Assembly (NCBI RefSeq): GCF_018143015.1
Contig: NC_054747.1
Span: 37,439,733 to 37,503,732 of the forward strand
Reading direction: 5' to 3'
DNA: 64,000 nucleotides
Source of the DNA: Lytechinus variegatus
Taxonomy: Eukaryota > Echinodermata > Echinoidea > Temnopleuroida > Toxopneustidae
The notes under the pieces are model-generated. The model was not told the origin of the DNA. It did no database searches and was given only the letters and a program-made list of their open reading frames with translations. Position numbers and translations under genes: made by a program. Positions 1 through 64,000 of the stretch are shown piece by piece. Positions within the stretch are counted from its first letter, which is position 1, and each line of letters starts with the position of its first letter.

Positions 1-490
1 AAAACCCCACACCAATTATTTGAAAAATAGCTCTTTATATCTTGCCAGTCATTTATTCAATAACCTCCCCCAATCCGTAAGAACACAAACAAATCTACCG
101 GCTTTTAAAAAATGCATCCAAAATATCTTTCCTATTAGTTTTCCGTAATTGTTGCTGACTGAGATTTCTGACCATTGTATTGTTTTCATTTTTTACCATG
201 TATATTGATTGTACTTTTGTTTATGTTTTAAATGTGTATATATTTTATATATTTTTTGTTGCTTTTTAGTTCTTATTTTCTTATCTCAAATCTTTATTTT
301 TATCATGTACAATGTAACTTATGTCTGTTTAAATGTTTGTATTTTATTATTTTGTTTCATGATTTATAATTTATTGTTATATGTTTTTCAACTTTTTATG
401 TACGGACTTGCTGAAAAACAGCCTTGCGGCTGAAAGCAGGTTTTTTATCCCGTATTTAAATAAATAAAACATACATACATACATACATAC
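1..490 (+). mobile_element. 3' end of a 5'-truncated LINE (CR1/L2/jockey-like)
   Basis: One plus-strand frame over about 20-150 reads LFNNLPQSVRTQTNLPAFK and then stops. This matches the conserved 'LFNxLPxxIRxxxxLxxFK' C-terminal segment of CR1/L2/jockey-type reverse transcriptase ORFs. It is followed by an AT-rich 3' UTR, a short stem with GCCTTGCGGC near 420-430, and an AAATAAATAAAA plus (ACAT)n tail at 460-490, as these LINEs have. The element continues off the left edge. The clade is inferred from this short segment only. Confidence 0.6.
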
Positions 491-2455
491 AAACCTATCT
501 TGTTCAAAATCTCTCCTACCCACCTGTGAAGAACATAAAGAAACACACATTTAAAATGTAGAATGTCCACAGAGCCAGTTGTCGTTTGGAAACCGCCATC
601 TTCAGCTGCATTAAGTAGTCATCTCTGCCATGTCTGCTGTATTTCACCTTTATCTTACGCATGAAAAGTAATGTTTGCCCAATGATGAATTACACGATTA
701 TACTGATACATTGAATATGACTGATTTATACGATCTAAAAAATATGAATCGTACTTTGATAAAGGCAATGAGTGCCTGTGCAAGGGAGCAGGTAAACTGG
801 ACCCGATCTTTTGTGAATTTAAGGGGACCTGTATTCTGTTAACTTTTGGACACCTGCCATTTACCATGTTAAAAGAATTTTCTACAGGTGTTCCATTTTC
901 CATTTAGTTTACTATCACTTACAATATTAATCTACTATGCTTCTGTATTTGATCAATTTTTTTATATATACATGTCTATTTCAATTGTACATAATTTGAT
1001 GCTTATTTAATGAAAAATAAATAAATGAATTGAATGAAATGGTCGATTTACGCGATTGCCAACAGGACGCATGACTGACCAGATGCGATGGAAAGAGAGA
1101 AAGAAAATGACACAGGCATAAAAGAAAAAAAAAGATCCACAAAAGAGCAAGTTTGTTGGAAGAGATGACAGGTAAGAGATAGAGCATATGAGAAGAGAAA
1201 ATGAACGCTTTAAGAATACTTGAACTTCATACCCATGTTGGGGTGGGTACTTAATCAACCACGTCTGCACGTTGTGAACATTAATTACAAGCCTGATAAA
1301 ATCCACCTTGGAAAGCAAACTTTGTATGTTGTCTACATAAATACCAGGAATAAATAATGTATGCATTATCTCCCTCAACAGGTATTGATGCCAGTAACTC
1401 TAAAACAATTAAATTATGATATCGATTAATCAAACAGAGTTTTCATCCTTTTTCCATCGTCTCTATGTTCAGATGTTCATATCTTTGGACCCTATTATCA
1501 TGATTAAGCTGGTGGGGGGGGGTCATCGCGTTAAATACATATAAAGCGACAGACATGACAGATATAACTAGATATTTATAGGCCCCGAATACTTAAGGGC
1601 ACAGTAATAATCCCTTGCAATTCTGCTTTTTTATGCTTGTCGTTTAACGTTATTGTATTTGCATGCATTTATACAGATTGATTGTCTATTCAATTCTATC
1701 AGACACGACGGGTGGGCAATGTTAAGCTGTGAGTGTGTAATTAAAAGAAAAACCTTTCAATGCAAAAGTTTGGGGTTTTTTTAAGTATCATATTTCACCC
1801 TTTCCTTTCCTTTTTTAGTCGTGAAAATCATGAGGTTCCATGGTCCCAAAGCACTCCATCTGTACGCCAAGGACTTTTGTTACGTTTACATGTGATGTGA
1901 TCAAGACTTAGTATGAGAATGTTGCCACTTTTATATGAATTGGAGGACAGCATACAACCTTAATTACTTCTAGGGGGCTAGGAAAGATTTCTGTTATGCA
2001 AGTACCCAAAAAAATTTCAATGAAAGTTATTTTTGTCACAAAAAAATTGCCAAGCAGCAAGACAATGTCTCTTTAAGATGAAGGTGGTTTGGGCCATACT
2101 AGATAACCAAATGGATTTCCAGCAGGGGGTGCTGCCGTTTTGTGTAGCATTCGTAGCACCCCCAGAAAAAAAAATCTTGGGGAGCATGATTACTTTCTCG
2201 TGCAGTTCTAGTATATTTACCGCATTCACTTTACTATTCAATTTGACAGTAAAGCTCATTGACATATACCGCACCTCCTCAACTCAACAAATCAGACAAA
2301 AAAATATACTTTTTGATTTCATTTTGTGCATTCGTAAATGTATTTAATTCAGAATACATATTTGTACCGGATTCTGTAGTTTAACAGCGAGCTCTATCAC
2401 ATTTTAACAAAAATACAGCAATGGCTTTCCAGCAATCTTGCAATGTTAAAGTTTG
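491..2455. other. unannotated AT-rich DNA with a probable LINE tail
   Basis: No ORF with recognisable similarity or coherent splice sites was found. At about 1005-1040 there is an AAATAAATAAATGAATTGAA run typical of LINE 3' ends, probably a short plus-strand LINE tail. The small ORFs here are low-complexity or lack any domain signal. Confidence 0.4.
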
Positions 2456-2515
2456 ATTTCAATTTTATTTATTTCACTTCCATCAAACAAAAACAAATTG
2501 TATACCATATATAAA
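2456..2515 (-). mobile_element. LINE 3' tail fragment (minus strand)
   Basis: Read on the minus strand it is GTTTTTGTTTGATGGAAG followed by an AAATAAATAAAATTGAAA tail. An almost identical tail occurs at 34815-34880 in the same orientation, so this is a dispersed LINE 3' terminus of about 60 bp. Confidence 0.5.
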
Positions 2516-2753
2516 CATAAGTATTTGAGGGCGCAATTCAACTTCGCTGGATAAGGTCACGACCGTTCTCGGAGAGTGATTAAACCCTATATTTCTAACG
2601 TTTTTGGATATATATCTTGAGAAAGGACTAGTGGAATCTAAGGTAAATATAGTGACATTTCATATATATCTATTTGGAAACTGGATGTTGTTGCATGGTC
2701 TTGATATTTTGAGATTCCAACTTTGAGGTTAACGCCCAGGCTATTTTTGAAAG

Positions 2754-3874
2754 ATGGCGGCCTACGCAGAAAAAGCCCGGTTTAAACCTCCAATAGACTC
2801 AACTGACATTAAACCGGTGTTTGTGAAACACAAGGACATCCCCTCTAGTAATGACAAAGATGTATCAAGTGAAGAACTTTTCAAGTGCATTGCTCGTACA
2901 ACAAAAACTAGCGGCATTAGAGGGATTCAAAAAATCGGAGGTTTATGGCGTTTATATCTGGCGTCCCAAGACTCCCGTATAGAGCTCATCACCAAAGGCC
3001 TGAGCGTTAGGAATGTCAATATCGCAGTATACGATAAAAATCCATTCTTAAATGATGGAATGGATGGATGTATTCGCCTCATAATTAAGGACATACCCCT
3101 GTCAGCCCATGACTCCTTGATTTGTGACGAACTAGAGAGGAGGAAATATAAAACTGTTGGGAAACCCACCTACCAACGGCTCCGTGTTGATGGGCAGTTG
3201 ACAGACTGTCTAACTGGAGATAGGACTGTTTACATCCAGCAACCATCCCAACCCCTCCCTCGTTTCATGACCTTCGGCCTCTTCAAAGGGAGAATCTTCC
3301 ACCCAGGGCAAATTACAACCAACACAAGCAAGGTGGTAGTATGCTCCAACTGCTCCAAGGGCACCATCGTTCAAGTTGCATTAACCCGTTTGTGTGCCGC
3401 AGTTGTAAACAACCCGGACACATCCAGCGTGATTGCAGCTATACGACCACGCCCACCTCGCAGCAACAGGCTGATAACACCCGCACACGTACAGCATATC
3501 ACCCCGATGCCCAGGCGACAATCGACCAGTTCATCGCGTCCAAGCGAAATGCAGCTACCCCCGTCACCGAACAGACGCCTCACCTTGACGACCCCATACC
3601 TATGGAACCAAAGATTACGCGATCTAAAAGCAGCCGCCAATCGCAACAAAAGAAAGCGTCGTCATCCAGGCAACCAGGCATATCTGAATACCTGCGTAGC
3701 GAGAAAGCAAGTTCGCGAGAGTCGGCAGTCACAGAGGAAGAAACAAACACAGACGCAACAGCTTCAGGAGATGAAGAAGAAGAAGAATCCGACTCGCATC
3801 CATCCCCTGAAACACCTAACCCTAAAAAACAAGGGGAAAAACCCGTCAAGCGTAGGAGAAAACAGAAAAAATGA
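2754..3874 (+). pseudogene. LINE ORF1 (nucleic-acid-binding, CCHC knuckle), frameshifted
   Basis: This is the first ORF of the L1/Tx1-group LINE filling 2.5-17.3 kb. ORF1 proteins bind element RNA. The N-terminal ~200 codons are open from ATG 2754. A CSNC...H...C half-knuckle at about 3345-3380 is followed by a classic CCHC knuckle (CRSCKQPGHIQRDC), but the two lie in different frames. The switch is near 3360 and fits loss of a single base in a GGG(x)CAC stretch. The downstream part is rich in S, K and E and ends at 3874, 46 bases before the ATG of ORF2. The frameshift shows the copy is dead. ORF1 assignment is firm; the exact clade is inferred. Confidence 0.75.
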
Positions 3875-3919
3875 AGAAAAAAAAACAAGTGAACAGTAAT
3901 TATTCTTGAAGGTGCAGAG

Positions 3920-6150
3920 ATGGTCCATATCTGTTCTAACTTGAAAACGCAGAATCTACACCTCATTTCTCCTAATGTCAGAGGCACTCGGAATAAAGGA
4001 AAACGGGGCGTTATTTTTTCATGGTTATCTTTTCAAAAAGCGAATGTAATTTTATTACAAGAAACCTTAACAACTGAGCTAGAATATGCGTTTAGATCAG
4101 AATGTGGTGAACTGTGCTTTTTCAACCATGGAACGAATCATTCTAAAGGTGTTGTGACTATAATAAAGAAACAGGATAACATGGAAATACTCGAAACTTT
4201 TGTGAAAATCGACGGAAGGGCAATTGCTGTAAGATTAAGTAATAAGAAAAAAGTATACTTTCTTCTTAATGTTTATGCCCCAACTATTAAATCTGAAAAA
4301 GAAATATTTTTCAAGATAATGTATAACTGGATAAGAGATATAAAACAAAAGGGTGATTTACTCGTATTTGGAGGTGATTGGAACTGTGTACAAGATCCCA
4401 AGCTTGATACCCAAGGTTGTTCACAGGCTTATAAACAAATTAAAGGGTTACAAAATATCCAGAATAAATTTAGTCTAAGTGACGTATGGCGAAAATGGTA
4501 TCCACTCGGAAAACAATTTACCTGGCGTCAATTATCGTTAGGGATATCATCTCGACTTGATTACTGGTTGATTTCTTCATCATTGTATTGTAATGTTCAA
4601 AGTACTGATATCAGACCTGCAATCAAGTGTGATCACTGTGCCATATCACTAAAATTAAGGATAGAAAGTGTTACGAGAGGAAAGGGGACATGGACCTTTA
4701 ATAATTCATTATTATATGATTCCGTCTATAAGAAACATATTAAGTGTATTATAAACTCTACATTATTTCAATGCTACATGTATATGAATGCAAGAACCAA
4801 ATGGGATATGTGTAAAATAAGGATTAGAGAGTTTACCATGCAATTCGCCAAGCAAAAACAAATTGAAAAGATGGAATGGTATAAAAGAACGTACGAAAAG
4901 TACATGTTATTGTGCAGGAAAGTTGACAGTGGAAATTATGAAAGAAACGACATAGCAAGAATGAACGATCTGAAAACAGATATTGAAAAATGGTATGCAC
5001 ATAGATGTAGGGGCGCATGTGTAAGATCTCGCGAACGGTGGATGGAATCTTGCGAAAGATCTAACAAGTATTTTCTCAATTTAGAAAAGAAAAATGGAAA
5101 ACAAAAAGAAATTGACTGTATAAATAAAAATGGAAAAATCATTACTGGTTATGGAAACGTTATTAAAGAAATAGCAAATTATTACAAAGACTTATACTAA
5201 AAAAAGTCTTCAAGAGTACATTCCGAAATAAAAAAAGTACCTAAAAATACAAATTTAACTACTCGTTCTGAGGATGATGCACTGGCTTGTGAAGGCTTAA
5301 TAACAGAAAAGGAATGTTTTGAAGCGTTAAAAACAATGAGAAATAACAAATCCCCTGGCAGCGATGGACTAACTGCAGAATTCTATCGGTGCTTCTGGGA
5401 TGATTTGAAGTATATGTTGATCGATAGTTTAAACGAAGGCTTTGAAAGTCAAGAGTTGTCTGAAAGCCAGAAACAGGCTGTCATTAAATTGTTGCATAAA
5501 AAGGTGACAAGAGAGTAATAGACAACTGGAGACCAATTTAATTGTTGAACATTGACTACAAGATCCTTGCAAAAGCACTTTGTAAAAGATTGTATGCTGT
5601 GCTAGAAAACATCAGATCTCTGCAGATCAGACTGGTTATTTAAAACAACGTTCCTCTGTACAAAACATCCGCCTTGTTTTAGATACTATGAATATTGTCA
5701 CTACAAGAACTCCCCAGGGATTTTAATTTTTCTAGACTTCAAGAAAGCATTCGATAACTTAAGTCACAAATTCCTTTTTTTGTTACTAGATAGACTGAGT
5801 TTTAAAGAAACTTTTAAAGTTTGGGTTAAAATTCTTTATAACGATGCGATAGGGAAGGTAATTAATGATGGTTGGGTCTCCAAAGAATTCAAAATAGAGC
5901 AAGGTGTGAGGCAGGGTTGCCCTTTATCAGGTCTCCTCTTTATACTGGTCGCCGAAGTCATGGCAGTGAGAATAAACAAAATGCTTACATTCATGGAATT
6001 CAAATTCCCTCAGAAAATCCAGTCATGCCGGTTGGTATTGTTCAAGAGAATGTCGTCATGTCACAATTGGCAGATGATGCTGTTATATTTGTAAACTCTG
6101 TAGAGTCGAGAAATTTGGCTTTGAAAGAAGTTGAAACGTTTGGTCTTTTA
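3920..6150 (+). pseudogene. LINE ORF2, endonuclease and N-terminal reverse transcriptase part
   Basis: The first 426 codons (3920-5200) are an APE-type endonuclease. LISPNVRGTRNKGKR is the start motif, ILLQET holds the catalytic Glu, GDWNCV the Asp/Asn, SSRLDYWLIS the late Asp, and CDHCAIS occupies the position of the usual SDH. A TAA stop at 5198-5200 interrupts the frame. Downstream reverse transcriptase motifs are NNKSPGSDGLTAEFY (about 5340), GVRQGCPLSGLLF (about 5900) and QLADDAVIFV (about 6065), the catalytic box with L in place of the usual Y/F. Further frame changes lie between 5520 and 5780. The spacing and the QGCPLS context fit the L1/Tx1 group. At 6150 the frame is broken by the 8.9 kb transposon and resumes at 15048. 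Confidence 0.85.
6142..6150. repeat. 9 bp target-site duplication, left copy
   Basis: GGTCTTTTA lies immediately left of the GGCTTATGTCGAAAGGG terminus. An identical copy is at 15039-15047. Confidence 0.9.
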
Positions 6151-6262
6151 GGCTTATGTCGAAAGGGTGGGTGCTGTCGCGTTAGGGTGCGTCAACGCGA
6201 ACGCGAAGATTCGTCCAAAGCCCCCCCCCAGTTTGGCCGAAAGGGTGCGTTGGGAGCGTTAG
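6151..6262 (+). repeat. left terminal inverted repeat of the 8.9 kb transposon
   Basis: It matches the reverse complement of 14929-15038, including the CGCGAACGCGAAGATTCG block, the C-run and GGCCGAAAGGGTGCG. The CGAAAGGGTG motif and the AAAGCCCCCC block recur in a second, subterminal copy. Confidence 0.88.
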
Positions 6263-6419
6263 GGCGCGTCAGTGTCGACAACGCCCCCAAATGGCACAAC
6301 CGGGGGGCTTTTCCCGAACCTTCGCGTTCAGTACATTTTTATTTTACAAATCGTCTTGAACGAGGTTCGCTGACTAATTAGGCCACGCCCACTCCCAAAG
6401 TTTTGATAAAAATGTAAAG

Positions 6420-7522
6420 TTTGTTTGATGTTTTCGCCGCGACGATTCGAAATGAAACGAAGAAATTAGCAGAAGTGAAGGTCACCGGAGAGGTGAATGA
6501 GGATTTTACCGTAAGTAAAACCATTCAAAATGTCGTTCATATTATATGTAAGGTGATGAATAATTTGTGGTGCGTAATTATCAATTGAATTACAAGAAAA
6601 GATAATCTTCTGGCAGGAACCCTGTCGATACGATCGACAAACTTGACAGTACATAATCCAGTCTAGTCCCATACCCGTGTTTCTGTGTCTGCAGAACTAA
6701 GTATCTGACTGAGGTCCACACAACGACCCATCGCGACCCTGTCCATACACGTTTTTATGATCCACACAGGGCTGTAATTTTGCTAAGAGAAATCTTTATA
6801 TTGTTTTACCTTTATGACATTCGGCATTATCGTGATATAGGGAACCACCGTTCACTTCATACAGCAGCGCTTTATTCAGTCACACGCGCACGCACTACCC
6901 TATTTCCACCTCCATTCACTTTGTACACAAGTGCGCGTACACAAATCTACGAGTGGTTCCCAAAACCACGATTTGGCCTGACATTCTATATTAAAAATCA
7001 TAATTTTTCTTTTCCTTTGGTTTTGTATTGATTTTGTTGCTTGGTGTGGTCGGGGATATCCTCGATTACCAGTGTGTGCAATAGATGTACACAAATCCAA
7101 TGTGGCCATCCCAATTCTGTGTTACAGTCATTGGAATTGGACAGGAGCTAAATCACATATTGATAGTGTGAGTGATAAATTGGATATTCTCAACTTATTT
7201 AGCATATAGGCTTAGCGAACACAAGTCAAACGAAATGGAGGCACTCGACAGCAGGCGAGGATTCAGGGGGGAGTTATGTGGCAGAGGTGCGTTCACACCC
7301 AATCAAAATCTAGATATTATAAGTTTTAAATGGTGCACCCGTGGCAGTAGACCAAAAGCTTCGGTCCCTGTTTTGCTGGTTGTTCAGCTGAACTCCGTTG
7401 GCTTCACTCACCAAATACAGAGACCGAAGTTCTAGCGCGATCTGTACAGGGGACTCAATGGCCATATGTTTACGTACTTAAGATCGGATAAAAAGGGGAA
7501 GTGAATTTGCGCGACAGCCGAG
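6420..7522 (+). other. exon-like blocks with splice donors inside the transposon
   Basis: 6420-6510 has a protein-like reading (DVFAATIRNETKKLAEVK, then VTGEVNEDFT) ending exactly at a consensus donor (ACC|GTAAGT). There is no in-frame ATG: a TAA precedes the block. A second strong donor, GAG|GTAAGT, follows 7522. Neither block has a recognised domain. Between them the DNA looks non-coding. They may be captured or degenerate exons of the transposon's transcription unit. Confidence 0.3.
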
Positions 7523-7644
7523 GTAAGTCACTGTTTTGTTCCTTTTAACTTCAATTTTCTCCGTTTTGGGGAATTATTGCCAAGAGGGAATATAAATTTG
7601 CATTTTGGTCGCGTTAATTTTCAAAATTGTTATTCATTAAAGAC

Positions 7645-7852
7645 AAAATTGAAGAGCCCCGACGGGGGGATTTTGCATTGTAAGTCCCCTAATGGTGGCT
7701 GCACAATAGCAAGCCGTCTGTGTATGAGGAGAAATAAAAAAAAATGTTTAAAAACTCCTCGAAACAGACAGCTGCCAGCTGTCTAGCTATCGTGCAGCCA
7801 CCATTATGGGACTTACAATGCGAAATCCCCCAGTCGGGGCTCTTCAATTTTT
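7645..7852. mobile_element. palindromic MITE nested in the 8.9 kb transposon
   Basis: AAATTGAAGAGCCCCGAC at the left is mirrored at the right. The arms extend about 75 bp with GCATTGTAAGTCCC and AATGGTGGCTGCAC in both, around an AT-rich loop at about 7720-7770. No transposase. The superfamily is unknown. Confidence 0.8.
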
Positions 7853-8416
7853 CAATTTTATTTTTCATTTTTATCGTACCACATAAAGTTAGAGTCTAGA
7901 TCTAGTCAAACCTAACCTTAAATAGCACGTAAAGGTACTTAAAGGTCCATTCATTAAAACAAAAATAAAGGGGAATATGCAATGGATCTCATCAAGCCCA
8001 AGTATTTTTTTGCCTTTGAATCTCATAATAAAGTACTATTGAACAAAGTCCAGTAAATTAAACCAGCAAGGTATCCATGTGCTATTGGGTTAGAAAAAAC
8101 TTTTATTTTAATTCAAAAATATATTAATGACAAAAATGTTTTATTATTTGTATGATTAATATGTTAATGACTGTCTTGCTTATAATCAAGTGGAAATTAT
8201 ATGAATTAACAAGAATTAATTGTTGACCGATTGTTGGTCGATTCTAGAAATTTCAGGATAATACAACAAGAAAGAAAAATGATTGGTATATTTGAATCAT
8301 TCCCCTTTATAAAATGTCAACAATATTCATAGAAAGTGCAATATTTTTCAATGATCACTGTGTCAATCTACATATTTCTTTGTTATATCAATGTAATATT
8401 AATGTTCTAATTTCAG

Positions 8417-9287
8417 ACTGGAACTAGAGAGCTTGGCTCTGACTGGTCTACTACAGCAAGGAATGTGCCAGGGGCCAATCTGATGAACATGTGGCAGAAG
8501 ATTTGGCAATGGGTGAAGAAACACTGAGATTGAAATGCAACCACAGGTAACATGTAGACTAGTAAAATGCTATAATGATGACAAAAAAATGAAGGATATT
8601 GTTTAGGTTGCAGAATGTTAAATCATTAAAACCCACATCAATGATAATGAAATCGCACTGTACCAGATTTTAAAGTCAGTTTGTAATGTAGACATTACAT
8701 AGACATGAAAGACCATGACCATGCAAAAAATCATCCAGATGGTCATTTTTGTACATGGTTTTGGAAAACAGTGCGGGAGCTGAAAAACATAAAAATTACC
8801 ATTTGGTCATGATTTTTTGCATGGTCGCTCACTTTAAAAACTCTACAGTTAACATGCGACCCCAGCTTTGCTTTGCGTAGCCCCTACTCACACCCCTCAA
8901 TCCATTTTTCACTACTTGCTCATGTGTATGTACATACAAGCTACATTACGAGGAATAATTTCTCTAAGTTTCTCAGCCAGAGCATATGTCATTTACTATT
9001 TTTATTTTTGATTAACATAATAAAAGCTTGAACCCTTTGTTTACCCCCTTCTATATGAATTCTGGTAATCAAAAGATGTTTTATTTCCTGTTTTTAGACA
9101 TGTACATATACATGTGAGAAGAAATACAAGATTGTGGCAAATATTTTAATTAGTTCAATACTCTTTTCCTTCAGGTGGAGGCTTCACCCAAACTTTTCAG
9201 ACGGATGCGAGATACAAAGTTACCCAAGTATAAATGGTTGAAGGTTTTGGAGAGCCAGACAAGAAGGCAGGAAATGTGATGTCACTT
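8417..9287 (+). other. two exon-like blocks with matching splice sites inside the transposon
   Basis: Exon-like block 1 is 8417-8546 (TCTAATTTCAG| ... CCACAG|GTAACA). Block 2 is 9175-9287 (CTTTTCCTTCAG| ... CACTT|GTAAGT). A short ORF starting at ATG 8535 crosses the junction in frame (MQPQ, then VEASPKLFRRMRDTK) and stops at 9277-9279, giving 38 aa rich in K and R. No family is recognised. All splice signals are plus-strand and ordered, consistent with a transcribed cargo. The short ORF suggests a non-coding or decayed product. Confidence 0.35.
8717..8826. repeat. short hairpin repeat (~110 bp)
   Basis: GACCATGCAAAAAATCAT at 8717 is repeated inverted at 8809-8826, with a second inner match (ATGGTCATTTTT against AAAAATTACCAT). 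A small foldback or MITE remnant. Confidence 0.6.
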
Positions 9288-9950
9288 GTAAGTTAAAACA
9301 CTCTTAAGTATGACTGCCTCACTTTGGCGAAGAAAGTAGTCACATTAAAAAAAATTAAATTACCAGTACTGTTCTCTTCTTTATTTGGTCTTCTAGCAGT
9401 CAATATTTGAAAACAGTGACATCTATAAGTCTATAAGATAATAAGTGCTTAGATGCTTAAATGATTAATGATGATATTTCTTGGACAGTTGTAAAACATC
9501 CAATATCAATCAATGCTAGATGCTGTGACTTGCTTTCTATTGCCAAAGTAGTAAATGAATGTTCCATTGTTCTGCATTCCTATTAGAACCCCCACACACC
9601 ATCACCCTCTGCTTTGTCAGCTAGGAACACTGCAAAATTACCCAAAAAAGAACACAATTTTTTTTATATCTCTTGTAGGCCTGTATAAATCAGATAAATT
9701 TAATGACTACAAAAGCAGTCATTAAACCTCACTTATTCAAATGATCTTGGTAGGGGGGGGTGGCTCAGGATCTTGCCTGTAGATTGTGCACTCACTTCAG
9801 AAATCAGCAGGTTGGTTCTGAATCACGAAATAAAAAACAAATGTGATAATTTTGGATTTTGACTCCCTTTATTTTGGTATTAATGAGAAAAACTCAAGTC
9901 ATTAAAATCAATTGTGTATACATGTACATTTTAATTTTTTTCTTATGCAT
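9288..9950. other. AT-rich intron-like sequence
   Basis: Lies downstream of the donor at 9287|9288. Nothing recognisable was seen, only T-rich tracts and a G-run at about 9755. Confidence 0.4.
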
Positions 9951-9954
9951 TTTT

Positions 9955-10310
9955 TTTTTCGTTGTTTAACGGGGGGCTCGACATTTTTCGCGATAAATCA
10001 GCTGCTCAAAGTTTTTTTAATGTGTCGCTCGCTGACTTTTTACTTTCAAGACTCTCGCGCAACTTTTGAGACCAAAATTGTGACCCCCAGGTACGCGTTT
10101 CCGAAATTACGCAACATTTCGTAAGTGCATGCAGACCCAAAATTGCTCAAAAACATGAATTTGTGTACAAATCCAATGCAAATAGTGTTTTTAGCCAAAA
10201 TTCATAAAATGTATCATTATTTTTCCTTTTACTGCTTAAAATCATTTAATTTTATCTTGTCTATGGTAAAAATAAAGTCCCGAAAATTTCCATTGAAAAC
10301 ACAATGAAAA
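9955..10310 (+). repeat. dispersed repeat, unknown family
   Basis: It contains ACGGGGGGCTCGACATTTTT, TCTCGCGCAACTTTTGAGAC and TACGCGTTTCCGAAATTACG. The GCGCAACTTTTGAGACC segment recurs inverted at 48110-48370, so both belong to the same dispersed repeat. The right boundary is approximate. Confidence 0.4.
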
Positions 10311-10470
10311 GCAAAAAGTCATAAAACAAAGAAATACATAAGAAATTTAGAAAACAATAGAATACATAAGAAATAAATGTGATGTGTACATTTTTGAAAA
10401 ATAAATTTGATCAGATGCCTATCTAGAGTATGTGAAACAAAAATGAGCATTTTAGGGGCTTTATTTTACT

Positions 10471-10927
10471 AATAAGCCAGTTCGTAGTTCCTTTCTGCGC
10501 ATGATCAAAAGATTCTATGCATGATCAGAAGAAGGTCATTTGTACTAAAGTGACATGGTGCTTTAAAATCTAATGAGATAAGCACCAACTTTGATGTCTT
10601 GATTATTCATATATTCTTTTGAATTGTCATTTTCATTTTCATCCACAAAAAACAACAATGCTTCCACGAACGACTGGTATTTCACAGTTTGCAAAGTACA
10701 TTGTGCAACATGCTAAGATATGCATTCAAAGTAGGAATGCAACAAATGCCTTCATTACGTGTTCATTTGTGTGCTATTCTAGTCACCTGGTCTATTCAAT
10801 TTCTTCATCCTGCTATGTAAGGCAAGCTTACGTAATATCTTGCTTTGAAATCTGCCTATCATGATGAAAGAAATGAAAGGTCATTTGACCAAAATTGTCC
10901 ACGAAGTAACTACGAACTGGTCTATTA
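10471..10927. mobile_element. non-autonomous element with short TIRs
   Basis: The left end AATAAGCCAGTTCGTAGTT is mirrored at the right (reverse complement TAATAGACCAGTTCGTAGTT), about 457 bp apart. GGTCATTTG occurs near both ends inside the TIRs. No ORF with a recognisable domain. Superfamily unassigned. Confidence 0.6.
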
Positions 10928-11103
10928 GAGCAAACTTATGATTTTACGCATAAATTTTCATAATCAATGAGCAGTGAGATTTTTCGCAGAATTTTAACAG
11001 CGATAATTAAATGAGGAATAAATGACTTTGGTATCAATAATCATGGAAATTAATATCTTTATTAATAAAATATCACATGCTCTATAAATTAATTCCATTT
11101 CAG

Positions 11104-11740
11104 TTACTTCAATAAACATGAACAGCAGCAGGAGCAACAACAGCATCAGCAGCCGAAACCTCAACTGCAATAAGAGATGCAGCAACCGCACCGACAACAT
11201 CAAGAGCAACAGCAAAAATACCTACATGTATTACAGCAGAAATGCAACAATCACATTGGCAACATCAACAGCAGCAGGAGCTCCAACAACCATGCAGGGA
11301 ACATCGCGCGCAACATAAATAACTTCATCAAGAGATGCAACAACCACAGTGGTAAACATCAACAGCAGTAGCGACAACGACAGTAGAAACAAAGCCAATG
11401 TCAAGGATTAAGCAATCATACAGGAAACAACACAAGCGGCAACATCAATAAATGCATCAGGGGATGCAACAGCCATACTTGTAAACAGCAGCAGTAGCAG
11501 CGATGACAAGAGCAACCACACAGGCAACACCTTGAGCAACATCAGTAGCAATGCACCAGCAATGAAACAATCACACCAACAACACCAAGAGCAGCAGCAA
11601 AAAGAAAATAAATTCCAGCAACCATGATGACAACAGCAGCAGCAACACCAACAACACTAATGAATGTTGAAAAACTTGTACAAAAGTCAATGACACCACA
11701 GTTTTTTTTTTTGAATTTATTGGACATTATTGATTAAAAA
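11104..11740 (+). other. CAG/CAA-rich exon-like block (Q-rich end) in the transposon
   Basis: It follows an acceptor (CATTTCAG at 11096-11103). One frame reads YFNKHEQQQEQQQHQQPKPQ and stops within 75 bp; the same imperfect CAG/CAA/CAACA repetition continues non-coding for about 500 bp. It may be the terminal exon of the cargo transcription unit with a glutamine-rich tail, or simply a degenerate trinucleotide repeat. Repeat-driven ORFs in the other frames are not credible genes. Confidence 0.35.
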
Positions 11741-11949
11741 ATGCACAATGATTTATTCAGGTTGAAGAAAATTATGTGTGAAAAAATTGTGTACATTTGA
11801 AGATGTTTCCTGTGTATTGAATAATATTTATGAAAATATAGTTTTTATAGATGAAAATATGATTCTTGAAATGTCTACTTTTTATTTGTCATTGACTAAA
11901 GATAAATACATTTTCTTTGAATTTTCTTAATGAAATGAAAAAAAGGAAT

Positions 11950-12165
11950 TTATTCAAATGTTATCATTATTATCATCGTTCTTATCTTTATTATTATTAT
12001 TATTATCACTATCATTATTACTATTATTATTATTATTGATATTATTATTATTATCATTATTATTCTTATCATTATTGTTATTATTATTATCGTCATCATT
12101 AAGTATTATTTTTCTCATTATTATTATAATTATCATTATCATTATTTTTTTATTATTATTATGAT
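11950..12165. repeat. (ATT/ATC)n microsatellite
   Basis: Imperfect TTATTA/TCATTA trinucleotide tract of about 215 bp. ORFs over it are artefacts (poly-L or poly-N). Confidence 0.9.
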
Positions 12166-12240
12166 CAATAGCACTAGTAACATGTTAGTATTTGGATTAA
12201 TTATTATAATTATTGTAATTAAAATCATTCCTTCATTTTT

Positions 12241-13343
12241 GTCTCACCTGCGAAGCAAAGTGAGACTATAGGCGCCGCTTTTCCGACGGCGACGGCGGCG
12301 TCAACATCAAATCTTAACCTGAGGTTAAGTTTTTGAAATGATGTCATAACTTAGAGAAAATATATGGACCTAGTTCATGAAACTTAGACATAAGGTTAAT
12401 CAAGTATTACTGAACATCCTATTACAGTTTCATGTCACATGACCAAGGTCAAAGGTCATTTAGGGTCAATGAACTTAGACCATGTTGGAGGAATCAACAT
12501 CGAAATCTTAACCTGAGGTTAAGTTTTTGAAATGTCATCATAACTAAGAAAATATATGGACCTAGTTCATGAATCTTGGACATAAGGTTAATCAAGTATC
12601 ACTGAACATCCTGCATGAGTTTCACGTCACATGACCAAGGTCAAAGGTCATTTAGGGTCAATGAACTTTGGCCGAATTGGGGATATCTGTTGAATTCCCA
12701 TCATAACTTTGAAAGTTTATGGATCTGATTCATGAAACTTGGACATAATAGTAATCAAGCATCACTGAAAATTTTGTGCAAGTTTCAGGTCTCTTGATTA
12801 AGGTCAAAGGTCATTTAGGGTCAATGAACTTTGGCCGAATCGGGGGTATCTGTTGAATTACCATCATAACTTTGAAAGTTTATTGGTCTAGTTCATTAAA
12901 CTTGGACATTAGAGTAATCAAGTATCACTGAACATCCTGTGCGCATTTCAGGTCACATGACCAAGGTCAAAGGTCAATAAACTTTGGCCGAATTGGTGTA
13001 TCTGTTGAATTACCATCATAACTTTGAAAGTTTATGGATCTGATTCATGAAACTTGTACATAAGAGTAATCAAGTATCACTGAACATCCTGTTCGAGTTT
13101 CAGGTCACATGATCAAGGTCAAAGGTCATGTAAGGTCTATGAACTTTGGCCATGTTGGTTTTTTTTTGTTGAATAACCATCATATCTCTGTAAGTTTATT
13201 GGTCTAGTTCATAAAAAGTGGACATAAGAGTAACCATGTATCACTGAACACCTTGTGCGAGTTAGAGTAGTATTCAAAGTCAGAACTGCTGCTATATTGA
13301 ACCGCGTGATGCCGGTGAGACTGCCAGAGGCATTCCACTTGTT
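12241..13343. mobile_element. HINE/Helentron-like element A with tandem core
   Basis: One end is GTCTCACCTGC...GTGAGAC, an inverted hairpin. The other end carries GGTGAGACTGCCAGAGG, so GTCTCACC is inverted at the two ends. Between them is a tandem core of five to six units of about 150-190 bp, each with ATGAACTTTGGCCGAATTGG, CATCATAACTTTGAAAG and CACATGACCAAGGTCAAAGG. A terminal stem-loop plus a tandem core in T-rich DNA resembles HINE/DINE/pearl non-autonomous Helentrons. That classification is inferred; the structure is seen. Confidence 0.65.
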
Positions 13344-13735
13344 TTCTTTTATTCTTCTTTTTCTTCTTCCTCTTCTTATTCCTCCTCTTCTTATGATTAT
13401 TATTATTTTTATTATTATTATTATCATTAAGCATATTTTATCATTATTATAATTATTATAATTATTATTATTTTTATTTTTATGATCCATAGGAGAAGGA
13501 GCATGCTATTATTTAGATTATTAATATTGTAATTAAAATAATTCCTTCGTTTTTTATTTTCTTCTTTCTCCTCCTTTTGTTCTTCCTCGAACTTCTTCAT
13601 CTTTTTCTTCTTCTTCTCTTCTTCTTCCTCTTATTATTATTATTCTTATTCTTCCGCTTCTACTTTTTCCTCTCCTTCTGCTTCTTCTTCTTCCTCTTAT
13701 TATTATTATTGTAATTAAAATAATTCCTTCGGTTT
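13344..13735. repeat. TTC/TTA-rich simple repeats
   Basis: Imperfect CTT/CTTC and TTATTA tracts filling the space between two HINE-like elements. ORFs here are low-complexity. Confidence 0.85.
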
Positions 13736-13738
13736 TTT

Positions 13739-14543
13739 GTCTCGCCTGCGTAGCGGAGCGAGACATAGGTATCACTATTTCCGGTGTCGGCGGCGTCGTC
13801 GTCAACAAATGTGTTGTACACCCAATAACTTTCTACAGCTTCGAGGTGGGATCACCAAATTCATACCAGAGGTCCATCTCGTGAAAGCACAGGTCAAGTT
13901 CGAATATGAGTTGAATTTGAATAAGGTCAAAGGTCAATGAACTTTCCATGACTGGCACTGTGCTATGTTGTACACCCAATAACTTTCTACAGCTTCGAGG
14001 TGGGATTGCCAAATTCATACAAGAGGTCCATCTTTTGAAGGTGCAGGTCAAGTTCGAATGTGAGTTGAATTTGATTAAGGTCAAAGGTCAATGAACATTT
14101 TACTTCAGAACTCAGTACTCTCTATACTTGAACCAGATTTTGTATTTTACTTGTTTATTCTTTAAAAGCTGTTGTTGTTATTATTTAATGAGCTATAGTT
14201 CTTGACACCATTTATAATATTCACACAAATTTGCCAAAGGTACAATAGAAAAGCTGTCAAAGTTTTCACTCACATTGTTATGAATTACATTCTTTTTCAC
14301 TAACATTAATTTCCTTACTTCCATGGAAGTCATTATACATGTAGCTTCATAGTATTAACAGCATTCTTAGTGTTATCTCATTTCCTAGGGATAAAGTAGG
14401 CCTATAGCATTATTGCATATGTAAACTGTCAGAACCACAATTCACCCCCTAAACTGCTGACAGCCTCGGAAGTCATACAGCATAGTTTTGACATACATTC
14501 TCTTCATGACTGCAATATGCAGGCGAGACAACGCTTGGCGTTT
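13739..14543. mobile_element. HINE/Helentron-like element B (divergent subfamily)
   Basis: It begins GTCTCGCCTGCGTAGCGGAG with the same terminal hairpin design as element A and ends GCAGGCGAGACAACG, inverted. It has a two-unit core: TTGTACACCCAATAACTTTC ... AAGGTCAAAGGTCAATGAAC at 13813-13943 and 13968-14094. The core differs from element A but shares AAGGTCAAAGGTCAATGAAC. Confidence 0.6.
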
Positions 14544-14860
14544 GCCTTGTCTTCTTTTTCTTCTTCCTCTGCATCCCTCTTCCTCTCCTTCATATTATTA
14601 TAATTACTATCATTATAATTATTACTAAATTTGTATTTTCATAATTGTTGTCTGTGATATTTTTTTTGTTATTGTTGTTCTTCATCATTATCTTATTCTC
14701 CTCCTCCTCCTTCCGCTTCTTTTTCTTCTTATTGTTATTGTAATTATTATTATAATTATTATTAATATTACCATTATTATTATCATTATTATTATTGTAA
14801 TTATTATTATTATTGTTAGTATTATTATTACTATTATTATTATTATTAAAAACAAAATAA
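14544..14860. repeat. TTC/ATT microsatellite block
   Basis: CTTCTTCCTC and TTATTATTA tracts adjoining the right TIR of the 8.9 kb element. No coding potential. Confidence 0.85.
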
Positions 14861-14928
14861 AACGCACCCTTTCGGCACTTCCGGGGGGCTTTGGACGAAT
14901 GGATGCGTTCCAGTGAACGCGACGTGAC

Positions 14929-15038
14929 GTAACGCTCCAAGCGCACCCTTTCGGCCAAGCCGGGGGGGCTTTGGACGAATCTTCGCGTTCGCGTTGACGC
15001 ACCCTAACGCGACAGCACCCACCCTTTCGAAATAAGCC
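14929..15038 (-). repeat. right terminal inverted repeat of the 8.9 kb transposon
   Basis: Mirror of 6151-6262. Immediately inside (14864-14928) is a second degenerate unit with CGCACCCTTTCGGC and GGGGGGCTTTGGACGAAT, so this end has a two-unit subterminal repeat. Confidence 0.88.
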
Positions 15039-15047
15039 GGTCTTTTA
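15039..15047. repeat. 9 bp target-site duplication, right copy
   Basis: GGTCTTTTA, identical to 6142-6150. The LINE ORF2 frame resumes directly after it. Confidence 0.9.
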
Positions 15048-17300
15048 GCAGGCCCAAAACTAAACTTAATGAAAAAATATACAAATTATATGTATACCTC
15101 TTTTCAAGAAAAGGAACTGGACAATTTAGCATGGACAAACCAGCCCATAAAATACCTCGGTATATTCATTTCCGCCAAACAAAAAGAATGTGAAAGTTTA
15201 AATTGGGATTTTAAAATTGAGAAGGTGAGATCTCTTTTGAGGTATGGAAAATAAGAAACTTGACATATTATGGAAAGATAACAATTATAAAAAACGCTTA
15301 TTGTTTCTCAATTTGCATACATTGGGACATGTTTACCAATTCCAAAGAATAATATGACTAAACTTAAAGGAGAATGAAACCTTTCGACCAAGATAGCTTA
15401 TGTGAAAACAGAAAAATCATAGAAACAGATCAACGAAAGTTTGAGAAAAATCGGACAAGTAATGAGAAAGTTATGAGCTTTTGAATATTGCAATCACTAA
15501 TGCTATGGAGATCCTCACATTGGCAATGCGACAAAGATGTGTGATGTCACTCTTGAACAACTCTCCCCATTACTTAAGTATATATTTCACTTAAATTGCC
15601 TCTTTTATCACATCTATCAGTAGAACATGTATTCTTTCTATAGGAGGGCATGTAATACAGATTTTTAAAGAATACACCATGGATAAAGAGTTTGTATCAC
15701 CATACAAAAAAGCAAAAAGACACATTATCAGGGTATTTTATAGTCCATCAAAGGGAAAGTTGTTCATCAGTGACATCACACATCCTTTGTGTTGCCAATG
15801 GGAGGATCTCCATAGCATCAGAGATTGCAATATTCAAATGCTCATAACTTTCTCATTATTTGTCCGATTTTTCTGAAACTTTCTTTGTTCTTATTCTTTT
15901 ATTTTTCTGTTTCGACACAAGCCTACTTGTTCCAAAGGTTTCATTCCCCTTTAACAAATTAATTTACAGTTTTCTTTGGGGTTCCAAAAAACAAAAAGTC
16001 AAGAGAGCGGTTGTTACTCGCTCTCCAGCAAATTGGGGTTTAGATATGGTGAACTTAAGGACCAAAATTGTATCATTACAATTGTCTTGGTTCACAAAAT
16101 ACTTAAAGGTGACAAGTCACAATGGAGACTATTTTTTAAATTCTGGATAAACTCATCGGAGATGTATCGGAGGTTTTGAGAATGAACTGTTCGAGTAAAG
16201 ATATGCTTTTTTTATGTATGAAGTTCAAATTACCAGAGTTTTATGTCAACCTACTTATGTACTGGAGTGAACTGAGATATATTCATTTTTATAACGTAAA
16301 AGACGTGTTCGATCAAGTCTTATGGTAAAATAGCAATATTAAACACGGAAATGACCTCTTACATTTTAAAGAGTGGAAAGCTAACGGGATTGAAAAAAGT
16401 CAGTGACCTCTTTGAAAATGGGCACTGGATATCGTGTGTCTCCTTACAAAGACGATTGGGCACAAATTCATTGTTAATAAATTTCAAATTTTCTAAATTG
16501 AAAAAGGCATTTCCAAAAGTATGGGTGAGTGAAATAAGAAATACAGTTTACATCAAAGATGAAACAGAAAATGAACCAGAAATGTTTGAAATATAATCTG
16601 GTGATTACATTAAAGTTTGTTGCATGAAAGCAAAACATTTTTATGTATTACTAAATGAATCAGAACAAGGGGACCCCCTGTTTCTGGTTGGTGGGAAGAA
16701 ATTTGTCAACTACCAATGATTATGAAAGGAAGAACGTATTAGATTTTAAGTTTAAAAATACCAGAGATAATAAAGTGAGACAATTTAATTTCAAATTATT
16801 GCACAATATTTTACCTTTTAAAGAAAATCTTTTTAAATGGAAGATCTCGTCAAACATTATTTGCTCATTTTGTAACGAACCTAAATCATCTATTCTCATT
16901 TTGTTAAAATGCCACCAAGTAACTGATTTTTGGAAAAAGATTCACTTTTAATATTAGATTGGTTTCAAAAAGACATTTACTTAGAAGAAATGATTATTGT
17001 AATTGGTTTTCAAATCAGCGAGTCTAAATTTGATTTGATTAACCTATTATTAATTTATGCACAATATGCTGTGTACAAAGTATATATGTTAAATTACTTT
17101 AAGAATAAATTGTTCAATAGTCAATCAATTTGGATGGTATTTAAAAGTGATTTCAGAAATTATGTTCAGTGGAAATACAAAAATAAGAAAGATGTTTTAG
17201 AAGAACTTGAAAAGTGTTTGTTTTAGATACTCTTACCATTTCTGCATTTGTATTAACTCTTTCTTTTCTATACCTGTTGATTAATTTTGTATACAAAAAG
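15048..17300 (+). pseudogene. LINE ORF2 C-terminal part and 3' UTR (with MITE gap)
   Basis: The frame continues from 6150 as AGPKLNLMKK... with the thumb-region motif PIKYLGIFIS at about 15145. A MITE interrupts at 15364-15954, after which KLIYSFLWGSKKQK and the AVVTRSPANWGLDMV segment follow (about 15955-16050). The 16655-16951 ORF carries QFNFKLLHNILPFKENLFKW followed by CSFCNEPKS..., the zf-RVT region typical of ORF2 C-termini. The last stop is at 17224-17226. Several frame changes exist, so the copy is inactive. No target duplication or poly-A was recognised at the 3' end near 17300. Confidence 0.8.
15364..15954. mobile_element. TTAA-flanked palindromic MITE (family T2)
   Basis: The left end TTAAAGGAGAATGAAACC is mirrored by the right end (reverse complement TTAAAGGGGAATGAAACC). 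The arms match over about 200 bp (GAGAAAGTTATGAGC, CTATGGAGATCCTC, GTGTGATGTCACT). TTAA is present at both ends. Collapsing the element to one TTAA makes LINE ORF2 read NMTKLNKLIYSFLWG in frame, confirming a TTAA target. This fits piggyBac or Kolobok superfamily MITEs. It inserted after the LINE. Confidence 0.88.
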
Positions 17301-17689
17301 GCCGACCAGAAGTGAACTGTGTTGTATTCTCAATCAAGGCTTCCCTGAAATTGGTCATCTGCTGAATTACGGTAATCAGATTGTCATCTTATCCCTCAAC
17401 TGCGCACATATTATTTCATCAAACGATTAAGAAAAAAAAATTGCAGTTACAATTTGAGAGAAATGATTTGCCAACACCCTCCTTGACATATGCCACTGAG
17501 CAAAGCGCACTTATCCTGCATCCAGTCTATCATGTCCATTAAACATCATTTAAAAAAAAAGCATGTGTGGTTATTCCCTTTTATTAAAAAAATAGACGCA
17601 TGGAGAATATCCAATTTCCCCCTCTTTGGCATTTCTGGGGCCCCTAGGTCATGTAGGTTAGATTACATCATTTTGTTTTTAATTCGTAG
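17301..17689. other. intergenic / 5' flank
   Basis: AT-rich; nothing recognisable. It precedes the acceptor-like TTTTTAATTCGTAG that opens the candidate exon at 17690. Confidence 0.4.
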
Positions 17690-17799
17690 GTTCATGGCCA
17701 TGGCGCCGTCCAGGGAGGCGCGGTCATGGAAAATTGCCACTCTGCGAGCAGCTGCGTTGAGTATTATCGGGTACTCGAACGAGAAACCACGAATTGAGG
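17690..17799 (+). CDS. candidate first coding exon of unrecognised module-repeat gene
   Basis: From ATG 17694 it reads MAMAPSREARSWKIATLRAA and continues to ...RIEG, ending in phase 1 at GAGG|GTATCC. The acceptor at its left is TTTTTAATTCGTAG. It joins in phase to the exon at 18212 (G + GA TAT GAA). The W-K-x-A-x(3)-A pattern resembles the W-R-x-A-x(3)-A start of the next module (YNWRTALAEAV, 18344 onward), suggesting a repeated helical module. No known family is recognised. The start could also be the downstream ATG at 17700. Confidence 0.45.
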
Positions 17800-17942
17800 G
17801 TATCCGGAACGGGAAAATACTTTAAAAATTGGTGATGCTTTGGGACGGAGATTTAGGCTGAAAATGGAGGGGGTCAACCCGGCACATACGTACAATATTA
17901 TACATTTATACTAATACCCCCCCCCTCGGATGTCGTCATTTG

Positions 17943-17945
<3 letters not shown>

Positions 17946-18019
<74 letters not shown>
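17946..18019. repeat. (AGT)n microsatellite
   Basis: About 24 perfect GTA/AGT units in the first intron of the candidate gene. It makes a spurious poly-tyrosine ORF on the minus strand. Confidence 0.95.
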
Positions 18020-18211
18020 TATTTTTCCGTAAAAAAACGGATGGATTGCCCATTTTCAGTTTAGTCGACATGATATACTGTTCTTCCATCATGTCCATGG
18101 GGTGAAATGACGCATACGTACCAATCAATAGCGTCTTTGATTTCCATACGCGGATGGTTGGCCCACCTTATTATTACAAAGCCTGTCTATGTTCCTTGTT
18201 TCTCGTTTTAG

Positions 18212-18434
18212 GATATGAATTGTCACACGCTGATCTGTGTGACGTCAGCTATGGAGGGGGTTCCAAAGAGGCGAACCGCAACAAAATTCGTGAAAATCTG
18301 GGAATAAACAGCGAAGTAACAAACACCATGAACATGCTAAAGGATGAAATGCCCAACATACAATTGGAGAACAGCACTAGCTGAAGCCGTCTATCAAGTT
18401 CTAGGGAAAGCAAAGGCGATTGGCATTATAACAG
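18212..18434 (+). CDS. exon 2 of unrecognised gene; two frames, likely frameshift
   Basis: Bounded by TCGTTTTAG| and ACAG|GTGATG. Entering in phase 1 from 17690-17799, frame A reads GYELSHADLCDVSYGGG to a TGA at 18382. A second frame, open from ATG 18344, reads MKCPTYNWRTALAEAVYQVL and on to ...GIITG, leaving in phase 1 exactly as the next exon requires. So the exon looks like the end of one module and the start of the next, separated by a one-base frame change near 18335-18345. This could be a real inactivating mutation or a sequence error; alternatively translation starts at ATG 18344 and the upstream part is 5' UTR. Confidence 0.5.
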
Positions 18435-18966
18435 GTGATGATATTTCCCCGTATTAAGCCAAAATATTCCAACATTACCATGATTACCATAATTGCCAAC
18501 TCTACCGCTTTTAAAGACCTTTGAGCATCTCCCGCTTTTTCCCTCTCTTTTCAATAGAATCTACCGGATTTTTTTCTTCAAATATTGATAGCCAAATATT
18601 TTTAAATGAAAATATCACATTGAATTCAGATCTAAAAGTGCTTTAGAATGTGCCAAATTTATTTCAAAATTTGAAATGTCTCTATACCACTCCGCTCCCT
18701 CGCCGAGTCTTACTGCTTTTGCATTCTTTCGGGTTGGCAAGTATGCATATGCACTTCTGCTCCAGATAGCAATTGAATACTTGTAAAACACCACACAACC
18801 CAAAATACTAAACAAAGCTCATATTTCGATATTACAAACAATTCTTTTGACTTCTTAGAAGTGTTATGATAATCATAATCTTTCTTTAATAGAATTTAAT
18901 TGGGATCCATTTAAGATCCAGAAAAAAAATGATAAAATTAAATTTATGAATATATTTCATTTTCAG

Positions 18967-19233
18967 GTGACATTCGTCGCAGTGGAAAGCAAACTGAAAA
19001 TGTCTTAAAATATCTTCAAGACACTATCATACATATACAAGCTCTAAACTTCGCCAACATTGTTGAGGTTGGGAACATCTCTACGGACAAACCGACTTTC
19101 GGTCAAGTCCTCAACGTCTTTATGGAATCCCTGAAAAGCAAACCACGTGATGAGCAGCAACGACTACTCTTGCGCAAACGCCTTGTAGATGAAGGATTCA
19201 AGATTTTCTCCGCAACACTGACGAAACTAGATG
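18967..19233 (+). CDS. exon 3 of unrecognised gene
   Basis: 267 nt, phase 1 at both ends (CATTTTCAG| ... GATG|GTATAG), open throughout: DIRRSGKQTENVLKYLQDT ... RLLLRKRLVDEGFKIFSATL. Charged and helical, no transmembrane segment. Its second half resembles the ORF at 20431-20826 (RLLLRKRLVDEGFKIF against RILLSDRLLKEGYVHF), so the two exons are probably duplicated modules. 18344-18434, 18967-19233 and 21376-21497 add to 480 nt, an exact 159-codon frame plus stop. Confidence 0.55.
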
Positions 19234-20322
19234 GTATAGAGATAATGTATTCATCATCATGAAACAATTATGTATGATATATACGACAGTCAGGAAATTT
19301 GAGAATAATTTCCGATAGAATTATTTTTTACGTATACACGGCATGTTTAAATTTGTGCGTGGGGGTATTCAAGTGTTTAGATCTCTTTTTTTTCTTCTTT
19401 TTCAAGATTTTTTTTTTATTTCTCAATTCGTTCCATACACAAGTAGAGGGCCCTTGGAACGATTTTTTTTTTTTGCTGGGGGTGCTGAAAGTAGGCCTGA
19501 ATTCAGTGGCGGATCCAGCTTTCGCAAATAAGTGGAAGAAGGGGGTTGAAAAAAAATCACGCATATTTCCGCGATCGGCCACTCAAAGATGATTTTTATT
19601 TGTTTCTTCGTAACAGTCACTTATCTGCTTTATTCTTATAAAACATGACAATCTCTTAAGCCATATTTTTTTGGAAACTGCATGTATCTTCTCCTGAAAA
19701 TCGAATATTCTGGGCTATGTTTGTGATCCTAAAAAAAATCGTATATAACTAATTGAAAAGGGACCTGTTGACAACTGTTCGTAGTCAGCCATATAGCAAT
19801 GAATATTCAATAATCAAATAAAGCGAGCGCGAACTAAACAATGCGAGCGCGAAGCGTGAGCGGAAAAAAATGAGATTTAGACCTTAAAATGGCTTATACT
19901 TAGGAGGAGAGAGCAAAAGGGGAAAATCCCGCAAATACAGATGTTTTCAGTTTTCGGATAGGCCTATTGCTTATGCTATGTACATATCAATTATATCCAT
20001 CAATAATCCATATTAGATGCAATATCGATTCGATGGACGGTAATGATCAATATCTAAGCCTTAATTCAGTAAGTTTTCCTCACTCAATATGTACTCGATT
20101 TGTTTGAAAAACCACTTTTTATCCATGTCATAATATACCATGTAGGCCTAGCGTTTCGAAAATCTCCAGCCAGCTGCCAGAGTATAGGCCTACCTCAGGC
20201 TCAGGCGGGCATACGCTGAATAACCAGTTGTACATGCATGAAAGCATGGAAAGGCGTGCATGTGTCGCATGAAAGAATTTTGCACACGAAAAGCAGATCT
20301 GTATTGAACACAAAGTTTAGCA
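19234..20322. other. intron with degenerate repeat fragments
   Basis: T-rich. A CAGTGGCGGATCCAGCTTTC segment at about 19505 resembles one end of hAT-type MITEs (CAGYGGCGTA...). A short GCGAGCGCGAA direct repeat lies at about 19825-19855. No exon with coherent phase was seen. Confidence 0.4.
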
Positions 20323-20430
20323 ATGATTGTAGAACAGTTTTATACGTTTGATTATATTGACTATAATGTAGTGACTTGTGGTTATCATCTTAATGTAAAT
20401 CGTCTAAATGATTTATTTATTATCATCCAG

Positions 20431-20826
20431 AAACATGTCGACTCTGACAGGAAGGAAAACATCCCTGATGAAATTGAAAATTCAATAATGAAAGATGTTG
20501 CCATTAAGTTATCTCGGATCCTAGGAGTACGTATCCTACTCTCCGAAGGAACATCATTTCTCAAGCAAGTTCTTGAAGAGTGGGTTGACACACTGAGGCG
20601 TCAACCGTTAAACCCACAGAAACGCATTCTTCTCAGCGATCGACTGCTGAAAGAAGGTTACGTTCATTTCGCACTTGAAGTAATGATAGGTGAGCTAAAT
20701 TATCTAATTGCACCTCTTGTGGGTTCACAAATCTGGAATAGCCTCCTTGATGAAGTAAAACGGCTTAAATCTGTAAATTCAATTCGGAGAGCACTTGAAA
20801 TCATTTTCATACAAGAATATCCATGA
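20431..20826 (+). CDS. paralogous module exon or alternative terminal exon
   Basis: An open frame follows TTATTATCATCCAG| and runs KHVDSDRKENIPDEIENS ... RILLSDRLLKEGYVHFALE ... IIFIQEYP to TGA 20824-20826. A polyadenylation signal AATAAA lies at 21126-21131. It resembles exon 3 (18967-19233) in its second half. Its acceptor phase (0) does not match the phase-1 donor of exon 3; a weaker acceptor ending GTAG before TGACTTGTGG (about 20372) would match. The frame is also open upstream to an ATG at 20323. The family is unknown. Confidence 0.45.
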   Translation, partial: KHVDSDRKENIPDEIENSIMKDVAIKLSRILGVRILLSEGTSFLKQVLEEWVDTLRRQPLNPQKRILLSDRLLKEGYVHFALEVMIGELNYLIAPLVGSQIWNSLLDEVKRLKSVNSIRRALEIIFIQEYP

Positions 20827-21150
20827 GTTCCTATATCATTGTAAATATTATTATGTTTTAATTCATTTGTATGCAATTCTTTGTTTTACCCTAGTGTGCT
20901 AGACTTTTACATATGCTTTATACACTAGATAATGTATTTGCCGAAGAGCATGATTTGTAAACTTAGTACTTTAACGTCATTTCATTCTATCAATTATGAC
21001 CATGTATATTGTAGGATAGGGGCTCCATGTCTCACTAGCAGTACTGACTATTTCTGTGGAGTCCTTTTACCATGAAGTATATATGACACTTTACCCTGTA
21101 TCAATGTATCTTAGCATTATTTGGTAATAAAGACAGGTTCAGTTCAGTAT
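20827..21150 (+). other. probable 3' UTR with AATAAA
   Basis: AT-rich non-coding sequence after the stop at 20826, with AATAAA at 21126-21131. Consistent with a terminal exon at 20431-20826. Confidence 0.4.
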
Positions 21151-21375
21151 ACATTTTCAACTGTTCTCAGAAGATAGAACAATGGTCAAGTTTTGTCATT
21201 TATACATTCCTCTGCATTTTTCTCGTGTGCTTCTCCAGACTACATGTGACCTCGTAAAGGAATCAACAATCTTCCAAACGTATATGGAAACCGGAATGAT
21301 GATCATAAATGATTTATATTCACATGCCTTGACGAATTCATTACTTTTTATTCATATCAACATATCATCATGCAG

Positions 21376-21497
21376 GTTTTAAGACGATCATGCCCTTCAA
21401 CGCTACAAAGATCGGCACGAAACCTGCGCAATCACTTGATCCCGCCCAAGATTCTTCAGTGATCTCATTACTAATGCAATCTACGGTTAGGCTTTAA
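21376..21497 (+). CDS. terminal coding exon of unrecognised gene
   Basis: Acceptor CATCATGCAG|, then phase-1 reading FKTIMPFNATKIGTKPAQS to ...QSTVRL and TAA at 21495-21497. The phase fits the donor at 19233. The tail is polar with no domain. It is an alternative to the 20431-20826 terminal exon. Confidence 0.4.
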
Positions 21498-21770
21498 TTC
21501 ATGACTTGGGAAGTCCAACCTCCTGTGAAATTATAATTTTGTCCAGGTGGATAGATGAAGAAATTAGGTTACCAAGATAGCTATCATTGAATATTAATGG
21601 GTTCTTAAAGGTGCCCTAACATGCATGTGAACGTCTTTTTGGTACTGTAACTGCGTCTGATTCCGTACTGCAATCACTGACATCTGTTCAGTACCGGACA
21701 TTACGTCTGGCTCCTGTGGTTAAGATTCGTCGACCAAATGTATGGGTCCTACTGCAGTCAGGCTCTCACC

Positions 21771-21963
21771 ATGCTCACGACCATACCCATTGGTGCTGCT
21801 CTACTAGTAGTTTTCACCGTTGTCTGCTCCAGACCTCCGACCGTCTGCTTCAGACCAGCAACCATCGGCATCACCAACCCGTCTGCTCCGGACCACCAGC
21901 CGTCTGCTCCAGACTCCGAACCGTTAGCTCCAGATCAACTGATTGCCAAGAGAGCATACCTGG
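21771..21963 (+). pseudogene. possible small secreted-peptide ORF cut by a MITE
   Basis: From ATG 21771 (context CACCATG) a hydrophobic signal-like start MLTTIPIGAALLVVFTVVCS is followed by a proline-rich stretch with SAPD/LAPD repeats (a DNA-level repeat of CTGCTCCAGAC) and a dibasic KR. A MITE has inserted at 21964. Collapsing it to one ACCTGG gives an ORF ending KRAYLV after 65 codons. Secretion is inferred from the hydrophobic start only. It could be a chance ORF over a minisatellite. Confidence 0.3.
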
Positions 21964-22116
21964 GGGCGTTTCATGAAAAGAATTGTCGGACGTTTTATCC
22001 GACAAGTCCCATTTCATCCGACAGTTACCATAGGAACAGGGCCTCTCAGCCAATCAAAATCATGGAAAGATGTCAGATCTGACAACTTGTCGGATGAAAA
22101 TATTGATGAAACGCTC
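21964..22116. mobile_element. 153 bp palindromic MITE with ACCTGG duplication
   Basis: Left GGGCGTTTCATGAAAAG and right (reverse complement) GAGCGTTTCATC, with CCGACAAGT inverted in both arms. Flanked by ACCTGG at 21958-21963 and 22117-22122. The GGCGTTTCAT terminus recurs in the MITEs at 27168 and 39518. Confidence 0.8.
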
Positions 22117-22122
22117 ACCTGG

Positions 22123-22735
22123 TATAATCTCTTGCTGGCATGCTAAAGACCCAACATACAAGGATATCTCACCACAGTCTTCTCTTAGGAGTAGAATTCC
22201 ATCCTAGGTTTCCTGATGGAAAGACATGCGACCGATCATATAAATCATTTCGTACTCATCCAGCTTTATAAAATAGGATGGAAATACAAGTCAATCTGCA
22301 TATTTTACGTGCAAAGCACTCTGTGGGCGCGGCATTTCAACAGACTATTGGCAAAGCCTTATGAGTTAACAAACTTAATGTTACGGTTAACTTCTGGTAC
22401 AATTAAATGAGCATTAACTTTGCTCTCCGAATCGGAAATGCATTAACGACATATCAAAATAAAGCGTTTATTTTGCTCCAGCTAGTGATAACCAAATTGA
22501 TCAGCTAAAACTTTTCAGGAAATAGTTATTACACAAAAACAGTACAAAAAATGCTTAACTTTCATGCATTTATATGAGTGTAGAAGGATCTATGGAATAT
22601 CACCAGCTACGACACAAAAATAATAAATCAACCAAAGATAATTTTCTAAACACGAAATAGAACCCATTTCGTTACAATGCTTTTTAATTCGAATATTAAT
22701 TCAGCACAAACATTTAAAAGCGGAAAATCACCCAT
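22123..22735. other. intergenic
   Basis: AT-rich; nothing recognisable. Confidence 0.4.
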
Positions 22736-23191
22736 TTAAAGGTCAAGTCCACCAGAAAAAAAAATTTGTATTGAGTAGCTTTTACTGACAACTTCAATTC
22801 ATATACAAAATAAATAACGAATAGAACTTTGAAACATAATATTTTCATGAATGTTACAATAAAACACAATGTCGGACATCTTCCAATACATAATTATAAA
22901 TAACATTGATGATAATTATATGCATTAAGAAGAAAATTCTACAGAAATTTCCAACATATTGATTTTTTTTCAGTGTCAAATAAAAAACATAAGAGAAATT
23001 TTCCAAATACAAAAATAAATAAATAAATCATTAATAAAACCTAAACGAATTGAAGCCATCAGCATATATATTTTGACCCATCACCTCGGCCTCTTCACCC
23101 AAATAAATTCAAACACAACCCATCCCCTATCCGGTGGAGAACTGGCTCTGGGCTCCAATACATGGTATTCTTATTTAAGTTTTCCCATTTA

Positions 23192-24353
23192 TAAAAATAC
23201 TTATATTATGAATCTTGGCATGAGAAGAATGTTGTTGTAATTTCAGACTTATTGAATCCACCTCATCCTGGACATAAACTGTTTGAAGAACTTATTTTAG
23301 ATTTTGATATTCCTGTGTCTGATAGGAGAAAATACAATTTTTAATGAAAAATATTCCAATGGAGTGGTTTAATAGAACAGTTTTGACTAATGTACATGTT
23401 CATGATATTTTGATTACTAAACTGATTAATGCGAAAAAAGTACCATGTTATGCCTATAAAATTTTGAATGTGCAATATCTTCCAGATAGACGGTACAACT
23501 ACTGGAATGAATGCCTATCAATCCCTGTACCCACTTTGTGGGAAAAGGTACATAAAGCCAATTTCTTTTGTACTATCGATACTAAACTCCGTTCCTTTTA
23601 CTTTAAGATTTTTCATAATACTATAGCTCTAAATGCATTTCTGTATAAAATCAAAAAGAAAGATTTACCAAACTGTACATTTTGTGATAATGAAGAGGAA
23701 TCAATAATTCATCTGTTCTGTGACTGTGATAAGGTTACCCCAATTTGGAATCTTCTATTGACTACGATAAAAAAACATATTTCAGATTTCAATCTCACTA
23801 ATTTTCAAAAATTGTTTGGTGTATCAACGGATAGATTTGTTACTTACCTTTTACTATTGGCCAAATATTATATTTATATTTGTAAATTCAAGAACACCTT
23901 ACCAATGTGGATTTATTTAAAAGTTTTGTGAAGAAACAAAGGAAATTGAGCATCACCTAGCCAAGAAAAGAATCAAACTCACTGTACACTTTAAGAAGTG
24001 GCGATTTGATATATGATTTTTTTATTTTGGATACAGGTAGTTCCCCCTTTTCCATTCTATTTGTTTTTGTATCTTAAATTGAGACTTGTACAATGCACAG
24101 AGTAATATGCTACAAATGATTATACATGTAAATTCATCTCGATGTGTATTCCCTTTAGAGTAACCTGTATCGTCCAATGTTTTATTTTGATTTATGTCAC
24201 CCTTTTTATTTTTTTCCATTTATTTTTATTTATTTCATCTTTGTTTTGTGATTTTACTGCTTTTGAACTGTTTTAAATCATTCAATTACCTGTAAATATT
24301 GTGATAATATGTGATTTTGAATACCAATAAAACACATAATAATAAAAAAAAAA
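23192..24353 (+). mobile_element. 5'-truncated LINE insertion with target duplication
   Basis: The ORF at 23344-23931 contains KLRSFYFKIFHNTIALNAFL and CTFCDNEEESIIHLFCDCD, the zf-RVT region of LINE ORF2 C-termini. A 3' UTR ends AATAAAACAC plus an A-run at 24353. The 15 bp AAGTTTTCCCATTTA occurs at 23177-23191 and again at 24354-24368, a target-site duplication. The intact 195-codon ORF and clean duplication suggest a fairly young insertion. Confidence 0.8.
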
Positions 24354-24368
24354 AAGTTTTCCCATTTA

Positions 24369-25490
24369 CAGAAATGGATTGTAAGAGTCCCCCTCTTTGT
24401 TGCTAATTCTTTTCTTCTCTTTGATCCCCCCTAATACTATTTTTTATTTCAATCAATGAAGGTTTTTTTAATTCTCGGTTTTTGTAAATAAGATATTTAA
24501 CTAAAATCAAGACATGATTAATTAATTGATATTTACCTTTACTTTTCTCCTGCTTCCCGAAAAGAATTTCCTGCCAACTAAATTTATTATTTCAAATTTT
24601 AAACTTCTTGCACATAAATCCCAAAGTGATTTTGAAAATTCACAAGTATAAAATAGATGTTCATACGTTTCTTCTTCCTTTTCACATAATGAGCATAAAT
24701 TGGTCGAAATAAGACCAAAACGGAAAAGGTGGTGGTTAGTGTATAAAATATTATGCAAGAGTTTATACTGGAACTCCCTTAATCGACTATTCAGTGTGCA
24801 ATATCTTAGTCTTAAAAATATACTTTCTATTTCCTTATTGGTAAGATCATAATTCGTTCTAATTCTGTCAAAAATAGAAGGTTTAATTTCATTTTTATAT
24901 AACAGCTGTTCGTATATTTCTTTTGATTTTAAAAACATCAAATTAGTCGTTTTCTTACCCAAATTGAAATCGATTCCAGAGTTATGCTTTGCATTTATTT
25001 CAATATTGTTCTTCCAACTAACAGGTAAACAGGCATAAATATGCTTAATCTTTTCAACATCATTTGCATCTAAATTCAAATTAAGAAAATGTGTATCACA
25101 TTTTAGTTTACCGTTATTATCCAAAATATGATGCAGTCTATAAACCCCTTATCGTATAGAATCTTATCAAATATACAACTCCCTTTATATCGAATAAGCT
25201 TATTATTAAAAATCACCACTTTCCCAAACTCTGTACTTCTAATATGTCTTATATTTACCCACTCTTCTAATAAGTCCATGTAAAATTTGGAAGCTGTTAC
25301 TTTCAATAAACCTGGTATATAGTCACATGAAAATAACAAATCTCCACCCAAATGTTTAGTGGCAAAATTAAAGTACCGTTTCCATTTCATATCTTCATCT
25401 TTATTTAAAAGTCTTTTAATCCACATTATTCGCTGTGCCTTTACCTGTACAGGGAAGTTTAACATCTTTAATCCTCCTTGCTTATTATGT
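24369..25490 (-). pseudogene. LINE ORF2 C-terminal fragment (minus strand)
   Basis: Two minus-strand frames, 25465-25103 and 25124-24522, overlap with a frame change at about 25110. The first reads MLNFPVQVKAQRIMWIKRLL; the second carries LREFQYKLLHNILYTNHHLF and CSLCEKEEETYEHLFYTCEF. This is the same zf-RVT-bearing ORF2 region as in the 23-24 kb and 16-17 kb fragments. It predates the plus-strand LINE, which inserted into or beside it. Confidence 0.75.
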
Positions 25491-26065
25491 TTATTTGAAT
25501 CGATAGAGAAAAATCAAACAAACATAACGCTGCAAATTTCATCGAAATTGGATGTAAAATAAGACAGTTATGACATTTTCAAGTTTCGCTTATTTTTCAC
25601 AAAACAGTTAAATGCACAACTCAGCGATATGCAAATGAGAGAGTCGATGATGTCCATCACTCACTATTTCTTTGGTTTTTTATTGTTTGAATAATACAAT
25701 ATTTCAATTTTTACAGATTTGACAATAAGGACCAACTTAATTTAACCATAAACTATTAAAATAATGGTAATTCCACATGTTCAGGGAGAAATAAAACTTT
25801 GTTTCACTTGACAAGGAGGAAACAATTAGAATATTTCATATAATAAAATACAAAAGAAATAGTGAGTGGGTGACTTCATCAGTCTGCCAATTTGCAAACC
25901 GACCAGGATGTGCATATAACTTTTTTTGTGAAATTAAGCGAAAATTTAAAATGTCATAACTTTCTTATTTTACATCCGATTTTGATGAAATTTTCATTGT
26001 TTTACTTGTTGGATTTTTATCCTTTTTTCAAATCAACTTTTTGTTGGGGTGGACTTGTCCTTTAA

Positions 26066-27167
26066 GCGCATTATTTTAATCATGTATTAAAGCTTTTGTT
26101 ATCGATCCAGAGACAACACAACACTTTGCTATATTCTCATATTACATGACGCAGATTCTTTGGTATTTTTGTAATGTAAAATTAGCAGACAATAGACACT
26201 GGTGGCAGGGAATGAGGTCATTCTTTAGCCTTCTTTCCGCCCTTTTACATTGTAAAAAAATCGTAATTTGAATGATGATTCCAGTGAAAAATAAGTCATC
26301 AAGTACACATACCGCCTTCGCTCGGGAATTCGAATTCAAATTACAGTTTTCAAGTGAGCGTGTGAAATGTCCAACGATTCTAAAGATGAATTGCAATCAT
26401 CATTACAATGATGATTCATGACTTACGTGTGAAAAAGCCCTAAATATATATCAAATTTCACAATGGTATCATTATAAACAAGAAGAATCATTCTTTTAAG
26501 TCATGTGTTTGAATGTATGAAAAAATGTGATGTAGGTGGAACTTTTGATACAAAATGTGCTACAAAATAATTATTTTCACCTGACAAAAGATACTTTGTT
26601 CACACTTTAAAAATTTACGTGTGAAAAAGGCCCTAAAACATGTAAAATTGGACTATTCCAGAAAGAAGCAGAATGTTCTTATCAAAGACAATACTAGAAG
26701 CTTCCAGTATACATGGTATAGTACAAATATATCCATAAAAGCTGGTAGTTTCTCGCATCAGATCAGAACTCATGTGGAATTATTTGCACACTATCAATGA
26801 AATGTTTGCAATTATTTGAGAAAGGAATTTTCATTTCTCATCAAGATCACCAACCTGTTAAAAGGAACATTCTTCGACACATGGATTGCTGAAATCAACT
26901 GTTTATCATCATCAACTTCGTCTTTGCGGACATTTCAACTCACTACAATAACTGTATAATTATCCATCGCCTTTCAACTTTCGTCATCACCAGCATTGGG
27001 GACTTTAATCTAAAGGCCTGTACCGGATTGTGAAGTCAAAACATTGATTTCAGTGTGTCTGTAATGCATTGTTGTAATATTTGGCATCCCTGCCACATTA
27101 CCAGTTGTAACAGGGCCTGTTAGCGAATTTTTAACGCTAACAACGTTTCTGTGCGGTCAGTACTGGT
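26066..27167. other. intergenic with a small direct repeat
   Basis: ACGTGTGAAAAAG(G)CCCTAAA occurs at about 26424 and 26619 in the same orientation; otherwise nothing recognisable. Confidence 0.4.
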
Positions 27168-27342
27168 GGGTGTTTCAAAAGAACTGTCCATAAGTTAAGA
27201 GCGACTTTAAGAACGACTGGTGATCCTTTCTTGTGGTAAATTATATATTGAATTGGTGATAGTTTAGCGCGTAAGAAAGCTTCACCAGTCGTTTTTTAAA
27301 GTAGCTCTTAACTTACGAACAGTTTTATGAAACGGCGCCCTC
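27168..27342. mobile_element. 175 bp palindromic MITE with ACTGGT duplication
   Basis: Arms pair over about 70 bp (AAGTTAAGAGC, AACGACTGGTGA mirrored). Ends are GGGTGTTTCA and, reversed, GAGGGCGCCGTTTCAT. ACTGGT flanks it at 27162-27167 and 27343-27348. Relative of the MITEs at 21964 and 39518. Confidence 0.78.
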
Positions 27343-28205
27343 ACTGGTCCCACTGCCCGACGGATACAAAATACATTCATAAGGGACACGGCGAACGAGC
27401 AAAATTTCTCGGGTGGCTCCATCCGTTTATCCTCTCCAGAAATGGACAAAAATGACGAAAACATGACGGAAAGGAACGAATATGGTAGAATGTAGCGCAG
27501 ATGTTAAAGTTTTGTTCATCGGAAACCTTGCAGATGAAAACGGAAGGAGGTGTATGACGGTTCCGACTGGGTTAATTCGGGTTTAAGGCTTTATTTACTG
27601 TACGAGCTTCATACGCTTACATCCTTTCTAGACGTTCCATGTACAATCTTTCCTCCCTCTTTCCGTAGTTCAGCTTCAGTGGATCTGAGTTGCGAGGATG
27701 CAGAGCAGCGGCGTACCCATGATTTTTCAAAAGGGGGCAAAAATTTTTTGAGGATATTTCGTCCGCGAAAAAAATTGTCAAGCAAAAAAAAGGTCTTCAA
27801 GTAAAAATGAGGGGGCACGTCTGTTTTCATTGCATTTTTACATTACAAATTATTAATTTTGCTTCTCAAAGCTCGTCAGGGGGCAGGGGTACGTCCCCTG
27901 CATCAGTTGTGACTCGTCAGGGGGGCAGTCGCCCCCCCCCCCTTAGGTACGCTAGTTATGCAGACAGGATAAAGATCAAATTTGACGGATGAAAACGGAC
28001 ATGGAACGTTTGTCGCTCGTATGTTGCGGATTCACATCGTTTATCTGTTCTATATGTTTCGTTCATCTCAAAACTGTTTTCCAGGATGAAATCACAGTGG
28101 GCGGATGATCGATGGATAGAGCGTATGTAACACGTATGCAATTAGCAAAAGATTGTTGTGCGTTTTACATCCGCTTAGCATCCGTAAATGCAGAGGGACT
28201 ACACT
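27343..28205. mobile_element. element with GGTCCCACTG-type ends, host to a hAT-like MITE
   Basis: Starts GGTCCCACTGCCCGACGGAT and finishes with a reverse-complement GTCCCTCTGCATTTACGGAT, with CATCCG-type motifs near both ends. A second member with the same ends is at 28493-29320. The left end coincides with the flank of the 27168-27342 MITE, so the left boundary is approximate. Confidence 0.45.
27706..27957. mobile_element. hAT-like MITE with 8 bp duplication
   Basis: Left end CAGCGGCGTACCC, right end AGGTACGCTAGTT (inverted). Flanks ATGCAGAG (27698-27705) and ATGCAGAC (27958-27965) match in 7 of 8 positions. CAGNGGCGTA ends and 8 bp duplications are hallmarks of hAT elements. A partial copy of its right half is at 45205-45305. 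Confidence 0.75.
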
Positions 28206-28485
28206 GTTAGAAAATTCATCTTTAAAATAAAAGAGGTTTTTGTAGCAGAGTCTCGAGAACACCTGTAATCTTACATTATACCATGTAAAATTACAGGGTA
28301 TTTGTATTTGGCGTATGGAACCTTACAAATTTCCTTAAATAAAACACAATTTCCCCCTTTTTAAACAGACCTATTCTGTTAAATTGTAGAAAAATTCCTG
28401 TTTAATGAATTTACAGAATGATTCTGTTATTGCTTTCTGCAAAATTTTTTTTTTATGTCAAATCAGGGTTTTTTAACAGTTAAGA
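28203..28485. mobile_element. probable small TIR element
   Basis: ACTGTTAGAAAATTCATC at the left is opposed by AACTGTTAAAAAACCCTG (reverse complement) at the right, with T-rich and A-rich halves. Weak similarity; boundaries approximate. Confidence 0.4.
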
Positions 28486-28492
28486 CCTTATT

Positions 28493-29320
28493 AAGGCCCG
28501 GTCCCACTGCACTTGCGGATGCAAAGCAGATGTAAGACGTAAAAAATCAAATCTGGAGGCAAGATGAAATGAATTGTTATGCAGGGTATTTACTTTCAGG
28601 AAAATATGTTACTAAAGGAAATATGTGGCAGCATGATTAAATGCATTGTTTCATAATATCGTTAATTACTTTCGGTAATTCTGCCACGATTTCAAAGCTG
28701 AAGGCACGATGAAATGAATTGTTACAAGATATTTACTTTTTTCTGGAAATTATGTGACTCGTGGAAACGATTTGATAGTGTGATTGAAAACAACTTTATT
28801 TTTGTACTATGTAGCTTATTTCCCTTTCGCCAATTTCACGTTTAACTCGGTCTAGGTCTAAGTCATGCTTATTAGTTACCAAAGGCAGAATGTTGAATAT
28901 CTAAGTTGCCGGTATGCAATCGCCAGGTATTAGTTTGTTGTATTGCGTAATTGCAAAATAAATAATTGTTTTATATAATTAATCAAAACTAACTGGTTAG
29001 TGTATAAACGAATATCATTTCAAAGTATAAGACCCTTGATAATCAGGTATTTTTTATAACTCAACAATAAATTGAACCAATTTTTTAGGCTTGTTCATAC
29101 GGATGCAGAGAGGATGTAAAATGAAAAGGAATCTTGCTATCCGTTGGAAAACGTGGGGTGCCCTTTGCATTCGTGTTTCATACGCTCGGTGTCCATCGAG
29201 CATCCGTCCACTGTGATTTCATTGTTTGCCCTTTTTGTCCAGTGTCTGGAACCACCCCGAAATGTTGGTTGTCCGCTGTACATGTTGTGAATACGTCTTT
29301 TGGCCGTCGGCCAGTGGGAC
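28493..29320. mobile_element. element with GGTCCCACTG inverted ends
   Basis: Left CCCGGTCCCACTGCACTTGC and right (reverse complement) TGTGGTCCCACTGGCCGACG. CGGATGC motifs occur internally, as in 27343-28205. No transposase ORF. Confidence 0.5.
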
Positions 29321-30050
29321 CACATGTATTATAATTTGTTTGGTACAGATATAACAGATTAAAATTCCTAAGTTTATGTCACTTTTGCTTATTGATGAAT
29401 AAACTGTCATTTCTGTGATGTATTCCTTTTTCGCACCTCCTTCTCATCCCCTCTCTCCCTTTCTATTTTCCAGTCTCTCTCTCTTTTCCTATTGATGCTT
29501 CCGCTTTGCAATTTTACCTGAAAATGACGTGTGTAAAAATATTCTGTTTATACGCTAAAACCCTCTATGTATCTATTTTACTAGGCAAGTTTGTTTTTTA
29601 GAAATATTACAACATTTTGATTTCTTGAGTTTTGTTTGATTGTGCAATTTATTGTTATATATTCTTGTATTTAATTGTTTTGTAAAAGGGGGCTATAATC
29701 ATTATAGGCTGCGAGTGAATTTTCAATAGACTTTCCATTACCACGCTTTTGAAGACTTTTTGGTATAAGTTTTGTTTCACAGGTTTTATCTGCATCAAGA
29801 TATTTTGGTTGTAATAAGTCATTTATGACACCAAAAACGACTTTGACAAGTTTCACGTTTGATTTATTTCATTTATTAACTCAATTAGATAGCATAGATA
29901 TAAAATGCCAACCATACAAATCAGTGGAAATGAATATGCATTGTAAGCAGCATTAATGAACAATGTGATCATCAATAATCACCCCCCCCCCCGCTCATCA
30001 CTTTTTAGAGACTGGGCGGGAGATTTAAAAAAAAACAATCAGCTCGAAAC
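29321..30050. other. AT-rich flank of the foldback element
   Basis: Nothing coding. A C-run at about 29985-29996 precedes the foldback element; a longer C-run follows it at 38067-38083. Confidence 0.4.
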
Positions 30051-30057
30051 CCCTGTT

Positions 30058-30276
30058 ACACCCACAAATGTAATAATCGCCCACAAATGTAATAACGCCC
30101 ACAAATGTAATAACACTTTACCCACAAATGTAATAACGCCCACAAATGTAATAACACTTTACCCACAAATGTAATAATTTCATCCACAAATGTAATAATG
30201 CACTTTACCCACAAATGTAATAATTTTTGATCGCCCACAAATGTAATAATGACTTTACCCACAAATGTAATAAATT
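30058..30276 (+). repeat. left outer array, 10 units of CCCACAAATGTAATAA
   Basis: Ten units with spacers (TCG, CG, CACTTTAC, CG, CACTTTAC, TTTCAT, GCACTTTAC, TTTTTGATCG, GACTTTAC). The same spacers appear in mirror order in the right array. Confidence 0.92.
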
Positions 30277-30349
30277 TGAAGGGATTTTTGGCAAATCCGT
30301 TCTAAACTAAAATCGTATAGTAATGCGTTCATTTAGCACAAAAGTGCAA

Positions 30350-31800
30350 AGTCTCTTTTCCTGACCCGGTCAATCAACAAATTATAATATAAATCCAAAG
30401 TCTTTATTCCAGACCCGGTTGTTTCAAAAATAAGAATATGAGCCCAAAGTCTTTATTCCAGACCCGGTTGTTTAAAAAATTATAATATAAGTACAAAGTC
30501 TTTATTCCAGACCCGGTTGTTTCGAAAATAATAATATGAGCCCAAAGTCTTTATTCCAGACCCGGTTGTTTCAAAAATAATAACATGAGCCCAAAGTCTT
30601 TATTCCAGACCCGGTTGTTTAAAAAATTATGATATAAATCCAAAGTCTTTTTCCAGACCCTGTTGTTTCAAAAATTATAATAAATCAAAAGTCCTTTTCC
30701 AGACCCGGTTGTTTAGAAAATAATAATATAAGTCCAAAGTCTTTATTCCAGACCCGGTTGTTTAAAAAATAATCTTATGATCCAAAAGTCTTTATTCCAG
30801 ACCCGATTGTTTCAAAAAAGATAATATAAGTCCAAAGTCTTTTCTCCAGACCCTGTTGTTTCAAAAATTATAATATAAATCCAAAGTCTTTTTCCAGACC
30901 ATGTTGTTTCAAAAATTATAATATAAATCAAAAGTCTTCATTCCAGACCCAGTTGTTAAAAAATAATAATATAAGTCCAAAGTCTTTATTCCAGACCCTG
31001 TTGTTTCAAAAATTATAATATAAATCCAAAGTCTTTTTCCAGACCCTATTGTTTCAAAAATTATAATATAAATCAAAAGTCTTCATTCCAGACCCGGTTG
31101 TTAAAAAAATAATAATATAAGTCCAAAGTCTTTATTCCAGACCCGGTTTAAAAAATAATCATATGAGCCAAAAGTCTTTATTCCAGACCCGATTGTTAAA
31201 AAAATAATAATATAAGTCCAAAGTCTTTATTCCAGACCCGGTTTAAAAAATAATCATATGAGCCAAAAGTCTTTATTCCAGACCCGATTGTTTCAAAAAT
31301 GATATTAGTCCAAAGTCTTTATTCCAGACCCGGTTGTTTAAACAATAATAATGCAAGTCCAAAGTCTTTTTCCAGACCCTGTTGTTTCAAAAATCATGAT
31401 ATGAATCCAAAATATTTTTCCAGACCCGGGTGTTTAAAAAATTATAATTTTAGTCCCAAATGAGATACATTAATGATATTCCAGTGGAATAAAAATGAGA
31501 ATCGAGCTTAGTCTTTTCTCCAGACGCTAATGGTAAATTGAAAATCATGCATAGTCTTTGCTCCAGACCCGGTAACTAAAAGCTGAAACTTTATAGTAAT
31601 GTGTTTATATAGCACAAAAATGCGAAATCTTTTTTTCCAGACCCGATTAATTAAAAAATTATAATATAAGTCCAAAGTCTTTTTTCCAGACCCATTTATT
31701 TCAAAAATTATAATAATTATAAAAAAACAAAGACCCACGATCCTATTTATGTTGAATAACATGGAAATGTAGCGTAGTCTTTCTGTCAGACCCAGTTATA
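30350..31800 (+). repeat. left array of ~49 bp units
   Basis: About 27 copies of AAAGTCTTTATTCCAGACCC followed by GGTTGTTTCAAAAA and an AT-rich spacer, at intervals of about 47-50 bp. Units near the centre of the element are more diverged. Two sub-variants alternate (with ...TTTTTCCAGACCCTG or ...TTTATTCCAGACCCGG). Confidence 0.9.
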
Positions 31801-31850
31801 AAAGTCATTAAAAACACAACAACAACAACAAAACAAAGACCCTGCAACCA

Positions 31851-32454
31851 TTAAAGGTCAAGTCTTCTTCAGAAAAATGTTGATTTGAATCAATAGAGAA
31901 AAATCAGACAAGCACAATGCTGAAAATTTCATCAAAATGGATGTAGAATAAGAAAGTTATGACATTTCAAAGTTTTGTTTATTTTTAACAAAATAGTTAT
32001 ATGAACGAGCCAGCTACATCCAAATGAGAGAGTCGATGATGTCACTCACTCACTATTTCTTTTGGTTTTCATTGTTTGAATTATACATTATTTCAATTTT
32101 TACGAATTTGACGATTAGGACCTCCTTGCCTAAAGCACAAAATGTTAAAATAATAAATTTCCACGTGTTGCAGGGAGGAATGAAACCTCATTTCACATGA
32201 CAATGACGAGAAAATAAAAATATTTCATATTTCATTTAACAAAATACAAAAGAAATAGTGAGTGAGTGATGTCATCAGTTCCTCATTTGCATACCGACCG
32301 AGATGTGCATATAACTGTTTTGTGAAATGAAGCGAAACATTAAAATGCCATAACTTTCTTATTCGATTTTGATGAAATTTTCAGTGTTATGCTTGTTGAA
32401 TTTTTCTCTTTTTATTCAAATCAAAGTTTTTGTTGGGGTGGACTTGTCCTTTAA
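31851..32454. mobile_element. T1 MITE, best-preserved copy
   Basis: TTAA at both ends; left TTAAAGGTCAAGTC, right GGTGGACTTGTCCTTTAA. The arms pair over most of the length (AAGAAAGTTATGACATT against its complement, ACTCACTATTTC against its complement). A non-autonomous TTAA-target DNA element (piggyBac or Kolobok type inferred). Confidence 0.82.
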
Positions 32455-32456
32455 AA

Positions 32457-32645
32457 AAAAATATTTTCTTGTATATTCTTTCCTTTTTTCTATGAAAAAA
32501 CCTAAATAACAAAACATTAAAATACATATGAAAAAAAACTGAGAAATAAGATATCAGTAAGCAATAGGGGGATTACTTCCTGAAAACGATAAAGTTGTTG
32601 ATTGACGATCTATGATATATTATATAAAAGAAAAACATTATAACA
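32457..32645 (+). repeat. ~185 bp direct repeat, copy 1
   Basis: Shares ATATTTTCTTGTATATTC, AAGATATCAG, GGGGATTACTTCC and TATATAAAAGAAAA with 33893-34075. The two copies flank HINE-like element C. Confidence 0.75.
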
Positions 32646-32772
32646 AGAGGGGATAACCATTCCATTCCATGTTTTTATTTGGCAATAAGTCATGATTGAC
32701 TATTTTATGCCACCCACTGTATGAGAAGTAGGGTAACAATTTTATTTAGTATTATTTTTATTACTTCTTTTT

Positions 32773-33878
32773 GTCTCACCTGCATAGCAGAGTGAGACTA
32801 TAGGCGCTGCTTTTCCGACGGCGGCGGCGGCGTCAACATCAAATCTTAACCTAAGGTTAAGTTTTTGAAAAGACATCATAACTTAGAAAGTGTAAGAACC
32901 TAGTTCATGAAACTTGGCCATAAGATTAATCAAGTATTACCTAACATCCTATCAGAGTTTCATGTCACATGACCAAAGTCAAAGGTCATTTAGGGTCAAT
33001 GAACTTAGACCATGTTGGGGGAATCATCATCAAAATCTTAACCTGAGGTTAAGATTTTGAAATATCATCATAACTTAGAAAATATATAGACCTAGTTCAT
33101 TAAACTTGGACATAAGATTAATCAAGTATCATCAAACATCCTGCATGAGTTTTACATCACATGACCAAGGTCAAAGGTCATTTAGGGTCAATGAACTTTG
33201 GCCGATTTGGGGGTATCTGATGAATTACAATCAAAACTTAAAAAGGTTTCGGATCTGATTCATGAAACTTGGACATAATAGTAATCAAGTATCACTGAAC
33301 ATCCTGGGCAAGTTTCAGGTCACATGGTCGAGGTCAAAGGTCATTTAGGGTCAATGAACTTTGGCCGAATCGTTTTTTTTTTGTTGTTGGTGAATTACCA
33401 TCATAACTTTGAAAGTATGTTGGTCTAGTTCATTAAACTTAGACATAAGAGTAATCAAGTATCACTGAACATCCTGTGTGCATTTTAGGTCACATGAAAA
33501 AGGTCAAAGGTCAATGAACTTTGGCCATAATGGGGTATCTGTTGAATTACCATCATAACTTTGCAATTTTATTGATCTGACTTTTGAAACTTGGACATAA
33601 GAGTAATAAAGTATCACTGAATATCCTGTGTGAGTTTCAGGTCACATGATCAAGGTCAAAAGTCATGTGAGGTCAATGAATTTTGGCCACATTGGGGGTA
33701 TTTGTTGAATTACCATCCTATTTCTGTAAGTGTATTGGTCTAGTTCATAAAACGTGGAAATAAGAGTAACCAAGTATCACTTAACATCTTGTGCGAGTTA
33801 TAGTAGTTTTCAAAGTCAGCACTGCTGCTATTTTGAATCGCGTGATGCAGGTGAGACGGTCAGAGGCATTCCACTTGT
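32773..33878. mobile_element. HINE/Helentron-like element C
   Basis: Same architecture as element A (12241-13343): GTCTCACCTGC hairpin end, CGACGGCGGCGGC motif, tandem core units of about 160-190 bp, and a GGTGAGACGGTCAGAGGCAT end. Like element A it has a five-unit core, so these are two members of one subfamily. Confidence 0.65.
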
Positions 33879-33892
33879 TTATTATTATTATT

Positions 33893-34075
33893 TTTTGTAT
33901 ATTCATTCCTTTTTTTTATGAAAAAAAACACAAAACCTTTAAATACATATAAAACAAAAAACTGATGAATAAGATATCAGCACACAATATGGGGATTACT
34001 TCCCGTAAACGATAAGGTTGTTGACCGACGATCGATGAGATGTTATATAAAAGAAAATCATTCTAACAAGAAACG
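33893..34075 (+). repeat. ~185 bp direct repeat, copy 2
   Basis: See 32457-32645. Overall identity is high but with several small indels. Confidence 0.75.
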
Positions 34076-34339
34076 TTTGAACGTTTCAACAAGTTCTTCG
34101 GTACTTTAAATTTTCAGTGTACCAAGCACCATTTGTAATATATTCAGCATTTTTTTTTATTAGTTACAATTCCAATAATCTCAGTGGCCTAAGATATATT
34201 CTCTGGGGTTATAGTGACCCGTTAAGTAAAGAGAGAGAGAGAGAGGATTTATGTGATCAAGAAGTGATAAGATAGGAAAAACTGATTTGAAATGACTGAA
34301 AGAGAGACAGGCAAAGAAAGAAGAGCCCCCTCCCACACC

Positions 34340-34605
34340 CGTACCAGAGTTACGGAGTTAGGCTGTCCCGTCGGTAGATTCAGGTCCATCAACATCTTGA
34401 GGTTTAATCTTTCCAGGGGGCAAACGTGTGTGTGTGTTTGAGTTTTGTCAGACGTGTCTCAATCAGATATGATTATTTACGTCTGGGACCGACCTTTAAC
34501 GTCACCATCCGAAAGACGTGACCAGGGCTCGAACCTCGACCCTCTGCATCAATTTGTAACTTCCCCACAGCTTGGATTACAGGCGCACGCCACAACGCCC
34601 AGTCT
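34340..34605 (-). mobile_element. tRNA-derived SINE-like sequence
   Basis: On the minus strand GGCGTTGTGGCGTGCGCC is followed about 50 bp later by GAGGTTCGAGCCC, matching a pol III B box, then TCTTTCGGATGGTGACGTTA and AAGGTCGGTCCCAGACGT, a block common in tRNA-derived SINEs of marine invertebrates. The head also resembles the 7SL/Alu start, but only over about 25 bp, so a tRNA-type SINE is preferred. Confidence 0.5.
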
Positions 34606-34814
34606 TTAAATATGGTGTAGTCTTTGCTCTAGACCCATGCAGTTATTTCAAAATAGGAAATTATTAGAAACGATAAAAACAGACAAACAATATTAACCAA
34701 GACGCCACAATATCATTGATGTAGAATAACGTTGTTGTTGTTGTTATTTTGGGTATTTAAAGCGCGTACCATTCAGATCTAAATATTTACGCCTTTTCTT
34801 AATTTGACGTTTTG

Positions 34815-34880
34815 TGGTATTCAATTCAATTCAATTTTATTACTTCACTTCCATCAAACAAAAACAAGTTGTATACCAAC
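34815..34880 (-). mobile_element. LINE 3' tail fragment
   Basis: Same terminus as 2456-2515 with a (TTGAA)n tail on the minus strand. It lies near the turn-point of the foldback element. Confidence 0.5.
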
Positions 34881-35079
34881 TTACGGTATGCCTTATCACA
34901 GGGTTTTATAGTTTGGGAGATGCTGGTGTCTAAGTTTTTAGATTAATCTTTTGCTTAATTTGTATTTTAAGAGAACTGGATGTGGGGTAAAGACAACTCT
35001 CTAAACCCAAGCATTTAACTGGGTTTGATTTTAAAGATTGGTCTTAGCTTTGATTTTTTTTCAATATTTATTTATCTTA

Positions 35080-37760
35080 TAAATATCTGGGTCTAGACGA
35101 AGGTCTAAGCATAATAATAATGCTATTCAACAGGAATAAGAATATGACAAAGTCTTATGTTTTTAAGATTGTTTGAATTAATTTCTAAATGACTGGGTCT
35201 GGAATAGAGACAACGCTCTAACATGTGCTTTTGTACTTGGTCTTAATTTGGAGGATTGTTGGTTCTTAGATTCGTTGTTGGGGGTTGGGCTTTATTGTTT
35301 TTCATTCTTGAAATAATTGTGTCTGGAGAAAGTCTACAATCGATCTCCATGTTATTCCACTGTAGTTAGATTATTGGGTATTTGTTTTAGACAATTTTAT
35401 TTTTAAATAATAACCAAGTCTGGAAAATGGACGTTTTCTTTGCAAATGCATAATTACAATGTTTGGTAGGGGTCTTAGTATTATTATACAAAAGAATCTG
35501 GGTGTGGGGTACAGACATATTTTTTACTGGGTGTAACTTTTGAAAACTGGTTTTAGATTTAATTTTCTTTTTTTAATTCATTTCTTAGATAACCTGGTCT
35601 GGAGGAAAGAGTACGTTTTACAACTCATGTTATTCCAAGAGAATATGATAGGGTCTTATGTTAGATTTTTTTCGTAATTTTTGTAATAATTAGGTCTGGA
35701 ATATAGACAACATTCTAAACCTCTTTTTAAAAACATGTTCTTAGGTTCAAGGATTGCTTGGTATTAGATTTGGAGTTATTTATATTTTTACTCTTAGCCT
35801 TATTTTGAAAAACAAATGACTGGGTCTGGCTGAAAGACTACGCTATATGTCCATGTTATCCAGCATTAATAAGATTATGGGGTTCTTTATACGGTTTTTT
35901 TGTTGTTGTATTGTTATTTAAAATTTTTGAATAACAGGGTTTGGAGAAAAGGCTAAGCTCGATTTTCTTTTTTTCCACTGGAATATCATTATGGTATCTT
36001 AGTTTGGACTTATATTATAATTTTTGAAATAACTGGGTCTGGAAAAAAGACTTTGGACTTACATTATAATTTTTGAAACTACTGCGTCTGGAAAAAGACT
36101 TTGGGCTCATATTGTGCTTTATGAAGGCATTACTATAGGGTTCTAGTTTTTAGTTTTAAATAACCGGGTCTGGAGAAAAGACTATGCTTGATTCTCAATT
36201 TACTCATAGCGTGTGTATTCACAATACGTTCAGTACAATTTAAAACAACAACAAAGACTTTGATTCCACCAGTTTTAATTAACTGGGTCTGGAGAGAAGA
36301 CTAGGCTCGATTCTCATTTTTATTCCACCGGAACATCATTATCGTATCTTAGTTTGGACTTATATCATAATATTTGAAACAATCGGGTCTTTGGAATATA
36401 TTATTATCTTTTGAACAACCGGGTCTGGAATAAAGGCTTTGGATTTATATTATGATTTTTGAAACAACAGGGTCTGGAAAAATACTTTGGATTTATATTA
36501 TAATTTTTGAAACAACGGGTCTGGAGAAAAGACTTTGGACTTTATTATCTTTTTTTATACAATCGGGTCTGGAATTAAGATTTGGATTATTTTTATTTAA
36601 TTTTTTGAAAAACAACACAGGGTCTGGGTGAAAAAAAGACTTTGGATTTATATATTATTTTTTTTAAACAACCGGGTCTGAAGAAACGACTTTCGGACTT
36701 ATATTATATTATTATTACATTTTAATTTCTGGTAACAACGGATAAATGATTTTGGCTTACGGCATCTTTGATTTTTCTTAAACAAACGGTCTGGAATAAA
36801 GATGGTCTTTTGATTAATCATATTAATTTGAAGGGTCAATACGGGGTGGGTCTTAATAAAGATTTTGGAATTATAGGGTCTTATTAATATATGTCTGAAA
36901 ACAAGGGTCTGAAATAAAGAAAAAAACTTTGGATTTATATTATATTTTTTTTAAACAACCGGGTCTTGAAAGGGTTTGGAACTTACATTTATTTTATCTT
37001 TTTTGAAACAATCGGGTCTGGAATAAAGACTTTAGGCTCATATGATTATTTCTTAAACAACCGGGTCTGGAATAAAGACTTTGTACTTATAATTATCATT
37101 TCTGAAACAATCGGGTCTGGAATAAAGACTTTGGACTTATATTATAATTTTTGAAACAACAGGGTCTGGAAAAAGACTTTGGATTTATATTATAATTTTT
37201 TTAAACAACCGGGTCTGGAGAAACGACTTTGGACTTATATTATCTTTTTTGAAACAATCGGGTCTGGAATAAAGACTTTACGCTCATATGATTATTTCTT
37301 AAACAACCGGGTCTGGAATAAAGACTTTGGACTTATATTATCATTTTTGAAACAATCGGGTCTGGAATAAAGTCTTTGGACTTATTTTATTATTTTCGAA
37401 ACAACCGGGTCTGGAATAAAGACTTTGGATTTATATCATAATTTTTGAAACAACAGGGTCTGGAAAAAGACTTTGGATTTATATTATATGTTTTTAAACA
37501 ACCAGGTCTGGAGAAACGACTTTGGACTTCTATTATCATTTTTTAAGCAATCGGGTCTGGAATAAAGACTTTAGGCTCATATGATTATTTCTTAAACAAC
37601 CGTGTCTGGAATAAAGACTTTGTACTTATATTATAATTTTTTAAACAACCGGGTCTGGAATAAAGACTTTGGGCTCATATTATTATTTTTGAAACAACCG
37701 GGTCTGGAATAAAGACTTTAGATTTATAGTATAATTTGTTAATTAACCGGGTCAGGAAAA
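35080..37760 (-). repeat. right array of ~49 bp units
   Basis: Dozens of GGGTCTGGAATAAAGACTTT units with TTTTTGAAACAACC spacers. They are the reverse complement of the left array. Units from about 36.4 kb outward are well conserved; those from 35.1 to 36.3 kb are degenerate. Short ORFs over the array are repeat artefacts. Confidence 0.9.
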
Positions 37761-37844
37761 GAGACTTTGCACTTTTGTGCTATATGAACGCATTACTATA
37801 CGATTTTAGTTCAGAACGGATTTGCCAAAAATCCCTTCAAATTT

Positions 37845-38062
37845 ATTACATTTGTGGGTAAAGTCATTATTACATTTGTGGGCGATCAAAAATTATTACA
37901 TTTGTGGGTAAAGTGCATTATTACATTTGTGGGTGAAATTATTACATTTGTGGGTAAAGTGTTATTACATTTGTGGGCGTTATTACATTTGTGGGTAAAG
38001 TGTTATTACATTTGTGGGCGTTATTACATTTGTGGGCGTTATTACATTTGTGGGTGCAACAA
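37845..38062 (-). repeat. right outer array, 10 units
   Basis: Ten TTATTACATTTGTGGG units, the mirror of 30058-30276 unit by unit and spacer by spacer. The following C-run and AAAAATCCTGCGTACGCGCC may belong to another element at the junction. Confidence 0.92.
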
Positions 38063-38099
38063 CCCCCCCCCCCCCCCCCTTTCAAAAATCCTGCGTACG

Positions 38100-38388
38100 C
38101 GCCTGGTTACAGACATACAGTATTATGATAATTTAAGCAGATGCTTGAGCTGTTGTCACACCTTTGGATATATGATATACCATTGAACTATGAAGAGATG
38201 GACGATTAAAACAAGCATCTATTTGATCCAGTGATAGTCACCGTCATCTGGTAAAAACGGTTAAACTAACTCTTACTTAAAGAAAAAATAATGTGCCTCA
38301 ACTATTTACAGAAGTGTGTGAGGCGTAGTAATAATCATGATAATTGAAATACATGTAATATCAATCTTTAAGTTTGAAATATACAATA
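38100..38388. other. intergenic
   Basis: Nothing recognisable between the foldback element and the broken Ig-gene duplicate. Confidence 0.35.
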
Positions 38389-38770
38389 CAACCAAAAAAA
38401 AAATTGTTAGAGAATCACATTGCCGTATCTCTACTGGTACAGCTTTCATTTCTGTTTATATCAAACTTGCCAGATATCTCTGCAGATTGTGGGATGGGCT
38501 GTATTCGGTTTCTCCATTACACATCTTTCAGTTTTGTCACTATGCAAGTTTTTCGATGTAGATGGAATTTTAGACGCAACATTACCTTGACTTAGTTTAA
38601 TGAAGACAAAGAAGATGTTCATGAGAAATGATAAAATGGCTACAGGTATTATCAAAGAATATACGATAGCTGCTTTTGATTCATTTCTGATTTTTTCGTT
38701 GCATTAGTAGTGGATGTCAACAAGACAAAAGCAGTAGACATCATAAGTATCATCATAAATTGTAAGAAAG
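38389..38770 (-). pseudogene. broken duplicate of the 3' part of the Ig-superfamily gene
   Basis: Shares extended stretches with 39770-40110: CTTTCATTTCTGTTTATA, CAGATATCTC, GTTTCTCCATTACAC (GTTTCTCCGTTACAC in the gene), ACAGGTATTATCAAAGAAT, and AGACATCATAA. It covers the transmembrane and cytoplasmic part of the intact neighbour. The frame is disrupted and the extracellular part is missing. It points to a local tandem duplication on the minus strand. Confidence 0.7.
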
Positions 38771-39517
38771 TACAAGACACAAAAGGAAATCATTCTGATA
38801 TTCCCAACATAGGAACAATAAAACATTTAATATCTAGAAATAACATAAATTGTAAAAGGTAAATTGACGAAAGAACAAGATACACGAGGAAATCATTCTG
38901 ATATTCCCAATATATGTATATATATATTTCCTTGTCTTAATCTCTATCAGTTTGTCTCATATTTTGAGCTCTTTATAATGATGAAAATTATGATATTGCA
39001 CTCAGATACAAAGAAGAAAAAAATGTGACGCAACGATATGACAAAGAACTTATTTACATTTTTACATTTTTTGTTTATTGACTCTTTACTTTTCGTACTC
39101 TCACTGTTAATCTATTGATGAAGGAACATTTATCTACATTTAAGTTTACTGCATCTGATGCATCCGACTTGTAATTAAGAGATATCGAAAAAAGCATGTC
39201 TTCAAATTATAATATAGTCCATGTCCTTCGATATACATGTGCTGTATTGCACTGTTCAATATACATGATATAGTGAGGTTGCTCTGCTAGAACACAGTCA
39301 GAACAATAGAAACAAAGGATTGAATCAACAATTTCAATCCATTTGATTATCAAACATATGTTTTTCTTCATCATAATCTTGGCGCTTCTTGAAAATCAAA
39401 GATAACTCTGCGGTGAAGTTGGAAATTCTTAATTCATTGTATTTTCATCTAACATTTAGTAATTGAATGCATACAAGTACGTGCAAATCTGTCATTGGCA
39501 TGCATTTATTTAGATAA
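38771..39517. other. AT-rich spacer with a ~30 bp direct repeat
   Basis: GGAAATCATTCTGATATTCC occurs at about 38786 and 38890. Otherwise nothing is seen. AATAAA on the minus strand near 39505-39510 may serve the Ig gene. Confidence 0.4.
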
Positions 39518-39678
39518 GGGTCCCGTTTCATAAAGGACTTGCAACTGTTGTAACTTTGTCATTATATGGCAACTACCATGGTAACAATTGTCAGCAGCCA
39601 ATCATAATCAAGGTTACCATGGTAGTTGCCATAATGGCAACGTTACAGCAGTTGCAAGTCCTCTATGAAACGGGCCCC
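39518..39678. mobile_element. 161 bp palindromic MITE in the Ig gene 3' flank
   Basis: GGGTCCCGTTTCATAAAGGA against (reverse complement) GGGGCCCGTTTCATAGAGGA; the arms pair through GGCAACTACCATGGTAAC. It sits between the gene's stop codon and its candidate polyadenylation signal, so it may form an RNA hairpin in the 3' UTR. Confidence 0.85.
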
Positions 39679-39753
39679 ACATATCTAAAGGAATGGATAA
39701 GTAATTTCATTTTGTATAAATTTACCAGGTGAGGAGATGAAGCTCACGTTTTC

Positions 39754-40860
39754 TCACATCGTCATGGCTCGACTTTCATTTCTGTTTATACCAAATTCAT
39801 CAGATATCTCAGCAGACCGTTTAACATGTTTAAGGGGCTGATAACAATGATTTGTAATCTGTTTCTCCGTTACACCTTTGGCACGTTTTTCAGTATAGGC
39901 CCGTTTATAGGTTTTTCGATGGAGGTTGGTCTTCTGACCAACATTGGCTCGACTAGCTTTATTCCAGACATAGTACATGATTAAAATAAATGAAACCATG
40001 GCGACAGGTATTGTCAAAGAATATATAACTGCTTTTGGTTCTTTTCCTGTGTTTTTCATTTCATTAGTAGATGTTGACAAGACGAAAACAGTAGACATCA
40101 TAATTGCTGCCACGTCTGTAGGCTTGTACTTATTTTTTGTGCTCATTATTGTACTTATTGTTGGTATTTTTGTCACGATTGGTTCGGTAGGGCATGGGTC
40201 TGTGCTATGGATATTCTGTAGAAACAATGCACAATCATCACATGCACATCTTGATTTATCTTCCTGCCGATCAGAAGAGCAACAAAATACTGGCTGTGAT
40301 TTTCTAATGAGAAGAGTCTGTTTCAGAAGAGAGCCAGTTTCAATAGGTTTTGTCAACGGAGGCATCCATAGACCATCTTGATAGCATTCAATATTTCCTG
40401 GTAGACTACCAGCTTTAGCTGTACAGTCTACTGCCACCCAATCTCCGCCTCTATCATTACCTACAACACATGAGGCATTACCAGGAGGATAGTCTACCTC
40501 AAGCCATACTCTATGTGTACCATCACCTATTATGTCACCATCCTTATATACTAACAAAATGTATGTTCCTTGATCATCTTTCATTAGATCTCTTATTGTA
40601 AGATCCAGCGAGCAGTTACCTTTGATAATCATATTATTAACCTCAAATCTCTGGACCTGATTTGCAGGCAAAGACAGTGATGACCCTTTTGTTGACCTAT
40701 AAAGTGGCCATCTGTTAGATTGTTGTAATGTAATTTTTGTACTATCACAGGGATACGGGAAAATCAAGTTGGCCTCTTGACCTTGCATCAAGAATATTCC
40801 TTCAGATTCATACACTATATGAGTAATAAGTAAAGTGATTAAAATAATGAGTTTTACCAT
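39754..40860 (-). CDS. single-pass Ig-superfamily membrane receptor, intronless
   Basis: 368 aa. ATG at 40860 lies in an excellent context (CACCATGG). Residues 1-21 form a signal peptide (MVKLIILITLLITHIVYESEG, first 20 hydrophobic-rich). An Ig V-like domain spans about 25-122 with C38, C83 and a D96-x-G-x-Y100 motif; the canonical F-strand Cys after Y-x is Leu102. A second Cys-rich Ig-like region spans about 124-215 (C131, C146, C159, C193, C194, C205, C207, C210). A Thr/Ser-rich stalk is followed by a transmembrane helix at about 277-299 (IYSLTIPVAMVSFILIMYYV) and a basic 69-residue tail with YQPL at 340-343, a YxxL-type motif. N-glycosylation sites are N82 and N128. It probably acts as a cell-surface recognition or adhesion receptor; the ligand is unknown. 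Lack of introns is unusual for the superfamily. Confidence 0.8.
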   Translation of the reverse strand: MVKLIILITLLITHIVYESEGIFLMQGQEANLIFPYPCDSTKITLQQSNRWPLYRSTKGSSLSLPANQVQRFEVNNMIIKGNCSLDLTIRDLMKDDQGTYILLVYKDGDIIGDGTHRVWLEVDYPPGNASCVVGNDRGGDWVAVDCTAKAGSLPGNIECYQDGLWMPPLTKPIETGSLLKQTLLIRKSQPVFCCSSDRQEDKSRCACDDCALFLQNIHSTDPCPTEPIVTKIPTISTIMSTKNKYKPTDVAAIMMSTVFVLSTSTNEMKNTGKEPKAVIYSLTIPVAMVSFILIMYYVWNKASRANVGQKTNLHRKTYKRAYTEKRAKGVTEKQITNHCYQPLKHVKRSAEISDEFGINRNESRAMTM

Positions 40861-41420
40861 GGTGCTTTTAAATGTAGCAATTCAGACTTTAATCTTGGAT
40901 TAAATTACACAATACTCATTAACATATAAAATATAGATAACCAAAATGTGGGATTGAAATAACATCGGAATAACATGTAACAAACTAAAATACAATGGTC
41001 TACACACAAAATGATTTAAATCGTAGTGAAACGTATGTAGCATATGAGATGAGAGTCTCTCATTCCTGGTATGTGTCTTGATGTCCACAGATGTCTAGAG
41101 GGTTGACTTGGTTTACTGCTCTGTCGTATTAACCGGAGATATGTCCTGGGCTTTCGTTATGCTTCACTTCAGCTCAAGGGATATCAATGTCAGAATATTT
41201 CTATGGCCGAGAGAATGTTGCAGATAGTCCTTGATTTATTTATTTTTTAAATACTGTGAAGTAAAGAGACATTCAGAGATCGAGTCATAAAGTATAATGC
41301 TGAGCAAATAGTTTCTGGTGAAGGTGAAGCTTATTTTCTTGAGATTTGAATGTACTAGCTATACAGGCCTATCACATATCTAGAGGAAGCTCACCATCCT
41401 CTGGAAAAAATATATATATA
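40861..41420. other. 5' flank of the Ig gene
   Basis: AT-rich, nothing recognisable. A promoter for the minus-strand gene would lie here, but no unambiguous TATA or initiator was seen. Confidence 0.35.
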
Positions 41421-41684
41421 TACCGTGTGTCTCAAAAAAAACGTAACACTTTTGAAATGGTTGCCAAATTGAGCATGTATTATTTCATGAAAAAAATGTC
41501 AATATGTATGGAAAGCTAAAGGACCAACCTTTCATATGAAATGAAAAAATTGAAAAAAAAATCATGCTTCGATGAACAGGGGTCATACAGCTTTCTATAC
41601 ATATTGACATTTCTTCATAAAATTAAATATGCTCAATTTGGCAACCATTTCAAAAGTGTTACGGGTTTTTTTAGACACACGGTA
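41421..41684. mobile_element. mariner-like palindromic MITE (TA target)
   Basis: TACCGTGTGTCTCAAAAA at the left is mirrored at the right (reverse complement TACCGTGTGTCTAAAAA). The arms pair for about 100 bp (AACACTTTTGAAATGGTTGC, CAATATGTATGGAAAGC). TA at both ends. Well preserved; superfamily inferred from TA and the end sequence. Confidence 0.85.
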
Positions 41685-42535
41685 GAAAAGGAAAATATAC
41701 TTCTCAACTACTAAAATTGACTTTCATTAAATCATAAAATGTTAACTGACAAATAATTTACCTTGTAATCAACATTTAAAATTAAATTACTATCGATAGT
41801 GCAAATTGTGACGCTAATGATCAAAGCTACTAACATACGTGATCACTGAAACTGAAAACCACGCCTGATTAATGGTGGCTAAATCCCAAATATATTGTGT
41901 GATTCAATAATTGCTGAAACCAGATTCTTTTGGGGGGTAGATCACGAAGAAATAATTTTTTAAAGGTTTTTTTGTCATTTTCATACATCCTTTCTTTGAA
42001 CAATCAAACAATAATCCTTCTTTCAAGGTGATGATGGCATTTTTTTTCGATCAGGTTATAGTAAAAAAAACATGCATTCCTTGTTAAAGAGATGAAGAAA
42101 TAACCTGTACTCACTCTGTTATCTAGATGATATATCAGGAGCAGCGTTGTTATTTTCCTTTCAAGCTGAATTCACAATTATTACAGAAAACATGTACATG
42201 TATATTTGGTTGTGAATTGATAGCCCTTTGTCCGATTAATAACAGAAAAGGGATAAATTTGTTTCAAGTTCAATTCATCTAGTCACATAATAGTATTTTA
42301 TGGGAAACTTGAAACCTGTCGTGTAAAGATAAAAGATTTATCATTAAATCAACACAGAGTAATCAATTAGTATATAAATGTAAACATGGAATTGTTGCAT
42401 ATATTGTTTCAACCAATATACATATAGATTATGCAGTCAGACTTCATATTAGAATAAAATTCATAAGAGGCCTTTTGTTTCAAATCTGACGACTTTTACG
42501 TAAGGAAGCTAATGTAACCTTTTAAAGGTCAACTT
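41685..42535. other. intergenic
   Basis: AT-rich; nothing recognisable. Confidence 0.35.
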
Positions 42536-42690
42536 ATTAAAGGTCAAGTCCATCTAAGCAAAATGTTGATTTTTTTAATGCATTTTTGAGAAAAATCGAT
42601 CTCGTATACGGCTGTAGATTTCATCAAAATCGGATGTAAATAAGAAAGTTGTGACATTTTAAAGTTTCGCTTATTTTTCACAAAACACTA
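42536..42690 (+). mobile_element. T1 MITE, left half only
   Basis: TTAAAGGTCAAGTCCATC through AAGAAAGTTGTGACATTTTA, then diverges. A truncated T1 copy. Confidence 0.6.
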
Positions 42691-42782
42691 ATAAATACCA
42701 ATACATTAGCATGATTAGTAAGAAAGGGAAATGAATTAAAAGATGACAAACGGGCAAAAAAAGGGGAAAGATAAATTTGAAT

Positions 42783-42924
42783 GAACCAAGTTTCATGAAC
42801 TAGGTCCATATATTTTTTAATTTATGCTGTGATTTCAAAAACTTAACCTTCGGTTAAGATTTGTGTTGACGCCGCCGCCGTCGGAAAGGCGGCGCCTATA
42901 GTCTCACTCTGTTTTGCAGGTGAG
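42783..42924 (-). mobile_element. HINE-like element D, end fragment
   Basis: On the minus strand it has the CTCACCTGC hairpin end, TATAGGCGCCGCCTTTCC and GGCGGCGTCAACACAAATC, as in elements A and C. The fragment is truncated before the tandem core. Confidence 0.65.
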
Positions 42925-44852
42925 AAAAAAATGAAACTTTACAATTGGAATATATATCATATATTGATAAAATTCTCTCATTATTTAAAAAAAAATTCCA
43001 GCATGATGTTAATAATGGCTAACAACCAGCATTTATAATATGCCAGGTATTATATAATTATCCTGTTATACAATATCTAATTGCGTTGTTTTATAAACCA
43101 TGTAAATATTTTGGGGGTTTGGTATGAAATGACAGACCTCGGCCAGCATTTAATTCGATACGTAAGCTATAATAATAATACACATTTTACTCAGTATTTT
43201 TAAAGTAAAATATTATTCATCTTTGATATCAATTTTTTTTCTTTAATAAAAGTCAGAAGTCTGTCTAAAGTTTGGCTTGCATGCACTATACAAACATACA
43301 TTCAGTACATTGCACATTATTTTGCTTTTAACTTTATGACGTCATAATAGTAATTTTTTAGTATTTTGCTTAAATTTGGCTTCATAAAGCGTGATCTGAA
43401 TAAGAGTTAAACATTTTGCTCAGCAGAGTAAAATATCAAATAAAATACTTAATCAATACTTTCAGTTGAATAACCAGCCCTGGTCTATTTTTGTTTGTAC
43501 TTTTATATTTTGTTACATTAGTATAACTGTCTTGAAAATGAACAAAGGGGAATCCAGCCTTGGCCATAAAATGTGTTGGAAAGGATAAAAAATAAATAAA
43601 ATCGAATGGTGAAAGTTTGAAAGATATCAGACAATCAATAAAAAGGTTACGGCTGCTTTAAACTGAGAACCCTAAGACTTTGTAGATTTCAAATTGGCAA
43701 CTGGGTAAGTAAATTATGACAAAGTGCAAGGACAAAGTTCCCATAGGCCTTGTACTTAATTATCAGGAATTTGTGTATTCTCCGATGTACCCATTACCCT
43801 GGGGCAGTAATCAAAATATAACCAAGGCAGTAAATTTTCATATTCTGATGAAAAAATATATAATTTGAAGTAAAACTTTTGAAATATGACATTTTAGACA
43901 TTTCATTTTATTGAGTACATGGAAGAGTAGTCCTTACCTTACATGTGACATCCCATATGAAGCCAATTTGAAGTCTCCATGGGCATAGTGATTACCAACA
44001 TGTACAACTTTTAAAAATTAATAACTTCCTCATTGTTTGTCCGATACTGTTCAAATTTTCACCTGTCAACTTGTCTGATTTTCCTTTTTCCTCTAGATTT
44101 CTAAAAACAAGCTGTACAAGTTTTATTTGGGTTTGATTCCCCTTTAAACAAAAAAATACAAAAAACATGTCTCCAGTATCTATCAATATGGCTATATTTT
44201 CATTCCACAAATATACTTACAACACATACCAGTTTGCACAATACGCATCAATGACTATTAAACAACAATGATTTGCTTCATAATATTACATACTAAGAAT
44301 AACCATCAGTTATAATTACATGCATGTTATATAACATAATATCCCATCTTTAATTGCATTATGTACAGTATATTAAAAAGTGCACACATGTATTCACTAT
44401 TTGTTATATCAATTTTTTTCATGATATAAATTGTAACATATTGATGACAAAATATAAATGCACAGAGTTGTTAAGATATAGGATGATTATTTATCAGACC
44501 TTGGCCCCTTAACACATAGATTTGTAATTGATTTTCATGTTGATAAGTAAAATTGATAAAGCATAATGATCAATGCTATTAATTGTAAAATCTACCTAAG
44601 ACTGATAAGTGAACTTTGTGAAACAAGGTCCAGGGCACATATCACAAATCTTAGAATATGGCTTTACAATTCAGTGATTGCAATGACCACAATGTACAAA
44701 TGCAAAAGTCTACCCTAATATTAATGTATAAGTTTTGTGTCACAATGTACAGATTTTTCAGTAAGCTTTTTGCAAACTGAACAAATCAGATATTGCAAGT
44801 CACGTGTGACTTTCAATCATTTCAGACCATACAAGTTGAAATAAGATATATA
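42925..44852. other. intergenic
   Basis: AT-rich. The segment at about 44020-44150 (CTTCCTCATTGTTTGTCCG, GATTCCCCTTTAA) resembles the right end of a T2-type TTAA MITE. No gene is supported. Confidence 0.4.
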
Positions 44853-45085
44853 TACAGTGGTGATCAAAGGTTAGTGTAAACCACAAAAAATGAATAGATT
44901 CAAAGTGTACATGTTCTGCCATGTTTTTGATATTCAATTGGAAATTCAGGTTATGAAACAATTATTACATTCAATAAATATGTTTCTCCTGGCTTGCTGA
45001 ACATTGTAGTGTTGTCTACATTCAACACTCAGCATGGAGGAGTGGAGTTTTTGGTGGGGTTCACTAGTTTTTGACCACAACTGTA
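44853..45085. mobile_element. Tc1/mariner-like MITE (TA target)
   Basis: TACAGTGGTGATCAAAGGTT at the left, and (reverse complement) TACAGTTGTGGTCAAAAACT at the right, about 230 bp apart, bounded by TA. CAGT-type ends are typical of Tc1/mariner. No transposase. Confidence 0.75.
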
Positions 45086-45204
45086 TATGGATAAAATATT
45101 CAAAATCCAACTAGCATTTTTTTTCTAAGCTGAGGGTTTGAACATTAGACTGCTTAGGAACAATGCAGGAAAGATCAAACCAATCTTAAATTGAGCCAGA
45201 ATCA

Positions 45205-45305
45205 GTAGTGACTCGTCAAGGGGGGGGACAGAGATACGTCCCTTGCATGGGTTGTGACTCGTCAGGGGGGGCAGTCTGCCCCCCCCCCCCAGGTACGCTA
45301 GTGGC
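45205..45305. mobile_element. fragment of the hAT-like MITE family
   Basis: GTGACTCGTCA, ATACGTCCCTTGCAT and a C-run followed by AGGTACGCTAGT match the right half of 27706-27957. Confidence 0.6.
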
Positions 45306-46474
45306 TAGAATAATATTTTTAAATCTTTAAATCAACTGAATGGCTATAATGACAATTGAAACTTTATGAATTTGGTTTTTGTTTAGGCCAACATAGGATG
45401 CAAAATGTCAGAAAAAATTGTGGCATCTCATCATCTAATTTGGCCCTTTAATATTCAAGTCCATTGTAAATCATACACAGATTTTAAAATAGCTTTACGA
45501 AAGTCGATTCACATGTAGGCAATGAAACAGGGTCATGAGCATGAACTAGGTGCTCTATATTGAAAATTATGACATGGCAAAAGGAAAATGAGTTAAAACT
45601 TCTCTGGCATATATTTTAGTCACGTAGACCTAGAACTTAATAAGACCACAGGCTGACAGAAAGGGACCGGATTCATAGTAGAAAAGGTATGCATATAGGA
45701 TCTGTTCATCAAACTAAATTTGACATAATGGTAGCTGCCATGGTAACACTATCCAACAGCCAATCAAAATCAAGTATTCCATGGATGTTACTTACCCGAC
45801 CTAGAAGATACCAAGACCACAGGGTGACAGAATAGTCCATATGAAGTAGGGTTTAATGTAGACCCTTGTTTAACTTATGGAAAGCCAAACATGTCAAAAT
45901 CTTGTTTGGGTAATATGCTTCTGTTTGCTTTCCTAATTCTCTAATATTGAAATGAACCACCTTTTTTTCTCCTCCTTCTCAGACAGTGAAGGATGATCTT
46001 AGAATCAAATGATCCAATTCATTAAACCTCTATTCCTTGTCATAATTGGCTATCCATAGTTAAACCACAAATTAGGACCAGTTTAAATCAAACCCGACTT
46101 TAGAATATGGGCCAATGGGAACGGAATCATAGCAAAGAAGAAAGGTAAAAAAAACATCTAGGGTCTGTTTTATCAATTCTATTTGATAGATTTGCCATCT
46201 AATGGTAACATTGCAAGACAATCGATAAAAATTAAGGATTCTATCAAAGTTACCAACAAAGATGGAAAAGTTATCATCGTAACTTTTAAGCCACTTCATG
46301 ATTGAGATAATTAAGAAGAAACTTTTAATTTATTAGATCATGATCTAGCTGACATTGTTTTCTTAAGCATTAACATTTTTCCTTTTAAAGGAAAAATGAC
46401 AAGGAAATTAGAAGTACATGTAGAATGGTCAGCAAACGGGACAAGGTTTGAAATGTAAGATTTATGGTTGCACT
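45306..46474. other. intergenic
   Basis: Contains a decayed copy (about 45700-45790) of the ACCATGGTAAC-bearing MITE of 39518, with GGTAGCTGCCATGGTAACA. No gene. Confidence 0.45.
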
Positions 46475-46705
46475 TCATAATTCCGAAGGTTCTTTATTCC
46501 AAAGGTTGGTAATTCCGAGACACGTAAATTGCCTATACCTCGATGCTCCTTCATCCGTAAACGTAAATGGGTTCGCTAATTCGAACATTTGTGGCGTTCT
46601 TCCGAAGGTTCGTTAGTCCAAAAACAAAATAAGGTTTGTTGTTCCGAAGGTTTGTGAGTTCAAAAACGTTTGGAATAACGAAGCTTCGGAATTACGAATG
46701 TATGC
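46475..46705. repeat. repeat rich in ATTCCGAAGGTT motifs with inverted ends
   Basis: TTCATAATTCCGAAGGTTC at the left is inverted at the right (TTCGTAATTCCGAAGCTTC). CCGAAGGTTCGT-like units recur about five times between. A small element or minisatellite. Confidence 0.55.
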
Positions 46706-48105
46706 GAAAATTTATGACTCTTACAAAGACAGCCCTGTCCAGTCAATGGAACATACACACGTTTGATTTTTGCACATTAATTGCCAATGAATGCTTTGAT
46801 CTGGTGCAAGAAAAATCACTTTTAAAACACAATACTCAAAACAATTCGTAATCAAAATTATTGGAAAATTTTCCCTAAGAATAATGAAATAATTATATTA
46901 CAATACAAATTATACAGAAAAAGCTTTCAACAATTGTAAAATATTAATTCTCATTACAATCACAAATTTAGTGGACATAATTATCAACGGTGAAATCATC
47001 ACTTTCATTCTTCTACTCTTTTCTCCTTACCAATATTTCCCTTCAAATTTCTTGTGATTGTCCTTTAATCAATTCATTTGTGTATCTTATTAACAATCCA
47101 CATCGAATGTCTTGGTTGCAATAGAAAATATCAGTTAGCGGTACTGACAAGAACAAACCTGCCTACTTCCGTCACCTTCATTGGATGATTTCAATTCCAG
47201 TGTTAGAGTTGGTGTTGGAAGTACAATTTAGATTGCTTCCCTAGCTCTAAAACCTATTCAGAATTTACATTCATTCACAACATTGGTAGCTTAACACCAA
47301 GTGATTGACTTTTCAGGACCAACTGCATTTTATGTTTGCTATGCTCATGTGAAACTTGACCCAAAACCAACATCAATAGGGTAAAAACTGAATTTGCAAA
47401 CACCCATTGCCATGTTGAAATATAAAATTTAAAAAATTGTTTCTGCTATTAACAATTTAGTCGATGCAGTCCTCATTATTTCAATGAAAATGACATGATA
47501 CACAACTTTATTCTATTTTAAACATCGAGACACATCATATGACCTAGTGACTTTATCCTAAATTCAAATAGTGTTGAACAATAAATGAACAATATATTTT
47601 GTGTTGGTGGGACAATAGTATGGTGAAAGTATATGGTTCTGCAACAGAAAAAAATATTCAGATCAGAAACAGATACAAAATAAACAACACAAAACAAATT
47701 TTACCCATCTCCACCCCCCCCCCAAAAAAAAATAATAAAATATTAGGAGCTGTACAAGTATGTGCAGACTAAAAGAAATGAAATCATTGACCTTACCAGG
47801 ATGCATAATCAAGCTACAACAATCACTATACAATTAGCTGTTAGTATATACTGAGTTCTTGCATTTCTTGTTCGACACTCAATCAATTTGACTGGGTACG
47901 AAATTTATGCACTTCTATGTGTTTCAGTACATCCCCTGGCAAGGCAGGCATATCTCGAAGTATTACTTTTTTTTAAATGATAGTATTTTCTTAATATGAA
48001 TTTCTTTGTTTTTAGAATTTCTTATTTCTTTGTTTTTTAATCTTTTGTTTTTTTCAATGGAAAATATCACAGACCGTTAAACATCTAAATTAATTAAGCA
48101 GACCA
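46706..48105. other. intergenic
   Basis: AT-rich with a C-run at about 47714; nothing recognisable. Confidence 0.35.
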
Positions 48106-48109
48106 ATTA

Positions 48110-48370
48110 GAAAGAAAAATGATCACCCTTATATGAATTTCATCTCCCATAGACTTTGTACACAAATCATAAAATGAGCCAAAGTCACGTGACATCGCGA
48201 TTCTATTCCCATATGTCTCGAATTTGGTCTCAAAAGTTGCGCAAGACTTCATAGAAAAAGTCATAAGATTTTGCGGCGCTACCTTTTTGCATTTCAGAAA
48301 TTTTGCGCGAAGCGTCAAGGGGGCCATCATGGCCCTCCCCCCTAGTCCTCTTAGGGTTAAAGCCCTCATG
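48110..48370 (-). repeat. dispersed repeat, same family as 9955-10310
   Basis: Minus-strand GCGCAACTTTTGAGACC and adjacent CG-containing motifs match 9955-10310. It ends at TTAACCCTAAGAGGAC on the minus strand. Confidence 0.45.
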
Positions 48371-49555
48371 ATCAATTATTAATTTCATGATCGATCATAC
48401 ACAAGTTTAATTTCATTTTGAAATTCCAGTGAATTTAAATTTCAATATCATAATTAGTTATAAATCTGTAAACAAAAATGATTTATTACTAATTAAAGCC
48501 AGGATTTGTCATAATTTAGTTCACACACATGACCAAGAATTGACCAATTGTACAATAATCCATGCAATCAATTATGGAGTTGATAATCAGCCCCTCAGTG
48601 ACTAACGCTGTATGTCCCAAATAACTGGTCCAAACAACTGCTATGAATTGGTGATGAGTTAACTTATGCATTTCTTACAATACGAGAAGACAGGCGCTAA
48701 GTGGCACTTTAAATCAGCCTTTAACGATGTGAAGCCAAGAGATTAAATTATCAAGTGGTTATTATCATTTGTCTTCCTTGGTTTACTATACCATTTAGAA
48801 ACTAATACAAAGTATTTTTGACAAACTACAGTCTGAGTTGAAAACTACATTAACTTGTACGGGGTAGTAATTCATGAAGTATCTTGTCTGAGATTTTCAA
48901 TGAACAATTTGTTCAGAGCCAATCAGATGCAAAAATTTTTCAGTAGCTTATAACAGTTGTTAGTGAAAAAATCACTAATTTATTTGTTTCATGGAATACT
49001 CCCAGGGTTAGATTGATTTTATTTGAAGAGTCTCGGAGAGATTTCTGGGAAACGTCTGGAGGTGGGTTTGGAAAATGGACATAACAAGGATAGAGCCTGT
49101 ATATGTTGGTTAACCCTTTGCGTGCTGATGTTGCAAGTTTGCCCAGGCGTACAACTAAATTGAAGAATCATAATAATTAGTTTTCTCCCCTACCTTCAAA
49201 TTAGATAAACTAATAAAAGGCAATAGTTCTTAAATGACATCTACATAAGCATCAATGATGCAATATGGATGAAAATAACTTGGAAACAATTGTCATTATT
49301 ATCCCCCAAAAATAGCTCAGTGTGCAAAGAGTTGATATGATAAATGGAGTATGAGAATAATAAATAACCCTTTTGTTGCCTGCCCCTCTCTCTATCAAAA
49401 ATACAGATAAATGCACTCTAAAACTATACTGACCCAACAAGAACCACTTCACACCAATCGATAATATGCCATTCTAAATAACGTGGCAGCTTTGATCTGT
49501 CTGGAGTCGGTTTTGTTACATGTAGTTTGACTGCTGCATAAGAATAATCTAGTCG
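48371..49555. other. 3' flank of the zinc-finger gene
   Basis: AT-rich. Minus-strand AATAAA occurs near 49019 and 48978, about 540-580 bp beyond the stop codon, and could end the zinc-finger transcript. No other gene is seen. Confidence 0.4.
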
Positions 49556-51892
49556 TTAAACATAATCTGACATTTCATCATCATCAAGGGAAAAAGCACC
49601 GTCGTATTCATCATCATCACCTCCATCGTCATCATGATTATCCTCCCTGTCAACAAAAGGTTCAGCATCATCATCTTCTGGGGTAAAGTTAAAACTGATA
49701 TCTTTAGAGGTACTTGCAATGTCAGCAGAAGATTGCATTAATTGGTGTTCTTGATCAATGTCCTGATCTTTGCTGGGTACCTTTTTAAATGAAGAACCAT
49801 CATGGTCACTATCAACCTTAGGAACACTATTACTGTCGGATTCATGATTATTTAAAGTATTTGTAGTATCTTCTAGATCTGAATGGTCATGGTTGTTGAG
49901 TGTCTTTGAGGATTTGTTGAAATCATCCAGGTCACTGCCCTTGGAGAGCATCTGACGCAGGAACACCCCAGACACCGCTTGGGAATCATCATTCATGACA
50001 TCAAAGCCATCATCATCCATGTTATCATCGAAGTCATACATAGGGTCATCGTCATCATCGTCATCATAATCTTCCTTGTGTTTAGTGTTGGCACGGCGAG
50101 CAGTCTTGGCACTGTCTTTGCCACGGTGGTACTTTCGCTTGTGTCTGGCAAGGTAACGCTTCACGTGAAACTCTGCATCGCATTGATCACATCTGTACAC
50201 CTTACCTTCGACGTTGTGGAGTTGCATGTGGACGCTGAGCGCCGTCTTGGATTTGAATTTCTTGTCGCAGATGGAGCAGGTATGGCTGTACACGTCAGAA
50301 TGCACGATGTTGATGTGTCTGTTCAAGTACCACTTGATGGTGAAGGCACTCCCGCAGGTTTCACAGACGTGAGGCTTGACATCGGAGTGGATCTTCTGGT
50401 GCTTCACAAGGAGCTGGCGAGTGGAGAACGTTTTGCTGCACGTTTCACAGGTGAAGGATGCGTTGGTGTGCGTACCTTCATGGACATGCCGTAGATGATC
50501 AGTCAGGAATGTCTCGGAGCATATTCTACAAGAAAAGGATTTCTTCGGTTTTGTCCCAGGAGAGTCACCCTCACCATTTCTGGAGATGTAGCGGTTGTGA
50601 ATCGCTCTGTAATGTCGCAGGAGTGATCTGCGGGCCAGAAATGTCTTACCACATTCCTCGCATGTGCTATCAGTTCCATCATTTTGGACTTTACTCGGAG
50701 TACGCTTTTCTCGCGATGCAGCCCTGGGATACGTATCAGGGGTTTTTTCACGGGATGATTCTCCACCTTCAGTATCCTGTAATTCACCTTCTTCTCCGTC
50801 GTCCTCCTCCAACACATCACCGTCCCCATTGCCACTCTCAGAACCCTCATCTTTACCGTGAGCTTTACGGACATGCTTGTCGCGCGATGACTCCTTGAAG
50901 AACAGCTTGCCACATTCCTTACAGAGGAAGCGTTCCCGATTCTCATGGATTTTCTCATGCCACATAAGAGATGCTTTCCTGTAGAAGGACTTTGGACACT
51001 TGGAACACTTGAAGGACTTGATACCAGTGTGCTGCAATTCGTGCTGTTTGAGGTTGGTCTTTTTGGAAAAGCGATGTCCACACTCCTTGCACTCAAAGGG
51101 CTTCTCACCTGTATGCACACGCTCATGATGAACCAATTCTCTTGGGGTACGGAACTGTTTAGGACAGTACTTGCAGTGGTGTGGCTTATGGCCAAGGTGC
51201 ATTTTTTCATGAGTTATTAGATAGTCTGGATTCTTGAAAGTCTTATTGCAATAGGAACATTGATGGGGGCGCTCTTCTGAATGTGTGCGTCTGTGGCGAT
51301 TGACTTGGCTGCTGGTCGCAAAGGAACTCTCACAGATCCCGCATTTGTAGGGCTTCTCTCCCGTATGGGTGCGTTCATGCACCTGAACATCTCCGATCCG
51401 AATGAAACGCTTGGGGCAGAAACGACACTGCAAGGGCTTGTCGTTGCCGTGCGTGCGTTTGTGGATGCGGAGCGCACTCCGTGTACGGTAAACGTTTCCA
51501 CACTCCTGACACATAAACGGTGCTTCGCCTGTGTGCGAGCGGACATGATCATCATACCTGCGCCTTTCATGGAATACCTTCGGGCAATACGGACACGGCA
51601 TGGTCTTGTCCTCATGTAGACGAGAGTGAAACCTCTTGCAACCAAGAGTTGGAAATGCCATGTCGCAGTAACAGCACACGTAAGGTGGTTTGCCAACCAG
51701 ATCTTGTAGGTGCCGTTCCAGCTTACGGGGCTGCTCATAGATGATGTTACAATGTTCACACTGGTAGTACCGCTTCTCCCGAGTCTTGGTACGAGGTTTG
51801 GCTTTTCCAGAATTCTTGGGGTTGATGGGCAAGGTGGGGCATGTCCCTACACTACTTCCTGTTCGTCTCAGTTCCATTTGCTCTTCCAGCGC
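49556..51892 (-). CDS. C2H2 zinc-finger protein, last exon (17 fingers)
   Basis: 778 codons after acceptor TTATTTTTAG| (exon starts GCGCTGGAAGAG at 51892), phase 0. It encodes one degenerate (YYQCEHC...) and ten canonical C2H2 fingers, an acidic linker with GESS/TPDT, then six more fingers, and a very acidic C-terminal tail (DDDDDDDPMYDF ... DDDEMSDYV). Several links are TGEKP-like (HTGEKPYKC, HTGEKPFEC). It is predicted to be a nuclear sequence-specific DNA-binding regulator. The frame is intact. Large antisense ORFs across this exon are shadows. It belongs with exons at 53817, 54584 and possibly 59693. Confidence 0.9.
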   Translation of the reverse strand, partial: ALEEQMELRRTGSSVGTCPTLPINPKNSGKAKPRTKTREKRYYQCEHCNIIYEQPRKLERHLQDLVGKPPYVCCYCDMAFPTLGCKRFHSRLHEDKTMPCPYCPKVFHERRRYDDHVRSHTGEAPFMCQECGNVYRTRSALRIHKRTHGNDKPLQCRFCPKRFIRIGDVQVHERTHTGEKPYKCGICESSFATSSQVNRHRRTHSEERPHQCSYCNKTFKNPDYLITHEKMHLGHKPHHCKYCPKQFRTPRELVHHERVHTGEKPFECKECGHRFSKKTNLKQHELQHTGIKSFKCSKCPKSFYRKASLMWHEKIHENRERFLCKECGKLFFKESSRDKHVRKAHGKDEGSESGNGDGDVLEEDDGEEGELQDTEGGESSREKTPDTYPRAASREKRTPSKVQNDGTDSTCEECGKTFLARRSLLRHYRAIHNRYISRNGEGDSPGTKPKKSFSCRICSETFLTDHLRHVHEGTHTNASFTCETCSKTFSTRQLLVKHQKIHSDVKPHVCETCGSAFTIKWYLNRHINIVHSDVYSHTCSICDKKFKSKTALSVHMQLHNVEGKVYRCDQCDAEFHVKRYLARHKRKYHRGKDSAKTARRANTKHKEDYDDDDDDDPMYDFDDNMDDDGFDVMNDDSQAVSGVFLRQMLSKGSDLDDFNKSSKTLNNHDHSDLEDTTNTLNNHESDSNSVPKVDSDHDGSSFKKVPSKDQDIDQEHQLMQSSADIASTSKDISFNFTPEDDDAEPFVDREDNHDDDGGDDDEYDGAFSLDDDEMSDYV

Positions 51893-51904
51893 CTAAAAAT
51901 AACC

Positions 51905-52262
51905 ACAACATAAAAATATTAATATTAGTTACATTCATATAGTACTTCATACGTACATGTAAGTGCTTTACATCGTAAATATTATTACCCTGTTCACAGA
52001 ATCCATCAATGTTCCACACATGAAGTGCACCATCTCCACTCCCTGGGGAGTATCCTGGCCAGGCAACCATTTATCAGTGCACACATGCCAATCTAATCAC
52101 AATGACGTCCACATCCTACCGCGAACCCATTTAACACCTGGGGCGGAGAGTGGCAAACATGGATAAGTACCTTGCAAAAGGACATTGGCGCTGGATGGTA
52201 TTCGAGCCCTCAACCCATGGTTTAAAGAGGCAAGCGGCTGAACCACTACACCATGGCTCCTC
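51905..52262 (-). mobile_element. tRNA-derived SINE abutting the last-exon acceptor
   Basis: On the minus strand the head reads GGAGCCATGGTGTAGTGGTT (A-box-like) and then GGGTTGAGGGCTCGAATACC (B-box-like). The body is about 270 bp and the tail is AAGTACTATATGAATGTAAC followed by AT repeats, the 3' end seen in many echinoderm SINEs. Its end lies about 13 bp from the splice acceptor at 51893-51894, so its T-rich tail forms the polypyrimidine region. Confidence 0.75.
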
Positions 52263-52677
52263 CTTGTAAGGATATCAAATTATAATAAAGCCTTCACGCA
52301 ATAAATCTCATGCTGTGGGGATATGTACATTAGGATAGTCTCAATTCAAGTATAAATATGAATTACATAACACAACCATATACATGTACAACATTTAAGG
52401 CAATAATTGAAATGTTGAAGAGGCGGGAGTCTTTTGTTGGCAAAATAACAAAAGCTGCGGGCACAAAGAGTGCAAAATTATTGCCAAGAGTATGTCCATG
52501 CAACTCGTGAAAATTAATAAACACAAATACATGTATGGTTTGTTGTTGTGCCATGTTAAGACACTACTGTCCAATAAGAAAACTATAAGAAAGTATTTTA
52601 CACCATACATGTAAACCAAGGCCATCCATCTCCTATTTATATATTTTTCTTCATTAAACCAAATTTACGTAAAATAT

Positions 52678-53586
52678 GTTCAGGAAAAATTCACCCAAAC
52701 AAAAAGTTGATTTAAATTAAAAGAGAAAAATCCAACAAGCATAACAGTGAAAAAAAAAATTGAAACCTTAGAAATGCAAAATAAGAAATTTGATATTTCT
52801 AAGATTTCGCTTAATTTCACAACCCTAATGCATTGAATTGTTTGAACATTTTATGGTTCAGTCAAGTTGGTCCTGAATGTCAAATCTGTAAAAATTGAAA
52901 TATTGCATGATTTTGAAAGTTTAGTTATAAATCTCTTTTAAAAAAATAGCATTATTGATCTCGAAATTTCTTACGCTCTGATTTTTGTGCTTTCACAGAA
53001 GCTAACTTGCTGTAAGAGTTTCTTTCTCAAGTCAATCCCAACAAAAAGTTACTTTAAATAAAGAGAAAAATTCAACAAGCGGAGGTAAAATAAGAAAGTT
53101 ATGACATTTTAAAGTTTTCACTTTAATTTTACAAAGAATTCTATGCACATCCTGAGTTGTATGCAAATGAGGTGACTGATTACATCACTCACTCTATTTC
53201 TTTTGTATTTTGTGATATGAAACATTAAATATTTTTATTTTCTTCTCATTGTCATGTCAATCAAGATATGTTCCTCCCTGAACAAGTGGAGTTACCATTG
53301 TTTTGACATTTATGGTTCAGTCAAGTTGGTCCTTCTTTTCAAATCTGTAAATATTGAAATATTGTATAATTCAAACAAAAAAAAGGAAATACATGTACTG
53401 AGTGATGGACATCGTGAAACTCTCATCTGCATATCAGTGAGTTGTGCATATAACTTTTGTGAAAAATAAGCGAGAATCTGAAATATCGTAACTTTCATTT
53501 TTTACATCCACTTTCCAATTTTCAGCGTTCAGTTTTTCTCTACTGATTCAAATCATTATTATTCTGGGATGGACTTGACTTGTAAA
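52678..53586. mobile_element. two decayed T1 MITE copies
   Basis: AATTCACCCAAACAAAAAGT (52686) and CAATCCCAACAAAAAGTTAC (about 53035) resemble T1 left parts. TATTTCTTTTGTATTTTGTG and GGGATGGACTTGACTTGTAA (53565-53586) match T1 interior and right end. No TTAA remains at the right end. They lie within the zinc-finger gene intron. Confidence 0.5.
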
Positions 53587-53788
53587 GGCACATTCACACT
53601 GCCCGAGCGTTGTTGGAGCGGTCGTGGAGCAGAGAGAAAAAATCATCACCGCTCGCTACCGTTCACCATTTTCAATTTCGATTGGGTTTTTTTTTTCGAT
53701 TTTTTCCCCGATTTTGTGAGTGAAATTCGACCCCTTCTCTCTACCGCTCCACGACCGCTCCAACAACGCCCGGGCGGTGTGACCGGCC
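53587..53788. mobile_element. ~200 bp palindromic MITE beside an exon
   Basis: GGCACATTCACACTGCCCGA is mirrored by (reverse complement) GGCCGGTCACACCGCCCGGG; the inner arms GTTGTTGGAGCGGTCGTGG are exactly inverted. The right end is 28 bp from the splice donor of exon 53817-53930. Confidence 0.85.
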
Positions 53789-53816
53789 AAGGGTCAATGA
53801 ACTATCCTACATATAC

Positions 53817-53930
53817 CTGTGAAGTGGCTGGCATGTTGACTTGAGTTGAGCCATGCTGTAGAGCCATCTGAAGAAGGGAGGGTCTCAACAACGGGTCATC
53901 GGTTCCACTTTCCGCTGACATTGACAAAGA
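53817..53930 (-). CDS. zinc-finger gene, middle exon
   Basis: 114 nt, phase 0 at both ends, bounded on the minus strand by CTTCCATACAG| and CACAG|GTATAT. It reads SLSMSAESGTDDPLLRPSLL followed by QMALQHGSTQVNMPATSQ. It links the 54584 exon (ending ...DYSSK) to the finger exon (ALEEQMELRRT). It is polar and carries no domain. Being too short for a standard ORF scan, it is supported by splice sites and phase only. Confidence 0.8.
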
Positions 53931-54039
53931 CTGTATGGAAGAATATTTAAAGATTCAGTAGGAAGCATAGAGAGTTTTGATAAGATCTATGCCTTTAACA
54001 TGGCAAATTGAGGGTAAGGGGTAATGCTGATATTGTACC

Positions 54040-54265
54040 AAGTCTATAGTGAGTGAGAAACATCATTGACTCTCTCATTTGCATACATGTATCACTGATA
54101 CTGTAACTGTATTTTAAAAATAAGCAAAACTTTACAATGTCATAACATTCTTAGTTCACATCTGATATTCATGAAATTTTCAGCATTATGCTTGTTTGAT
54201 TTTTTTTTCTTCTAACTATTATTCTAATCAAAATCAAAATTCTACTGGGGTGGTCATGTCCTTTA
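54040..54265. mobile_element. T1 MITE, right half
   Basis: ATAGTGAGTGAGAAACATCA ... ACTGGGGTGGTCATGTCCTTTAA, matching the right half of 31851-32454. Confidence 0.55.
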
Positions 54266-54583
54266 ATGAAGTATGCACAGCATTGAATATGGCAAGGCAG
54301 AAATTAGAGATACAGATTGATATTTACCAACAGGATTAGTCAATCTATTGGACATTTTTTTTACTCATTTCCCATATTTATTCAAATCAAAACCCAGAAT
54401 CAAATTACATACAGGCTATTTATTAATGAAACTACATTTTATTACAGCATATTACAAATATTTTATAAATATGTGTGATACCCTCAAACTTTCACGTACA
54501 CTGTACATGTAGGTCTTAAACTTCTGCTAGTATTGGAACATTTTACATAATCTTGGACCAAGGTCTTCCCATCATATAATTAC

Positions 54584-55604
54584 CTTACTGCTGTAATCCA
54601 TGGGATCCAAGCCGCTCTGTTCTCCGGACGTTGACCCTCCACGTCCATCTAGGAAATATCCCCCTACGTTCAGAGAAGGCGAGTCCGACGGCACATGAGT
54701 CCAGGATAATTGACCCTCACTCCTATTCTGTCTCAGTCTAACCTTGGGTATTGACAGAATGGGAAGCATGGAGCTGTACGGTCTCGAAGGAACAGGGCTG
54801 GCATTGGTGCTACTGGTGCATGAGGGACCAGGGCTATGATCTGTGCTACTGGTGCTACTTGAAGTCCTGTCTGTGGGTGGCGTGGGACTGCCAGGATCTG
54901 TCTTTGGCACCACTTCAGGAAATGTGGAATCCTGGATAGGCGAGCCGTGACTGGCATGGTCCGTTGCTTGCGGTGACGGACTACTAGGCTCTACCTTGAG
55001 GTTACAAGGCGTGGTGGAATCTTCCACTGGCAAGGCAGGAGGAGTTGACTCTGTCACTTGAGGACAAGGAGAATCGGCATGATGATGGCGAAGTACATCT
55101 GGGCCCACAGACATTGCACTTGATAGATTGTTGTCCCTTTCTGCATACTCCGTGCCATCCTTGAGTGTGCTTTCCACGTTATCCTCCACAGGCAATTCAG
55201 GCAACGGACAGGCAGCTACATCAACCGCACTTCCTCCATCACAACCTGGGGATACAAGATCACCACTTTGTCCTTTATGTGCTGTAAAGTTATTCACCTT
55301 TGGCAAGAATTTCACCTTCAAGTCTACTTCAACGTTTTCAGGTGAAACCGATTTTTCTCTGCCAGATGAAAGCTCGCCCAGTAAAGGTTTCTCCTCTCCA
55401 GCAGTGGTGTCCCCATCCTCTCCAGAATATTTTAACCTGGGACTAGTTGGTTTCTTGATGCTCAGGTCAAGAGCACCTGCAGCCCTGTCCCATTCTTTCA
55501 ATTCTTGCTTTGGTTCCATGTTAGCAAGCTGGGTGTTATGATGGTGTGTTGAGTTGTTTGGAGTTTCAAGTTGTTCCTTTGGTACTGCATCATGATAAGC
55601 CATC
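54584..55604 (-). CDS. zinc-finger gene, N-terminal regulatory exon with CtBP-type motif
   Basis: 1021 nt between TTTATTTTTAG| (55605-55606) and AGTAAG|GTAATT (54583). From the ATG at 55603 it encodes 340 residues: low-complexity S/T/P-rich sequence with GALDLSIKKP at about residues 43-52. This resembles the PxDLSxK motif that binds CtBP co-repressors. Repeated S-P-x and STTP/SPxP blocks suggest a disordered regulatory region. The first base (55604) completes a codon from an upstream exon, so this ATG need not be the start. Together with the fingers it suggests a transcriptional repressor. Confidence 0.85.
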
Positions 55605-55789
55605 CTAAAAATAAATAATAAAAATTCAATGATTAATCATTCAAGTAAATTAGGAAAAAAAGTGCTTAAATTTAACTTTTCAGAATAGGAATGTAAATAC
55701 ACAGGTGACCAGATACCCCAAAACCAACAATACCTCGCCCAAAATGAATTTTATGATTTTCATTGTGTTTGAAAACCACTTCCTAAAGC

Positions 55790-55986
55790 TTGAAAATGAT
55801 ATACAACTTGAGAAAATTGTTCTGCAACCACCCTGCCTGTGGGGAATCTACATGAACATGTGGATCTTTATGGTATGCCAATGCAGTAAACAGCACACAC
55901 TTTTTTAAAAAATCATTAAAAATATCGCTTTTGTGACTGAAAGTACTAATTTCCATTTTGCAATTCATATTTTATAAGTAACTTAA
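55790..55986 (+). repeat. intron duplication, copy 1 left part
   Basis: CCACCCTGCCTGTGGGGAAT, TATGGTATGCCAATGC and TATAAGTAACTT match 58436-58580. The copy continues after the inserted MITE at 57766-57960. Confidence 0.8.
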
Positions 55987-57765
55987 TTAAAGGACAAGTC
56001 CACTCAGTACAGTACCCCATGTACAATTGGACGCCATGGTGCAAAGACATGTTTTGGTCAGCTCCGCGGTACCACTTTTAACTAAGTTTTACAGCCATAC
56101 CATATACCATTTACTTCTTTGATTTGCGACATTTGATAAGTGGAACGTTGTTATACTACCTCTTCATTAATACTTTGTGCAGAAATTCATTATTTTGCTA
56201 CTTTTGGCTTGACATTTACTCCCTTCGCCTCCATGTCAACGCGTACAGTGTACTACACGTGCCAGTACTAGCCCCTCGGACAAGGTCGCTCAACCCGAGC
56301 CAACGCCGAACTGAAGGCCGACATAAAAAACGCTATCCGAGGTGTTATGTCAGAAGATAGATGAGTTACGCAACGACACTGCAACCATGCACCATAAAAT
56401 ATCTGACCTAAAAAACCGCTATGACGGCTACGAGTGAACGGACCGTCCAACTTCCAAACCTACGTGAGGACCACAAACCGACATGTCAGTCATAGAGAAG
56501 AAACTGATTCTCCTCAAGCTCTACCAGAGAAAGGCTAATCTCCTCTTTTATGGGGTCCCCCATAACAGAGATGAAAACGTCTATGAGAAGCTCCGCAACG
56601 TCTTCGTTAATCTTGGTCTATCAGTGGAGGATGCAAATGCCATATCCATCGCAAATGCACATCGATTACCCCGCAAGTCGCAACCTGGAGCAGCCGCCCC
56701 TCCCCCTGGTCCTGAGCCCATCATAGCAAAGTTTGTTATTTTTAGTGTTCGTCAGCGTATCCTAGAAGCCTCCGAGCATCAGCAACGCGTACCTCACAGC
56801 GATGCAAATAATCTTAGCAGAATTTCGGTGAGAACCGATCTTCCACAAATCATGAAAGCTCATAGAGCTAAACTCGCTACAGTAGCATATGGTTTGAGAA
56901 AGCAGAAAAATCTATCAACCAAGATATTTGTCAAGGATACCAATGTTATTCTTCAATTCAAGACCAAGGGCACCAGTGAATGGAAGACCTACCAAGACTA
57001 ACATCTCTGTCCTGAAAATAAAATGTTTAACATAATGATGCACTATAGTAAAGTTTCATGATCTAATTGATTTCAACATTTCATAATATTATGCTCCAAG
57101 ATGATGTCTTACTAAACTCCTTTGCCTATAAATTATGGTATCATAAAAATAATATAATTCTATTACTCCTTACTCTTGATTCATCATATGTATCACAAAA
57201 TAATGTTTTTATGACAAAACACAAGTCGTACTATATATGTCTTATTGTGATTACTGCCTAAAATGTCTCTGCTGAGAATTTAAAATTTACATCAAAAAAG
57301 GCTTTATGTCTTTTTTGTTCTATTTACTTGATATATTGGCCATATAAATATTGACAAAAAATGTTTGTATTTTATCATAAGAAATATGAAATATTCTCAT
57401 TTTCTCCTCATTGTCAAGTGAAACAATGATTAATTTCTCCCTGAACATGTGGAGTAAGCATTGTGTAATACTATATGGTTCAGTGAAGTTGGTCCTTATA
57501 ATCGTCAAATATGTAAACAAATGAAATATTGTATAATTCAAACAATAAAAAACAAAAGAAATAGTGAGTGAAGGACATCATCGATTTTCTCATTTGCATG
57601 TCCAGAAATTGTGCATATCACTGTTTGTGAAAATAAGAAAAATTTTAAAATGTCAAAACTTTCTTACTTTACATCTGATTTTGATGAAATTTTCAGCGAT
57701 GCTACTTTGATTTTTTTCTCTATTTACTTAAATCAACATTTTTCTGGGGTGGACTTGTCCTTTAA
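55987..57765. mobile_element. T1 MITE carrying a LINE insertion
   Basis: Left TTAAAGGACAAGTCCACTC at 55987, right GGTGGACTTGTCCTTTAA at 57765. The T1 right part is 57340-57765. A LINE ORF1-bearing segment occupies roughly 56030-57330. The duplicate at 58436-58800 lacks both and shows the empty site. Confidence 0.7.
56270..57003 (+). pseudogene. LINE ORF1 (L1-type) fragment
   Basis: 56483-57001 is open for 172 codons: LYQRKANLLFYGVPHNRDEN, AISIANAHRLPRKS, PIIAKFVIFSVRQRILEAS, and LATVAYGLRKQKNLSTKIF. This is the RRM plus C-terminal domain pattern of L1-like ORF1 proteins. Upstream, a heptad-like ELKADIKNAIRGV / KISDLKNRYDGY coiled-coil region at 56300-56440 is broken by frame changes. ORF2 does not follow, so the insertion is truncated. 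Confidence 0.7.
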
Positions 57766-57960
57766 GAATCATTTTTGTATTCACCGGAGCACTCAAAGAA
57801 TTAAATTTTTGGCATATTTGTGTGTATGCCCTATATTGGTAGAAAGTAGAATTGCAAGAAAATTGTCATTTTTCAATCTCTATTTCTAACATCTATAGAA
57901 AAATATAATTGAAAGAATTCAGTTTACTTAAGAGTAAAGTTATAAACAGTAATGAATAGC
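57766..57960 (+). repeat. intron duplication, copy 1 right part
   Basis: GTATTCACCGGAGCACTCAA and GCATATTTGTGTGTATGCCC match 58590-58720. Confidence 0.8.
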
Positions 57961-58435
57961 TGTAATCAAAACTGAGTCATTGACAGTGTTAAAAAACTCA
58001 AACATTTGTCAACAAGAACAAGAGAAGATACGCTAGACATTGCAAACCTTATTTCACCACACAGGTCATACATGTAGTAACAGAAAAACGTGTGTGTATT
58101 CGAGTTTCATTCATCATCATCAGCTATAATCTTCCAAAACCTCTGCAGCCTATTTCGAAGATGACATTAGACAAACATTAACGCCTATTATTTTTTACTA
58201 ACTTTTGGATGCACTATTCCAAATTTCCAATCAATAACACCCCAGCAGAGAATTGCCTATATGGTGTTATTGCCTATTGCTATTGGCATGCATTATCATT
58301 TTGGATCCTTGAGTACAGTGTTAGTTTTGGTTCTGGAAAGCAAATTGCTAGCAGCAATAAAAGTTAGAGTTTTTAGACCAACACTAGTAGTATGGTCAGT
58401 TCCCCCATGTCTGGGCGGTCTCACTTGTTCACTGC

Positions 58436-58800
58436 TACCACCCTGCCTGTGGGGAATCTACAGGTAGGACTATGGTATGCCAATGCTGTACAGAGCACAC
58501 ACTTTAAAAAATCATTGAAATATCACTTTTGTGACCAAAATTACTAATTCCATACAGTTGTAGTTTATCTTTCATAAGTAACTTGGGAATAATTTTGGTA
58601 TTCACCAGAGCGCTCAAAAACTTGAATTTTGGGCATATTTTTGTGTACGCCCTCTATTGGTGGAAAGTAATATGGCAAGAAAATTTTCATTTTTTGATCT
58701 CTTTTTTTTCATTAAGAAAAAAATGATTTAAAGAATCAAATTTAAATAAGAGTCAAGTTGTATGAATAATAAGTGTATTGGAAACTGTCAGTGTAAAAAA
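58436..58800 (+). repeat. intron duplication, copy 2 (uninterrupted)
   Basis: Homologous to 55790-55986 plus 57766-57960, without the MITE. It also carries CCACCCTGCCTGTGGGGAAT and GGTGGAAAGTAATATGGCAAG. Confidence 0.8.
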
Positions 58801-59692
58801 AATCAGGCATTTGCCCTAAAGAAAAAGAGAAAATAAGCCAAACATTGCCACCCTTCCTTTGCCACACATGGAGATATAACTGAGAACAAGGTTATATCAT
58901 AACCTTGTTCATTGAATGAGTGGGCGGTCTCCCAAGTCTGCCAATGTCCAACCCACGTATCTTCTTCTTCCGGGTGTAGTACAGACCTCTGGGTATAGTA
59001 CTTTCATACTTTGTCTGCATACTTTGTACTATCTGCACAATTCTAGTGAAAGAACATATGCAACGAGCAAGAACATTACACATGCAATACATAGACAGGT
59101 ATTCATAAAAAATTCTGACTCAAAATGGTGAAAAAATAATGAATTCAGGGCATTTCATGTAACGGCCTCAAAATGCAGCCTTTTTCATCAAAATCCCAGA
59201 ATCGTGTGCAAAGTGAATGAGTGCGCAGACATGGGATACCATTTTTTTTTCAATCTGAAATTGACTGCCCATGGTTTTTTTCAAGACAATTGACAAGAGA
59301 ATCCTATATTTTCTTTCATTCTTTAATGAGAAATTTCATACACTTACTCTTAATAGTATAAGGCATGTTATTAACCAAAAGATTTTATGAATTAAGAAGA
59401 AATTCATGTTAAATCTTAATTCAAACTGTTAGATGCGCAGACTTGGGGCCCATCATAACAGCTGTGACGTGCATCGACATTTATTTATCCAGCAAATAAG
59501 TCAATACATGGGGCTACAGATAAGGCTTACAGAAATGGTCATCAAATAGAACATGGAAAATATAGATTATAGTGCACAATATCTGGTCAATACCTCAGTA
59601 AACATTCATCACTAACCGTAAAATCGAAATAAATACCTTAAAATGGCATATGACTTTATTTCCAAAGAATACTAGTACTCGATCTATCTTAC

Positions 59693-59772
59693 CATTTTGG
59701 CGAATCGCCCCAAGGAGAAAGCTTTTGTCCTGAATTTGACCTTTTGGCCCGGTGTTCGTAGCTGGCGCTCAT
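59693..59772 (-). CDS. candidate first coding exon of the zinc-finger gene
   Basis: From ATG 59772 on the minus strand it reads MSASYEHRAKRSNSGQKLSP and then WGDSPK, ending in TG at a consensus donor |GTAAGATAG. TG joins the lone G at 55604 to form TGG, then ATG GCT, so the frame runs on into MAYHDAV. The frame is also open upstream to an ATG about 33 bp earlier. Basic and S/P-rich, without a domain. If correct the protein is about 1183 aa. The alternative is a non-coding 5' exon with the start at 55603. Confidence 0.5.
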
Positions 59773-60989
59773 CAAATTTACACATGCTTCTCTGAATTTA
59801 TACATAATGAATAAATGAAATAACCAAATTTAGGAAGCGGAGCAAGAAAATTCTTATGAATTGCTGGTGGATGTAAAAAAGTTCGAAGAGGAATTTTGAT
59901 TTTCAGATGGTTAATATGGTAGGATTTTTCTTTCTTGGTAACCATCCAAGGCTTACTGCAAATGTTATATGAAGTAAGAAAATGAGAAGGCCTACTAGTG
60001 CGAGAAAACTTGGAGAAGAAGGAGAGAAAAGAGGAGAAGAAGAGGGGGAGAAGAATACTGTATTAAGAAGATTAAGGAGGAAAAGAGAATAGAGATGGAT
60101 AAATGACAATATCAAACAAATCGTGTGATCACTATAGTATTCCCCTCAGTATAACCTCTTTATATTTTCATTTGTTTCCGTACCCCCCCCCCCCCCGCGG
60201 CCCCGCTCTTCCTCTCTCATTGTTAGAGATCAGTGTCACTCCCCCCCCCCCCCCTGTTTCTTTCTCTCCATCTTAATTCTTTATCCCTACCCCTTATATC
60301 TTCCTTTAAAATTCTGCTCTGATTCTTATAATAATTATGTGAGTCTTATTGACACTAATCGGACATTTTGGTCATTTTGGTGATACTTTTATGACCAGTT
60401 TGGCATTGGGAAAGGGTCACTTAGTCAGAGAATGCTTTTGTAACCACATCCAATTAAAAGTTCTATAACAAAAGGATATATATATATATATATACACAGA
60501 TTCAAGTTAAAGTTGTTCATTTGCCAAATCACAATTGTCGTGATCCTTATTTGGCCATATTTTGACCCAAAGTATATTCTTGATTATCTAAGGACATGGC
60601 AATCAGAATTCTGAGCAACATCTTCATCATATATTTTCATGAAAAATATGAAAATAGGAGCTACAGGGGCAATAAAAACATTTTGCGTAACTGATGCACT
60701 TTCAGAATGGAACAGAAAGCTAGAAAGAAAAAATGGTACATGAATAACTGATGAAAAAAAAAACAAAATAAGAAGAGGACGGCTTATCCCATTCCGGGGG
60801 CACTTGTTAACGTTATAGGATCCCCCCCCCCCCCCCCGAGAAGGGATGATTGGTTTTTACTCTCTATTTTCTTTTTGCTTTCACCCGTGAGCATGGTGAG
60901 GGGGTGAAAGCAAAATCTAAATATGTGAATATTTAAAAATCTAAATATGTTAATAAACATCTAATCTAAATATGTGAATAAACAGATTT
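59773..60989. other. 5' flank with simple repeats
   Basis: Poly-C runs at about 60183-60196, 60241-60254 and 60823-60837, and (TA)n at 60477-60494. No gene; the minus-strand zinc-finger promoter could be here, but no element is recognisable. Confidence 0.4.
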
Positions 60990-61428
60990 TCTTATTTATT
61001 TATTTCTTATCATTTATTCATGCATGTTCACAATTTACAATGTAAAAGTATACACAGATAATATATAAATATATACGAAACACAAGTAAATAATGAACAT
61101 ACAAAGGTGTTGCAGCATAAGCTAAAAGCTTGATTGGTTGAAGCACCTTTAAACTTGTTTTGCATCCAAGCAGAACAAGATTAAACAAATTTTTGCACCA
61201 TAAAAATCTGAAAAATCCATCGAAACAGTGATAAGTACTCTAAGTATTTGAAGCTTTTTGAGGATGTATAATCATGATATTCTGTTATTGTTTCATCCAT
61301 CCAATTGACGGTACAATAATCAAAATGAGGATGAATAATGATTTTGTATAGCAGTCTTATAATATTTTTTTTGTAATAGGGTCTTTTAAAAAATATGACT
61401 TTAAAAGAACGGACATTTTCAATGTGCT
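60990..61428 (-). pseudogene. LINE reverse-transcriptase C-terminal remnant and tail
   Basis: On the minus strand IIRLLYKIIIHPHFDYCTVN resembles the 'LYKSLIxPHFDYCSxxW' segment of jockey/CR1-type reverse transcriptases. A 3' UTR follows and ends AAATAAATAAATAAG near 60990. The 5' side is cut by an inverted-repeat element at 61429. Confidence 0.65.
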
Positions 61429-63362
61429 GGGGCCTGTTGCATGACGAGATGAGCGATACGTAGGAACGTCCTAGGACCATTCTTCCGAGATAGGAAGATT
61501 GGCGACAAATCAGCGTAAACCGTTTCACGAAGGCAATTTTGTCTTCCAAGTCCGCGACATCTTTTGATATCGATAGTATCGGAAAAATATTTAGTCTTCA
61601 TCGTCACCTGAACCTTTTATTTCGGAATGACGACTTTTCATAAAATCATTTATTTCAATAAAAGGAGATCAAATGATGTTTTATTTATTACTGATTGTAG
61701 AATTGATGTATGGAGCTTACTTTATGAGGTAAAAAGAGAAGAAACTTTAAAGATTCACAAACATAAATGAATAAAATTGAAATTTTCATTGTTTACCTTA
61801 CTTAGAATACGGTGTCCTTTTAGAGATACCTTTCATTGATATTTCAACGAAAGAGACCCTTGTCCGATATAAAAATTGATTTAACTAAGTAATTTCGACA
61901 TTTTGTTAGTTCAATATTCTGTATTTTTATAGAATGCTTATATATAATGATAATTTTGTAAATTATGCGTTAATATGTTATTTGTTGAGGTAAAAAATAT
62001 GGTTTGAAAGGGGTAAACAAAATCAACAGTGTCTGATTGTGTTAGACTAAAAAGGAAAATATGAGAGGCTGCGTGTGAAACTTCTAATTTATTTATTTTA
62101 TTTGCCAGATATAACGCAAGAAATACTAATTTGAGTGTTTAGAGTATAAACATACCCCAGTTGCATGATGAGTAAACGATGACAAGAAAAATATGAACAT
62201 TGCTGCAAACATGGCCAAGTGAATAAAGTAGTGCTTTGCAATAATAATTAAAACACAGAAAAAGTTGTGCAATCCGCAATGGAAAAATACTATCAGAAAT
62301 CATGCTAAAAATTACAACGATCATATAAAACGTTGATCACTTAATTTATGGAAGTTTATATAAGAATATAAGGTTTAAGAATATAGAAAATATATATGTT
62401 CAATATTTCAATGGTAAGGAGTAGAGACTACCGTGATTTCTTTAACATGACATAGGAGCCGAAAGGGGCCTACCCTACCATTTAAAATGCGCCTCTTCGT
62501 ACTTTCCATAATCTTTTCTTTGATGAACTTATCTTCATTTGTAATGATTGTGATGGATTCGTATATAAGCTAGGCCTAGTCTGTATCTTAAATTCAATTA
62601 GCTATTTTGTTACTGCAGGAGTTTGTTTTGTTTCACTGCTTCACATCTCAAGTTATCCCAAATCCAAGAATTGGTTTTCATTCAAAATTAATCTCATAAA
62701 AAATAATGAAAATGAAATAAAAATATAAAATGATTTAGCATGTTTAACCTCTTAGTTTTGTATCGAGTGTTTTTTTGCTGAGCGTTATATAAACACGTTT
62801 TTTCTTTACATAATTTCTTTTAAAGAAATTCGTTTTCATGTTGTTTAATTATCTATAATGAGAAAGCATGATGGGTCAGAGAGATAGTGCCGCCCATTTC
62901 GATAAATCAAGTTTATTTTGTTTTAAATAGAAAAGTGGTGGGGATTGGGCGGAGGGAGAATAAAAGAAAACATATTTTTTAAAAATATTTGGTTCTTCAT
63001 CAACCCCGGAAAAGTTAAAATGACATCCGTTTTTGGTCGTCTTGTCGACCTGAAATTGATGACAACTAGCCCCCAAATAAAAAAATAACTTGGCGCCATC
63101 CTAGATAAAATGCATCATCAACCCCCTAAAAATATGTTTAAAGGTGATATGTCAGTGTGGCTTGCCGTAAACGCATTTTCTCTCAATGCCGACGGTGGCG
63201 GGCGGTGTGCAAAGAAGATCATGCCTACGTAGGACATGTCTGGAGGTGTCTTTCCAAGGACCATTCTTCGTATCGCCCAAATCGGCTTTGTGAAACAGTT
63301 GAGCGATATCTCGTTCTTACGTAGAATGGTTCTACGAAAGACCATTTCATGCAACAGGCCCC
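61429..63362. mobile_element. 1.9 kb inverted-repeat element inserted at a LINE
   Basis: GGGGCCTGTTGCATGACGAG at 61429 is inverted at the right end (reverse complement AGGGGCCTGTTGCATGAAAT). Subterminal regions carry TACGTAGGA-, GACCATTCTTC- and GCGATA-type motifs on both sides. The interior is AT-rich with no transposase. A target duplication is not clear. Confidence 0.65.
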
Positions 63363-63500
63363 TGTTTCCTTGAAAATCGATGAATCGGTAACAGTATCAA
63401 AACGTTCCAAACGTATGTGTATAAACTGATGTTGAATTTAAACAAAGATGAGCATTATATTCAGGGATAAAGGATCCGAGGGTGAATTTCAAATATTGTC

Positions 63501-63633
63501 ATGGAACCATTAAAAATCGACAAACAAAAGAAAAAGAAAAGAAAAACAAGTCAGAAGAAAAAGAAAGAGCGCCCCCTAGTGCCGCATCAAGAACGGCAAC
63601 GTGATGATACACGGAGAATAGTTACAAATAGAG
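63501..63633 (+). CDS. candidate first exon of a plus-strand gene running off the window
   Basis: ATG 63501 opens MEPLKIDKQKKKKRKTSQKK, followed by KKERPLVPHQERQRDDTRR and IVTNRG, ending at GAG|GTAAAT in phase 1. The extreme lysine content may be a nuclear localisation or RNA-binding tail, but no family is recognised. The downstream exon would lie outside the window. It could be a chance ORF. Confidence 0.3.
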
Positions 63634-64000
63634 GTAAATTTAAACTAAAAATATTTCTATTTTATTTAATCTTCCTTTTTTGTATTTCAATTATTTTATT
63701 GTGACAGATCGTCCATTGATTATGTTAAATGCTCTAAATCTGTAGAAAATGAAGGGGAGTGATGGTAATGAAACCGGTGACGTGTCGCAATCGCATGCCA
63801 AATCAAATGGGATAAAATAATGGCGATGGCATGGCACTCGCCTCGCCGCAGGAGTCTGGGGAGAGCAGCCATTGTCGCCCGCTGGATGTGATATGATGTG
63901 ACTGCGTCTCCTCGTACTGTCCACTTCACCGCACGCAGGAAAATCAAGCCATTGAACAATAAGAAGTTGTGTGTTGTGGACAAGCTATGTTGGAAAGTTA
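63634..64000. other. right edge, no supported gene
   Basis: GC content rises at about 63830-63930 (GCACTCGCCTCGCCGCAGGA), but no exon with clear boundaries was found. Confidence 0.3.

Follow-up and report, generated by a model that had tools for sequence, protein, structure and literature searches.

A putatively non-autonomous foldback transposon of the sea urchin Lytechinus variegatus with two distinguishable ends and a preference for C/G-tracts

Foldback elements have mostly been assigned to Mutator on the basis of their architecture together with target duplications of 8-10 bp. In the sea urchin Strongylocentrotus purpuratus, the long inverted repeats of TU elements comprise ~15-bp tandem units as their outer domain and an inner domain, and the middle is variable; several TU subfamilies share their ends, and the target duplication is 8 bp. 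P elements and Galileo produce duplications of 7-8 bp, and Transib combines a GC-rich 5-bp duplication with CACWATG-like termini. We know of no DNA transposon whose target specificity is for the edge of a homopolymer, and no C-tract targeting is known to us for TU.

Tm1, a Mutator/Foldback element of root-knot nematodes, carries ~14-bp units in variable number and asymmetric 7-bp motifs and exists as many non-coding copies, according to the available part of its description (PMC3169594). Galileo, of the P superfamily in Drosophila, has long, internally repetitive inverted repeats in which additional sites for transposase binding are present (cited in PMC4079207). For Gypsy and Ginger, PMC2836005 gives TGTNR termini; it also reports 5-bp duplications for Tdd-4/5, an integrase-type enzyme for Ginger/Tdd, inverted repeats of ~40-300 bp for Ginger, and targets of CCGG/CCGT (4 bp) for Ginger1 and RTATAY for metazoan Ginger2. 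Microsatellite-targeting MITEs (Ac-mMITEs and Micron) are non-autonomous and use (TA)n targets, and part of their copies show Mutator-like 9/10-bp duplications (PMC8449440).

We analyzed a 64,000-nt stretch of L. variegatus DNA (the window), in which an inverted-repeat element of 8,008 bp occupies positions 30054-38061. A sequence-only reading had placed a giant foldback element at 30055-38066; its left limit was correct to within one base, but its right limit took in the right target duplication. Unit counts and strands confirmed its description of ten-unit outer arrays and ~49-bp arrays in opposite orientation, each end carrying ten CCCACAAATGTAATAA units followed by ~49-bp arrays in mirror image (Table 1). 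The arms also pair as inverted copies across 8 kb, as it had proposed, with 605 nt (30078-30682 and 37434-38038) that are 95% complementary and separated by 6,751 nt. Nineteen of the 20 CCCACAAATGTAATAA units are exact, and at up to 2 mismatches the same 20 are the sole matches in the window (0.10 expected from shuffles). At up to 3 mismatches, CCAGACCCGGTTGTTT has 51 matches in the window against 0.34 expected, with those on the left on the + strand and those on the right on the - strand. The left side of the middle segment holds degenerate inner units at positions 31637 and 31686, and the matches in the degenerate right extension lie at 35187, 35587, 35814, 36027, 36076, 36158, 36277, and 36377, with a TRF array at 36003-36113. 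A relative of the passenger tandem repeat is found at 12301-13263.

Table 1. Features of the element and its flanks, in window positions
Feature	Position	Strand	Remark
Target duplication, left copy, ACCCC	30049..30053	.	
A-type terminus TGTTACA + first CCCACAAATGTAATAA unit	30054..30076	+	
Left outer array, 10 CCCACAAATGTAATAA units, spacers 2-10 bp	30061..30273	+	
Linker TTTGAAGGGATTTTTGGCAAATCC...	30274..30341	+	Present in 22/24 arms, 12 copies
Left inner array, ~23 copies of ~49-bp unit with CCAGACCCGGTTGTTT	30342..31456	+	
Middle segment, coding potential not evident, stop-to-stop frames of at most 95 aa	31457..35186	.	
Passenger tandem repeat, unit 163-192 bp	32833..33793	.	
Right ~49-bp array, degenerate extension	35187..36388	-	CCAGACCCGGTTGTTT matches at <=3 mismatches, and TRF
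Right inner array, ~27 copies of ~49-bp unit	36389..37774	-	
Right outer array, 10 CCCACAAATGTAATAA units	37843..38054	-	
G-type terminus TGTTGCA + first unit, read on - strand	38039..38061	-	
Target duplication, right copy, ACCCC	38062..38066	.	C-tract extends to 38079

Copies of the element number at least several hundred in this sea urchin genome. Its 23-bp terminus, TGTTRCACCCAC..., occurs exactly 1,764 times in 870 Mb (control, 0), and exact matches genome-wide number 15,719 for the outer 16-bp unit (reversed control, 1) and 11,586 for the 49-bp unit. Copies fall into two main length classes, ~2.2 kb and ~5-9 kb, with arms and termini common to both. The middle segment is shared at ~90-95% over most of its length by L013, L017, L084, and L085, which also contain the passenger repeat, and in part only by L014, whose aligning part lacks it. 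A search of viral contigs, from which records near the window's genome were possibly excluded, gave 0 matches. At title and abstract level, with repeat databases for echinoderms and the bulk of the subscription literature outside the search, we found no published account of the family or of a C-tract target.

An exact 5-bp target duplication flanks 20 of the 29 elements tested, compared with 4.68 in mispaired controls, and six elements match at 5 bp and at no other tested length (2-12). Matches of 8 bp were seen in 6 of the 29, every one inside a homopolymer. Six of the nine elements that lack an exact 5-bp duplication are one mismatch off; outliers are L078 (matching at 3 and 6), L082 (at 2 only), and L050 (at none of the lengths 2-12). 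The check for empty sites suggested by the earlier reading yielded paralogous ones for two copies, L018 and L126, the joined flanks of each aligning across the junction to L107 and L015 (L091 is part of the L107 locus). Copy number, common termini, target duplications, and empty sites thus back the identification as a foldback transposon, and the element belongs to the structural foldback class by its long inverted repeats of tandem units and its mobility. The label TU-like holds in part: the host group is alike, and the 16-bp units, ~49-bp arrays, and two middle classes fit TU anatomy, but the duplication is 5 bp and not 8 bp, TU being compared here by description and not by sequence. A 5-bp duplication does not fit FB.

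The ends read TGTTRCACCC, with terminal heptamers TGTTACA (A) and TGTTGCA (G) that are distinguishable by one base. Among the listed ends (100 of 1,764, unselected), 29 of 32 facing pairs joined an A end to a G end, two were A+A, and one was G+G, while 36 ends were without a listed partner within 16 kb. The same A+G combination was present in 61 of 62 run-flanked pairs and 27 of 29 duplication-tested elements, the three samples being overlapping. Simple inheritance could account for such pairing, from which 3 of the 32 pairs depart. Arms were compared for 12 elements (24 arms, two being left out because the linker anchor was missing). The nearest arm to the inner 200 bp was one of the same end type from another element in 19 of 22 cases and the arm's own partner in 0 of 22; the corresponding values for the outer array were 20 and 2 of 22. 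Homogenization of the arms by foldback conversion is not supported by this comparison. Column diversity was 0.016 in units and 0.123 in spacers, and because this contrast is inflated by mixed spacer classes it does not prove that the 16-bp units are, as they may be, selected binding sites.

No transposase or autonomous copy was found in the stretches read, which represent part of the copies. Stop-to-stop frames of at least 120 aa at 13 loci, judged by eye, contained no transposase. None was seen in 20 stretches of 700 bp, taken from 14 paired copies and from 6 further ends (14 match element interior already known and 6 match nothing known), or in 18 further stretches and two whole small copies (12 of these 20 match, one over 46 bp only, and 8 match nothing known), a kind of reading that an enzyme with small exons could escape. 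The single large frame encountered, 897 aa in L106, is part of a nested LINE that carries endonuclease and reverse transcriptase. A search of the genome for rve returned at least 150 matches (150 of 1,102 candidates scored) and was swamped by retroelements, many matches sitting in frames >1,200 aa, like those of retroelement pol. Among seven listed rve matches on C1:0-29.8 Mb, one, in a 1,296-aa frame, lies within 10 kb of a listed end.

The preference for C/G-rich sites, mostly C/G-tracts, is extreme, and the flanking tracts show strand polarity. At least four C or G adjoin 981 of the 1,764 ends (CCCC 546 and GGGG 435; ~10 expected), 1,091 have an all-G/C four-base flank (~26 expected), and one has an all-A/T flank (~315 expected if GC is 35%). 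Read towards the element, 62 of 62 run-flanked pairs combine a C-run at one end with a G-run at the opposite end. Since exactly five C adjoin 171 ends and exactly five G only 10, insertion seems to be polar and to occur at the C-tract's 5' edge. Microsatellite-targeting MITEs likewise settle in simple repeats; here the repeats differ in being poly(C) or poly(G), and they show strand polarity. A live rival is that the element inserted into a short C5 and that the long tract formed afterwards, when slippage, in gap repair or later, extended one duplication copy. This is favored by L018, whose filled site holds C13 and C12 while its empty paralogues have only C5, and the ratio of 171 to 10 would also be expected if only the G-synthesizing strand slips. 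L018, however, is long on both sides, which one-sided slippage does not predict, and the L126 empty sites already hold an interrupted G-rich stretch of 13-15 bases. C/G runs of at least 10 that do not adjoin the element exist in the window, and slippage would leave the near absence of all-A/T flanks in place. We regard later lengthening as rather unlikely, though it deserves serious attention.

The arms are tandem arrays, and one could imagine an ordinary satellite, an inverted duplication that arose by chance, or an artefact of assembly; such an origin is extremely improbable, being contradicted by unit counts against shuffles, sharp common termini at 1,764 ends, target duplications, interspersed copies, empty sites, and unit placement. 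The earlier reading had named free satellite units as the finding that would count against it, but the first 100 of the 11,586 exact 49-bp-unit matches, which fall into 11 clusters within the first 1.48 Mb of C1, all lie within ~3 kb of an outer 16-bp array. As to the mover, an integrase from an LTR retrotransposon whose ends are TGTT..AACA might act in trans. TG..CA ends are typical of LTR elements, and rve matches abound, but the arms are inverted and not direct; we consider this source improbable, even though PMC10045372 gives duplications of 3-6 bp as typical. It is doubtful to a slightly greater degree that a Mutator-type foldback (Tm1, Tetris or, as often supposed, TU/FB) was moved by a MULE transposase, the 5-bp duplications falling outside the 8-11 bp of Mutator/MULE elements. 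The case for it is that most foldbacks are seemingly Mutator (PMC4079207) and that Tm1 likewise has composite inverted repeats, tandem units of ~14 bp, and 7-bp terminal motifs that are asymmetric (PMC3169594). In those same sources, however, Tm1 makes 9-bp and Tetris 8-10 bp duplications, and the two heptamers of our element differ by one base only. Galileo is alike in its long repetitive inverted repeats but has a P-type transposase and 7-8 bp duplications. A Transib/RAG-like transposase seems no better a candidate than a Mutator one: the GC-rich 5-bp duplication fits, but the TGTTRCACCC ends do not resemble the CACWATG-like heptamer. According to PMC4411706, 5-bp duplications are typical of Transib (CCAGG in a starfish, for example) and sea urchins carry RAG-like genes.

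TGTNR termini together with a 5-bp stagger suggest an integrase-type DDE enzyme, that is, Ginger/Tdd or a retrotransposon integrase, rather than Mutator or P. In the available part of PMC2836005, TGTTA/TGTTG fit the Ginger termini and 5 bp fits the 4-5 bp duplication of Ginger2/Tdd, but the C/G-rich sites differ from the AT-rich RTATAY target of metazoan Ginger2, the 4-bp CCGG/CCGT duplication of Ginger1 is not matched, and tandem-array arms are not mentioned there for Ginger1 or Ginger2. The element has inverted arms, each consisting of a heptamer, a 16-bp-unit array, and a ~49-bp array, with 5-bp duplications and no coding capacity seen. On balance, it is quite probably a non-autonomous sea urchin foldback DNA transposon that is served in trans by an integrase-type enzyme and inserts at C-tract edges. 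The transposase would bind the 16-bp units, whose repetition would offer it a landing pad of multiple sites, pair an A end with a G end, cut at TG/CA, and carry out strand transfer with a 5-bp stagger where the poly(C) tract has its 5' edge (for poly(G), its 3' edge). Both the 49-bp arrays and the nested passengers may serve as spacers, grown by unequal exchange and amplified along with the element. That the copies form a foldback family outside both Mutator and P, with an integrase-type enzyme, two distinguishable repeat-array ends, and polar integration exactly at the poly(C) 5' edge, is a more tentative proposal, on which our doubts slightly prevail.

New here are the distinguishable A and G ends, the adjacency to C/G-tracts with polarity, and the two length classes with common arms. 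This high-copy family combines a TU-like architecture with 5-bp duplications, TGTNR ends, and apparent insertion at C-tract edges, which hints at more than one origin of foldback architecture and makes TU itself worth re-examining. The polarity of 171 to 10 offers a quantitative handle on an integrase-type complex reading poly(dG).poly(dC), or on gap repair there. Next to MITE-sized non-autonomous elements, it is unusual for non-coding elements 5-9 kb long to be amplified together with their nested passengers.

In the mitochondrial contig of the same genome, the echinoderm code reads best and the gene order, one that marks sea urchins, is 16S-COI-tRNA-Arg-ND4L-COII.

The element bears out the sequence-only reading of this region as inverted arms with ten-unit outer arrays and arrays of ~49-bp units. 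Its arms pair over 605 nt at 95%, each arm carries ten 16-bp outer units (CCCACAAATGTAATAA; 20 matches in the window vs 0.10 expected), and the inner arrays hold 23 copies of the ~49-bp unit in one arm and 27 in the other. One terminus begins with TGTTACA (the A-end) and the other finishes with TGCAACA (the G-end, TGTTGCA on the opposite strand), and the 5-bp repeat ACCCC stands on both sides. The coordinates of these and other features are collected in the table.

Coordinates of the foldback element, related loci and other features (plain numbers are window positions; L and C denote loci and contigs of the same genome)
Feature	Location	Remark
Foldback element	30054-38061	8,008 bp
Inverted arms	30078-30682; 37434-38038	
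Tandem repeat, 163-192 bp units (GTCACATGACCAAGGTCAAAGGTCATTTAGGG...)	12301-13263; 32833-33793	second copy inside the element and amplified with it
tRNA-promoter-like motif GGGCTCGAACC (by eye)	34440-34620	possible SINE passenger
Non-LTR retroelement endonuclease frame	3893-5200	Pfam Exo_endo_phos
Frames resembling LINE remnants (by eye)	23326-23931; 24522-25513	
C2H2 zinc-finger protein	49556-51892 (-)	single frame, 778 aa
C-runs of at least 10 not adjoining the element	27932; 45279; 47714; 60183; 60241; 60822	examples; common in the window
Dispersed repeat with GGATTAACGAACCTTATT-like tandem units	L107:3919-4530; L015:5328-5869	two separate foldback insertions (L018, L126)
Back-to-back elements in one C-tract	L009:5886-5912	TGCAACA-C13-TGTTACA, as though the tract next to one insertion had served the other
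G-end and A-end separated by just five C	C4:40656736-40656786	
49-bp array beside an A-end (L010)	C1:162107-164764	2.7 kb; no partner outer array within the 10 kb read
G+G pair (centre L099)	C1:29770421-29774475	sole one among the ends listed; centre 84% match to L014
A+A pair	C1:3980540-3988633	L014 is another

The family is large. In the 869.6 Mb genome (33 contigs), exact matches numbered 7,776 + 7,943 for the outer unit (reversed control, 1 + 0), 5,649 + 5,937 for the inner unit (control, 0) and 869 + 895 for the 23-bp terminus TGTTRCACCCACAAATGTAATAA (control, 0). If most are two-ended, these termini would represent about 880 elements with exact ends; a listed partner lay within 16 kb for 64 of 100 ends, taken unselected from among the matches listed (1,764 ends in total).

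Identical 5-bp flanks were found in 20 of the 29 elements with both ends, where 4.68 were expected when the left flank of one element was paired with the right flank of another. At other lengths the same 29 elements gave observed (expected) values of 15 (6.64) at 4 bp, 10 (3.21) at 6 bp and 6 (2.32) at 8 bp, and six elements match at 5 bp alone (ACCCC, TACCT, GGGTA, CGGCC, GGGTC, and GGGTT). Nine fall short of exact 5-bp identity, six by one mismatch and three (L050, L078, and L082) by more. Empty sites were also available. The L018 element interrupts a dispersed repeat, other copies of which, at L107 (a locus that includes L091) and L015, continue across the site, and the L126 element occupies another place in that repeat, with L107 and L015 again as the empty copies.

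On a known foldback architecture, the family shows a surprising, well-counted target preference. CCCC (546) or GGGG (435) precedes 981 of the 1,764 ends, with about 10 predicted from their rate elsewhere in the window (0.58% of positions). Just one end has four flanking bases that are all A/T (~315 expected if GC is 35%), and 1,091 ends have four that are all G/C (~26 expected). A run of at least four C or G adjoins at least one side of 23 of the 29 sampled elements. In all 62 adjacent facing pairs of run-flanked ends, a C-run is matched by a G-run at the opposite side when both are read towards the element (33 CG, 29 GC), with a single tract continuing across the insertion.

Read towards the end, runs of exactly five C (another base before) adjoin 171 ends and runs of exactly five G only 10, nine of which are G-ends. 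In a hand sample of 22 run-flanked elements from 31, the 9 without a clear run being dropped, the longer run lay downstream in 17 cases and upstream in 5 when written C-strand first (two-sided sign test, 0.017). Most simply read, the duplication takes in the opening five bases of the C-tract, which would place insertion at the tract's 5' edge. Since the exactly-five-C ends comprise about 56 A-ends and 44 G-ends (first 100 of 171 listed, counted by eye), the element sits either way round. Alternatively, the tract could lengthen on one side during or after gap repair. Some lengthening is favored at L018, where C5 in the empty paralogues compares with C13 and C12 at the filled site, but at L126 the empty paralogues already carry 13-15 bases of G-rich sequence with interruptions, which favors targeting.

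Copies fall into length classes. Among the ends listed, unselected, 32 facing pairs comprised 11 at 2.06-2.56 kb and 21 at 4.06-12.5 kb, and the 62 run-flanked pairs comprised 32 at 1.9-3.3 kb, 22 at 5.0-9.6 kb, 5 longer, 2 below 1.9 kb and one just below 5.0 kb. Long copies (the window element, L013, L014, L017, and the parts of L084 and L085 that were read) have a common interior, mostly 81-95% alike with short stretches down to ~75%. The passenger repeat inside the window element recurs in L013, L017, L084, and L085, and its acquisition therefore preceded much of the amplification; the passenger part has no alignment in L014, and L084 and L085 hold several kb of further unrelated inserts. 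The short copies L009 (with an insert), L011, L015, L018, and L021 have a different interior in common. L010 may be a remnant with a single arm, or its arm may be very long.

An A-end was paired with a G-end in 29 of the 32 facing pairs among the ends listed, unselected (two A+A, one G+G), and, in overlapping samples, in 27 of the 29 duplication-tested elements (two A+A) and 61 of the 62 run-flanked pairs (one A+A). The like-ended pairs possibly arose by recombination between copies. For the inner part, 19 of 22 arms were nearest to an arm of like end type from another element and none to its own partner; for the outer array, the figures were 20 and 2 of 22. A-ends and G-ends therefore form largely separate lineages, and foldback conversion does not seem to keep the arms alike. 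Arm-to-arm likeness in the window element, L013, and L017 is 0.945-0.965 for the inner part and 0.98-0.994 for the outer array; it is lower in the short class (0.745-0.888 and 0.854-0.935), and the A+A element L014 is the exception among long copies (0.835 and 0.941). This points to an origin of the window's class in a more recent copying of one arm. Perfect outer units made up 147 of the 166 counted in 22 arms, where the innermost unit may lie beyond the stretch cut, and their spacers fall into few classes (CG, TCG, CACTTTA, TGCACTTTA, TTTTTGATCG, and TTTCA), which fits outer units acting as putative repeated protein binding sites.

The element is mobile and two-ended, has no visible genes, and inserts with a 5-bp stagger where the target is rich in G/C, for the most part in tracts. 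The stretches of element copies that were read contained no transposase frame, and an 897-aa frame in L106 was rejected as the element's enzyme, being part of a LINE that lies inside a short copy. The element would be moved by an enzyme provided in trans. We put the chance that it is of the integrase type at about even; this type is favored because TGTNR termini are shared with Gypsy and Ginger elements and 5-bp duplications with Tdd-4/5, Mutator foldbacks have longer duplications, and the termini of Transib are unlike those of this family. In the literature, TGTNR termini are given for Gypsy, Ginger1, and Ginger2 and 5-bp duplications for Tdd-4/5 (PMC2836005), with duplications of 4-5 bp for Ginger2 and 3-6 bp for LTR elements (PMC10045372), 8-10 bp for Mutator-type foldbacks (PMC4079207; PMC3169594) and 5 bp for Transib (PMC4411706). 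The proposed likeness to TU held in part: the element works like a foldback and shares the anatomy of TU, but its duplication is 5 bp. Filing it as TU, Mutator, or P was rejected on the tested duplication length. Ginger was set aside as well, since the stretches read yielded no enzyme and the target differs. MITEs targeting microsatellites are described for (TA)n (PMC8449440); among the titles and abstract openings listed from the open-licence literature, no report of a poly(C) target appeared.

Contig C33 is mitochondrial, with the order large-subunit rRNA, COI, tRNA-Arg, ND4L, COII (ND4L and COII recognized by eye in translations), which is the sea urchin order. Its COI reads MNNMSFWLVPPS under code 9, the usual metazoan form of this stretch, vs MKKMSFWLVPPS under code 5.
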